From: Bacteroidota bacterium | GTDB taxonomy: Bacteria > Bacteroidota > Ignavibacteria > Palsa-1295 | DNA: 46,465 nt | Direction of reading: 5' to 3' | Assembly: GCA_030706745.1 (NCBI GenBank) | Contig: JAUZNX010000021.1 | Coordinates: 1-46,465, forward strand | Program-made: the position numbers and the translations under genes | The notes under the pieces: model-generated | Databases searched by the model: none | The model's input: only the letters and a program-made list of their open reading frames with translations | What the model was told of the DNA's origin: nothing | Shown: positions 1-46,465 of the stretch, piece after piece | Layout: the number at the start of each line of letters is the position of its first letter | Numbering within the stretch: position 1 is the stretch's first letter

Positions 1-135
1 CATAGGTATGACTCTCTTTATCAGCCAAGTAATCTCTTTTTTGGCACTGCTGGACTTTCGATGAAAGGAAATACTGTGTGCGCCGTAGGCGTGAAGAACG
101 GTACAAGCTGGGTGCTGCTGGGGCAGCGGCAGTGA
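1..135 (+). CDS. 3' end of a secreted beta-propeller protein, paralog of the next gene
   Basis: Only the last 44 codons are inside the window, in frame 1, ending at TGA 133-135. The residues match the end of the protein encoded at 158-1255 closely: both end with VGVKNGTSWVL followed by a GQRQ terminus, and both carry an RYD...QP..N stretch about 35 residues upstream. This marks a tandem duplication. The visible part is probably the last propeller blade. Function is unknown; the neighbour suggests a secreted or surface-anchored repeat protein. The 22-base gap to the next start suggests co-transcription. Confidence 0.8.
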   Translation, partial: HRYDSLYQPSNLFFGTAGLSMKGNTVCAVGVKNGTSWVLLGQRQ

Positions 136-157
136 GCCGTTACGCTTTAGATGGCGT

Positions 158-1255
158 ATGTTAAATAGGGTCATTCCGATCATCACTTCGTTGTTGTTGC
201 TTGCAGGAGTCATGGACTCCTGCAAGCACGATTCCCCAACGTCATCCAAAACGTGTGACACATGCTGTGATACTTGCCACCACGATACCACGTCACATTC
301 TAACGATACCACCTCGCACAATTTCACGTGGACTGAGTTCACAAACGTGAACGGCGAGAGCAATATGACCGGGTGCTGGGTCTTTGGGCCGAATGACATA
401 TACGCGATCAATGGTGACCTTCATCGGTTCGACGGAGCCGCCTGGACTCGTATCATTGTGCATGACACGAAGGGCCTAAGCTATGAATACGGACTGAGTG
501 GCTGTTCCATTCTTGGATTCAGCGACAATGACATGTGGTTTATTGATGGAGGTCTAGCATTACACTACATCGGCAACGCCACGGTCGTTCGATACAACAC
601 CTATGCGGTTGCTCCAGTCGCAGCTCATTCCGCTTGGGGAACGTCCTCAACCGATCTCTTTGTCGTTGGCGATTCGGGCACCATCCTTCACTTCAACGGC
701 ACGACCTGGACGAAGATGAGTTCGCCGACGAAGAAGAATCTACAAGAGATCTCTGGAACGTCGGACAAGAGTATCTGGGCCTGCGGCTACAACAGTTCAA
801 CCGGCGGTTCAGTATTACTGCACTACGATGGTTCGTCGTGGAGTATCGACCCGCTCTCGAATAAACCTGTTTCTGCAACCGGTGGATTTTTGTCCGTTTG
901 GACTGCCGATAGTGGGAATGGGCATACCGTCTCAGCAACCAGCGGCTCGATTGTTTATCGAAAAACAGATGATGGCGCCTGGCGAAATACTGATAGTGGC
1001 AAGGTTCCGAATTATGCTCTTGGCGGCTATGTCGGTCTGGGCCTAAGAGGGAATGGCTCCAACGATCTTTTCGCCGTCGGCCCGTGGGGTCTTGTCATTC
1101 ACTGGAATGGCAAGTCGTGGTATCGTTACGATCAATACTTCCAGCCTAACAATAGCTCTTATATTACGGGTGGTGCCTCGGTTCACGGCAACACTGCTTG
1201 CGTCGTGGGCGTGAAGAACGGGACAAGCTGGGTGCTGGTGGGGCAACGGCAGTGA
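158..1255 (+). CDS. Exported beta-propeller repeat protein, probable lipoprotein
   Basis: 365 residues. The N-terminus has a basic start and a hydrophobic core (residues 6-17) ending at Cys22 in the context MDSC, a loose lipobox, so it is probably a lipoprotein or at least secreted. Residues 22-55 form a Cys/His/Asp/Thr-rich linker with repeated DTC and DTTSH words. After it come propeller-like repeats, each with a turn such as SNDLFAVG or STDLFVVG, then a blade strand ending in HFNGTTW or HWNGKSW. Repeats of this sort are common in secreted proteins of the Bacteroidota/Chlorobiota group and usually lack enzymatic residues. No T9SS sorting domain is visible. It is a tandem paralog of the gene ending at 135. 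The Cys/His linker could bind metal or form disulfides; that is inference. Confidence 0.75.
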   Translation: MLNRVIPIITSLLLLAGVMDSCKHDSPTSSKTCDTCCDTCHHDTTSHSNDTTSHNFTWTEFTNVNGESNMTGCWVFGPNDIYAINGDLHRFDGAAWTRIIVHDTKGLSYEYGLSGCSILGFSDNDMWFIDGGLALHYIGNATVVRYNTYAVAPVAAHSAWGTSSTDLFVVGDSGTILHFNGTTWTKMSSPTKKNLQEISGTSDKSIWACGYNSSTGGSVLLHYDGSSWSIDPLSNKPVSATGGFLSVWTADSGNGHTVSATSGSIVYRKTDDGAWRNTDSGKVPNYALGGYVGLGLRGNGSNDLFAVGPWGLVIHWNGKSWYRYDQYFQPNNSSYITGGASVHGNTACVVGVKNGTSWVLVGQRQ

Positions 1256-1346
1256 GCGGGCATCAGAGCGCCTTGACACATTTTATTAGAATTCATCGAA
1301 AAATTGCGATGCCGCAGGTGTCGAACCTTGTTATATAGGGTGAATG

Positions 1347-1434
1347 GGTGTCTCTTCTTTCAATGACGAATTACGAATTCCGTATGCTTTCGGCATGTTT
1401 GCGAAACGAAAACCGTGGCTATCTAAGAGACACC
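1347..1434. repeat. Inverted repeat between convergent genes
   Basis: A perfect 10-base inverted repeat, GGTGTCTCTT at 1347-1356 and its complement at 1425-1434, encloses 68 bases. It lies in the 247-base gap between the convergent propeller and amidase genes. Inside the loop are a short hairpin around GCTTTCGGC and a heptad half-repeat (1363-1383). It could be a bidirectional terminator, a small structured RNA or chance. Confidence 0.35.
1363..1383. repeat. Possible half copy of the heptad-periodic element
   Basis: Three consecutive 7-base words of the type ATGACGA / ATTACGA / ATTCCGT. This is the same periodicity and word style as the arms of the five complete heptad inverted repeats in this window. 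No matching second arm is seen nearby, so this may be a decayed copy or chance. Confidence 0.35.
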
Positions 1435-1448
1435 GCGACCGCTTCATG

Positions 1449-1480
1449 AAAAACAAACAAAAAGAATAATCATAATTATT
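1449..1480 (-). terminator. Possible rho-independent terminator of the amidase operon
   Basis: Read on the minus strand, about 22 bases after the amidase stop, an AT-only stem (AATAAT / ATTATT, loop of 4) is followed at once by a T-rich run (complement of 1449-1464). The position and T-tract fit a terminator, but the stem contains no GC pair, so it would be weak. Confidence 0.35.
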
Positions 1481-1502
1481 TGCGCTGTCTGAGAGCCCAC
1501 GC

Positions 1503-3137
1503 CTACTGCGCTTCGCCCCGCAGGAAATCCTCGATGCCACGGACGTGGGCCTCGGCGAGTTCATTCAGGAAATTCGGATCGCGGAGAGCTTGCTCCTGAT
1601 CGGGGAACATGAGGTAGAGCGATTCGGTCAGCACGCAGGGCATCCAGGTCGGGCGGCAAATGGCAAGGCTCTTCTGCATCGCGCCAAGATTCGGAATGCC
1701 CGTCACCTCGGCAATCTCGCGATCGAGTGCCCATGCCAACCCAGCCGATTGGGGATGATAATAGAATGTTGACGTCCCGTAGTTCAGGAAAGGATTCGTC
1801 CCATCGGGGAAAGCATTGTTGTGGACGCTGATCATCAGATCGACATCCTCGCTCACAGCAAGCGCAGCACGCGCATCCAGCTCTTCGACTTGATTGACGT
1901 CGCTGACCATCCCGCTGAGTGTCGAGTGGGTCATCAGGACTTGCGCACCCTTCTTTGTGAGCAAATCGTGCAGTCGCGTTGCCTCCGCAAGATTCGCTTC
2001 GCGCTCGGTGAGTCCCGTTGGACCAATTGCGCCGCCCGGCGGATGTCCGGGATCGATCATGATGCGAAGCCCGCGCAATGGATTGTACCGGTCAAGTTCG
2101 GGTGGCCGGCGCAACCGCAGCACGAGCGAGCCATCATCGAGATAGAACGCTTTGTAACCCCATACCGGCTTTGCGGTCTGGACATCAAAGCCCGCATTGG
2201 TGCCGGTTGTCGAACTGGTCACGGCGAGAATTGCCGGATCGACTTCGGTAAAGATTTGCGATTGGCCTTCGGGCTTGCGATAGATGGTGACGCGAAGATG
2301 ATTGCCTTCGGGCCCATGCGACTCGTTTATCAAAAATGGCGCATGCCCGGCCGGCATGACAATATCGATCCATCCATCGGTGGGACGTATGGCCATCATG
2401 CCCGCCGAAGTGGGAGCAGTGGCATGCAGATCGAGATTGGTATCGGCGACCCAAGCCGTCTCGCGCTCGGAGCCAAGTTCCAGCTTGTAGTACTTGCCCA
2501 TCTTGCCGAGCACACGGAGCGCGGTGCCGCGCGGGAAAAACCACCGGCGATTGCCATCCGGCTCCGGCGCGCCAGGCGCGACATCGCTGCCAGTCTGGAG
2601 TGTATCGCTGCCCCGCACGACCCGCGCCCATACCGGACTTGGATATGCGTCGTAAGCGGTCTTCGCATGCTCCTCCAAACCCGCCGGAGCAGCTTTGGCA
2701 GGACTGTAGCCCAGGTCGAGCGATTGCCGGTCACTACCGCGCTCGGCAACCAGATGATACTGTCCATCATGTGGCATCGGCAGAAACGCGAGGAACGCGC
2801 CGTTCCTGGCAAGCGGCACCTCGACGCCATTGATCGCAAGTGTTGCATTGCCATTGCCCACAGTACCGAAGATGAAATTTGAGTCAACCGCCGGACGCAC
2901 CTGTCCACTCGCGGGATACGCCACGCTGAGATGCAACGGCGCCTCCGGTGCTGGAGCGGGTGGCTGCGGGAGCTTCGTGGCAGTCGGTGGCGGTGGAATG
3001 GGGGAAGGCCGAGTGGTCGTCGTCTTGCGGGAGGGCGCGCAGCCAATCAAAAATAGGAAATATGAAGCATGAAATATGAAGAGGGCACGAATGGCAATGC
3101 GCGATGCGCTGGATCGACGGTCCTTATCATATTTCAT
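1503..3137 (-). CDS. N-acetylmuramoyl-L-alanine amidase (Amidase_3) lipoprotein
   Basis: 544 residues. It hydrolyses the amide bond between N-acetylmuramic acid and the peptide stem. The signal peptide ends in FLIGC (Cys33), so it is a lipoprotein. A Pro/Thr-rich linker follows (about 36-65), then a middle part with an SH3-like segment (about 195-235), then the Amidase_3 domain from residue 357. Zinc ligands fit His365 in DPGH, a Glu in TEREAN (about 378-380) and His439 in SVHNN; the catalytic Glu is Glu505 in LTES. It is last in an operon with an ABC-2 exporter (22-base gap). Oddity: the start codon and the signal-peptide core both lie in the arms of a heptad inverted repeat (3056-3156), and no Shine-Dalgarno is visible. 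The amidase assignment is secure; its physiological role is not. Confidence 0.9.
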   Translation of the reverse strand: MKYDKDRRSSASRIAIRALFIFHASYFLFLIGCAPSRKTTTTRPSPIPPPPTATKLPQPPAPAPEAPLHLSVAYPASGQVRPAVDSNFIFGTVGNGNATLAINGVEVPLARNGAFLAFLPMPHDGQYHLVAERGSDRQSLDLGYSPAKAAPAGLEEHAKTAYDAYPSPVWARVVRGSDTLQTGSDVAPGAPEPDGNRRWFFPRGTALRVLGKMGKYYKLELGSERETAWVADTNLDLHATAPTSAGMMAIRPTDGWIDIVMPAGHAPFLINESHGPEGNHLRVTIYRKPEGQSQIFTEVDPAILAVTSSTTGTNAGFDVQTAKPVWGYKAFYLDDGSLVLRLRRPPELDRYNPLRGLRIMIDPGHPPGGAIGPTGLTEREANLAEATRLHDLLTKKGAQVLMTHSTLSGMVSDVNQVEELDARAALAVSEDVDLMISVHNNAFPDGTNPFLNYGTSTFYYHPQSAGLAWALDREIAEVTGIPNLGAMQKSLAICRPTWMPCVLTESLYLMFPDQEQALRDPNFLNELAEAHVRGIEDFLRGEAQ

Positions 3138-3156
3138 ACTTCGTGTTTCAAATTTG
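3056..3156. repeat. Heptad-periodic inverted repeat, copy 1
   Basis: The left arm (3056-3082) is built of 7-base words with TGAANNN spacing (TGAAGCA, TGAAATA). The right arm (3123-3156) is the complementary type, ATTTCAT then ACTTCGT. A 16-base core of the arms pairs with one mismatch. The arms enclose about 40 bases. The right arm contains the ATG of the amidase gene (read on the minus strand) and the left arm encodes the hydrophobic core of its signal peptide (IFHASYF). Confidence 0.7.
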
Positions 3157-3158
3157 TG

Positions 3159-4076
3159 TCAGAATCCCGTCGTCTTATCGATCATGCCGCGCGCTTTGGC
3201 GAGCCGCTCAATGGTTTGGTAGAAAAAGTACGCGAACGTGGCACTAAGGATACCACTCACCAGCAAGATCATCGCGAGCGTTGCGTTCGAATACGATGCC
3301 AGTATCGGACTGATCGCGCCCGAGCCATTATCCATCTGCAAGATGCCACCGGTCAGTGCGCGGCGCATGCCTTCGAGCCAGTACGTGACCGGCATGGCAA
3401 GGCTCAGCTTGCGCAACACCGAGGGCAGAATATCCGGCGGGAAATAAACCGAGCAAACGAGCAGCAACATTCCAGCAAGGATCTCGCCGATGAACTCGCC
3501 ATTGCGCGGTACAAGCAGGGCGAGCCCCGCAATGATGATGCCGAACGAAATCAGCACGATCATGCCAAGCGGGAAATACACGGCGAGCCATGCCCACTGC
3601 ACGCTCCCAAAGCTCAAATGCAGACCAAGCAAAAGCGACCCAACGACGAGCAGGAAGAGGCAGGTCATGATGCCGATCAGCATTCTCGCCGTGGCGCGGC
3701 CGATCAGATACCAGTAGAGGCTGATCGGCGCGGTGTAAATGTATTTCAAGGTGCGGTAATGCTCGCGGTCTTCCAGGATTGTCCAGGACATATTCGCGAT
3801 CGCCTGCATCGCGATGAGGTAGAGGGCGTTCGAAATGTATATATAATCGAAGAACCCGCCGCGTTGCGGTCCCGCGATAACGACATACATCAGGAGCAGC
3901 ACGAGTGCTGTCGAAATCGGTCGCATCACCGCATAGATAAAGAAGACCAGCGGATCGGCCCAATTGCTCTCGACCTTCCAACCAAGCCAAGCAGCGACGC
4001 GATACGTCCGCCAGCGAGCATCTATCGTGGAGGAATTGGAGCCAAGAGATGTAAGAGACGTCTCGCTCATTGCCAC
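3159..4076 (-). CDS. ABC-2 type transporter permease
   Basis: 305 residues with a hydrophilic N-terminus, then about six membrane segments: around residues 42-65 (FFIYAVMRPISTALVLLLMY), 82-97, 120-148, 155-185, 190-215 and 270-290. This is the ABC-2 permease fold used for export of polysaccharides, drugs or lipids. The start overlaps the end of the preceding permease by 10 bases. With that permease and the ATPase it forms a heterodimeric exporter of the inner membrane. The substrate cannot be read from the sequence; the amidase lipoprotein downstream suggests an envelope-related role. Confidence 0.85.
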   Translation of the reverse strand: MAMSETSLTSLGSNSSTIDARWRTYRVAAWLGWKVESNWADPLVFFIYAVMRPISTALVLLLMYVVIAGPQRGGFFDYIYISNALYLIAMQAIANMSWTILEDREHYRTLKYIYTAPISLYWYLIGRATARMLIGIMTCLFLLVVGSLLLGLHLSFGSVQWAWLAVYFPLGMIVLISFGIIIAGLALLVPRNGEFIGEILAGMLLLVCSVYFPPDILPSVLRKLSLAMPVTYWLEGMRRALTGGILQMDNGSGAISPILASYSNATLAMILLVSGILSATFAYFFYQTIERLAKARGMIDKTTGF

Positions 4077-4900
4077 CTCAAAGAGAGCGTTGCTTCAACG
4101 CGAGCCTTGTATTCCAGCCGTTGAAGTGCCACATATGCCAGAACAAGAAACATCACCCCGAGTCCAACGAGTATGAGTAGTTCGGTGCCAGGCGAGAACA
4201 CACCGGGAATGTTGCTCGGTAGCAGGAGTTGCCGCATCGCATCGAGTCCAAAGCTGATTGGAAGCAGCGCGGAAACAAAGGCGATGATGCCCGGCACCGA
4301 GGAGAAGAGCTTGGAAAGCGGGAAGTTCATTCCAGTCAGAAAAAACGCAGGCTCATGGAATGCGAGCGCGAGGTGCCACGCTTCACGACCCCAATGGATA
4401 AAAAGCGAGCTGAGCGTCATGCCGAGTCCGTAGAGTGCGACAAGCGTTACGGCAAAGATCAGGAAGACCATCGGCAACTCCGCGGTCGAAAGCTGGACCT
4501 GGAACAGGAGCAAGCCCGCCGCCAGCGTAACAATTGCTCGCGATGAAGCCATGATGATGCCGCCATAACTCATGCCGACCAGTACGGCCATAAGTGGAGC
4601 AGGGGAGAGAACATAGAGTTGCAGCATGCCCTCCTTCTTCTCCCAGTGCAACTGCATCGCCATTGCCCAGACGACGTTCAGCCAGTATGCGGAGATGACC
4701 GCGCCCAGAATCACGAAGCCAACATAAGCCTGCGGAGCATGCAACGAGCGGTAGAGATAGACGAATGCCGTTGTGCTGATGATCGGCACCATCACTTCGA
4801 GGAATACCCACGAGGGCTCGCGCTTCATGCCCCAGATGCGTGGGGCCGCACGCGCACGGGCCGTTCGGAGAAACAGAACGAGTGGGCTGACCTTCGTCAT
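4067..4900 (-). CDS. ABC-2 type transporter permease
   Basis: 277 residues, a typical size for an ABC-2 permease, with about six hydrophobic segments, for example VMVPIISTTAFVYLY, a central segment around FLIFAVTLVALYGLGMTL, and a last one at LILVGLGVMFLVLAYVAL. The start codon overlaps the stop of the ATPase gene (4897-4900), a sign of translational coupling. It differs from the 3159-4076 permease, so the exporter is probably a heterodimer. Substrate unknown. Confidence 0.85.
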   Translation of the reverse strand: MTKVSPLVLFLRTARARAAPRIWGMKREPSWVFLEVMVPIISTTAFVYLYRSLHAPQAYVGFVILGAVISAYWLNVVWAMAMQLHWEKKEGMLQLYVLSPAPLMAVLVGMSYGGIIMASSRAIVTLAAGLLLFQVQLSTAELPMVFLIFAVTLVALYGLGMTLSSLFIHWGREAWHLALAFHEPAFFLTGMNFPLSKLFSSVPGIIAFVSALLPISFGLDAMRQLLLPSNIPGVFSPGTELLILVGLGVMFLVLAYVALQRLEYKARVEATLSLRWQ

Positions 4901-5925
4901 TCTGCCACCTCCTCTTTCAGGCTCCGTCCGACGAGCTTCACGAATACATCTTCGAGCGTCGGTTCGTGTTTTGCCAGAGTGACGAGTCGCCCGCCAGTTG
5001 CGGCGAGCACACCAACGATTGCCGGCAATGCGGATTCTTCCTCCAAAATAAAATTCAGGGTATGGTGCGATAATTCAGGTGCGAAGGACTCGGTCAGCCG
5101 GACGACGCCGCGCGAGGCGCGCATTTCGGCGATGCCACTGGCATCGAGTCCGCCGGCAGTGATCTCGAAGATCGGCTGCCGCTGCAACATCCGCTTGAGG
5201 CTCTGCGGCGAGTCGCACGCGATGATTCTGCCATGATCGATAATCGCAATTCGGTCGCACAGTTCGTCGGCTTCTGCCATGTAGTGCGTGGTGAGCAGAA
5301 CCGTCCGGTCGGGGTGCTCCCGCATCCACTCGCGCGTGAAGGATCGCGTGATACGAGCGATATTCACGTCGAGACCGAGTGTCGGCTCATCGAGGAAGAG
5401 CACGTTCGGCTCCGTGATAAATCCGCGGCAGAAATTCATTCGTTGCCGTTCGCCGGTCGAAAGTCCCGAAACGCGCGTATCGCACATGTGGCTGAGTTCA
5501 AGTTTCTCGAGCAGCGCATCGGCGCGCCTGTAGGCCTCTTTCGTCGGTACGCCATAGAACTGACTGAACATCCAGAGGTTCTCTCGGACCGTGAGTAGTC
5601 CATAGCCACTCGTCTCGCCGCCGGAGACCATGTTAATCCGTTCGCGGACCTGCTTGGCCTGCTGCACGACATCGAAGCCTTCGACGAGAGCCGTTCCGGA
5701 GGTTGGCGTGAGCAACGTGGTCAGTACTTTGATGAGCGTGGTTTTTCCCGCGCCGTTCGGACCGAGCAAGCCAAAGAGTTCGCCCTTCGGGACTTCGAGT
5801 GTTACTCCATCCAACGCAATGAGTTCGCGCGCCGATTCCTCGCTCGCAGCCTTCCGCTTTGGCGATTTCTTTTGGTAAATGCGACCGACCTGGTCTGTCT
5901 TGATTGCAAGAGGCGTGGCATTCAT
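4897..5925 (-). CDS. ABC transporter ATP-binding protein (ABC-2 exporter)
   Basis: 342 residues from ATG at 5925. The frame is open further upstream, but it would run into the divergent gene at 5986, and homology to ABC ATPases only begins after this Met. Walker A is GPNGAGKT (55-62), signature LSTGE (155-159), Walker B VLFLDE (175-180) and the H-loop histidine is about 214 (TTHYM). The C-terminal 80 residues are the usual accessory tail of DrrA/CcmA-type ATPases. First gene of the operon ATPase-permease-permease-amidase. A 60-base spacer separates it from the divergent cation exporter and must hold both promoters; no clear boxes were recognised. Confidence 0.92.
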   Translation of the reverse strand: MNATPLAIKTDQVGRIYQKKSPKRKAASEESARELIALDGVTLEVPKGELFGLLGPNGAGKTTLIKVLTTLLTPTSGTALVEGFDVVQQAKQVRERINMVSGGETSGYGLLTVRENLWMFSQFYGVPTKEAYRRADALLEKLELSHMCDTRVSGLSTGERQRMNFCRGFITEPNVLFLDEPTLGLDVNIARITRSFTREWMREHPDRTVLLTTHYMAEADELCDRIAIIDHGRIIACDSPQSLKRMLQRQPIFEITAGGLDASGIAEMRASRGVVRLTESFAPELSHHTLNFILEEESALPAIVGVLAATGGRLVTLAKHEPTLEDVFVKLVGRSLKEEVAE

Positions 5926-5985
5926 AGACCTGCAATTTACGTTGTAATCGGAACCTACCCGCTGGATTTGGCATAAGGTCAGCGA

Positions 5986-6876
5986 ATGGCTCACACGCAC
6001 GATACGGGCACCGGCATCAACCGCAACTTCAAGATTGCGCTCGCGCTGAACGTGGCAATCGTTGCGCTCCAGGCGACGTATGGCTTCCTCAGCCATTCGG
6101 TTGCGCTCATTGCGGACGCCGGACACAACCTGACGGACGTATTGAGTCTCGTCTTCGCACTGGGTGCGAATATGCTTGCCGCCCGGCCGCCAACCAAGAT
6201 GCGGACCTACGGCTACCGCCGCACAACGATCCTCGCGGCGCTCCTGAATGCGGTGCTATTGCTGGTGACGACTGGCGCCATCCTTTACGGTGCGATTGAG
6301 AGATTGCGCGACCCGGTCCCCGTCGATGGTGGGATCGTCTCGATTGTCGCGGGCATCAGCATCGTACTGAATGGGCTTTCAGCGATTCTCTTTGCCCGCG
6401 GGCGTCATGACCTGAATGTTCGTGCCGCTTTCCTCCACATGGCGGGCGATGCTGGCGTTTCCGCGGGAGTTGTCGTTGCGGGACTGGTGATTGTTTGGAC
6501 GGGTGCGCTCTGGGTCGATCCGATCATGAGCATGATCATTTCAGTTGTGATCCTGCTCGGAACCTGGAAGATTCTGCGCGAGTCGTTCAATCTTGCGGCG
6601 GATGCAGTGCCCGAACAGATCGATCCGGTGGTGATCGAAGCCTATCTCCGAAGCGTCGAAGGCGTCCGCGATATTCACGATCTGCACATCTGGGGGATGA
6701 GCACAACCCATGTTGTGCTCACCGCGCATCTCGTCATCCCCGAACGCACGGTGGAGGATTCACTCCTCTTCGATATTTCACACGAGTTGCAAGACCGATA
6801 TGGTATCGATCATGCAACGCTGCAGGTCGAGCGTGGCTCGCTCGCCTGCGAACTCGAAGCGAGCCACGTAATTTAA
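5986..6876 (+). CDS. Cation diffusion facilitator (CDF) family metal efflux protein
   Basis: 296 residues, normal length for the CzcD/ZitB type. Six membrane segments span about residues 17-205. The transport-site pairs are visible: His47 and Asp51 in AGHNLTD (TM2), and His151 and Asp155 in HMAGD (TM5), which fits Zn(II)-selective exporters that exchange metal for protons across the inner membrane. The cytoplasmic C-terminal domain with DIHDLHIWGM is present (about 215-296). The short His-containing N-terminus (AHTHD) is typical. Transcribed divergently from the ABC exporter operon. Confidence 0.92.
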   Translation: MAHTHDTGTGINRNFKIALALNVAIVALQATYGFLSHSVALIADAGHNLTDVLSLVFALGANMLAARPPTKMRTYGYRRTTILAALLNAVLLLVTTGAILYGAIERLRDPVPVDGGIVSIVAGISIVLNGLSAILFARGRHDLNVRAAFLHMAGDAGVSAGVVVAGLVIVWTGALWVDPIMSMIISVVILLGTWKILRESFNLAADAVPEQIDPVVIEAYLRSVEGVRDIHDLHIWGMSTTHVVLTAHLVIPERTVEDSLLFDISHELQDRYGIDHATLQVERGSLACELEASHVI

Positions 6877-7171
6877 CGCGTAATCCAAGATGCAATGCCA
6901 GTGCATGCTTCCCAAAAAATGAACTGGTAAGCACCGGTTAGCAGAATTGCCCTCACGCCAAAGAGAATCTTCTTCTTTGCCGGGATGCATAGTGTTTCGG
7001 GAAAGTGCATCCAAAAGAGATAGATCGCGTAGATCTGGCATGGCAACTGAACAGCCCATTCAAGAACAGGAGTGATCGCGACGGACATCCCGAGCCAAGC
7101 AGTGTCCCCGCAAATACATAGAGCTTCAGTGCACCAAGAGAATCATTTTGGCCAAGATTCCGGGTTGCCAT
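6873..7171 (-). pseudogene. Frameshifted small membrane-protein gene
   Basis: Two overlapping minus-strand frames read as one protein if a single frameshift is allowed near 7085. The first part (from ATG 7171) starts MATRNLGQND and runs to GTLLG; the second continues MSVAITPVLEWAVQ and ends in a hydrophobic stretch around ILLTGAYQFIFWEA before TAA at 6873. Combined length would be about 95 residues with two or three membrane segments. I do not recognise the family. It may be a decayed gene, a sequencing indel, or chance hydrophobic frames. The rest of the 414-base gap (7172-7290) shows nothing. Confidence 0.35.
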
Positions 7172-7290
7172 ACTCGGCGTTTTGATTCAGGATAATTGCC
7201 TTGGCGTTTGAAATGTGTATGGTGCTTTGTTGGTAGTATGCAATCCCACGACGAATGTTCGGGTACCAAGAATACTCAATTTAAAGCGAG

Positions 7291-7773
7291 TCACCCATGA
7301 CGGCCTCGCATCCGATACAGCCTGCGCGCAACCGCAATTTGTCCGGCGTGCCACGCATCGTGCCGGACGGTCCCGCGCACAAGATCAGGGACCGTGCCGC
7401 CGTAATACAGCTTCTCGTCTAACTCCTCTTCTGAAAGCGTGGCGATGGTGTTTCGCAGTTCTGTTCGATCGTGCTGCAGGTTCGCAAGCGCTTCTTCGAC
7501 GGAATTGCTCTCCGGTGGGTGTGGATCCTCAGGCTTGTTAGGGCGCTGGCGGATAATATCCGCGTAGTGCCGATAGCAATGCGGCAGATGGACTATGTAC
7601 CAGAGCACTGTTCCGGCGGGAGGGTGACCATCTTCGAGCGGCTCCTCCGAATATGCCGGATGTTGATAGCGCGCTTCTTCTTCGGTCAGATGCTTGAGGA
7701 CGCTCTGGAGCGATTCCCACTCACGGTCCCACGCCGCATCATAGGCGGTGAGTAGTTCAATTTTTCGAGTCAT
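7291..7773 (-). CDS. DinB/YfiT-like four-helix metalloprotein
   Basis: 160 residues, a usual length for the DinB-like superfamily (four-helix bundle with a three-His metal site, often bacillithiol/mycothiol transferases or damage-inducible proteins). Candidate ligands are His62 in WYIVHLPHC and His138 plus His142 in RHDAWHAGQ; the HxxxH pair near the C-terminus followed by GQI is the family hallmark. A link to bacillithiol would fit the bshB1 gene at 15557, but which reaction it catalyses cannot be told. Transcribed alone on the minus strand. Confidence 0.8.
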   Translation of the reverse strand: MTRKIELLTAYDAAWDREWESLQSVLKHLTEEEARYQHPAYSEEPLEDGHPPAGTVLWYIVHLPHCYRHYADIIRQRPNKPEDPHPPESNSVEEALANLQHDRTELRNTIATLSEEELDEKLYYGGTVPDLVRGTVRHDAWHAGQIAVARRLYRMRGRHG

Positions 7774-7833
7774 GTGAGAGCAAGACCAGATGCAGGAAAT
7801 TGGTACGGAATCGATCGGTGTTGTAGTTTACGC

Positions 7834-8202
7834 ATGAAGACCCGGAAAGAGCTACAGAACGAATACAAGCAGATGAAGCCCCGCATGGGGATATTTGCGA
7901 TCAGGAATATCACGAGTGGGCGTATCTATGTCGCTCGCGCAACGAACCTGGATCTCATCTGGAATGCCGAACGATTCAAACTCGACTCTGGCGGTCATCC
8001 AAACCGAGAACTGCAACAAGATTGGAATGCTTGCGGGTCAGATAACTTCAATTTTGAAGTTCTTTACGAGTTGAAGCCTTCCGACGATCCGGCAGTCGAC
8101 GCGCGAAGCGAGTTATTGGCACTCGAAGCATTGACGATCGAGGATCTTCAGCCATTCGGTGAGAAGGGTTACAACCGAAAGCCCGAGATCCGTTCAGCAT
8201 AG
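7834..8202 (+). CDS. GIY-YIG nuclease-family protein
   Basis: 122 residues from ATG 7834; the frame is open 60 bases further up but that part has no family resemblance. The sequence begins MKTRKELQNEYKQMKPRMGIF, then RIYVARATNL, IWNAERFKL, HPNRELQQDWN and FNFEVLYEL, an order I recognise from a small GIY-YIG subfamily found in many soil bacteria and Bacteroidota. The name motif is degenerate here (GIF and IYV, with Ala-Arg-Ala in place of the usual Gly-Ser-Ser), so catalytic activity is doubtful. It is downstream of the divergent DinB-like gene. Confidence 0.75.
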   Translation: MKTRKELQNEYKQMKPRMGIFAIRNITSGRIYVARATNLDLIWNAERFKLDSGGHPNRELQQDWNACGSDNFNFEVLYELKPSDDPAVDARSELLALEALTIEDLQPFGEKGYNRKPEIRSA

Positions 8203-8280
8203 CTCCGACGGACATTTCGTCCATTCAAGCAAACGGAAAAATGCCATTCAGCGTTAAGCGCACTCCTTAAGAAAGACTAC

Positions 8281-8988
8281 ATGGGAAGAGCCTTCGAATT
8301 TCGCAAAGCACGCAAGTTTAAGCGCTGGGACAAAATGTCCAAGGCGTTTACGAAAATTGGCCGAGAGATCGCGATCGCCGTCCGGTTGGGTGGACCCGAT
8401 CCAGAAGGGAATTCACGTCTGCGCATGGCGATCACCAATGCCAAAGGTGTGAACATGCCGAAAGATCGAATTGAAGGAGCCATCAAGCGAGCTTCCTCCA
8501 AAGATCAGGAGGCTTTTCAGGAGGTGGTGTACGAAGGATATGGACCTTCGGGTGTTCCGATCATCGTCGAATGTGCGACGGATAATCCGACGCGGACTGT
8601 GGCAAACGTCCGAAGTGCATTTACTCGGTCGGGCGGTCAATTGGCTACGACTGGATCGTTGGATTTCATGTTCGAAAGAAAAGGTGTCTTTAAATTCCCG
8701 AAGGACGGCTTGGATCTTGATGAATTAGAACTGGAGCTCATCGACTTTGGAGTAGAAGATCTTAGTGTAGAGGAAGGCGAAGTAACGCTTATTACTTCCT
8801 TTGCGGACTTCGTCCAAATGCAACGGGCTCTCGAAGAGCGCAAAGTACCAGTCTCTAGCGCGGAACTTCAGCGCCTACCAACTGTCTTCAAAGAACTTCC
8901 CGAAGAGGCCGAAGAGGCAGTATTCGAGTTGATCGACAAGCTCGAAGAGGATGATGACGTGCAGTCGGTATATCATAACCTCAAGTAG
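8281..8988 (+). CDS. yebC: YebC/TACO1 family protein
   Basis: 235 residues, slightly short of the common 240-250. The N-terminus MGRAFEFRKARKFKRWDKM and the segment RLGGPDPEGNSRLRMAI, followed by NMPKDRIEGAIKRA, are hallmarks of the YebC/PmpR/TACO1 family. Known members act as transcription regulators or, as shown for TACO1-type proteins, help ribosomes translate difficult peptides. The acidic C-terminal domain is complete (ends DDDVQSVYHNLK). It is probably monocistronic, with a hairpin 22 bases downstream. Confidence 0.93.
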   Translation: MGRAFEFRKARKFKRWDKMSKAFTKIGREIAIAVRLGGPDPEGNSRLRMAITNAKGVNMPKDRIEGAIKRASSKDQEAFQEVVYEGYGPSGVPIIVECATDNPTRTVANVRSAFTRSGGQLATTGSLDFMFERKGVFKFPKDGLDLDELELELIDFGVEDLSVEEGEVTLITSFADFVQMQRALEERKVPVSSAELQRLPTVFKELPEEAEEAVFELIDKLEEDDDVQSVYHNLK

Positions 8989-9010
8989 GAATAACATACC
9001 CGGCGAAACG

Positions 9011-9031
9011 ACGTGCATCCTGGTTGCACGT
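9011..9031 (+). terminator. Hairpin downstream of yebC
   Basis: A perfect 7-base stem (ACGTGCA / TGCACGT) with a 7-base loop begins 22 bases after the yebC stop. It is followed by TTC and not by a long T-run, so it is at best a weak intrinsic terminator. Confidence 0.45.
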
Positions 9032-9126
9032 TTCAACCCTCGGCGCGTAGTTTCCTTTTCTCGAATACAGGGATTTGATCCTCTGGGGAAGGAGCCTTGC
9101 CGCTAAAAGTGCTGTTAGCCCAACTC

Positions 9127-10500
9127 ATGAATCGACGAAGCAGCCTTTTTCTCTTATTTGCAGGTCTTTTGTCAAGTTTCACGCCCGACCTTGTGCTGGG
9201 TCAAGTGGATCTTCTTGCTGGCAAGCACGCAGCAATCGGCAAATCTGCCGATAAGTTGTTTGCGCCAACGCGGGTGTCCGAGCGCCAACTCTTCTCATTT
9301 GACATCGCGCGTACGGTAAAGCTGATGGATGCAACCCCGGATGCATCGCACTGGTATGTCGTCGATGACTTCGCCCACTGGCAGCAGATCACGATTGATA
9401 GCCAACGGGTAGAGCATCCATTCCATGAAATCCCCAAAAGTGGGATTCGGCTGAGTCCAAAAGGGGATTACGTTATTTGGACGGGCTTGATGCGCGGTTT
9501 TACGCATCTGGGCTTCGATTCCACAACGGTGTATCTCTACAAAGACATGGCGCCCATTGGGCACTACGTCGCAGATTTTCCCGCGATTGAATTCTCACGC
9601 AGTGGCGATCGATGGGCAGTGCTGCTCCCCTATGCGTATGAGATGCAGACCGGCGACCGCGATTTTGTGATCGTCGATGGACTGCTCGCGCATAAAGGTG
9701 AGGTGTATCCGCACCAGTTCTCATTCTCGCATGATGAAAAACATTGGGCGTATCGTGCTACCGATGGACTCATCGAGAAGTTGATCACAGATAAATCTGA
9801 CACAAGTATTTTTCTTTACAAGCGAGCGCCAGTCATGAACGGTCAGACTTGGGATGCTAGCATTTGGCGATTCACGCCGGATGTAATCTCGCCCCATGGT
9901 TTCCTCGAAGGGCGTGATTACGATTTTGGTTTCGCACACGTCGCGAAAGAGTATCATACAGCATATTCCTCGCTCGCGGCGGATACGGCGCGTCGCTTCA
10001 TCAATTTCAACGATAAGAACCAAGGTCTATATCGCTGGATTGCCGACGTCCATATTGATGATTCTGGCAATCACATTGCGTATTTCGCGGCCAATCCTGC
10101 AGTGAAGCGGGTAAGCGACAGCGTCAACGATCGCACTGCTGTCCTGGTGTATGATGGTAATGTCTTCGCAGGGCCGCTTCCGGGAGCAGGCAGAATTTTT
10201 CTAAGCCCGAGCGGCAAGCATATTGCCTATACCACAAGTGCGGCCGGTTCTACCTTTTTTATCGATGGAAAGCTCATTGCGCGGACCAGTGAAATCATGG
10301 ATTGCATCTGGTCGCCGGACGAATCTCACGTCGCATTCACCGGGATCGGGGAGCATGGCAAAGCCTTTGTTGTCGCAGGCGGGAAACGGTCGCCCCTCTA
10401 CGAGCGTATCGGACGTATCGGATTCACCGCAGATGGCCGCGCAATTCAATATGTCGGAATTCGCACGAACAAGCTCTTAAAGGTTCGCCAGGCGTTCTAA
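9127..10500 (+). CDS. Exported TolB/WD40-like beta-propeller protein, function unknown
   Basis: 457 residues from ATG 9127, chosen because it gives a clean signal peptide (MNRRSSLFLLFAGLLSS, cleavage probably after VLG). A TTG at 9097 with AGGAG just upstream is an alternative start but would put ten residues before the Met. The body consists of about seven blades whose turns read SPKGDYV, SRSGDRW, SHDEKHW, DDSGNHI, SPSGKHI, SPDESHV and TADGRAI, the PD40-type pattern. It probably acts in the periplasm or outside the cell, perhaps binding partners. No catalytic motif is seen. The next gene starts 3 bases after the stop. Confidence 0.75.
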   Translation: MNRRSSLFLLFAGLLSSFTPDLVLGQVDLLAGKHAAIGKSADKLFAPTRVSERQLFSFDIARTVKLMDATPDASHWYVVDDFAHWQQITIDSQRVEHPFHEIPKSGIRLSPKGDYVIWTGLMRGFTHLGFDSTTVYLYKDMAPIGHYVADFPAIEFSRSGDRWAVLLPYAYEMQTGDRDFVIVDGLLAHKGEVYPHQFSFSHDEKHWAYRATDGLIEKLITDKSDTSIFLYKRAPVMNGQTWDASIWRFTPDVISPHGFLEGRDYDFGFAHVAKEYHTAYSSLAADTARRFINFNDKNQGLYRWIADVHIDDSGNHIAYFAANPAVKRVSDSVNDRTAVLVYDGNVFAGPLPGAGRIFLSPSGKHIAYTTSAAGSTFFIDGKLIARTSEIMDCIWSPDESHVAFTGIGEHGKAFVVAGGKRSPLYERIGRIGFTADGRAIQYVGIRTNKLLKVRQAF

Positions 10501-10503
10501 ACA

Positions 10504-11097
10504 ATGTCGATATTTCTGTCAGCGGGCAGTCGCCGAAGGCCTGGGAAGAAGCCGGTCTTTGGTAGAAGTTGCCTGGTCGCTCCTTCATTGTTCCTTGCAT
10601 TGATATCGATCAGCATTGCACACGTTCTGCTCGCAACGACGATCTTGGCGCAGGTTCATATCCACACGAAGATCACGCGGTATGTGCCGCCTCGCCCTGC
10701 ATTTGCGGGCCTTCACGTCGGGCTTTCGAAAGATTCGGCTTTCATGCTGATGTCGCGCATTTCGACACGACGGGACACACTGCACGTGGACTCCATAATA
10801 CTTTTGGAATCGGATTCGGTACAAATCCTGGGCTTGCCTGCCTATGTTGAGTTGCAGTTACTGCATGGTAGTGTTCGCACGGTGGTCATCAACTGGCATC
10901 CGCTTGCTGGCGAACGGTACACGAATCTTCGCGATAATCTGAGTGCGACACTTGAGCGCGCTTTTGGTCGTGGTGTTGTTCTTACGAATGGATCACTCAC
11001 ATATCACCGCTGGGAGACTGAAGATGGTACGAGCGAAGTCTCGCACTCGGATAAATACATGCGCATCTTCCTGAGGCTTGGGAAGCCAAGGGAATAA
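10504..11097 (+). CDS. Exported protein of unknown function
   Basis: 197 residues. A long basic N-terminus is followed by a hydrophobic segment (about 27-48, ending ILAQ) that fits a signal peptide; if a later start is used the signal would be more compact, but no better ATG exists. The mature part of about 150 residues is predicted beta-rich (alternating hydrophobic strands such as YVELQLLHGSVRTVVINW), with no Cys and no known motif. It starts 3 bases after the preceding propeller gene, so the two are likely made together and may interact. Confidence 0.65.
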   Translation: MSIFLSAGSRRRPGKKPVFGRSCLVAPSLFLALISISIAHVLLATTILAQVHIHTKITRYVPPRPAFAGLHVGLSKDSAFMLMSRISTRRDTLHVDSIILLESDSVQILGLPAYVELQLLHGSVRTVVINWHPLAGERYTNLRDNLSATLERAFGRGVVLTNGSLTYHRWETEDGTSEVSHSDKYMRIFLRLGKPRE

Positions 11098-11172
11098 CGC
11101 GGTGCTGCAGAACGCTCCTTTCTCCGAATCCTTTGCGGAGCCATCGGGTGTTTAATCGGCAAGGAGAATAGC

Positions 11173-12114
11173 TTGAACGTATTAGTAACCGGAGGAGCAG
11201 GCTTCATTGGATCGCACATCGCCGATGCGTTTGTCGAGCGCGGTGATGATGTTGTGGTGCTCGATAATTTGTCGGCAGGATCGTTGAACAATATTAATCC
11301 CCGCGCGCATTTTGTGCAAGGAGACATTACCGATGCCCAACTTGTCCGGCGGCTCTTCCGCGAGCATCGGTTCGAGATCGTGAATCATCACGCCGCGCAG
11401 CTCGATGTCCGCAAAAGCGTTGCCGATCCCGTCTTTGATTGCACCCAAAACATCATTGGGACACTGAATCTGCTCGAAGCCGCGCGCATCGAGGGCGGAG
11501 TAAAGCGATTTATGCAGGCTTCCACGGGCGGTGCCGTCTACGGCGAGCAGGACTATTTTCCGGCGGACGAGCAGCATCCGACGCGGCCAATCTCGCAGTA
11601 CGGTGTCGCCAAGCGGAGTATCGAATTGTATCTTGGCTGCTATCAAGCACTTTATGGGATTGAATACGTCGCATTTCGTTATACGAATGTCTATGGCCCG
11701 CGCCAGAGCCCAAATGGCGAGGCCGGCGTTGTTGCGATCTTTACCGAGAAGCTTCTGAGCGGTGAGGAGGCGATCATCAATGGAGATGGCTCGCAGACGC
11801 GGGACTACGTCTTTGTGGGTGATGTGGTGCGTGCGCACATGTTGGCGTTAGATCAACTCCGAGGATCGGACATCCTCAACGTTTCCACTGCCACGGAAAC
11901 CGATGTAAATCAGGTGTACGCCAACCTCTCCGAACTGACGACGGGTGGCCGGGCGAAGCCGCAACATGGTCCTGCAAAAGCAGGGGAACAGCAACGGAGT
12001 GTTTGCTCGTATGAGCACGCTCATGCAGTCCTCGGCTGGGAGCCGCAAGTGAGTTTGCTCGACGGGCTTCGAGAGACCGTAGCGTTTTTCGAGCGTAAGC
12101 ACGTCACTAAATGA
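11173..12114 (+). CDS. NAD-dependent nucleotide-sugar epimerase (GalE-like, extended SDR)
   Basis: 313 residues from TTG at 11173, supported by AAGGAG at 11161-11166. The Rossmann motif GGAGFIG is at residues 7-13; the catalytic Ser/Thr lies in ASTGG (about 117) and the YxxxK pair is Tyr143/Lys147 in SQYGVAK. The length and the segment YTNVYGPRQSP fit UDP-glucose/UDP-N-acetylglucosamine 4-epimerases of the short GalE type, acting in the cytoplasm for cell-surface sugar synthesis. Exact substrate cannot be fixed; the only glycan-type neighbour is the distant gmhA. Its last four bases overlap the open frame of the next gene. Confidence 0.9.
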   Translation: MNVLVTGGAGFIGSHIADAFVERGDDVVVLDNLSAGSLNNINPRAHFVQGDITDAQLVRRLFREHRFEIVNHHAAQLDVRKSVADPVFDCTQNIIGTLNLLEAARIEGGVKRFMQASTGGAVYGEQDYFPADEQHPTRPISQYGVAKRSIELYLGCYQALYGIEYVAFRYTNVYGPRQSPNGEAGVVAIFTEKLLSGEEAIINGDGSQTRDYVFVGDVVRAHMLALDQLRGSDILNVSTATETDVNQVYANLSELTTGGRAKPQHGPAKAGEQQRSVCSYEHAHAVLGWEPQVSLLDGLRETVAFFERKHVTK

Positions 12115-12219
12115 CAAATGATCTTTCCCGTGTCGTCGCGCAGAATCCTTTGGAAATGCAAATGATTTCTCTTCGTTCGATTGCACTCGTCATTTATCAT
12201 TTGTCATTCGTCGTTCTTA
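12102..12219. repeat. Heptad-periodic inverted repeat, copy 2
   Basis: The left arm (12102-12122) overlaps the epimerase stop; the right arm (12186-12219) consists of 7-base words such as TTTATCA and TTTGTCA. A perfect 13-base pairing joins 12110-12122 with 12196-12208, enclosing 73 bases. The enclosed segment carries the start of the next lipoprotein gene, and the right arm encodes the hydrophobic core of its signal peptide (VIYHLSFVV). Confidence 0.75.
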
Positions 12220-13907
12220 TCGCGAGTTGCGCTTCGCAGCAACCGCCGCCCGGCGGACCTGCGGATACTACGCGACCGAAAATCGACACGACAATGCCGC
12301 ACAATCGTCAGTTGAACGTGCCTCGGGATACGCGAATCTATTTCCGGTTTGATCGCGATGTCGATCGCGCTTCGTTCGCACAGGCATTCTCGATTCAGCC
12401 ATATCTGACCGGTCAGGTAACATACCATTGGTCGGGGCATGATGAGGTCACGGTTAAACTTCCAGAGAAGCTCCGCGACTCCACAACTTACACAGTGCAA
12501 CTCTCACGCGACCTGAAGTCGCAGCGAGGAAATAATCTGGCATTCCCGATACGGATCACTTTCTCCACGGGTCCTTTTATTGACACAGGTACACTTTCAG
12601 GTTTTTTACTCAATCCGATCTCCGGCCCATCGCCGAAGGCAAGTGAGGTATTCATATTTTCCTATGATATATCCACGCGCAATGCCGACACGCTTAATGT
12701 GTCTCACACCATGCCGGATCTTTTGACGCAGCCGAACGATCAGGGTATCTGGCAACTGCTGTCCATGAAGGTCGGCCATCGCTATCGTGTCTTTGCAGTA
12801 GAAGATGTCTATCGCAATCATTTATATGACGCGGGGGTAGATGCATTTGGAGTACCGACAGGGGATGCTATTCTCGATAGTGTGGCAAAAGGGAAGTTCT
12901 ATATTCGCATGGCGCCCGCAAGTGACACCATCCGGCCGGAACTGCTGGATGCTGAGGCCCTCGATTCCTTTCACATTCGCGCTCATTTTTCGGAGGCAAT
13001 TGATAGCAATGACGTAATAGCCTCAAACTTCACGCTGAATGGCAAACCACTTGCAGCGGCATATCGTGAGAGTCCCGACAAGAAGCCCGGACAAATTACA
13101 TTGCTGACAACTTCACCGCTTGCGGTGAATCAGGACGATAGTGTGGCAGTCAGGAAAGGAAGCATTCACGATCTTTCCCATAACCCGATCAGCGACTCGG
13201 CATACACGGTGGACTTTACAACCCCTTCGTCTCTCCGGGTGATGCATCCACCAACATTCATTTCTATTGGCATTCGTGATAGTGCGGTCGATCAATCCAC
13301 GATGCCGGTAATTCCAATTATCTTTAGCGATGTCGTTCGCCGGGATTCAATCGAGAGTGCGATTGCGCTTCTTGATAGCGGTAAGCACGCAATGCGCGCA
13401 AGGCTTCACTGGCTCGATGATTCACGAGTCTTGATATCCCCAACCGATAGTCTGCTTCCGAACCTACTCTACATGATCACACTCCGCACGCGTGGTATTC
13501 TGAGTCCGATTGCAGCCATTTCAGGACCGGTACGGGATACACTTTTTCGATGGCGATTTCGAACTATTCGAACGGGCGATCTCGCAAAACTCTCCGGTAA
13601 GATCGCGATTGAGGATTCGTTCTTCACTCAGAATCCCGCAGGCGCTCTCATCGTGCAGGCAATCAATACCAGTTCAAACGAATTGCGGCAGATTGCGCTG
13701 AAGCATGGTGAGCTTGAGTTTGTCTTTGAAGGCATGCGCGAAGCGACCTATCGGGTGCGCGCATTCTTCTCGCGCACCGGCGATCCGATATATGACGCCG
13801 GTTCGGTGCTGCCGTGGCGCTTCGGAGTCCCGACTGGTGATTATCCGCAGCTTGTCTCAGCACGAATGCGTTGGACCACAAAAAACATTGATTTTGAAGT
13901 GCGGTGA
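12162..13907 (+). CDS. Big_5 / Ig-like domain lipoprotein
   Basis: 581 residues from ATG 12162; ATG 12156 and ATG 12111 are in frame, but this one gives a compact signal peptide with lipobox LIASC (Cys23). The mature start CASQQPPPGGPADTTRP is a recurring opening of Bacteroidota/Chlorobiota lipoproteins with an N-terminal Big_5 (Ig-like) domain: TTRPKIDTTMP..., RFDRDVD, TYTVQLS and ITFSTGP mark the first domain (about 30-140). Further Ig-like repeats follow (VRAHFSEAIDS, IPIIFSDVV), then a C-terminal carboxypeptidase-regulatory-like module. Probably anchored in the outer membrane; function in adhesion or scaffolding is inference. Its N-terminus is partly encoded by a heptad inverted repeat. 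Confidence 0.8.
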   Translation: MISLRSIALVIYHLSFVVLIASCASQQPPPGGPADTTRPKIDTTMPHNRQLNVPRDTRIYFRFDRDVDRASFAQAFSIQPYLTGQVTYHWSGHDEVTVKLPEKLRDSTTYTVQLSRDLKSQRGNNLAFPIRITFSTGPFIDTGTLSGFLLNPISGPSPKASEVFIFSYDISTRNADTLNVSHTMPDLLTQPNDQGIWQLLSMKVGHRYRVFAVEDVYRNHLYDAGVDAFGVPTGDAILDSVAKGKFYIRMAPASDTIRPELLDAEALDSFHIRAHFSEAIDSNDVIASNFTLNGKPLAAAYRESPDKKPGQITLLTTSPLAVNQDDSVAVRKGSIHDLSHNPISDSAYTVDFTTPSSLRVMHPPTFISIGIRDSAVDQSTMPVIPIIFSDVVRRDSIESAIALLDSGKHAMRARLHWLDDSRVLISPTDSLLPNLLYMITLRTRGILSPIAAISGPVRDTLFRWRFRTIRTGDLAKLSGKIAIEDSFFTQNPAGALIVQAINTSSNELRQIALKHGELEFVFEGMREATYRVRAFFSRTGDPIYDAGSVLPWRFGVPTGDYPQLVSARMRWTTKNIDFEVR

Positions 13908-15391
13908 AGAGTCTTAAGCGTGCCCTAGGCTTGTATGCCACGACCGCCCTGGTCATTGGGTCCGTCGTTGGTTCGGGTATTTTTTCGTCGCCATCACAGA
14001 TGGCGCGCGATCTTCCAAGCGCGCCGTATCTGATGGGAGTTTGGGTGCTCGCCGGCGTGCTCACGCTCTTCGGCGCTTTCACGCAGTGCGAGTTGGTCGG
14101 TCAAATGCCGAAGACCGGTGGGCTCTACGAGTACTTCCGCGAAGTCTATGGCGAAGGGCTCGGCTTCCTTTATGGTTGGGCAAACCTGATGATAGCCGGT
14201 TCCGGCGCTATTGCCGCCATCAGCTTCTTCTTTGCGCAGTATTTTGAGAACTTCATTGCACTGCCTCACTTCACGCATGCGCTCACTTCGCTTGGCCTCT
14301 CGGAAACGACTCCCTGGAACATCCCATTGCTCGGTGCTATTTATCCGTATCAATTCCTTGGACGTAAGATCGTTGCCGCCGGGCTCGTCGTGTTCCTGAC
14401 TGCGCTCAACGTGCGCGGTGTCAAGTTGGGAGGGACGCTACAAAGCATCTCGACCACTGCGAAGCTGCTTGCGATCCTCGCCATCGTCGTAGTTGCTTTC
14501 ATGGCAGGAGGTCACGTCGGCAGTACCAGCCACTGGAGTTCGGCTACGTCAACGCTCTCCGGATGGACACTTTTTGGCGCTGTCGCTCTGGCGATGTCGG
14601 GAGCGTTCTGGTCCTACGACGGATGGGGAAACGCGGCTTATATTGCCGACGAAGTGCGCGAGCCGAAACGGACCATTCCAAAGGCGATCATTCTCGGTAC
14701 GCTCACATTTATCACCGTGTATTTCGTGGTGAATCTGGCGTACTTCTATATCCTTTCGGTCGAAGGCGTGGCGAACGCGCCTGGTGATCGTGTGGCCTCC
14801 CAAATGATGTTTGCCGTTGTCGGTGCCAGTGGGGCAGGAGTGATCGCACTGCTCATGATGCTCTCAGCGTTTGATACCACGAACTCCAGCGTCCTGACCA
14901 ATGCGCGCGTCTATTATGCGATGGCCCGCAATCAGTTATTTTATCGGCCGGCGGCGACGGTCCATCCAAAATTCCAGACGCCGCACGTTGCGCTGATTTT
15001 GCAAGGTGTATGGTCTATCGTGTTGCTTGTAACCGGTTCATTCGATCTCATTACGAGCATGTACGTCTTTGTCAATTGGGTGCTTTATGTGCTGATGGCT
15101 GTGGCCGTCTTTGTGTTGCGAGCGCGCTCGGCCAAGATGGCCGAGCCACGCGATAGGCCATTCTCGGTCCCTGGCTATCCTTATGTTCCGGCAATCTTCA
15201 TCCTGTTTGCGAGCGCGTATGTAATCATTACGCTTGTGTCCGATATCCAGGCTTACAATGCGGGCACGCAGCCGCTCATCCATAGCGTAACGGGACTCGT
15301 GCTTGTACTGACGGGGTTGCCATTTTATTTCTTCTGGCGCACGAAGCGGCGTGCTCTCAACTCTGAACGTGATTCGCGCTCGGGTTCTTGA
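13904..15391 (+). CDS. APC family amino acid permease
   Basis: 495 residues, starting at GTG 13904, which overlaps the stop of the lipoprotein gene by four bases. The first helix carries IGSVVGSGIFSSPS, the conserved unwound GSGIF substrate-binding turn of the APC superfamily. About twelve membrane helices follow; helix 6 contains GAFWSYDGWGNAAYIADEVREPKR, typical of the LAT/SteT-like branch that exchanges neutral amino acids. Inner-membrane transporter; substrate not determinable. The coupling to an unrelated outer-membrane lipoprotein gene is curious but probably only positional. Confidence 0.92.
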   Translation: MKSLKRALGLYATTALVIGSVVGSGIFSSPSQMARDLPSAPYLMGVWVLAGVLTLFGAFTQCELVGQMPKTGGLYEYFREVYGEGLGFLYGWANLMIAGSGAIAAISFFFAQYFENFIALPHFTHALTSLGLSETTPWNIPLLGAIYPYQFLGRKIVAAGLVVFLTALNVRGVKLGGTLQSISTTAKLLAILAIVVVAFMAGGHVGSTSHWSSATSTLSGWTLFGAVALAMSGAFWSYDGWGNAAYIADEVREPKRTIPKAIILGTLTFITVYFVVNLAYFYILSVEGVANAPGDRVASQMMFAVVGASGAGVIALLMMLSAFDTTNSSVLTNARVYYAMARNQLFYRPAATVHPKFQTPHVALILQGVWSIVLLVTGSFDLITSMYVFVNWVLYVLMAVAVFVLRARSAKMAEPRDRPFSVPGYPYVPAIFILFASAYVIITLVSDIQAYNAGTQPLIHSVTGLVLVLTGLPFYFFWRTKRRALNSERDSRSGS

Positions 15392-15556
15392 GCAAGATGG
15401 GCGAATGGCGCCGTACCCCCGGAGCTGTTTATGCTCCAATAGGGCCCATCGGGAACAGGAGAGAAATACTAATCACATAATGCAATTTGGGTTGTATCTA
15501 AAAGATAAAGCTCTCGGGAACGGGCAAGCCTTCGCAATTGCTGAAAGAAGTCAAAA

Positions 15557-16300
15557 ATGCAACCAATAGACCTCCTTGCAATAGCCGCGCACCCCGATGA
15601 CGCTGAAATCGGCTGTGGCGGCACATTGCTCCTCGCGAAGCGCGACGGTAAACGGACCGGCATCGTCGATCTCACCCGTGGCGAGTTATCGACTCGCGGA
15701 ACACTCGAATCGCGCGCGAAAGAGACGGAAGCCGCTTCGAGAGTTCTTGGTCTTGATTATCGGAAGAATCTTGGGATGCCCGATGGCAATATCGAGCTTT
15801 CGCGGGACAACGTTGCCACGCTCGTAGCTGAGATTCGCAAAACGCGGCCAACGATTGTGCTTGCACCGCCGCCAAAGGAGCGGCATCCAGACCACGAAGC
15901 CGCGAGCGAACTCGCGCACCGTGCGTGTTTTTATTCCGGACTGGCAAAGTATCCTGTGGATGGCGAACCGCATCGACCTCTGCTTGTATTGAATTACATC
16001 CAGACGTATTCGCTCGAGCCGCGGATCATTGTCGATGTATCGGAGGTGTTTGAGGACCGCATGCGAGCCATCGAGGCATACGGCACACAGTTTGGCGGCA
16101 AAGATGCAAAACCCGTTGACCAAAGCCTTGTGCCAGAACCGGAGACATTCTTGTCTCAAGGTGGATTTGTTGATTGGCTGCGCGCGCGGAGTGGGGCCTG
16201 GGGACTGATGATCGGGGCAAAATATGGAGAAGCATTCTCATCGCCCGAACCGCTTGGCACCAAGGACCTGTTCAATCTGGTAACGAAAACGATTGCGTAG
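15557..16300 (+). CDS. bshB1: Bacillithiol biosynthesis deacetylase BshB1 (PIG-L/LmbE family)
   Basis: 247 residues. It removes the acetyl group from GlcNAc-malate, the second step of bacillithiol synthesis. Zinc-site residues are seen in AHPDDAE (His12, Asp15) and RHPDH (His110, His113). The series TRGELSTRGT, NLGMPDG and RHPDHEAA matches the BshB1 branch and not other LmbE proteins. BshA and BshC are not in the window. A 165-base gap precedes it, with a small stem (15421-15437, GGAGC/GCTCC) but no clear promoter boxes. Its end overlaps the start of the next gene by eight bases. Confidence 0.9.
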   Translation: MQPIDLLAIAAHPDDAEIGCGGTLLLAKRDGKRTGIVDLTRGELSTRGTLESRAKETEAASRVLGLDYRKNLGMPDGNIELSRDNVATLVAEIRKTRPTIVLAPPPKERHPDHEAASELAHRACFYSGLAKYPVDGEPHRPLLVLNYIQTYSLEPRIIVDVSEVFEDRMRAIEAYGTQFGGKDAKPVDQSLVPEPETFLSQGGFVDWLRARSGAWGLMIGAKYGEAFSSPEPLGTKDLFNLVTKTIA

Positions 16301-18038
16301 TCTTCTTTTAATTGTAGTTCTCGCCATGCTGGCTGCCGGCTGCTCGTCACCAGTCGAGCGGAAGCCGTTTACGTGTCCTCCTCCTCCTGAGCCACTTTGC
16401 GCGCCAGGCAAGTTCGATAAGATGCTGCTTGACACGATGTTCCATGGCCTGGGGCATATTCAATCGCATATCACCGAGCTCCCTTCACCGATCAATAGTC
16501 AGGCGCATGACTATTCCATTGCATTTGTGCCTTCACCGAATGGAATGGTTGCGATCGTTACCAGCGACCGTTCGGATGCTGCGCGCGATGCTGTCGTAAC
16601 CCGAGTACAGCGCCTCTTTGCTTCACGTTTCATCAATACCACTCACTTCGGTGAGCTTCGACCGGTTCAAACCGGCTCGTTTTCGGCCCCGATCGGTGCA
16701 GGTGTTTATTCGAAGGCCGACGGCCTGTTCTATTTCTCCGCCAAGGCCGCGAACGGCGATCCGGACGATTACGATCTTTTTACTGGCAAGCTTGAATTCA
16801 GCGGCGAAGATGTCGAATTGAGAGAGATTCAGCCGATTCCATCGTTGAATTCTGTGAGTCATTTCGAGAGCCAGCCTGCACTAAGTCCCGATGGACTGAA
16901 TATTTATTTTGTGAGCGACCGACCCGGCGGCAGTGGTGGAACGGATATCTGGCACGCATCGCGACGCTCGAGTTCGTCTCAGGAATGGTCACCTCCACAG
17001 CCACTGGCGCCGCCTATTAATTCGGAGTGCGACGAAATGTCACCATATATTTCGCCCGACGACCCGAACACGCTTTACTTTGCCTCGAACGGCCACGAGA
17101 CTGTTGGAGGATATGATCTCTTTAAGTCCGAGATCAAACGAGGAGTGTTTTCGGATCCACAAAATCTTGGGAAACCGATTAACTCTGCCTGTGATGAGAC
17201 ATTCCCGGTCCAACTGAATGATACCGCATTGTTTTGGTCTTCGAATGTGCCAAGCAATCAAGCCGGATTCAACTTGTTCGCGATCACACGTACCACTCTC
17301 GCTGGCCCGGTTGTAAAAGGTCACATTACAGAGGCGCCTAAGCCTGAGATAGGGCGTCTGAAAATTGACACGATGGCAGCACCGCGCGGACCTGTCAGTC
17401 TTGAAGTCCACGTGACCCGTGGAGCAGATTACAGACCAGCCGTTGGTTCGGACGTCTTCATTAAACGGGATTCTGGCACGCTGTTCCGCGGCGCCGTGCC
17501 CGCGAACGGCGCGATCCTCTTCAAAGTGCTTCCCAATCAGGAATATGATGCCGGAGCAGAATCCGAAGAAGCATTCTTCGATGTGAAGCATGTCGATTTA
17601 CGCGGCTTGCACGATACGACCGTTCGAGTCGATCTGCACCTGCCGGATACGCTTGTCCTCCGAATCAATTTTCCCTTCGATGATTATCAGCACCCGTATG
17701 AATTCGTGATCGATGAGAACGGACAGCCATCGAATATGACCTGGCGGCAGGCGCTCGATCTGACCGCCCATGCTGCATTGCGCTCGCAGGAGCGGCTGAA
17801 GGAACTGCTATTGATTGGTCACACCGATTCGCTTGGTACCGATTCCTATAACGATCGTCTTGGGCTTCGGCGCGCAACTTTTATTGCCGATGAATTGCAG
17901 GCGCGTGGCGTGCCAAAGCGGCTGCTCCAGGTTGCATCGAAGGGGCGGGTACAGCCGGTCGCAACGCGCCCCGGTGAGGACGATGAGCTGTTCCGTTTGC
18001 GATCGCGACGGGTCGAATTTATCAAGGTATTCAAATGA
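16293..18038 (+). CDS. PD40-repeat OmpA-family lipoprotein, resembling T9SS PorE
   Basis: 581 residues from TTG 16293, which lies in the 3' end of bshB1. Signal peptide with lipobox LAAGC (Cys17). Residues about 120-330 hold PD40 propeller strands (SPDGLNIYFVSDRPGG, SPDDPNTLYFASNGHETVGG). A carboxypeptidase-regulatory-like part follows (about 350-450), then an OmpA C-terminal peptidoglycan-binding domain from about 470 with GHTDSLGTDSYNDRLG and an RSRRVEF end. Lipoprotein plus PD40 plus regulatory-like domain plus OmpA is the architecture of PorE of the type IX secretion system, here without an N-terminal TPR part. It would tie the outer membrane to peptidoglycan. First gene of a four-gene envelope operon with ATGA overlaps. 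Assignment to T9SS is inference. Confidence 0.8.
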   Translation: MRSLLLIVVLAMLAAGCSSPVERKPFTCPPPPEPLCAPGKFDKMLLDTMFHGLGHIQSHITELPSPINSQAHDYSIAFVPSPNGMVAIVTSDRSDAARDAVVTRVQRLFASRFINTTHFGELRPVQTGSFSAPIGAGVYSKADGLFYFSAKAANGDPDDYDLFTGKLEFSGEDVELREIQPIPSLNSVSHFESQPALSPDGLNIYFVSDRPGGSGGTDIWHASRRSSSSQEWSPPQPLAPPINSECDEMSPYISPDDPNTLYFASNGHETVGGYDLFKSEIKRGVFSDPQNLGKPINSACDETFPVQLNDTALFWSSNVPSNQAGFNLFAITRTTLAGPVVKGHITEAPKPEIGRLKIDTMAAPRGPVSLEVHVTRGADYRPAVGSDVFIKRDSGTLFRGAVPANGAILFKVLPNQEYDAGAESEEAFFDVKHVDLRGLHDTTVRVDLHLPDTLVLRINFPFDDYQHPYEFVIDENGQPSNMTWRQALDLTAHAALRSQERLKELLLIGHTDSLGTDSYNDRLGLRRATFIADELQARGVPKRLLQVASKGRVQPVATRPGEDDELFRLRSRRVEFIKVFK

Positions 18039-19381
18039 GTCAAGTGAGGATCCGATTGCGAGGAGTTCTGGTCGCCGCGTGTATCGCGGGGATCTCGCTT
18101 GCGCTTTCCGGCTGCTCGCTTACAAAGTGGATTACTCGTACCGAAACGGATACCTACACGATCACCGACCGCGACACCACAGTCGTGGAGTCGATGCGCA
18201 ACGTCCCAGGAACGACATCCGATAGCAGTCATGTCGCAGTAAGCTCGCGTAATGTCGAGGTCTTTGCCCATGCAAACTCCTTCGACTCCGTTGCCAAACG
18301 CGACTACCCGAATTTCCTGCGACTCGGACTTATCGAGGTGGCGGCGCTCTACAGTTCGGGTCGGAGCAACAGTGCATCGGGCCTGCTGGGTGCGTACGCT
18401 GCTGCGGATGAGGACCAATCCCGCTACCCACTCTGGCGAAGTGAATTGGTACGAATCGCGCCGGTTGAGGTCCGGCTGCGGTGGTTCAATGATGCACCCA
18501 ACTGGACACTTGGCTGGAGTGCATTCGAGCACTGGGCGATGGGGGATACTCTGAGCCACAGTTTTGTGAGTATTGCCGGAGCCAATTACTACGTCCGTCG
18601 TCGGTTTTATCTTCGCGATCAAATTCCATACGTCATCTTCAATCCGTATCTCGGCGTCAGTGCCTTCCCGAGCGCGTATGTCAATCTGGGAGCAGAGTTT
18701 CATGTGGGCTCGCTGGGTGGACTGAACCTTCGAGCATACGCCGGCGTCATCAGCGGATTTCTTTGGGCCGATCCAACATGGGGCGGGACCTATCCCTACG
18801 CTGGTCTTGGCGTGAGTGCACTTGATTTTACCAATCGGGTCGAAGAAACCGAACGGGAATGGAAGTACTATACCCGATCAACCATCGGCGCTACGATCGT
18901 GGATGGATCGACGAACTTCTCGACCTGGGTTCAGGGCCGGTTTGCAACTGTGCAATTTCCGCTGCCGATGGGGAATTACCATGCCTGGGTCGGTACCTCG
19001 CTTGTGGAGTACATGGACTTTATCACCAAATCGGCTGGTGCGACGACCGACGCCGAAGGGGTTGGCATTTTGCCTATCAGCGTAGGCTATCGGCAGTATC
19101 TTGGATCGGAAAATTATATGGTCGAACCATTCCTCGAAGGTAGTTACTACCCATCGAGTTATTTCAATTTAGGAGCTCGACTAAAGATCATTGCATCGAG
19201 TGGAATTAGCTTTGGTGGAGTCGCTGGGTATGCAAGTGGATCGCCGGGCAATTTTGCGCCACAGGAGCAGAATTTTAGTAACGTCTACTGGGGATTGTCC
19301 CTGAGTCTCGGCGATTGGAATTACTCGCCGGAAAAAATTCGCGAGTTACGAGCGATCGAAATACCATCGACGATGAAATGA
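18035..19381 (+). CDS. Lipoprotein with outer-membrane barrel-like body, duplicated pair member A
   Basis: 448 residues. ATG overlaps the preceding stop (ATGA). Lipobox LSGC with Cys27. The opening TRTETDTYTITDRDTT is almost shared with the next protein, as are DYPNFLR, RWFNDAPNWTLGW, LRDQIPY and GVSAFPSAYVNLGAE. The later half is rich in alternating aromatic strands and ends in NVYWGLSLSLGDWN, suggesting a beta-barrel or a barrel-like sheet. I do not recognise a named family. Being produced with a PorE-like anchor suggests an outer-membrane partner or cargo-platform role, which is inference. Confidence 0.7.
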   Translation: MSQVRIRLRGVLVAACIAGISLALSGCSLTKWITRTETDTYTITDRDTTVVESMRNVPGTTSDSSHVAVSSRNVEVFAHANSFDSVAKRDYPNFLRLGLIEVAALYSSGRSNSASGLLGAYAAADEDQSRYPLWRSELVRIAPVEVRLRWFNDAPNWTLGWSAFEHWAMGDTLSHSFVSIAGANYYVRRRFYLRDQIPYVIFNPYLGVSAFPSAYVNLGAEFHVGSLGGLNLRAYAGVISGFLWADPTWGGTYPYAGLGVSALDFTNRVEETEREWKYYTRSTIGATIVDGSTNFSTWVQGRFATVQFPLPMGNYHAWVGTSLVEYMDFITKSAGATTDAEGVGILPISVGYRQYLGSENYMVEPFLEGSYYPSSYFNLGARLKIIASSGISFGGVAGYASGSPGNFAPQEQNFSNVYWGLSLSLGDWNYSPEKIRELRAIEIPSTMK

Positions 19382-20796
19382 GAGTACGCGCACTGAACCG
19401 GATGATGGAATCTGCACGGCCATTGGCCGCGCTGGCCTGCGCATCCTTGTTGTTCTCGGCTTGCGCCATCACAAGAACTGAGACCGACTATTGGACGATC
19501 ACCGACCGCGATACGACATCGCATATCATTGAGCGTCTCGACACAGGAGCATTTGGAAATAACGGTGTGATCTTTCCTTCGGCGCGCACGACGGACATTA
19601 ATCGCCATACGGTCCAACATGATTCTACGTACGATCGCAAGTACCCGAATTTTCTGAGAGCCGGCGGGTTGGAGACTGCGGGTTTGATTGGATCGTCATC
19701 CAGCAACGGACTGGGCTTCGGGATGTTCGGACTTTATTCGATGTTTTCCACAGATCAATTCTTCCAGGCGCACAAGAGCAATAGCCTTTTTAAGGGTGAG
19801 TTGTTGCGGCTTTCACCTATGGAATATTGGCTTCGGTGGTTTGGCGACGCTCCAGACTGGACAATTGGATGGACGCCAGTGGAGTTCCTTGCCGGTGATG
19901 AAAAGACTTCCAACCAATTCATCAGTGCCGCAGCAAATCTCTACTTGCGGCATCGGACTTATCTTAGAAGTCAAATCCCTTATCTAATTCTTTCGCCGTT
20001 CGTTGGCGTCAGTGCCCTGCCGTCGGCCTATATCAATGCAGGTGCCGAGCTCACGCTTGGATCCTATGGAGGATTGAGTGCACGGCTCTATGCGGGCCTC
20101 GCTGGCGGAATTGCCTGGTGGATACCCACGACCTCGAATCCAAGTCCGGCGCCCGTGAGTGTATTTCCGTACATTGGGGTTGGAATGAGCATCATGGATT
20201 TCATCAATAAACCCGATGAAACCGAGCGTGAGTGGAAATCCATGATTCACTCAGCTATCAATATCAATATCTTTGAAGTTACGCTCACAAAGAACCAGCT
20301 CAGTGGATTAGATTCCAGTTTCTTTAATGACAATATCCCATTCCAGGGATTGCAAGTTAGACTTGCCAATGTGCAATTTCCTCTGCCGATTTTGAACGAT
20401 CATTTTTGGGCTGGTACTTCGCTTCTAAGCTGGGTCGCACTTGGCTTTAGTGGACAAGGTCTCGGCGTGTTGCCGTTAGAAATAGGGTACCGCCAGTATC
20501 TATTCGGCGCTGAGGATCTGGTGCTGGAGCCATTCTTTGAGTGGAGCTATTATCCATCAAGCTTTATCAATGTTGGCGCTCGTCTAAAACTAGACACCTA
20601 TTCGACGGAGAACATTGGGATTACGTTTGGATATGCCACTGGCACCCCGGGAGCCTTGGTTCCATCCTCACTCAATTCGACGTACGTTCAGAATGCTCTA
20701 GCATTCGGCTCAACTTACATCGGCGTCTCCATATATTTGGGTGATTGGAATAAGTCGCCGGAGACGATCCGGGCTTTGCATGCAACTGCGCAATAA
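19378..20796 (+). CDS. Lipoprotein with outer-membrane barrel-like body, duplicated pair member B
   Basis: 472 residues from ATG 19378, overlapping the previous stop (ATGA); upstream in-frame starts lie inside the preceding gene. Lipobox FSAC with Cys29. It is clearly paralogous to the preceding protein (TRTETDYWTITDRDTT, KYPNFLRAGG, LRWFGDAPDWTIGWTP, LRSQIPYLI, GVSALPSAYINAGAE, ending STYIGVSIYLGDWN). The copies have diverged far enough that the duplication is not recent. Family and function unknown; a barrel-like outer-membrane protein is the best guess. Confidence 0.7.
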   Translation: MRVRALNRMMESARPLAALACASLLFSACAITRTETDYWTITDRDTTSHIIERLDTGAFGNNGVIFPSARTTDINRHTVQHDSTYDRKYPNFLRAGGLETAGLIGSSSSNGLGFGMFGLYSMFSTDQFFQAHKSNSLFKGELLRLSPMEYWLRWFGDAPDWTIGWTPVEFLAGDEKTSNQFISAAANLYLRHRTYLRSQIPYLILSPFVGVSALPSAYINAGAELTLGSYGGLSARLYAGLAGGIAWWIPTTSNPSPAPVSVFPYIGVGMSIMDFINKPDETEREWKSMIHSAININIFEVTLTKNQLSGLDSSFFNDNIPFQGLQVRLANVQFPLPILNDHFWAGTSLLSWVALGFSGQGLGVLPLEIGYRQYLFGAEDLVLEPFFEWSYYPSSFINVGARLKLDTYSTENIGITFGYATGTPGALVPSSLNSTYVQNALAFGSTYIGVSIYLGDWNKSPETIRALHATAQ

Positions 20797-20797
20797 G

Positions 20798-21364
20798 ATG
20801 AAAACTCGTGCATTTTTGCTCGCACTGCTCGGGCTCATGTTTGAAAGCGGCTGCAAGCCCTATGATTTCTCTATGGGCAGCGATCACATTGTGGCGTGCA
20901 AGGTACTCACGCAGCTTTCAAGCGTCCAGCAGGGGCACACCTATACGACGCTGCATGGCGGCGGTGCGATCAACATCAATTATTTTGGTGCCACGCAGTA
21001 CTTGTTCACGACCGATATTCGGTTGGTCCATGGGACTGGATTCCGGGTTCTGATTCGGCCCGATGTTGAACAGCGAAATGTGTTGGATTCGGGTATGATT
21101 TTGACGGTCACAGAACATGGTACGACGCTTGACTCCGCTCATAATATTGTTCTTGAGCGATCGGATGTCCGCATGGCCGAGGGAACACAGCTTCCACTCT
21201 CAATTCTCTCGGAGAACAACTACTCGCAGGTTGTTCTCGGCTGTGACACTCTCACCAAAGGCTGGAGCCGTAGGATGGAATCCGACGACATCGTCATTCA
21301 GGCACTTCCTGGCAGTGAAGTGCAGGTAATCCAACCAGATTGGTCCGACGTGCCGGACCGATAG
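20798..21364 (+). CDS. Small lipoprotein of unknown function
   Basis: 188 residues from ATG 20798, one base after the previous stop. The signal peptide MKTRAFLLALLGLMF ends at SGC (Cys19). The mature part is beta-rich with a Gly-rich segment (TLHGGGAININYFG) and a TTLDSAHNIVLERSDVR stretch, but no known motif. It is the last gene of the PorE-like operon and ends 86 bases before a strong hairpin. Likely an accessory of the same outer-membrane assembly; that is inference from position. Confidence 0.65.
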   Translation: MKTRAFLLALLGLMFESGCKPYDFSMGSDHIVACKVLTQLSSVQQGHTYTTLHGGGAININYFGATQYLFTTDIRLVHGTGFRVLIRPDVEQRNVLDSGMILTVTEHGTTLDSAHNIVLERSDVRMAEGTQLPLSILSENNYSQVVLGCDTLTKGWSRRMESDDIVIQALPGSEVQVIQPDWSDVPDR

Positions 21365-21450
21365 TGCGAAGCGGGATTCCAGGGATTAACATGGGTATTT
21401 GGACGAATTCTCGGATTGATTCTGAGAGTGGATTAAGATTTGAACCCAAA

Positions 21451-21483
21451 GAAGAAGGGCATGCTTGGCGCATGCCCTTCTTC
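21451..21483. terminator. Strong bidirectional hairpin between convergent envelope operons
   Basis: A perfect 14-base stem (21451-21464 with 21470-21483) and a 5-base loop TTGGC, with A-rich flank on the left (CCCAAA) and ACCAAAA on the right. It sits in the 140-base gap between the operon ending at 21364 and the one ending at 21505, as expected for a shared terminator. Confidence 0.8.
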
Positions 21484-21504
21484 CACCAAAATCAGATGCC
21501 GTTC

Positions 21505-22902
21505 TTAGAAATTCAGCGTCAGCTTCGGCGAGACCATCACGTAATCTTTCCATTCCCACGGGTATGGATCACGTCCGATGACCGTCGCATATTTTGCCTC
21601 GATCTGAAGCCATGAGAATAACTTGACCCATGCATCGGTCAGCAGTTCGTTCGAGTATTGGACACTCACGCCATATTCATCGCCGGCATCCGAAGAGTGC
21701 ACATAACCGAGCTTAATAAACGGCTCCCAAAAATCCTTACGATCGACGATGTTTAGATCGGTATTGTTTGGGTCCTTCGGATTAGCCGGAGCAGCACCGA
21801 CCGTTACCGGCTGTATGCCATGCATTCCGCCACCGACCTGAACGTATGCGCCGCGGAACATCTGGTCTGGCAGGCGATAGGAGAGGTAGGCATGTGTCGA
21901 GATCGCGAGATAGTATAAGCTATCAATCGCGCCCCTCGTGGAAATCCCACCAGATCCGGTTCGGTACTGCGGTTGGGTTGCGTAATCCGGGAAGTTCGAA
22001 AGGTTCGGAGTGAAGGAATTACGGAATTCAAGCCCAAAATGCAGCTTGCCCGATTGCTCCGATAGAAGCCCAAGGTCCTGCTTCACTTCAGCCGCGAATG
22101 CCATCGCGCCGGTGAGCTTGCGTTCGCGAATCTGTAAGCCTTGCGAGAGCACGAATGGTTGAACGCCGGAATTCCCAAGTGGCCACTCAATGCCAAGCCG
22201 GAAATCCGTCGTGCCACGACGGATAATGCCGTAGGTCCCAATCGTGCCCGGAAGCCAGAATGGATAGCCGATGTAGTCATCACCAACGTTGATTCCAAAG
22301 CCGAAACCGGATTTGAAGATAATGTCGCCACCAAAAAGTGAAGCATCCATTGCGACAAATTGTACCTTCTGCTGGGAAGGTTCGGTCGAAATCAGCGTAT
22401 ACTCATAGCCATCGCGAGAGTTGATCTTCTCATAGAGAGAGCCTTGGTCGCTTCCGAAAATCTGATGGAGTTTGGGTTCGCCAAATACCTTGATTGTATC
22501 GATAACGAGGCGAAGGAGCGCCATATCATTATCGTTGATCGGAGGTTTTTGGGTTACCGTCATCTCGGCGACAGAGTTCGGTGCTATGCGGTAGCCGCCC
22601 TTGCGAAGGGCGCTGATCACGCGGCTTCGGATCGTACGATCGGTGATGATCCATTGGATCAGTTCACTTTGACGGGCGGTGTCAATCACCTCAATAGAGC
22701 TCAATATGCGTGTCAAAGCCTCGTTTTCTGCCTCAGCTCTTCGGATCGAGTCCGCAAGCGATTCCTGCGGTGCCGTGGGGGACGAAATCTGATTTGTTGG
22801 CGAACCGCCCTGCTGGGCCCGTACCGCGTTCGGAGCCGCCGCACAGAGCGCGACTGTCAGTAGTCCCAGAAATAGGATCATCGTAAGTCTCGTCATGGTC
22901 AT
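21505..22902 (-). CDS. Outer-membrane barrel-like protein linked to the GldM-like gene
   Basis: 465 residues. Signal peptide MTMTRLTMILFLGLLTVALCA with cleavage near VRAQ. Residues about 35-125 look helical and carry IIQWIITDRTIRSRVISALRK-like text; from about 165 the protein turns into amphipathic strands (FGFGINVGDDYIGYPFWLPG) and ends with VMVSPKLTLNF, a terminal aromatic typical of outer-membrane barrels. The second half resembles the preceding gene product (GLPFW / GYPFW, KLSG / KLTG, a similar last strand), so the two are distant paralogs. Third after the GldM-like gene, with a 35-base gap to the previous one. No named family recognised. Confidence 0.7.
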   Translation of the reverse strand: MTMTRLTMILFLGLLTVALCAAAPNAVRAQQGGSPTNQISSPTAPQESLADSIRRAEAENEALTRILSSIEVIDTARQSELIQWIITDRTIRSRVISALRKGGYRIAPNSVAEMTVTQKPPINDNDMALLRLVIDTIKVFGEPKLHQIFGSDQGSLYEKINSRDGYEYTLISTEPSQQKVQFVAMDASLFGGDIIFKSGFGFGINVGDDYIGYPFWLPGTIGTYGIIRRGTTDFRLGIEWPLGNSGVQPFVLSQGLQIRERKLTGAMAFAAEVKQDLGLLSEQSGKLHFGLEFRNSFTPNLSNFPDYATQPQYRTGSGGISTRGAIDSLYYLAISTHAYLSYRLPDQMFRGAYVQVGGGMHGIQPVTVGAAPANPKDPNNTDLNIVDRKDFWEPFIKLGYVHSSDAGDEYGVSVQYSNELLTDAWVKLFSWLQIEAKYATVIGRDPYPWEWKDYVMVSPKLTLNF

Positions 22903-22937
22903 GAAGTATGCTATGATGGATTGAATGGCTCTGGGAA

Positions 22938-24596
22938 TTAGAAATAAATACGCGGAGTGACTTCGAAGAAGTACGGCGGTTCGTATGGTTTGGCATCACG
23001 AACGAGTGGCGCGGTGTAACTCGCTTCAATTCGCAGGTGGTCGGGTATGAGTTCTAACCAGCCACCAAACGTGAAGAGGTGGTCGTATTGGAAGTTCAAG
23101 CCAAACTTGTTTGAAAGCTGATTGACCAATTCAATGGCTACGTGTGGAGTGAACGGCGTCGAGACATTCGCTTTCCCCTGGTAGATGAGGTCTTGCAGCT
23201 TACCGCCTTGATTGGCGCCATAGCCCCAACTGGCCGCTTCCGTATCAGAGGCGGGAATCCAGCTCAGCTTCACCTGGTGGATACCAACGCCGGCTGAGAA
23301 CTGGATGAAGTTCGTCTGATTGAGCTGGACGATGAATGGAATATACATCTGCCCTATAAACGCGGTGCGGAAGAACGTCTTGGAGCCCGGCACAATCTTG
23401 CCAACCTTATCATCGGTGCCATCAAGGCCGCTGTAAATAATGCTCGAATTATATCCGCCGGCCGGGATGACGCTGAAATTGAACGCCATCGGCATGTTGA
23501 AGGCGCTGAAGAAGTCGATACCGGAGAAATATGCTGCCAACGACCCGCCCCAAAAGCCGGATAGCTTTCGGGCCTGGAAAATTTGACCTTGATCGCGCCC
23601 GAGATTTGCTGGGAAATCAAGCCCAAGCTTGAAATCGCTGCCACTCCCGATTTGATTGCGCATATTGAGCCACAGGCGCGCCTCACCACTCGACCAGAAG
23701 GGAAGTCCCACTTCAGGATTTCCGAGTTGAAGCTCAACTTCGTTTTGTCGCGAGATATTGACACCGAGGTGATCGATCGAGAGATCGATCCTGGGTTGAT
23801 ATCGGAAAGCACGCGAACTCAAAACTTCCGGGGCTAAGCTGGCGCTGGCGTCGGCCTCAGGCGGCAGAGCCGTTTGGGTCGTGTCAACGGTAGCTTGCAT
23901 GTCCTCATCAAAAGTCGGAAGCTGCAACATGCGAGCTTGCTCATTAACGATGACTCGCTTTGAATATGGGCCGGTAAACATCTCATGGAAGATGTAGCGC
24001 TCGTCCGAACTCTTGATGAGTTGCGCACCGCGCGGTGCGATATCGCCCGGCAATTCAACGAGTTCACCTTGAATCGCGTTGATATTATCATCGAGGGCTG
24101 GCTGATGTTGCATGACCGAAATCACCTCACGGCCTTTGAATGCCACCGGAACAGACGCATTGGTATTCGATCGCTTACGACCACCACCGAAGAAGATGTC
24201 TTCCCCGCCGCCCGATGTATCGACATTCACATGCTTGCCCATGAACAGGATATGAAACGGCTCGTACCGATCACCCTTCGTCGGAGCGGCGAACACGTAC
24301 ACGTTATCGATATCGAAGTTCTTGAGCTGTTTATCCTTATACTTATCCTGATAGACCTTGATGATCTGATTCTTTAAATCGTCATCGGTAATTTTCCATG
24401 CGGTGACATTCGTGAACGCATATGAGGACCCTTTATCGTCCATGGCGCTGAGTTCACGATACATCCGCTCGTTCTTCAGGGTCAACGCATGAAGTTTTTC
24501 CTCAGCGGTTTGAGCATGAGCCGTGATGGAAAAGAAGGTGGCAGCGACTACGAGTGCCGCATGTAACCGGATTCTGTACTGAGGCTGTCGTTTCAT
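22938..24596 (-). CDS. Exported protein with N-terminal domain plus barrel-like C-terminal half
   Basis: 552 residues from ATG 24596, chosen over TTG 24626 because it begins the signal peptide (MKRQPQYRIRLHAALVVAATF, cleavage after AHA). Residues 25-240 form a separate domain with WKITDDDLKNQIIKVYQDKY, a Gly-rich patch (GGGEDIFFGGG) and DIAPRGAQLIKSSDERYIFHE. From about 270 the chain has barrel-like strands and ends in YFFEVTPRIYF. It occupies the place where porN/gldN would be expected after porM, but its sequence does not look like GldN. It may be a lineage-specific partner of the GldM-like protein; this is inference. Confidence 0.7.
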   Translation of the reverse strand: MKRQPQYRIRLHAALVVAATFFSITAHAQTAEEKLHALTLKNERMYRELSAMDDKGSSYAFTNVTAWKITDDDLKNQIIKVYQDKYKDKQLKNFDIDNVYVFAAPTKGDRYEPFHILFMGKHVNVDTSGGGEDIFFGGGRKRSNTNASVPVAFKGREVISVMQHQPALDDNINAIQGELVELPGDIAPRGAQLIKSSDERYIFHEMFTGPYSKRVIVNEQARMLQLPTFDEDMQATVDTTQTALPPEADASASLAPEVLSSRAFRYQPRIDLSIDHLGVNISRQNEVELQLGNPEVGLPFWSSGEARLWLNMRNQIGSGSDFKLGLDFPANLGRDQGQIFQARKLSGFWGGSLAAYFSGIDFFSAFNMPMAFNFSVIPAGGYNSSIIYSGLDGTDDKVGKIVPGSKTFFRTAFIGQMYIPFIVQLNQTNFIQFSAGVGIHQVKLSWIPASDTEAASWGYGANQGGKLQDLIYQGKANVSTPFTPHVAIELVNQLSNKFGLNFQYDHLFTFGGWLELIPDHLRIEASYTAPLVRDAKPYEPPYFFEVTPRIYF

Positions 24597-24650
24597 TCTT
24601 GTTTCGGTTTGCAATTCTCTGATCAACTCGTTTTGGGTGAAGGAAGAAGG

Positions 24651-24679
24651 GACCCTCCCGTCCAGAAGACGGGAGGGTC
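24651..24679 (-). terminator. Hairpin between the GldM-like gene and its downstream barrel gene
   Basis: A perfect, GC-rich 12-base stem (24651-24662 with 24668-24679) with a 5-base loop, 11 bases after the GldM-like stop. On the minus strand it is followed by CCTTCTTCC rather than a T-run. It probably stabilises the upstream mRNA end or attenuates read-through so that the GldM-like protein is made in excess. Confidence 0.65.
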
Positions 24680-24689
24680 TGGATATTCG

Positions 24690-26351
24690 TTAGTGAATTC
24701 CGCCTCCACCGCCACCACCTGGTCCGCGGCCCTTCACTTGGGCCTTCGGGTAGACCGTGATCTGGGTGGTATGGGTCTGTCCGGTGATCGGGTCGGAGAT
24801 TGTCAGATCAATTAACTTGCCATCTTTGGCCTTGATCGTATTCACCTTCCCTGTCGCCTTCGCATCGAAGAAATATTGATTCCCTTTACCCTGCTCCTTC
24901 TTCGCGGTCACGTCAAAATAGCCATCCGACTCAACGTTAAGATGATCGGAGCCGATTTCAACGTACCGTGCCCCAGAGATCGTATCGTAGGCAGCCTTGA
25001 TTTGCAAAGCATCGCCAGCCGTCATTCCGTCGTTATTTGCCACGGCCACGAAGGGTGTTGGAGCGATCTTGAAGGTCTGATCATCAATGACAACGAAGTC
25101 CTTCATAAAGCTCGACTTAAAGTATGCTTTCACTTCGAGCGATTTACCCTCGTCCTTCATAAACTCGGGTGTATACTCGATGCTTGGCTCCTCTCGCGTG
25201 GCGACTTTATTGCCTGCCAGGTACAGTTCAGTCCGATAGATACCGTCGAGATTCGCGATCTTCTCGTTGGCCTTGAAGGTCACGCGGGTATATGGTGTCG
25301 CCTCGTTCTTCTTGTTCGCAGGGAAGTAAGGCGCGGCAACGGCCTTCTGCAACTTATTGACGACGACCGGGAAATCGGTTGTTGCCAAATCGTTAGCTCC
25401 GCCACCACGGTGGGCTTCACCCTTGATATGAACGGTGTAGCTTTGGCCGACGGTCGAAGCATCCGGTTTCCAGACCCAATAGTATATGGAATCGACCTGC
25501 TTGATTTCGCCAGGGCCATCGACTTTCACCATCGTGACACCGCGTGGGCCGGTGAGGGGCGCTTTCTTTACGTTAATCCGATTCCACAATTCGATACCGG
25601 AGAATGCGGCCATTGGACTAAACTCAGGTGTGAGTTCGACCTTATCAACCGGGTTCTCCTTCACATTTACGACGAACTCGTTCGAACCAATATTGGTCGC
25701 AAAGTTCTCGTAGAGTCCGGTGAGCAGCGAATCGATGTAGCCGCGCAAGGTGACGTTCTCGGTAATACCGTCCTTTACTTCCGATAGCTCCCGTACTGTC
25801 AAGTGAACCGCGCCAATTTTGACGGTATCGTCCGGCGAATGCTGGGCCGAAACACCGACGATCTGATTCGTCTTCGCGTCGAAATGGAGAGTGTATTCAC
25901 CCTGGCCGTACATCGGCTTGAAGTTGTACGTATAAATATAATCGTGACCATCGACCCGGTAGGGATACTTCACAGAGTCCTTCGCAATATTCAGCACAGT
26001 CATCTCAGCCTTATTACGAAGGATATGCAAGTCGAGATCTTTGACGGTATCGCGTGTGGGATCGGCAACGCGGACCCGGACATTGAAATTACGTCCGTCT
26101 TTCTCGTTCGGATCGCCAATAATCATGCTCTGGTCCGAGGTCGAGCTAACGCTCGTCGCAGACCCGCGCAGTGAATTCAGGATCGTCTCAGCAATGAGCT
26201 GAATCTGCTTGCGCTTTGCCTCGAGCGCGAGCTTCTCCTTGCGAAGTTCATCTTCTGCGTCATCGCGTTCCACGATGATGATCAGCAGTTCGAGAAGAAC
26301 GGCAAGGTAAAGAATAAAATAGACTTTACCGGCGCCTCCACCTTTTGACAT
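24690..26351 (-). CDS. GldM/PorM-like single-pass periplasmic protein
   Basis: 553 residues. A short cytoplasmic N-terminus (MSKGGGAGK) precedes one membrane helix (about 10-30) that contains a charged Glu (AVLLELLIIIVE). A coiled-coil stretch (31-65, RDDAEDELRKEKLALEAKRK) and about four Ig-like periplasmic domains follow. This one-helix, large-periplasmic layout and length match GldM/PorM, the motor-shaft subunit of the type IX secretion and gliding machinery, but sequence identity is low to the eye and no partner GldL is adjacent. Unusual is the C-terminus GRGPGGGGGGGIH, a seven-glycine tail. First of three envelope genes, with a GC hairpin after it. Alternative: an unrelated Ig-domain envelope protein. 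Confidence 0.6.
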   Translation of the reverse strand: MSKGGGAGKVYFILYLAVLLELLIIIVERDDAEDELRKEKLALEAKRKQIQLIAETILNSLRGSATSVSSTSDQSMIIGDPNEKDGRNFNVRVRVADPTRDTVKDLDLHILRNKAEMTVLNIAKDSVKYPYRVDGHDYIYTYNFKPMYGQGEYTLHFDAKTNQIVGVSAQHSPDDTVKIGAVHLTVRELSEVKDGITENVTLRGYIDSLLTGLYENFATNIGSNEFVVNVKENPVDKVELTPEFSPMAAFSGIELWNRINVKKAPLTGPRGVTMVKVDGPGEIKQVDSIYYWVWKPDASTVGQSYTVHIKGEAHRGGGANDLATTDFPVVVNKLQKAVAAPYFPANKKNEATPYTRVTFKANEKIANLDGIYRTELYLAGNKVATREEPSIEYTPEFMKDEGKSLEVKAYFKSSFMKDFVVIDDQTFKIAPTPFVAVANNDGMTAGDALQIKAAYDTISGARYVEIGSDHLNVESDGYFDVTAKKEQGKGNQYFFDAKATGKVNTIKAKDGKLIDLTISDPITGQTHTTQITVYPKAQVKGRGPGGGGGGGIH

Positions 26352-26401
26352 GTGCTATCCTTTACAGTAGTTACGGTTACTCAGTTTTTACACTCATCGT
26401 T

Positions 26402-26472
26402 GGCAACAGGTGACGAGTGCTGAGTAAAGAGTGGAGATCCCAGTCTCGCTACTCGCTCGTTGTTACTCGTCC
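26402..26472. repeat. Heptad-periodic inverted repeat, copy 3
   Basis: The left arm (26402-26436) and right arm (26441-26472) are made of 7-base words such as AGTAAAG and CGCTACT, complementary in style with several mismatches. A short loop separates them. The right arm runs into the 3' end of the riboflavin synthase gene and encodes its last residues (GRVTTSE). Further words with the same period (around 26368-26382) lie on the left. Confidence 0.55.
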
Positions 26473-27099
26473 ACCGATCAGCCGCTCGACCATTTTCGAA
26501 ATTTGGTCGAGTTCCACGTTCACCTCGTCACCAGTTTTCAAATTCTGGATGTTCGTATGACGAAAGGTATGAGGAATAATAGCGATCTTGACAGTCCGCT
26601 GTTGAATCGCGGCGACAGTCAGGCTGATGCCGTCGATGGCGATCGAGCCCATCGGGACGACGTAGCGTTCGGCGCCGGGAGGAAGTCCGAACAGGAATTC
26701 CCAACTGCCATTCATCTCGCGGATTTCGAGCACGCGGGCAATGCCATCAACGTGACCGGTGACCAAGTGGCCGCCAAGTCTCGTGATCGGAGTCGCAGCA
26801 CGTTCGAGATTGATCCTCGTACCTATTGTCAAAGAACCCAGGGTCGTCTTTTCCAGCGTCTCCCGTACACAAGTGACCTCAAAAAAGGGCGGTGTGACGC
26901 GTTCCGCAGTCAAGCACACCCCATTTACGGCAATGGAATCGCCGATTTTGAGTCCATTTTGCAGGATTTTGGGTTCAGACTCACTCTGCCGCCCCTCTTC
27001 CAGGAATACGCATTCTGCCTTTATTTTTAGACATTGTGACGTCCCTGATATGATTCGGTCAACGACTGTGCCGAGTTCTTCAATGAGGCCAGTGAACAT
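26449..27099 (-). CDS. ribE: Riboflavin synthase, alpha subunit
   Basis: 216 residues, the normal length. It makes riboflavin from two molecules of 6,7-dimethyl-8-ribityllumazine. Starts MFTGLIEELG, the family signature; two similar beta-barrel halves are visible (NGVCLTA around residue 60 and DGISLTV around 158; GGHLVTGHVDG at about 110). It stands alone among riboflavin genes and is followed after 97 bases by the GldM-like gene. The last seven residues fall in a heptad repeat element, so the original C-terminus may have been altered. Confidence 0.93.
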   Translation of the reverse strand: MFTGLIEELGTVVDRIISGTSQCLKIKAECVFLEEGRQSESEPKILQNGLKIGDSIAVNGVCLTAERVTPPFFEVTCVRETLEKTTLGSLTIGTRINLERAATPITRLGGHLVTGHVDGIARVLEIREMNGSWEFLFGLPPGAERYVVPMGSIAIDGISLTVAAIQQRTVKIAIIPHTFRHTNIQNLKTGDEVNVELDQISKMVERLIGGRVTTSE

Positions 27100-27142
27100 A
27101 GACGGTAAGAGTTCGACGAACGGTAAGGATTAGGAGAATAGA

Positions 27143-27292
27143 ATGAAGTATGGGACAAGGCGTGAGTCTTCTTTGATCATGGACCCCGAAAGGCGCATTG
27201 CGATTCTCTTAGTTCCGAAGAGGTACATCACGGGATTCCGAGCCTGCTTTCATCCAATTCCACGATCAAGAAAAAATTCACGACTTTTATGA
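27143..27292 (+). CDS. Possible 49-residue basic small protein
   Basis: An open frame of 50 codons starting at ATG 27143 with a good AGGAG at 27132-27136. The product begins MKYGTRRESSLIMDPERRIA and is rich in Arg and Lys towards the end. It stops just before the iscR promoter region. No family is recognised; the strong ribosome site is the only support, so it may be chance or a leader peptide. Confidence 0.25.
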   Translation: MKYGTRRESSLIMDPERRIAILLVPKRYITGFRACFHPIPRSRKNSRLL

Positions 27293-27299
27293 AGATATA

Positions 27300-27314
27300 G
27301 GACTTTTACAGTCC
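27300..27314 (+). promoter_or_regulatory. Candidate Rrf2/IscR operator upstream of iscR
   Basis: The palindrome GGACT-N5-AGTCC lies 25 bases before the chosen iscR start. The word GACTTTTA occurs twice (27282-27289 and 27301-27308), 19 bases apart. Rrf2 regulators commonly bind dyads of this size in front of their own operon. No sequence match to a known IscR box is claimed. Confidence 0.45.
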
Positions 27315-27338
27315 GACATCATGTTAGAGTACTCAGGT

Positions 27339-27737
27339 ATGCTCAGACTATCAAAACGGGTCGAATATGGACTTGTCGCGCTGCAACATCTTGCGCGGCG
27401 TGGCGGAGTTTCCACGGTCCGCGAGATGGCGGACGTGAATGGGATCTCCTATGACTTGCTGGCCAAGATCATGCAAGATCTGAAGCGAGATGGGATGATT
27501 TGCTCGTACCAGGGCGTACGGGGCGGATATACTCTCATGCTCGCGCCGCAAGAGATCACGCTCACGCGCGTCGTGAACGCGCTCGAGCAGGAGAACTCGA
27601 TAACCTCCTGTACCTCGACGTCAGATGGTGAGAGTTGTCCTCGGGAGCCTGTTTGCACGATCAAGGGTCCGATGCACTTGTTGCAAGGGACGATGGAGCA
27701 GGCGCTAAACTCCGTCACGCTCGCAAAATTATTGTAG
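27339..27737 (+). CDS. iscR: Rrf2 family Fe-S-sensing regulator IscR
   Basis: 132 residues from ATG 27339 (an ATG at 27321 adds six residues; the family begins at [12 protein letters not shown]). Winged-helix DNA-binding domain at 1-80, with the recognition region around [15 protein letters not shown] and the GVRGGYTL wing. Three cysteines at 91, 100 and 106 fit the [2Fe-2S] ligands of IscR (92, 98, 104 in E. coli; spacing here is slightly wider). It heads the isc operon, where IscR in its cluster-bound form represses its own transcription. iscS starts 10 bases after its stop. Confidence 0.9.
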
Positions 27738-27747
27738 AATTTTCGAA

Positions 27748-28980
27748 ATGGTCAAACTTCCTATCTATTTGGATAACAATGCGACGACTCGCATGGACGA
27801 GCGAGTCTTCGAAGCGATGCGCCCGTACTTTGTCGAGCATTTCGGCAATGCCGCGAGTCGCAATCATGCCTTTGGCTGGAAGGCGGAGGAGGCAGTAGAT
27901 TGGGCGCGCGAGACGATTGCACGTTCGATCGGCGCGGATCCGAAGGAGATTGTCTTTACCAGCGGAGCGACCGAGTCCGATAATCTTGCGATCAAAGGAA
28001 TCGCGGAGATGTATGCCTCGAAAGGCGATCATATCATCACGCTCACGACCGAACACAAGGCGGTGCTTGACACGTGCAAGTCGCTTGAGCGGAAGGGGCA
28101 TCGCGTTAGTTACCTGCCGGTTTCGCGCGAAGGCTTTATCGATCTTGACTTACTCCGAGATGCCATAACGGATAAGACCGTACTCGTTACGATCATGCAC
28201 GCCAACAATGAAGTCGGTGTGATTCAGGACATCGAGGCGATTGGAAAGCTCTGCCACGAGAAGGGCGTAATCTTCCACACCGATTCCACGCAGTCGGTCG
28301 GCAAAGTGCCGTTCGATGTTCAGCGAATGAATGTTGATCTGGCCTCGATCTCCGGACACAAGATTTACGGGCCCAAGGGCGTGGGGGCACTCTATGTACG
28401 CAAGAAGAGTCCACGCGTGAAGCTTGCTTCGCAGATGGATGGCGGTGGTCATGAGCGTGGGATGCGTAGCGGTACGCTCAACGTCCCTGGAATCGTCGGG
28501 CTCGCCAAGGCGCTGGAGATTTGCATCGAGGATATGGAGTCCGATACCAAGAGAATTGCAGCGATGCGCGACAAGATGTGGATGGATTTTCAAGCCGAGC
28601 TTGACGAGATCTATATCAACGGACCGGACCCGATCGAGAAGCCGGAATGGCGACTGCCGGGAAATCTCAACGTGAGTTTTGCATTCGTCGAAGGCGAAGC
28701 ACTCATGATGGGCATCAAAGATATTGCGGTATCCTCTGGCTCCGCTTGTACATCTGCCAGTCTGGAGCCAAGTTATGTGCTCAAGGCGCTCGGCGTTGGC
28801 GAGGATTTGGCGCACACATCGATTCGTTTCGGAATCGGGCGGTTCAACACTCAGGAGGAATGTGACTACACAGTGAAAGATGTCGTGCAATCTGTACGGC
28901 ATTTGCGCGAGATGTCACCACTTTATGAGATGGCAAAGGCCGGCATTGATTTGACGAAGATCGAGTGGGCGGCACACTAA
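27748..28980 (+). CDS. iscS: Cysteine desulfurase IscS
   Basis: 410 residues. It takes sulfur from cysteine as a persulfide and passes it to IscU. Pyridoxal phosphate lysine is Lys205 in SGHK; the catalytic cysteine is Cys334 in the loop [10 protein letters not shown], the long-loop (group I) form; the His of TEHKAV stacks on the cofactor. Length and order fit IscS and not SufS. It is followed by the unknown 129-residue gene and then iscU. Confidence 0.95.
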
Positions 28981-28998
28981 AAGGGTAAAGACTGGGCG

Positions 28999-29388
28999 AT
29001 GAGGGATGAAGGCATCATCGAGCAATATTTCAGAAATCCAGAAGTACTTCTGAGTTTCATGCGACGCACTCGGAAGCCAGTCTTTCATAAGTCGAACATT
29101 TTTATTCGGGATATTCAGCACGCAATTCAGGATTACTTCGAGACGAATGGGCCTGGACCCGTGTCAAGACCCGAAGCGGAACGAATGGCAACAGAAGTCG
29201 TAAGCTTGTATATCGGTTCAGGAATATTGAGGCAGGTAGACAATCAGGCCTTTACCTTGAACCTCCAGGAATTCGGGACGCCTGATAGCGGGACATACGC
29301 CATGCTTACAATCGAGGGCGGACCGATGCCGCGCTTGGCAACAAGCAATAGTGCGGCGCCGGTCGGTGTCGCAATCTGCGCAAAATAG
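28999..29388 (+). CDS. Unknown protein encoded between iscS and iscU
   Basis: 129 residues, no signal peptide and no membrane segment. The first 80 residues look helical (EQYFRNPEVLLSFMRRTRKP, IRDIQHAIQDYF, EAERMATEVVSLYI), the rest is Gly/Pro-rich with GTPDSGTYAML. The helical part followed by a short hairpin (SGILRQVDNQAFTL) could be a winged-helix fold. The only Cys is in the last few residues (AICAK), so it is unlikely to hold a cluster alone. I recognise no family. Its place inside a tight isc operon points to a role in Fe-S assembly or its control. Gaps are 18 and 20 bases. Confidence 0.7.
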   Translation: MRDEGIIEQYFRNPEVLLSFMRRTRKPVFHKSNIFIRDIQHAIQDYFETNGPGPVSRPEAERMATEVVSLYIGSGILRQVDNQAFTLNLQEFGTPDSGTYAMLTIEGGPMPRLATSNSAAPVGVAICAK

Positions 29389-29408
29389 GTTTTCTTGTTA
29401 GATATATT

Positions 29409-29822
29409 ATGGCATACTCAGAAAAGGTAATCGAGCACTATCAACATCCTCGCAATGTCGGGACTCTTGACCCGAACGATCCGAACGTCGGTACGGGCCT
29501 TGTCGGCGCTCCGGAGTGCGGAGACGTTATGCGGTTGCAGCTACGAATCAATCCTGAAACCGGGACCATCGAGGATGCAAAGTTCAAAACGTTCGGTTGT
29601 GGAAGCGCAATCGCATCGAGTTCGCTTGCGACCGAGATGATCAAAGGCAAGTCAGTCGATGAGGCGTACGCGATCAAAAATACTGTGATCGTAAAGGAGC
29701 TAAACTTGCCCCCGGTGAAGATTCATTGCTCGGTCCTGGCTGAGGATGCGATCAAAGCCGCGATTGAAGATTTTAAGAAGAAGCGCTCGGCAGTAGCAGC
29801 GGAAGCTGTTGCTGTCGCGTAA
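29409..29822 (+). CDS. iscU: Fe-S cluster assembly scaffold IscU
   Basis: 137 residues. Cluster ligands are Cys37 and Asp39 (ECGDV), Cys64 (TFGCGSA) and Cys107 (KIHCS). The motif LPPVK (100-104), recognised by the chaperone HscA, is intact, matching the hscB and hscA genes in the same operon. A short Ala/Val tail (AVAAEAVAVA) extends the C-terminus beyond the usual end and is probably disordered. It is preceded by the unknown gene and followed by iscA. Confidence 0.95.
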   Translation: MAYSEKVIEHYQHPRNVGTLDPNDPNVGTGLVGAPECGDVMRLQLRINPETGTIEDAKFKTFGCGSAIASSSLATEMIKGKSVDEAYAIKNTVIVKELNLPPVKIHCSVLAEDAIKAAIEDFKKKRSAVAAEAVAVA

Positions 29823-29844
29823 ATATGATTAAGGAGAAAAAGCT

Positions 29845-30243
29845 ATGGCAGATCTAATGACCATGCCCTCGTTAGAGGAGACGACCGTTGAAAAGGCATT
29901 CGAGAATATCGAAAGTGAAATCTCGCTGACGGAAAAAGCAGCCAGCGAGGTCCGAAAGATCATGGAAGCAAACAAGATTCCTGAGACCTACGGCCTGCGC
30001 GTTGGCGTGAAGGGTGGAGGATGTTCAGGCCTTTCGTATTCCCTGGGCTTTGACAGTGAACAGCGGGAGAACGATCGGCTCCTCTCGATCGACGGTATTC
30101 GACTGTTCGTCGATCCCAAATCCCTCTTCTATCTTGCTGGCACGCAACTCGATTTTACGGACGGACTTAACGGCCGCGGGTTTGTGTTTAATAACCCGAA
30201 CGCATCCAAAACGTGCGGCTGCGGCAGTTCGTTTGGAGCGTAG
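29845..30243 (+). CDS. iscA: A-type Fe-S carrier protein IscA
   Basis: 132 residues, start supported by AAGGAG at 29831-29836. The HesB/IscA domain begins around residue 27 after an N-terminal extension of about 25 residues. The three conserved cysteines are Cys60 in GGGCSGL and Cys124/Cys126 in CGCGSSF. It carries Fe or Fe-S clusters from IscU to target proteins. A heptad inverted repeat separates it from hscB. Confidence 0.93.
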   Translation: MADLMTMPSLEETTVEKAFENIESEISLTEKAASEVRKIMEANKIPETYGLRVGVKGGGCSGLSYSLGFDSEQRENDRLLSIDGIRLFVDPKSLFYLAGTQLDFTDGLNGRGFVFNNPNASKTCGCGSSFGA

Positions 30244-30246
30244 CTG

Positions 30247-30336
30247 GTTACGTGTAACGAATAACGGGTAACGAGCCGTTAATGACGGCTCGTTGTTCAG
30301 CGCCTCGTTACTCGTTACGCAATCACTCGTTACTCT
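30247..30336. repeat. Heptad-periodic inverted repeat, copy 4, with central perfect hairpin
   Basis: It fills the iscA-hscB spacer. The left arm (30247-30275) has words such as GTAACGA and ATAACGG, the right arm (about 30289-30336) words such as ACTCGTT. In the middle a perfect 10-base stem (30270-30279 with 30285-30294, loop TAATG) is formed. It would make a stable RNA structure in the operon mRNA, without a T-tract. Confidence 0.75.
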
Positions 30337-30339
30337 CAC

Positions 30340-30936
30340 ATGACCGACCACTTTCAGATCTTCGGTATCGACCGCACGTTCGCTGTCAACCGTGAAATGC
30401 TCGAGGCGCGATTTCACGAACTGCAGTCGAGATCGCATCCCGATCGGCACGTTCAAAGCGAAGTGGAGACCAGAGACCGCGCGCTCAGTGAGTCGAGTGA
30501 AATCAATGCGGCGTATCGGACCTTGCGTGAACAACTTCCCCGTGCTCGGCATCTGGTTGAACTGTATGGTTTCCCTGTCGGCGAGCAAAAGAATGTTCCG
30601 CCCGCGTTGCTGATGACTGTGATGGATGCGCAGGAAAAGATTATGGAGCGAGAACAGGCTACAAGCCGTGATGCCAAGATGCGAAACCGGGAGGAATTGG
30701 AAGCAATTGCGGATGAACTGCAAATGCGACGTGAAGCGCTGGATGAGGAACGTCACAATCTCGCAAATCACTGGGATCGCAATCTGCATGAGCAAAATGG
30801 CGGCCCGCTGAGCAACGCCGATCAGGAGTTGCTCGGACGAATGTCGCAACTCCTTGCCGAACGCGCTTACCTTGAAACGCTCCACTGGTCGGTCCAGGCT
30901 GCCCAGCAAGGCAAGCCGGCATTTATTCAACATTAA
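30340..30936 (+). CDS. hscB: Co-chaperone HscB
   Basis: 198 residues, slightly longer than E. coli HscB (171). The J-domain is at 1-75 with HPD at residues 33-35 (RSHPDRH) and the C-terminal helical domain (from about 95) carries the IscU-binding helices. It delivers IscU to HscA and stimulates its ATPase. The insert NHWDRNLHEQNGGPLSNAD in the C-terminal part may account for the extra length. It is followed four bases later by gmhA rather than hscA. Confidence 0.92.
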   Translation: MTDHFQIFGIDRTFAVNREMLEARFHELQSRSHPDRHVQSEVETRDRALSESSEINAAYRTLREQLPRARHLVELYGFPVGEQKNVPPALLMTVMDAQEKIMEREQATSRDAKMRNREELEAIADELQMRREALDEERHNLANHWDRNLHEQNGGPLSNADQELLGRMSQLLAERAYLETLHWSVQAAQQGKPAFIQH

Positions 30937-30939
30937 GCG

Positions 30940-31524
30940 ATGGCGGATTCTCACATACTCGCAAGTTTTCAGGAAGCGCAAACAGCGCTTGCTGATTTCC
31001 TCGCAGATGCAAAGCAGCTGTCCCACGTGGAAGCCTTTGTCGATTTACTCGTTGAGACATTTCAGGCCGGAGGAAAAGTCTATTCCGCGGGGAATGGTGG
31101 CAGCCATTGTGATGCCATGCACTTTGCGGAAGAGTGGACTGGCCGCTATCGCAAAGACCGCAAGCCCATGCCAGCGCTGGCATTCTCCGATCCATCCCAC
31201 ATTACCTGTACTTCTAACGACTACGGTTTCGAGCATATCTTTGAGCGCATGGTCGATGCCTTTGGTGCTGCAGGGGATGTGTTTGTTGCGATTACCACTT
31301 CGGGTAACAGCCAGAATTTGATTTTGGCCGCAGAGGCCGCGAAACGCAAGGGTATGAAGATTGTCGGGCTGCTCGGCAAGGGCGGCGGCGCGATAAGCGC
31401 TCTATGCGATATTCCTATCGTGGTGCCGGGTCACACGAGTGACCGCATCCAGGAACTGCACATAAAGATCATACATATTACGATCGAATGTGCCGAGCGA
31501 AGGCTCTTTCCAGAGTTATATTGA
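30940..31524 (+). CDS. gmhA: Phosphoheptose isomerase GmhA (SIS domain)
   Basis: 194 residues, the normal size. It converts sedoheptulose 7-phosphate to D-glycero-D-manno-heptose 7-phosphate for LPS core heptose. Key segments are GNGGSHCDAMHFAEEW (with the catalytic and zinc-binding His/Glu), the phosphate-binding TTSGNSQN loop and HIKIIHITIECAE near the end. The enzyme has no known link to Fe-S assembly, yet it lies 3 bases after hscB and 21 bases before hscA. Either the operon was remodelled or there is an unknown link. Confidence 0.93.
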   Translation: MADSHILASFQEAQTALADFLADAKQLSHVEAFVDLLVETFQAGGKVYSAGNGGSHCDAMHFAEEWTGRYRKDRKPMPALAFSDPSHITCTSNDYGFEHIFERMVDAFGAAGDVFVAITTSGNSQNLILAAEAAKRKGMKIVGLLGKGGGAISALCDIPIVVPGHTSDRIQELHIKIIHITIECAERRLFPELY

Positions 31525-31545
31525 TCTAAAATTCCAGATTTGCCA

Positions 31546-33435
31546 ATGCCGTTAGAAATTCAACTGCCGGGACAATCGAATGCTGGTGCAGGCCATGTGG
31601 TCGGCATCGATCTTGGCACAACGAATTCCCTCGTTGCCTACGTCGATTCGGGCCGTGCGCGAATTATTTCTGGCGAGGATGGTCCACTTGTGCCATCCGT
31701 CGTTACGCTGGATGATTATGGTGCAGTCACGGCCGTTGGTAAGAAGGCTCGAGAGATGGCCATGCGCGATGCGTCACATACGGTTTATTCCGTCAAGCGG
31801 TTGATGGGCAAATCATTTCAGGATGTCAAGAAGGAATCGGGCATGCTTTCATACCGGCTCGTGCCGGCAGATGAGGGTCTGGTACGCATTCAAATTGGCA
31901 GCAAACTCTATACGCCGATCGAGCTTTCTAGTTATGTCCTGCTCGAACTCAAGAAACGAGCGGAGACCCACCTGGGGGAACCTGTGACGCGTGCGGTTAT
32001 CACTGTCCCAGCATACTTCAATGATGCTCAGCGTCATGCCACGAAAGATGCCGGTCGTCTTGCGGGATTGGATGTCCTTCGGATCGTCAACGAGCCCACG
32101 GCGGCAGCGCTTGCCTACGGACTCGACCGAAAGAATGATGGCACGGTCGCTGTCTATGATCTTGGTGGTGGTACGTTCGACATCTCGATTCTGAAGATCA
32201 AGAACGGCATTTTCGAAGTACTCTCGACGAATGGCGATACCTATTTAGGCGGCGATGATATCGATCGCCGGCTCATGGAGCTTTTTATCACGCAGATCCA
32301 GCACATGGTAGCGGGGTTCACGCCGACCCCGGAGCAATTGCAGAAAATCCGAAATGTTGCTGAGCAAACTAAGATCGCTCTCTCCTCGGCAGGACACGTG
32401 ATGGTCGAGTTGGATTTGCCCGAGGCGGGTGTCGCGTATCGTCGAAACCTGACACTTCCAGAATTCGAGCGGATTGCAAAGTCGGTAATCGAGCGCACAC
32501 GCAAGCCATGCGAAGATGCGATGAGCGATGCCAAACTAAACCCCGAAGAAATCGATGAAGTCGTGCTGGTGGGTGGCGCGACCCGAATGCCGATGGTCAA
32601 AGCGCTTGTACGCGAAATCTTCGAACGGACGCCGCACGATGAACTCAATCCGGAAGAGACTGTGGCGTTAGGTGCTGCGATTCAGGCCAATGTATTGGCC
32701 GGACACACGAAAGATGTTTTGCTCCTGGATGTCACTCCGCTCTCGCTCGGCATTGAGACGATGGGTGGCATGATGAGCACGATCATTCCACGAAATACAA
32801 CGATTCCCACAAAGGTTACCGAGAACTATACCACGTTCGCGGACAATCAAACGGGGGTCGAGATCAATGTCTTCCAGGGCGAGCGCGATTTCGTCCGGGA
32901 CAATCGGCATTTAGCAGGCTTTACTCTGAAAGGAATTCCTCCAATGACGGCCGGTGCCGCGAAGGTGGAGGTTACCTTCCTCATTGATGCCGACGGTATT
33001 CTTCAGGTGCACGCTCGTGAGACGCACACTGGAATCGAGCAGGAAGTCGAGGTCAAGCCATCGTATGGTTTAACCGATGAAGAAATCGAACGGATGCTGC
33101 GAGAATCGATCGAGCAGGCTCCGGCGGATATTGCCGCCCGCAGGCTCGTCGAAGCAAAGACGGAAGCACAGCGACTTCTCGCCGCGACCGAGAAAGTATT
33201 GGGACAGTTGCGTAGGGGCCAGCTAAGTATTTCCGCCGCCAAATTAAAGCAGATCGATGTGGCGAGCGTAATCGACGCGCTTTACTCTCTGCGGCGTGCA
33301 GTCAATTCCAACGTGCCCGCAGAGATCATCAAGCAACAAGACATTTTGGAGCATGCCACGGAGCCGTTGGCACACGAAATTATGAATGCGACTGTCTCCG
33401 AAGCACTGACCGGCAGGACGCTCGAGCAAGTCTAA
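31546..33435 (+). CDS. hscA: Hsp70-type chaperone HscA
   Basis: 629 residues from ATG 31546; a TTG six bases earlier is possible, but [11 protein letters not shown] matches the usual HscA opening. The nucleotide-binding domain (18-380) carries [24 protein letters not shown] and [10 protein letters not shown]; the substrate-binding domain follows with PRNTTIP and a C-terminal lid. It has the shorter form of HscA rather than DnaK, without a GGMP/EEVD tail. Works with HscB on IscU in cluster transfer. Followed by sod after 33 bases. Confidence 0.93.
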
Positions 33436-33468
33436 CCATTTCTAGTCTATCACATTTCTTTTACTCAC

Positions 33469-34101
33469 ATGAAGGCTACCGAATTCACACTGAAGAAACG
33501 TCCGTATTCGGACGAAGAAGCGAAGTCGTTGCTCAGTAAAGTTGTCGATGCGGAAACGACCGATTGGCACTATAATACCCATCACAAGGGCTATGTCGAT
33601 AAGCTCAACGAGATCGAGAAGGCCTTGCTCGAGGCCGATCCCGCAAAGGCGAATGGAAACTACTCGCAATTTGGCGAGCTCAAGCGTCGATGGACTTGGA
33701 ATCACTCCGGTACGATCTTGCATGACGTTTATTGGGAGAACCTGGGTGGTGATGGGGACCCGGCGAATGCCGTCGAATTGAAGGATCAGATTAGCCGCGA
33801 TTTTGGCTCGTTCGAAGAATGGAAGACAGATTTCAAAGCCACCTCGCTGGCTGCGAAGCTCTCAGGCTGGGGCCTGCTCGTATTTGACACGCTCGGCTCT
33901 GGACAACTTAAGAACGTACTTGTCGATGAGCATCACTATGGAGCGGTCTGGGGAGCAATTCCGCTCATTGCTTGTGATGTATTCGAACATGCCTACTATC
34001 ACAAGGATGGTCCGAAGCGCGCGGCATACATCGACAATTTCATCAACAACCTTCACTGGGGCCGAGTCAACCAACGCTTCCTGAAGTATCTCGCACGATA
34101 G
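33469..34101 (+). CDS. Iron/manganese superoxide dismutase
   Basis: 210 residues. It dismutates superoxide to peroxide and oxygen in the cytoplasm. Metal ligands fit His34 (DWHYNTHH), His85 (LHDVYW), Asp170 and His174 (CDVFEHAYY). The sequence before the second ligand, NHSGTILHDVYW, lacks the usual GHIN/GHLL form, so the metal preference cannot be read. The C-terminus NRV-like text is complete. A SOD gene inside an isc operon, between hscA and fdx, is unusual; superoxide damages Fe-S clusters, so co-expression makes physiological sense. Confidence 0.92.
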   Translation: MKATEFTLKKRPYSDEEAKSLLSKVVDAETTDWHYNTHHKGYVDKLNEIEKALLEADPAKANGNYSQFGELKRRWTWNHSGTILHDVYWENLGGDGDPANAVELKDQISRDFGSFEEWKTDFKATSLAAKLSGWGLLVFDTLGSGQLKNVLVDEHHYGAVWGAIPLIACDVFEHAYYHKDGPKRAAYIDNFINNLHWGRVNQRFLKYLAR

Positions 34102-34109
34102 AATTATGG

Positions 34110-34187
34110 TGAATGAAGAATGATGAATGATGAAAGAAGAACCTCTTCTGGATCATTGTTCATCATTCATCATTCACATTTCAACAC
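34110..34187. repeat. Heptad-periodic inverted repeat, copy 5 (best copy)
   Basis: It fills the sod-fdx spacer. The left arm (34110-34137) has words TGAATGA and AGAATGA; the right arm (34153-34187) has TCATCAT twice, flanked by related words. A perfect 17-base stem pairs 34118-34134 with 34159-34175, and the loop contains a further 6-base hairpin (AGAAGA / TCTTCT). No T-run follows. It ends seven bases before the TTG start of fdx, so it could control translation of fdx. Confidence 0.85.
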
Positions 34188-34193
34188 TTATCA

Positions 34194-34529
34194 TTGGCAA
34201 CCGTTACCTTCCAGCCCATAGGCATCACATGCGAAGCGCTCATTGGGGAGAGTTTCCTCGATGTCGCGCTTGCGCATAATATCGACCTACAACACAATTG
34301 CGGTGGCGTCTGCGCATGCTCAACCTGTCACGTGAAGGTCAAACAGGGCATGGACTTGCTGCCGGAGATGGAGGATGACGAGGCCGATCAATTGGATGAA
34401 GCCGAGGGGCTGGCGCTTGAATCCCGCTTGGGATGCCAGTGCAAGATTCAAGATGATTTTGACTACGTAGTGGAAATTCCGCAGCTCAATCCTGCAATTG
34501 CGAAGCTATTTCACGAGGGAGCGCATTAG
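34194..34529 (+). CDS. fdx: ISC-type [2Fe-2S] ferredoxin
   Basis: 111 residues from TTG 34194 with no visible Shine-Dalgarno. Adrenodoxin-type fold. Ligands are Cys36, Cys42, Cys45 and Cys81 (CGGVCACSTC and RLGCQC), with two additional nearby cysteines at 40 and 83. It gives electrons to IscS/IscU during cluster assembly. An acidic helix MEDDEADQLDEAEG (59-72) follows, as in Fdx of isc operons. The start is directly after a strong inverted repeat, so its expression may be structure-controlled. Confidence 0.92.
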   Translation: MATVTFQPIGITCEALIGESFLDVALAHNIDLQHNCGGVCACSTCHVKVKQGMDLLPEMEDDEADQLDEAEGLALESRLGCQCKIQDDFDYVVEIPQLNPAIAKLFHEGAH

Positions 34530-34543
34530 GAAGATTTTGACGC

Positions 34544-34744
34544 ATGTATTGGACAGACTTAGAGGATATTGCAGAAGCTCTGATGGAAGCGCATCCCGAT
34601 GTCGATCCGCTTGCGGTGCGATTCACCGATCTGCTTAAGTGGATTGGCGATCTCCCAGGGTTCGAGGACGAAATTCATGCTTCGAATGAAAAGAAACTCG
34701 AAGCCGTCCAAATGGCATGGTATGAACTCACTATGGAACAATGA
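34544..34744 (+). CDS. iscX: IscX, Fe-S assembly adaptor
   Basis: 66 residues, the normal length. The text MYWTDLEDIAEAL, the DP-L-VRFTDLLKWI core and LPGFEDE are the family marks. IscX is an acidic protein which binds IscS and iron and tunes the rate of cluster formation. It is the last gene of the operon. The 176 bases after it hold no further gene and no clear terminator. Confidence 0.93.
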   Translation: MYWTDLEDIAEALMEAHPDVDPLAVRFTDLLKWIGDLPGFEDEIHASNEKKLEAVQMAWYELTMEQ

Positions 34745-34920
34745 TCGCGCCGCCAACGGCTGTCGCAATCATGATCATGTTAGGCTAATTTCCAGATTGA
34801 TTTACGGGATTTCACGGTTTGGGTTAAGGTGACTACCCGACGGCTGATGTTGAATGATAAGTTTTCACCATCCAGGTAGTTTGGAATCCACAAATATCGC
34901 ATGACGTAATAGGTTGTATC

Positions 34921-35604
34921 ATGTCTGAATCTCAACGCATTCCTGTATTTCCGCTGGGGATTGTGCTCTTTCCGGAGAGCCGGGTTCCGTTGCACATTTT
35001 CGAAGATCGGTACAAAAAGCTCATCGAGCAGGCCGTTAAGGAGCATTCGCCGTTCGGCATTAATTATGTTGAAGAAGACCGGCTTCACGCGGTCGGATGC
35101 TCGGCACGAGTTGTCGAGGTGCTGGACCGCCGGCCCGATGGCGAAATGGATATTATTACGGAGGGAGAACGGCGTTATGAAGTGCTCGATCTGGAACAGA
35201 ACGGCCCGGACCGGATATCCTTCGCAACCGTGCGTTGGCTTGATGACGAGCCTGAAGAACGCGATTCCAGGTTAGCGGGGGAAACGATCCATCTGTTCAA
35301 CGAATTGACCGAGCTTGCCTACAAAGGGACAATTCCACCCCTGGACGAATCGGTTTGGAACGCAGAGAGCCGGTTTCCATCGTTTAAAATCGCGCAAAAA
35401 TCTGGGCTGGAAGCCCCACAGCGGCAGGCCTTGCTTTCCGTAACTAGCGAGAACGAGCGACTTTCCATGCTCCGTGAGTTTTTGACACAACTATTGCCGA
35501 AAGTCAAAGAGTTTGAAACGGTCCAGGACCTCATCCGAAATGACGGATATATTGTCAACTGGAACAAAAAGCCGCCTGAAGGCGATACAGGCGCGGCAGA
35601 ATAA
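34921..35604 (+). CDS. Lon N-terminal (LON substrate-binding) domain protein
   Basis: 227 residues, about the size of the stand-alone family. Residues 5-110 show the PUA-like LON domain (IPVFPLGIVLFPESRVPLHIFEDRYKKLI, GCSARVVEVLDR, GERRYEVL), followed by a helical part to the end. No ATPase or protease domain is present. Such proteins are thought to bind unfolded or damaged proteins; the role is not settled. The gap before the gene (34745-34920) holds its promoter; no clear boxes recognised. Confidence 0.88.
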   Translation: MSESQRIPVFPLGIVLFPESRVPLHIFEDRYKKLIEQAVKEHSPFGINYVEEDRLHAVGCSARVVEVLDRRPDGEMDIITEGERRYEVLDLEQNGPDRISFATVRWLDDEPEERDSRLAGETIHLFNELTELAYKGTIPPLDESVWNAESRFPSFKIAQKSGLEAPQRQALLSVTSENERLSMLREFLTQLLPKVKEFETVQDLIRNDGYIVNWNKKPPEGDTGAAE

Positions 35605-35621
35605 CTATTAACGAGCCACGC

Positions 35622-35774
35622 ATGAACAAGAAGACGAAGAAAGTCAATAAGAAGCACAAAAAGGCAGTCGAGCGCGTCAAACGCAAAACGCGCGAAATGA
35701 AGGCCGCCTCGAAGTCCGTGCGCCGCACACCGCGTGCGCCCAAGAAGGCAGTCGCTGCGCCGGCAGAAGCGTAA
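35622..35774 (+). CDS. 50-residue very basic protein
   Basis: Small open frame from ATG 35622 to TAA 35772-35774, 17 bases after the Lon-N gene. It begins MNKKTKKVNKKHKKAVERVK and continues with an Arg/Lys/Ala-rich tail ending in KKAVAAPAEA; over a third of the residues are Lys or Arg, with no acidic cluster. The composition resembles histone H1-like or small ribosome-associated proteins and suggests nucleic-acid binding. No Shine-Dalgarno is obvious (AACGAG). Codon use is in line with its neighbours, so a real gene is likely; function unknown. Confidence 0.6.
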   Translation: MNKKTKKVNKKHKKAVERVKRKTREMKAASKSVRRTPRAPKKAVAAPAEA

Positions 35775-35827
35775 AGTATGTTTGAGGAGGATGACTGGAT
35801 CATCCTCCGCCATTTCGTCCGAACCGA

Positions 35828-36682
35828 ATGCCTTCGCTAACTGCGTTGCTCGGTACGTCCGGGCCCATTATCATGGGCATTCTCAACGTCACGCCCGATT
35901 CTTTCAGCGATGGTGGCGCATATCTCGATGCCCGGTCGGCGTTGGATCACGCACTTCAGATGATTGCAGATGGTGCGGAGATCATCGATATTGGTGGTGA
36001 GTCCACTCGGCCGGCAGGGCAGACATACGGAGCCGGGGCTTCCAAGGTACCACTTGAGGAGGAGCTGAGACGCGTTCTTCCGGTCATCCACGAGTTGCGT
36101 TCGAATCATGACAACGTCTTGATCTCAGTCGATACCCAAAGATCTGCTATCGCAAACGCGGCGATGCAATCCGGAGCCGACCTCATCAATGACGTGAGCG
36201 GAGGAACAGCCGATCCGGAAATGTTCGCCACGGCTGCAAGGCACAAGGCGCCCATCGTACTTATGCATGGTCACGGCCCGCGATTCCGGAAAACGAAAAC
36301 TGAAGACTACGCATACGCGGATGTAGTCTCCGAAGTCCGATCGTACCTCGAAGAGCGCATTCTGCTCGCACATTCAGCTGGGATTGAGACTGTTTTGGCA
36401 GATGTCGGCATCGGATTTGCCAAGGGCTATGAAGATAACTTGAAGCTTCTTAAGCATCACGATGCATTTGGTTCGCTTGATGTTCCGTTACTGCTCGGTG
36501 TGTCTCGGAAATCAACCATCGGTAGAGCCATGGGGAATAATCCATGGCCAAAGCAGCGTGTGACCGGTAGCATCGCGGCCGCCTGCTATGGTATGTTGCA
36601 TGGAGCGAAAATCATTCGCACCCACGATGTGAAGGAGACAACGCAAGCGCTCTCGGTCATACGCGAAATTCTAGACCGATAA
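35828..36682 (+). CDS. folP: Dihydropteroate synthase
   Basis: 284 residues. It joins p-aminobenzoate and dihydropterin pyrophosphate in folate synthesis. Signatures are MGILNVTPDSFSDGG (residues 16-30), IIDIGGESTRPAG (about 52-64), NDVSGG, and the C-terminal LLGVSRKSTIGR and IIRTHDV segments. Normal length, complete. It lies in a run of plus-strand genes with the next gene (yjbQ) 3 bases later. Confidence 0.95.
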   Translation: MPSLTALLGTSGPIIMGILNVTPDSFSDGGAYLDARSALDHALQMIADGAEIIDIGGESTRPAGQTYGAGASKVPLEEELRRVLPVIHELRSNHDNVLISVDTQRSAIANAAMQSGADLINDVSGGTADPEMFATAARHKAPIVLMHGHGPRFRKTKTEDYAYADVVSEVRSYLEERILLAHSAGIETVLADVGIGFAKGYEDNLKLLKHHDAFGSLDVPLLLGVSRKSTIGRAMGNNPWPKQRVTGSIAAACYGMLHGAKIIRTHDVKETTQALSVIREILDR

Positions 36683-36685
36683 ACC

Positions 36686-37105
36686 ATGAAATCGCACCGC
36701 AAAGAACTTTGGATGCACGTGCCCACGGAGTGGGGCTATGTCAATATTACGAACGAGGTCCAGCAGGCGATCGGCGAGAGCGGCATTCGCGAAGGGTTGG
36801 CCCTCGTCAACTCGATGCACATAACAGCATCAATCTTCATCAACGATGACGAACGCGGCCTGCATAAGGATTTCGAGCGATGGCTGGAGCACCTGGCTCC
36901 GCATGAGCCGATCTCGCAGTACGATCACAACAAGACGGGTGAGGACAATGCCGATGCGCATCTCAAGCGCCAGATCATGGGTCGGGAAGTCGTTGTGGCG
37001 ATTACCGGCGGCCAGCTCGATTTTGGTCCGTGGGAGCAAATCTTCTACGGCGAATTCGATGGCCGACGCCGCAAGCGAGTGCTGATTAAGATTATCGGGG
37101 AATAG
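36686..37105 (+). CDS. YjbQ/UPF0047 family protein (secondary thiamine-phosphate synthase-like)
   Basis: 139 residues, normal length. The features are [15 protein letters not shown] (about 43-57), [20 protein letters not shown] and [19 protein letters not shown] near the end, conserved across the UPF0047 family. Members have weak thiamine-phosphate synthase activity, but the true role is uncertain; a metal site from His and Asp residues is likely. It follows folP closely and converges on the minus-strand membrane gene, whose stop codon abuts its own. Confidence 0.92.
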
Positions 37106-37390
37106 CTATTCGTGAGGTGTGTTGACTTCACCCAATTGCTTACTGAGCGAAACTAGCCATGCTCCCATGGCCGAAACGAATAAAACAATGATGAAGGCGG
37201 GGATAAACGTGGAATAGACCAAAGCATAGGCTTGGTCAACAATCCATCGTTCGTTCGAGCCTTCGATGCCGTATTTGATGTTTAAAAGAGCCCCAAGGAA
37301 GGCTAGCATTAGAGTGGGGAGGAGTACAAACCCCACTATCATTTGAGTTCTGGCAATGCGCCGAAGTCGCCGGAGCCGAGGGTCACCCAT
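37106..37390 (-). CDS. Small two-helix membrane protein of unknown function
   Basis: 94 residues. A basic N-terminus (RLRRLRRIARTQ) precedes a first membrane segment (about 17-38, MIVGFVLLPTLMLAFLGALL); a second is at about 58-80 (FIPAFIIVLFVSAMGAWLV). Between them is a polar loop of about 20 residues; N- and C-termini are cytoplasmic by the positive-inside rule. No family recognised. It is last in a possible four-gene minus-strand operon behind the two T9SS cargo genes and a small helical protein. Confidence 0.6.
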   Translation of the reverse strand: MGDPRLRRLRRIARTQMIVGFVLLPTLMLAFLGALLNIKYGIEGSNERWIVDQAYALVYSTFIPAFIIVLFVSAMGAWLVSLSKQLGEVNTPHE

Positions 37391-37409
37391 AACTGGTCTC
37401 CCGAATGCC

Positions 37410-37718
37410 TCAGAGTCCCATAATACTCAGCTCGCGCAGAATGGCTGAGATCTCCGGGTGTTTCATCAACTCTTCGTAAAGCCAACTCGATTCGGATTTG
37501 GCCGTCTCGAGGTGCTGTGCGGCCCGTTGGCGGTCACCGGATAATAAGGCCTCGCGCAAATCACCGACACGCTCGACATCCTGATGGCTGATGCGCCGGC
37601 CAATTTGCTCATGTAAAGCGCCGAAGGCACCAAGGATGCGTTCGCGTTGCTCATCGACATGAGCAGGCTCTCGTCGCTTTGCGTCGTCCTGATTCTCGAA
37701 TACTTCTTGATCGCTCAT
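37410..37718 (-). CDS. Small helical cytoplasmic protein of unknown function
   Basis: 102 residues, charged and almost wholly helical in pattern (ERILGAFGALHEQIGRRISHQD, DRQRAAQHLETAKSESSWLYEELMKHPE). No signal peptide, no membrane segment, no cysteine. The text does not match a family I know. It starts 17 bases after the T9SS cargo gene and ends 19 bases before the small membrane protein, so the two small proteins may act together. Confidence 0.6.
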   Translation of the reverse strand: MSDQEVFENQDDAKRREPAHVDEQRERILGAFGALHEQIGRRISHQDVERVGDLREALLSGDRQRAAQHLETAKSESSWLYEELMKHPEISAILRELSIMGL

Positions 37719-37735
37719 TAGAGTCGTCTGCCCAA

Positions 37736-40510
37736 TTACTTAGTTATTACGAGGCGCCGCGTTTCGACACCTTCATCGCTCATCAACTCAACATAATAAG
37801 TGCCGGATGCGAGCCGCGCCGCATCGAATTCAAACGAAGATGCGCCAGAAGCGGCTGTTCCATCGTAAATTACCAGCGCAATTCGTCCAGTTGGGTCAAC
37901 CGCGCGGAGCCGAATTTTGCGGGGCTCGGCAAGCGTCACAGAAATCCTTGTCACGTCATGCGCCGGATTCGGGCTGACAGAGAAGCTGTGTGCGATAGCG
38001 GCCGATCTATTTACTCCTTGGTTGAGACCCGCCTCCGTTGTAACATAAGTTGTGAATACGCCTTCGCCTTGCGTTGCAACTGCAACATAGCCATCGGATT
38101 GTCTGGCGTCGATGTTTTCGACGGTGATGCGGCCAATCGTCGATAATCCTTCCGGCGACCAAACGGTGCTGCCGGAAATATCGCTGGTGGAAAACAGCCC
38201 GACGCTCGTTCCAACGAGGTAAAGGGTTTCACCGCCATGATGCACGATCGTCACCCAGCGGGTAGAAGGGCCGTCGCCCGAACCATCAGCATTCGTCTCG
38301 AGATTGCCGGAAATATTTCGCCAATGGATTCCTCCATCATCGGACGCAAAGAGGCTGACCACATGATAGTTGGAGAAGCATGCGACAATCTTATCGGCAT
38401 TCTCGGGATCGACCGCGACGCAGGATATAAACGCGTTGTTCGGAAAGATCGAACCCGTGATCTCGACTGCCGCGGGGTTGACACCGTCGGCTCCGTCGAC
38501 ACGATAAAGATGTCCATCGCTGGTGCCGAAATAGAGCCGATGCGCCGGAATAACTGACATTCCGAGAGCGGTGATAAAAGTCCCATCGGCGACGAAGCAC
38601 TGGGTGAGTTGAGCCCAATTTGTCGAGGTGCTCGTGAAGGGCGGAACGCCATTAATGTCGGAATTGCGCCAGAGGTGATTATTCTCCACGTAAAAAAACT
38701 GATCCTGGTCGGCAGGATCCAGCATAAATGGCGTGACAAATTGCGGCTGCGAAATACCTTCCGGCTGTAAACTCCACCAAAGGTTGGAGTCGATCGACTC
38801 CCGGTATGCATAGCCGAACTGCGAGGCAACAATGACGGACTGACTGTCCATCGCGCAATAGCAACCATCCCCACCGCCAACCATTTGCCAATTCCCCGTA
38901 TCTCCGGGAGAATGATACCAGGAGCCCTGGTCCTGGAAGCCGCCCACAATCGAGGTATCGTGGTCTCGATACCGATCGATGGCAACCACATAAATGATGC
39001 TTGCGGGATCACCGGTATTCAGATTTGCCCATGTAATGGGATGATTTGGGTCCTGATCGGCGAGGCAATCCTGCGTGAAGTAAATTCCGCCATCGTTGGC
39101 GGAATACATCTTGCTCGGATTATTCGAACAAAATGCCACATCATGATTGTCCGGATGATGGTTCGGGTATGATTGCTCGACGTTCTGATCGTAGTTGTAT
39201 CCGCCAACCCATTCGACGTTAGAGGAATTGGAAAAGCCATCCGGAGATCGATATAGGTTGGTCCCACCAAAAAAGACTACGTCAGGATTCAGAGGATGGA
39301 CCTTCAGCGCAACAGCATAGCCGCCAAGCGTGCTGGCACCGGCGACATCTCCCTGGACTGGGGGCAATTCGGAAGAGCGGTCTTCCCACTTCCCACCTGT
39401 TCCGGAGCCGTCACCGGAAACGTACGTGTATTTGAAAAACACCGGATAATTGCCAGCCCCATCATTCGAGCCGGCAACATAGACTACCGTTTCATCGGAA
39501 GGCGCGATAGCGATTTTGAGTCGTTGCGTCGCCGTGGGCCAAGTCATTGGGGTGATATTCTTCCAGTTTACTCCATCGATGGATCGCCAAACGCCTGCGG
39601 TTGTCGGTGTTGCGCCGTCCAGGGTATACTGGCTGAGATACGCATAGAGAATTCCGGTCGGAGTGATCTCAACGTCCGTGCAAAACGACCGGTGAGCAGG
39701 GTCGCCAAGCACATGTGACCAAGACGTACCGCCATTGGTTGAGCGCATAATCGCGCCAAAGCCGGCGGCATACACGATGTCCTGCGCAGACTTCGAATTA
39801 TCGGTGACGACGTTCCAGACACCATCGAATACGCTGTCGAGCGTCGTGCCTGTCTGGTCTTGCGTCGAGGGGAGCACGAAGAATTTCTTGCCACCATCGG
39901 TCGATTTGTAGATGCCGTTGCCAATATCCGTCGTGCGCCAGCGTGGGGGACCAACAACAGTAGTACGGCGATCTGTCGTGCTCAGCAATTCACCTGTGCC
40001 ACAGTACCATGTATTGGTCTTGCCCGCGCGACGATCCTGCACGAGCGACATGATGTCCTTGAGTTCGTCGGGGGCAGTAGATCGATTCCAACTCATGCCA
40101 CTATCGGTGCTGCGCCACACGCCACCCTGTGCGGTTGCGATCAAGACGTTGGCATTGTTGGCAACATCTACTCCGATCGCCTGCGTGCGTCCGCCGGCAT
40201 TGAACGGTCCCACCGACTGCCAGTCTTTGGTATGAATCGAAGTGCTTGCATCGGCCATGGCATCGCCTTGCGGCCCTCGGACCAGTGTGCGGGCATAAGC
40301 AAGTTCGCGGACATGAATGCCTCGTGGAATTTCGCCAGTGGCCGGGTCGCGTAACCGAAGCCACTCCCAATAATTCTTTGCGGCGAGATTCTCCGTCAGC
40401 GGCTCGCAATGCATCAGATGCTTCTCCGCAGAGCGGTGAAAACTGGCCGTCGTATACAGAATGGCACCGAGCGAGAAGGAATACAGTGCGAGCAGGATCT
40501 TACTCATCAT
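37736..40510 (-). CDS. T9SS-secreted sortilin/BNR-type beta-propeller protein
   Basis: 924 residues. Signal peptide at the N-terminus (MMSKILLALYSFSLGAILY). About residues 45-75 carry the NYWEWLRLRDPATGEIPRGI opening often seen before secreted propellers. The body is a long set of Asp-box/BNR strands (WRSTDSGMSWNRS, MRSTNGGTSWSH, FASDDGGIHWRNISG) of the sialidase/VPS10 kind, without sialidase catalytic residues seen. The last 80 residues (SFSVSPNPAHDVTRIS ... GTYYVELMSDEGVETRRLVITK) are a type A T9SS sorting domain, cleaved when the cargo is attached to the surface. Four bases separate it from the upstream cargo gene. Confidence 0.85.
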   Translation of the reverse strand: MMSKILLALYSFSLGAILYTTASFHRSAEKHLMHCEPLTENLAAKNYWEWLRLRDPATGEIPRGIHVRELAYARTLVRGPQGDAMADASTSIHTKDWQSVGPFNAGGRTQAIGVDVANNANVLIATAQGGVWRSTDSGMSWNRSTAPDELKDIMSLVQDRRAGKTNTWYCGTGELLSTTDRRTTVVGPPRWRTTDIGNGIYKSTDGGKKFFVLPSTQDQTGTTLDSVFDGVWNVVTDNSKSAQDIVYAAGFGAIMRSTNGGTSWSHVLGDPAHRSFCTDVEITPTGILYAYLSQYTLDGATPTTAGVWRSIDGVNWKNITPMTWPTATQRLKIAIAPSDETVVYVAGSNDGAGNYPVFFKYTYVSGDGSGTGGKWEDRSSELPPVQGDVAGASTLGGYAVALKVHPLNPDVVFFGGTNLYRSPDGFSNSSNVEWVGGYNYDQNVEQSYPNHHPDNHDVAFCSNNPSKMYSANDGGIYFTQDCLADQDPNHPITWANLNTGDPASIIYVVAIDRYRDHDTSIVGGFQDQGSWYHSPGDTGNWQMVGGGDGCYCAMDSQSVIVASQFGYAYRESIDSNLWWSLQPEGISQPQFVTPFMLDPADQDQFFYVENNHLWRNSDINGVPPFTSTSTNWAQLTQCFVADGTFITALGMSVIPAHRLYFGTSDGHLYRVDGADGVNPAAVEITGSIFPNNAFISCVAVDPENADKIVACFSNYHVVSLFASDDGGIHWRNISGNLETNADGSGDGPSTRWVTIVHHGGETLYLVGTSVGLFSTSDISGSTVWSPEGLSTIGRITVENIDARQSDGYVAVATQGEGVFTTYVTTEAGLNQGVNRSAAIAHSFSVSPNPAHDVTRISVTLAEPRKIRLRAVDPTGRIALVIYDGTAASGASSFEFDAARLASGTYYVELMSDEGVETRRLVITK

Positions 40511-40514
40511 CAGA

Positions 40515-42782
40515 TCAACGCAAGTGAATATATTTGAGAATCACAATTCCGGACTCCGTTTGAACACGAATGTAGTAAACTCCATTCGGTTGTGAGCGGA
40601 GAGCTTCTGAGATCGGAATGGAGGCGCGCGGCTCAGCTACAGTCCGTTCCACCTTGAAGCATTCGATGCCGAGCACATCGCACAGGCTGACGACGACGTG
40701 CGAGCCGGCCGCACTATTCAGTTGAATGTTGCCGGATGCATCAATCGAGGCGACCTGACCGGATTTCGATCCAGGGCTGACACCTTCGAATGTGATCACG
40801 AAATCGTCTGAAATCGATGAACACTGATAGGCACTTGAAACCGTCACCGTGTACGTCCCGCTGCGGGTAACGATGTAACTTGATTGGGTCGCCCCGGGGA
40901 TTGCTATGCCATTACGATTCCACTGGTTGTTGGCCGGCGAACTCGAATAGAGCGTATTGCCGGCACGTGTGACAGCAGGGACGGGTGGTGCAGCACGGGA
41001 CGTCACCCGGGCGGCTGCCGCGATTGCTGAGCATCCGTTCGCGCCGAAGGTCGTTGCGGTATAGAAGCCTGTCGCATGCACAACAATGGAGCGTGTTGTA
41101 TCGCCTGTGGACCATCGGCATCCGACGCCGCCCGAGACTGTGAGCTTGAGCGAATCGGTTTCGCACAGGTCGATGGCGCCGCTGGGCGTGATCGTTGCTG
41201 TAGGAGCGGGGAAGACAGCGAGATTAAAGCCATTATCCGCTGTAACAATCGCTGGAGATGTTGCCATCACCCGAATTCGATACTTCGAGCCGGAATGCAG
41301 CTTCGGCGGAATCGCGGCCATGATTATGCATGAGCCAGTGCCATTGCGGAAGCCAATGTGGGTGGGAGCCGCGAACCTGCCGAGCGAATCCGAAAGTTGG
41401 ACATCGTATGTATTCGAAAGGAAGAGATCTCCATCGACTCGAATCGCCACTGGCACCGAATCTCCAGGACAGAGTGTAACCTCATCCGGAAGTGAGAAGG
41501 AGAGGTCCTGAACCGTAAGCTCGGCGACGAAGCCATTTTCACTCGCCTTTGGAGTCATCTTCATTCCATCGAAATAGGACAGGCCCCGAATGTCGCCAGC
41601 GATGAACAATCCCTGTGATGTATCGACCGTCAGCGAGGGTGCGAAGATACCTCCCGCATTTTGCGCATCGTACCATGATGTAACCCAACGTGCTCGGAGC
41701 GCAGTGTCCAGCTTGAGAATATAGAACGTCCCGCCGTGACTTCGGACCGTATCGATCACGAGATTTGTCGTCAGCCGACCGACCAAATAGATATTCCCAA
41801 TCACATCGGCAGCGATCGAAGAGACGCCGAGCACCGTACCCGCATTTCGGAGATACTTCACTGCGGCGCCGTCACTCGAAATGCGTGCAGCCATGACCGT
41901 CGGGCCGTTGCCGCCGAAAATATATCCATAGGAGTAGCAGAGCGTGCCCGGCCCAATGGAATCGAGTGCCATCGCCCATCGCGAGTTTCCGGCGCTATCG
42001 TAACTGGCCGCAAACCCAAACGCTTGATTGTTCTTCGAGGGCTTAATCGAGATACCGGCAATCGTCGCGGATGTCACGTAGCTTCCGCCGATGTATATGT
42101 TCTCCGCCGAGTCCAGGCACAGGCTCCGCGCGGTAGCCGTGTCGGTTCGGATCCAACGGATGCTGCCGTTCGTATCGAGTCGCATCGTGTGCATCCCAAG
42201 CGGAATGGGGTACACGGCCGAATCCATATCCATCAAGATTGCACCGCGAGAATTCGCGGTAACATAGAGCGACCGGCCGGATGGGCTCACGGCAATTCCG
42301 TTCGCGGAAATCGTCGAGGCATTTTGCGTAGTAATATTCCAGACAAGATGACCCGTGGGATCGAACTTCGCAATGAAGAGGCGAAGCGTTAGGGGTGGGG
42401 TGATGCCGTATGATATACTATCAGCCAGGACACCGGTGACATAGACGTTGCCGCTTTTATCGACACCAATTGCCGAAGGTTGGGCCCGGTTGACTGACTG
42501 AATCTGCGCGGCCCAAAGCAGCGTACCCATTCGCGAATACTTCCCGATGACCACATCGTTGACACCATGTGCGGAAAGCGTAACGCCACCGAAGTTGACG
42601 ATGCCGCTGAACGTCCCGGTGAAGTATGAGTTGCCTTGCCCATCGGCGGCGATTGCGTAGGTCGCGCCGCCCAGCGTGTTGCCTTGCAAGTTTACCCATG
42701 TGAAGGTATGCACCTGAGCGCCGCCGGTGCTCTCGAGGGCCGTGGCCAGAACAAAAACGAGAAAGAGTCTGCGAAAGGACAT
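40515..42782 (-). CDS. T9SS-secreted SBBP-repeat propeller protein with PKD/Ig-like modules
   Basis: 755 residues with signal peptide MSFRRLFLVFVLATALES. Residues 30-420 are SBBP-like propeller repeats (GNSYFTGTFSGIVNFGG, GNVYVTGVLADS, GNIYLVGRLTT). Ig/PKD-type parts follow (LCPGDSVPVAIRV, SLKLTVSGGVGCRWSTGDTT, APPVPAVTRAGNTLYSS). The last 70 residues read GNIQLNSAAGSHVVVSLCDVLG and end GVYYIRVQTESGIVILKYIHLR, a T9SS type A sorting domain in a slightly shifted form. It is the first of a probable operon with the 924-residue cargo protein. It most likely ends up on the cell surface or outside. Confidence 0.83.
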   Translation of the reverse strand: MSFRRLFLVFVLATALESTGGAQVHTFTWVNLQGNTLGGATYAIAADGQGNSYFTGTFSGIVNFGGVTLSAHGVNDVVIGKYSRMGTLLWAAQIQSVNRAQPSAIGVDKSGNVYVTGVLADSISYGITPPLTLRLFIAKFDPTGHLVWNITTQNASTISANGIAVSPSGRSLYVTANSRGAILMDMDSAVYPIPLGMHTMRLDTNGSIRWIRTDTATARSLCLDSAENIYIGGSYVTSATIAGISIKPSKNNQAFGFAASYDSAGNSRWAMALDSIGPGTLCYSYGYIFGGNGPTVMAARISSDGAAVKYLRNAGTVLGVSSIAADVIGNIYLVGRLTTNLVIDTVRSHGGTFYILKLDTALRARWVTSWYDAQNAGGIFAPSLTVDTSQGLFIAGDIRGLSYFDGMKMTPKASENGFVAELTVQDLSFSLPDEVTLCPGDSVPVAIRVDGDLFLSNTYDVQLSDSLGRFAAPTHIGFRNGTGSCIIMAAIPPKLHSGSKYRIRVMATSPAIVTADNGFNLAVFPAPTATITPSGAIDLCETDSLKLTVSGGVGCRWSTGDTTRSIVVHATGFYTATTFGANGCSAIAAAARVTSRAAPPVPAVTRAGNTLYSSSPANNQWNRNGIAIPGATQSSYIVTRSGTYTVTVSSAYQCSSISDDFVITFEGVSPGSKSGQVASIDASGNIQLNSAAGSHVVVSLCDVLGIECFKVERTVAEPRASIPISEALRSQPNGVYYIRVQTESGIVILKYIHLR

Positions 42783-42849
42783 GTATGAAAACCTAACAAT
42801 CCATTTTACCTGGGCAAAATTCCTCGCTTACTACTCTCATCCTGAATTA

Positions 42850-42997
42850 CTCCCCCTCCTATGCAGCGAAGTAGAATAACATGCTCCTCCTCCTATGAAG
42901 CGAAGCGGAATAGGAGGGGGCTGGGGGGTGGTTCCCCCCTCCGTTTCAAAGATAAAGAAACTCCCCCTCCTTTTCAAGGAGGGGGTAGGGGGTGGTT
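42850..42997. repeat. Cluster of C-rich/G-rich inverted repeats
   Basis: Three related units. A left half (42850-42877, CTCCCCCTCCTAT then GCAGCGAAG), a full unit (42884-42933) and a shorter full unit (42961-42997, CTCCCCCTCC to AGGGGGTGGTT). Each full unit is a hairpin of CTCCCCCTCC with AGGAGGGGG followed by a G-rich tail TGGGGGGTGGTT. Units of this style are, from memory, a widespread class of intergenic repeat in environmental bacterial genomes; function not known. They may fold as hairpins or G-quadruplexes. Confidence 0.75.
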
Positions 42998-43065
42998 ATT
43001 CCCCGCTGGCATCCCGCTTGAGGCACTCAACACCATGATTCGCAAGACTCAAGGACGGCGCGAGC

Positions 43066-43245
43066 GTGGGCGCTCGATACCGTCTCTATTCCCGCAAGAA
43101 GAACCCCAAGACCGGCAAGCGCCGGAACCTCCGTGGATGATCGGTCATCTACTGCACATTCAAAACACGCGAAGCCGCCGAAAAGCACGAACGGGAGGTG
43201 CAATATTTTAAGCGACTCAACAACGGCCGGACGCCAGTTCAATAA
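43066..43245 (+). pseudogene. Remnant of a small basic conserved protein, with in-frame stop
   Basis: The frame beginning near GTG 43066 reads ARYRLYSRKKNPKTGKRRNL, then a TGA at 43138-43140, then in the same frame TFKTREAAEKHEREVQYFKR and a stop at 43243-43245. From memory, the two parts together are the signature of a small Lys/Arg-rich protein found in many environmental bacteria, normally read as one chain. Here the middle carries extra codons and a stop, so the gene looks decayed; a recoded TGA cannot be excluded. The gap 42783-43266 is otherwise only the C-rich repeats. Confidence 0.6.
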
Positions 43246-43266
43246 TCGATTGGTACACCTAGTACC

Positions 43267-43797
43267 TCAAAAGAAATTAAGATGGTAAAACTTATCCTTA
43301 ATCGTCTCCTCATGAAAATGCCACGACGGCAAATCTGCGACTAAATGCCCATCGACAATAGGGGAGCCGTACTTGGAAGGAAGCATCTCAAGAATCAGCA
43401 AGGTGAACGCGATGTGGTAGTGTCCTTCTCGAAGCCGTAATGGACACACGTAACCCCCATTAGGTGCATATTCAGAAGAAAGGAACGTCCAGATTGCGGA
43501 GTCATGTGAGATTGAATCTGAGATAGTCAGCGTACCTGACACAGCTGTATCGTTGACAGTCTTCACCGTGAGGTGAAACGGAGGCCAGTACTGGAGTTTT
43601 GGAAGTGGCTCTAATTCATGGGGGTGGTTCGATCTAAATGTTCGAACCTCTCTAAAGTATTGCTGCTCCATACTGTCCCATTGCGACAGAGACAGTTGGC
43701 TGAAATTGCCACGAAAATCATAAATGGTGGACTGGCAAGAGGATAGGAGCGGAAGCCCACTTATGGCGATGACTCTTATAAGCGAGATCAATTTCAT
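43267..43797 (-). CDS. Small lipoprotein at the end of the unknown three-gene module
   Basis: 176 residues. Signal peptide MKLISLIRVIAISGLPL with lipobox LLSSC (Cys21). The mature part is beta-rich (FHLTVKTVNDTAVSGTLTISD, YHIAFTLLILEML) and ends with many His/Phe residues (SWHFHEETIKDKFYHLNFF). No family recognised. It starts 14 bases after the 562-residue gene. It could be a partner or immunity-like lipoprotein for the large protein, on position only. Confidence 0.65.
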   Translation of the reverse strand: MKLISLIRVIAISGLPLLSSCQSTIYDFRGNFSQLSLSQWDSMEQQYFREVRTFRSNHPHELEPLPKLQYWPPFHLTVKTVNDTAVSGTLTISDSISHDSAIWTFLSSEYAPNGGYVCPLRLREGHYHIAFTLLILEMLPSKYGSPIVDGHLVADLPSWHFHEETIKDKFYHLNFF

Positions 43798-43811
43798 CTT
43801 TACTCACTCGA

Positions 43812-45500
43812 TTACTTACAGCCGACGGTATTGATCATCTTAAGATATGTTCCATACCAATCTGGCGGAGCTACCAATGGTATGCCCGTTCTCTTCGCTG
43901 CAACAAAGCGCTCAATCTCCAGCTCTTGGAGAGTCTCTGCCGCTGCTTTTCTGTCAGCTGCGGTCTTTGCATCCCGATAGTTCTTCGCAGCATCACAGGC
44001 CTGCTTCTTGTACGTCGTATTTAGAAAGAATTCGTCTGCTTCCCATTGGGTTGTGTTGACGATATCGGGAGTAAGATCTTTGTCAACAGCAATGCCTAAT
44101 GCTCCAGCGAGAAGGGCGAGCAAAATTCCCTGCGTGGCAGGGTCCATGAGCATCTCCCATAGGTCCGACCAAGAAAGTTGCGTAACCTCCTCAGCCGTCC
44201 AGTTACTTTGTCCGATCTTTAGGAAATCTGCCTTTGACAGATAGTCCATCACGTCGTCGGGGAGTGGTACAGGCGTCGGGTGATAGCCTGCATCTGAGGG
44301 CATCGTCGCTGTATAACGAAGATCTGGAGGGGCCAAGGGGTGAAGGAGCGGTACAGGATGGAGCTTCGGGATGTATTTTGTCACATCCGGTATGTTTATA
44401 TTGGGCGCTGGTCTTTGTATCCTGACTCCTCGTGACTCGCTGCTAGTTGGCGGGTTCTTAATGGCGGTGCCGCTTGAACTTACAGGACCTTGTCGCAAAT
44501 TGCGCACATTGGGAGCACGCTTTGCCGGAGGCTGTGAGAAGACACCAGTGTTCCTGGTAACAGGTGTTGCGGTCGGTAGCGGTCCGGTGAAGGGGCCATG
44601 TTTCGATGCGCCGGTAAAAATCCACCGCTTCATGTGCTGAAGTCTTCCAGGATTCATTGTGTACCCATCTGCGAGCGCATTCCACTGTTTCTGAGATCCG
44701 GCACAGGGCATCTGCCCCGGCGGCATTCCAAACATCTTGATGGCATCGGCCTCCAGCCAACCTAAATCCAAGTCGTTGATATCAGCGTCATGCTTCGCGT
44801 TAAGGTAAAAAAGGAGGTTCTTGAGATCGACCTTTCCGAAATTGTTAAAGATGTCGAAAAGAACATCCGCGAAATCGGGGTCGACGTGAAGAGTACCTGG
44901 GTGTGCCCCCAGCCATTGGCATAGGACGTAATCGACCGTGCTTGCCTCATCCATGCCCATCTTGTTAGCATCATTGAGCCATTTCTGAAAAAAAGTCGGA
45001 TTATCCTGCGGATCCCCTTCGCTAAAGTATTGATTGAAAGCGTCCCAAATTGCCCCGTCAGTTTGTATTCGCTCCCACAGTTGCTGTAGTTTTGGATCCT
45101 TAAAGTGCCATGACAAATTGGCACGAAGGTCATCCAGTGGCCCACCTCTTCCGGTCGTGGGCGGCAAGTTGTGCCAAGACAACATATCGCAGGGATCCGC
45201 AGGCTTGAGCGGACCGTACGTAGGGTCCTTCTCTGTGTTCTGGAAATTACCAGTATTTTCTGAAGTTTGATCTCGAAATAAAAGCGGCTCAAGTGACGAA
45301 GATCCCGGCGTGAGGTCTGGGAGGTAATTCTGATTTGTAGTACCGTCGGGATTAGTCGGATTCCATGGTGTATTCGAAACAGGTGAAGTGCCGCCCGGCG
45401 TTGTTGGGGCAGGCGTTGCAGAGACACCATCCCCCGATGGATACAGAATAGGATTCCATTCCCCGGGATCGAATGGACCGCAATCTGGTGGACATCCCAT
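43812..45500 (-). CDS. Large Pro-rich protein of unknown function, three-gene module
   Basis: 562 residues, no signal peptide. Residues 1-100 are Pro/Thr/Asn/Gly-rich and start MGCPPDCGPFDPGEWNP. A helical part (about 105-300, LWERIQTDGAIWDAFNQYFSEG, FLNDANKMGM-like, LLFYLNAKHDADINDLDLG) is followed by a second Pro-rich linker (310-415). The C-terminal part has a hydrophobic helix (TQGILLALLAGALGIAV) and a charged helical end (DAKTAADRKAAAETLQELEIERFVAAKR). Two-domain, linker-separated layout with a distinct C-terminus recalls polymorphic or injected effectors, but no toxin motif is seen. Composition looks somewhat more A/T-rich than the rest of the window. Confidence 0.65.
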   Translation of the reverse strand: MGCPPDCGPFDPGEWNPILYPSGDGVSATPAPTTPGGTSPVSNTPWNPTNPDGTTNQNYLPDLTPGSSSLEPLLFRDQTSENTGNFQNTEKDPTYGPLKPADPCDMLSWHNLPPTTGRGGPLDDLRANLSWHFKDPKLQQLWERIQTDGAIWDAFNQYFSEGDPQDNPTFFQKWLNDANKMGMDEASTVDYVLCQWLGAHPGTLHVDPDFADVLFDIFNNFGKVDLKNLLFYLNAKHDADINDLDLGWLEADAIKMFGMPPGQMPCAGSQKQWNALADGYTMNPGRLQHMKRWIFTGASKHGPFTGPLPTATPVTRNTGVFSQPPAKRAPNVRNLRQGPVSSSGTAIKNPPTSSESRGVRIQRPAPNINIPDVTKYIPKLHPVPLLHPLAPPDLRYTATMPSDAGYHPTPVPLPDDVMDYLSKADFLKIGQSNWTAEEVTQLSWSDLWEMLMDPATQGILLALLAGALGIAVDKDLTPDIVNTTQWEADEFFLNTTYKKQACDAAKNYRDAKTAADRKAAAETLQELEIERFVAAKRTGIPLVAPPDWYGTYLKMINTVGCK

Positions 45501-45513
45501 GACGTATCAGAGT

Positions 45514-46143
45514 TTATAGTACAATCCAGTCCATTTCATACAGACTCCAATTTCCAGCAATGTCCAGGATACGGAGCGCGACGCTGAAGCGGCCGGTCCG
45601 GAGCACAGTGACCTGAAGATCGCGCGCGGTGCCGCCGTAAGTCGGCGCAGTTGGGAATGCAAATGCTGGGATCGTGCCGTTGGAACCGGCGGTGAAGTCG
45701 CCGCTCGTGACAGAGTTATCGCGGAAGCTAAATTGTATGTCGTGCGCGGTGGTGCCGCCAGTCCAATCGAGCGGAATGTGATTGAGGAAGGCAGACCCTG
45801 CTTTAAGGAACATGATCTTCTCGACAGCGAGCGGAAATCCGGTGCTCGGGGCAGTCATAAGATGCAGCGAATTCCACGCAGCAGCCTGCTCAATCGAATC
45901 GTAGTCATAAGTATTCGGCACCGATACGCTTCCAATGACGCTGGGGCTTTGGGTCACGATGAGTGGGGGATTAGCCCACACTCCAGCATGCAGCCACAAA
46001 GTGCTGCGAGTAAAAGTAGCTGCCTGCTGAACGCCGGCATTATCTTCGAGGCTGATCGTTTGCACGATCGCTCGCGGGTCCATGGTCGGCATGACGGGAA
46101 AGTCAAACCAGGATTGCGGAGTGTTTCCATTCATGAGTGACAA
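45514..46143 (-). CDS. Beta-rich protein of unknown function, first gene of the three-gene module
   Basis: 209 residues, no signal peptide. Sequence begins MSLMNGNTPQSWFDFPVMP and is made of alternating strands (TFTRSTLWLHAGVWANPPLIV, ARDLQVTVLRTGRFSVALRIL) ending AGNWSLYEMDWIVL, with many Trp/Phe and no Cys. The pattern fits a jelly-roll or Ig-like sandwich, as in capsid, tail-fibre or adhesin domains. No family recognised. It starts the minus-strand module; a perfect hairpin at 46171-46193 lies 27 bases before the start. Confidence 0.6.
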   Translation of the reverse strand: MSLMNGNTPQSWFDFPVMPTMDPRAIVQTISLEDNAGVQQAATFTRSTLWLHAGVWANPPLIVTQSPSVIGSVSVPNTYDYDSIEQAAAWNSLHLMTAPSTGFPLAVEKIMFLKAGSAFLNHIPLDWTGGTTAHDIQFSFRDNSVTSGDFTAGSNGTIPAFAFPTAPTYGGTARDLQVTVLRTGRFSVALRILDIAGNWSLYEMDWIVL

Positions 46144-46465
46144 AAAGATTAGTTGAAAAATAGTTGCAGTATGCCTGTCTTTAGGACAGGCATAGGCCCG
46201 CTTATAAAAAGTTCCTGAAGGTAAAACTTACGCGTACCAAATCTCTCCGGTTTTTCACAGCGTGCACCAGGATGTCCTTGCATCCCGCAAAAGATCGAGA
46301 CGTGATTTTGCCGGAATCATTTACTGTCACTTCCCGCGCTAAAGCGTTAGATTACAGAGATTATTCTTACACATCCTTCTCGATCCTTTACGATCTCTCC
46401 CTCTCTCAATCTCAAGAGCTTACTCTCAATCCCTCAAATAATTTTCGCGGTCCCGCAAAAAATCG
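46144..46465. other. 322-base stretch without a gene
   Basis: No open frame of meaningful size, tRNA or known RNA was seen. It contains a perfect hairpin (46171-46193), a short GGATG/CATCC stem near 46271, and a CT-rich tail (about 46380-46435) with CTCTCAATC twice. It probably carries the promoter of the three-gene module. Confidence 0.5.
46171..46193 (-). terminator. Perfect hairpin upstream of the three-gene module
   Basis: A 9-base stem (ATGCCTGTC / GACAGGCAT) with loop TTTAG. Read on the minus strand it is followed by ACTGCAACTATTTTT, so it may be the terminator of an upstream minus-strand gene outside the window, or a 5' leader structure of the module. Confidence 0.55.

Follow-up and report, generated by a model that had tools for sequence, protein, structure and literature searches.

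We found that the genome of an uncultured bacterium of the Candidatus Kapaibacterium group (the source genome, G000) carries convergent pairs of seven-base tandem repeats at its gene junctions, that arms of these elements are read as signal peptides of protein families known to be secreted, and that ordinary signal peptides have been replaced by such elements at orthologous loci, with heptads that differ among congeneric genomes (G001 to G006). Of the explanations considered, the best overall is that convergent heptameric repeats were first tolerated, and later used, as signal peptides, and we regard this as probable. The elements show, repeatedly and in nature, a non-coding repeat turned into a necessary protein part, and the different heptads at one orthologous site make the birth and replacement of a signal peptide directly traceable across species.

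The element at the epimerase-Big_5 junction

The window, which is the whole 46,465-nucleotide stretch of DNA that was analysed, contains a heptad inverted repeat at 12110-12220, between a NAD-dependent epimerase/dehydratase gene (11173-12114, + strand; PF01370, 1.7e-60) and a Big_5 lipoprotein gene (12111-13907, + strand; PF13205, 1.5e-33). The Big_5 protein was matched in 30 of the 31 genomes searched, and the synteny of the two genes is retained across the family. The left, purine arm (12110-12122, + strand; AATGACAAATGAT) has its exact reverse complement within the right-arm array, at 12196-12208. As the original prediction stated, this arm overlaps the stop codon of the epimerase gene (TGA, 12112-12114); it also contains the first ATG in frame with Big_5, at 12111-12113, and the two genes share the four bases ATGA inside it. 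The unique loop (12123-12184, + strand) has in-frame ATG codons at 12156 and 12162 and encodes a positively charged n-region (ISLRS). It is followed by the right, pyrimidine arm (about 12185-12220, + strand; CTCGTCATTTATCATTTGTCATTCGTCGTT), with the units TCATTTA, TCATTTG, TCATTCG and TCGTT. Translation of this arm gives VIYHLSFVV (12189-12215), the h-region of the signal peptide, just ahead of the lipobox LIASC (12216-12230, + strand), which lies nearly all beyond the repeat and has its Cys codon at 12228-12230; the order predicted for the two motifs agrees with these coordinates.

The choice of the true Big_5 start, either ATG 12111 in the left arm or one of the loop codons at 12156 and 12162, is not clear-cut, and starting at either loop codon gives a more typical signal peptide of 23-25 residues. 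The N-terminus is predicted to be a lipoprotein signal peptide (SPase II), with an R in the n-region, VIYHLSFVVLIASC, and a lipobox Cys that is invariant across the 11-member alignment of Big_5 orthologues.

A second, unrelated lipoprotein with a like arrangement had been invoked, and this case is also real. The element at 3045-3158 (- strand) encodes the signal peptide of an N-acetylmuramoyl-L-alanine amidase lipoprotein gene (1503-3137, - strand; PF01520, 2.7e-31), with the MKYD start codon in one arm and FIFHASYF in the other, and the peptide written in it is LFIFHASYFLFLIGC. Two further elements of the window are intergenic. One, built from GAATGAT (34104-34185), lies between superoxide dismutase and 2Fe-2S ferredoxin genes, and the other, built from GTAACGA (30246-30317), abuts the upstream stop and ends 22 nt ahead of the next gene.

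Replacement at orthologous sites

Congeners G002 to G006 were compared at two loci only, the Big_5 junction and the amidase. At the syntenic epimerase-Big_5 junction, heptads are present in five of the seven congeners and differ in sequence: TCATTTG in G000, TCATTCC in G001 (one arm only, peptide FLIPHSSFLI), TTCATAC in both arms in G003 (FLYFILHTSYFILSSC), and AATTACG in G005 and G006 (peptide RNLSFVICFF in G006). Ordinary signal peptides are encoded there in G002, G004 and the other genera. A concatenated-protein tree groups G000 with G001 and G003 with G005 and G006, places the element-free G004 as sister to the second group, and leaves G002 outside both with low support; the Big_5 pattern therefore requires two gains, or one gain plus losses, together with changes of heptad. 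The amidase element is common to G000 and G001 (RALFIFHASYFLFLIGC and RALFIFHTSYFIFSIGC), with ordinary signal peptides in G002 to G006, and the DUF4249 gene has MLRILGILFVGLTLFDGC in G001 where G000 carries heptads. At least three genes (Big_5, amidase and DUF4249) are thus ordinary in element-free congeners and heptad-written otherwise, and about 12 more have a like layout, which bears out the earlier suggestion that these elements can supply new N-termini. Ordinary signal peptides appear to have been replaced by repeat arms.

Among 105 conserved junctions of G000 and G001, which have about 75% protein identity, a script tally gave 2 junctions with an element in both genomes, 8 with one in G000 alone (counting here the junction with the one-armed G001 Big_5 array) and 4 with one in G001 alone, indicating that gain and loss are fast. 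The amidase element has persisted since the split of these two genomes, and it could be selected for rather than merely tolerated. A bolder proposal is that heptad hairpins are actively rewritten in place in this genus, one heptad being swapped wholesale between species while the element and a working signal peptide are kept. We think this unlikely; if true, it would generate gene-start modules that are interchangeable and independent of frame.

Different repeat families also substitute for each other at one junction. A long inverted repeat of longer period (GGATTACACGGATTTAGGCGGATTACG ... CGTAATCCGCCTAAATCCGTGTAATCC) occupies a site in G001 (C3, L141 about 2989-3235) whose orthologue in G000 (C4:114354-114449) is a heptad element. 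In addition, palindromes of the form CATCCTGAGCGAAG...GAAGGATCTC or GTCATTCCCGC...GCGGGCATGAC were seen in G001 (L176 about 9552-9722 and L167 about 408-606) at junctions that hold heptads in G000.

The original prediction also held that pairing of the two arms in the mRNA would bury the start codons. The hairpin might then be a translational regulator of secreted-protein genes, in which pairing hides the start, coupling to upstream translation opens it, and signal-peptide coding is secondary. Several genes have their first in-frame ATG, or their only one, within the 5' arm (MKYD, MKYE, MTND), an ATGA overlap is usual in coupled genes, and the computed mRNA fold is strong both at Big_5 in G003 (z -8.2) and at the amidase in G000 and G001 (z -2.5 and -4.0). 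However, the Big_5 fold is weak in G000 (z -1.9) and absent in G001, G005 and G006, where the signal peptide is kept, the majority of elements are purely intergenic, and an Rfam search at the element matched no family. Regulation by the hairpin is accordingly quite unlikely in our judgement. Since the fold is not conserved at Big_5, start-codon burial looks incidental and does not stand as a general rule; the conserved property of this locus is the hydrophobic signal and not the fold. We infer that the elements persist because they are tolerated, and not because the hairpin is selected for.

A class of elements with many heptads

We counted 41-49 period-7 arrays with an inverted partner in 1.65 Mb of G000, against 0-5 for periods 5, 8, 10 and 11, which agrees with the earlier argument against accident; extrapolation from the 1.65 Mb gives ~110 elements for the whole genome. 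Each element is a convergent pair of heptameric tandem arrays flanking a unique loop, and many heptads coexist, including TCATTNG, TTCATAY, TCCACTA/TCAACTA, TTACTCG, TTCATCC, AGCACTT, TAATTCG and ACCCTAT. Purine content is higher in the left (5') arm in 64 of 65 elements, the right arm is open in two or three frames in 51 of 65, and the left arm is closed in all frames in 41 of 65. In 34 of 46 elements, one or both edges fall no more than 12 nt from a gene boundary.

A search of 2 Mb for further copies of the loops gave trivial hits and one composite element but nothing else. The elements are therefore not copies of one another, and copying of whole elements was rejected. Spread driven by a reverse transcriptase was likewise rejected for G000, in which a profile search found no RVT_1. 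Units such as AATGACA and ATATGAA have no G-tracts and are not of the G-rich, G-quadruplex-capable kind. A Y1 transposase might instead have mobilised the elements as transposon-like copies (MITE or REP/REPIN type), in which case the signal peptides would be insertion fusions. Presence and absence do vary among congeners, and all seven genus members have PF01797 Y1_Tnp genes (5-11 each); the search for these genes showed no link to the heptads. The unique loops mean that copies share no whole-element sequence of the MITE or RPE kind, several unrelated heptads occur in one genome, and Y1_Tnp also occurs in sister genera nearly without TCATT heptads (G007), all of which makes such an origin decidedly improbable. 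Across the phylum, TCATT heptads have a patchy distribution (65 of 296 genomes) in a scan that counts low-complexity repeats too, since the reversed control pattern scores equally high in some genomes.

The closest known systems are the convergent heptameric repeats of Xanthomonas (GGGAATC) and Nostoc (GGGGAYT) (Rehm et al. 2015, PMC4692102); over-representation of heptanucleotides goes back to Mrazek et al. 2007, as cited in PMC4692102 and PMC4679880. In the excerpts of PMC4692102, those repeats are seven-base units, often in convergent inverted arrays at gene junctions, with the purine strand after the stop and the pyrimidine strand before the start, overlapping stop codons, numerous in the genome and under-represented in coding sequence. 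Here we likewise found a period-7 excess, purine-first convergent pairs, and proximity to ORF ends in tandem gene pairs (whose share is near background). Unlike those repeats, ours comprise many different heptads in a single genome, most of them not rich in G, and their right arms encode signal peptides, a use that the same excerpts do not report. The TAACTGA heptamers of Beggiatoaceae, Cyanobacteria and Bacteroidetes, a proposed regulator site, resemble our elements in lying just upstream of start codons with stops in all three frames, but they are direct repeats, almost never inverted, of one fixed heptamer (PMC4679880).

Repeat-derived coding sequence is known from other systems. In Yersinia, the RU-2 (YPAL) MITE fused to YPO1552 gave one repeat-derived signal peptide (Delihas 2007, PMC2759123, PMC2229807); RU-2 involves few cases and a fixed 168-bp sequence, whereas here ~15 genes of one genome are involved, the loops are unique, and a single orthologous site holds different heptads. 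Rickettsia palindromic elements are also palindromic and translated in frame, inside conserved genes (Ogata et al. 2000, reviewed in PMC2229807), but they are homologous copies inside proteins, whereas coding use here is almost confined to signal peptides. The palindromes of nematomorph mitochondria similarly show that inverted repeats are compatible with coding, but they are perfect repeats that lie in conserved regions of mitochondrial proteins, and heptads are not mentioned in the abstract (PMC6649704). In the literature searched, we found no precedent for this combination, in which heptad arms supply many signal peptides and the heptads at a single orthologous site differ.

We also observed heptad elements directly against tRNA genes, between them or flanking both sides (G000 C3:132993-133087 and C3:232809-233195; L055, L060). 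An ACCCTAT/ACCCTAA element, with a plant-telomere-like unit, is retained beside adk in both species (G000 C4:253357-253440, L078; G001 C1:48438-48505, L160).

Arms translated as signal peptides

There is a simple reason why such repeats are usable, namely that a 7-base unit reads alike in every frame. Seven and three have no common factor, so a pure array of an open heptad reads as one seven-residue cycle in all three frames, for example SFVICHL, FILHTSY or SSFILHP. The pyrimidine arm tends to yield a hydrophobic cycle: in hydropathy among open heptads, TCATTTG (SFVICHL) stands at the 95th percentile, TTCATAT (FIFHISY) at the 88th and TCATTCC (SFLIPHS) at the 75th. The purine arm has stops in most frames, with ATGA in several families; TAATTCG and AGCACTT are exceptions, with stops on the right arm.

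Based on the gene starts that touch elements in G000, arms extend into coding sequence at ~15 genes, nearly all of which encode signal peptides. The carriers, whose families were assigned by domain and not from the signal peptide, include LptE, an M48 peptidase, DUF4249 and DUF5683 proteins, an OmpA protein, an M1 peptidase, a VWA protein, the amidase, Big_5, a large Ig/ASH-domain protein and others. Heptad-written N-termini are SRSLHISYFIFHIFLLSGC in LptE, SSHAFVIGHLSFVIPILALTGIVAAC in the M48 peptidase, FYLSFVIRHLSMLLILSGC in DUF4249 of G000 and RRVLFVICHLSFVIASIAHAQ in the OmpA protein. LptE among these is a conserved outer-membrane assembly lipoprotein. In a hand-made table based on simple gene calls, with some start codons uncertain, arms overlap coding sequence in 14 of 17 secreted neighbours versus 0 of 29 cytosolic ones (Fisher about 3e-9). 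We infer that the heptad-written peptides are exported and cleaved.

If start codons were mis-assigned and genes began past the arm, these signal peptides would be only apparent. This does hold for many cytosolic neighbours (gltX, adk, pth, rpsK, trigger factor, UDP-glucose dehydrogenase and others, named by eye from N-terminal sequence), in which the arm frame may be open while the real start follows the arm. Nevertheless, Big_5, the amidase, LptE and DUF4249 are lipoprotein families in relatives or by domain, and without the arm each has too few residues before the Cys for an h-region, so that mis-assignment is very improbable as a general account. That the elements are bidirectional transcription terminators whose arms spill by chance into coding sequence is scarcely credible, for although the hairpins adjoin stop codons, convergent junctions are not enriched (4 of 46 elements versus 15% of junctions), 34 of 46 elements lie at tandem junctions in near-background proportion, orientation in general tracking background, and a terminator scan at the element found no match to an intrinsic terminator.

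Enrichment at lipoprotein starts across the genome, on which the original prediction was to stand or fall, held in part. Elements are slightly enriched there (7 of about 41 adjacent starts versus 7.8% of genes, p = 0.037). Of 99 lipoprotein-like genes, 5 have a heptad array ahead of the lipobox, compared with 7 of the 1091 other starts (p = 0.002); among the control periods, 5, 8 and 11 gave no such array, 10 gave two and 13 gave four. A looser test for a lipobox after an arm was indistinguishable from its nulls (10 of 97 versus 8.1% and 6.8%). Since lipoprotein starts show only a weak rise in element number, the pattern is one of how far arms reach and not of where elements land. What the elements are associated with is signal peptides in general, of both classes, and not lipoproteins in particular.

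Under the tolerance reading that we favour, dispersed heptad hairpins fill gene junctions in this genus, and would grow or land there until they reach sequence protected by selection. Beside a cytosolic gene this limit would be the start codon; beside an exported protein it would be the signal-peptidase site, since an h-region can be made from any run that is hydrophobic and free of stops. With the same cycle in every frame and a hydrophobic pyrimidine arm, in-frame arrival by chance could yield a working signal peptide, and the older one would then be lost. Annotators should be cautious, as repeat-like N-termini can be real.

Several individual loci deserve mention. At G000 C1:373743-374291, - strand (L027:13743-14291), LptE (PF04390, a conserved LPS-assembly lipoprotein) has a signal peptide that comes from a TTCATAY element. 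At G000 C1:44703-46397 (L011, - strand), a lone TCATCCC array with no partner arm gives the lipoprotein signal peptide RFILYPSSLILLFMLGC, and a separate element lies ~100 nt from this array. Finally, period-10 arrays are unexpectedly common within G000 coding sequence, with 123 compared to 13 for period 8 in 1.1 Mb.
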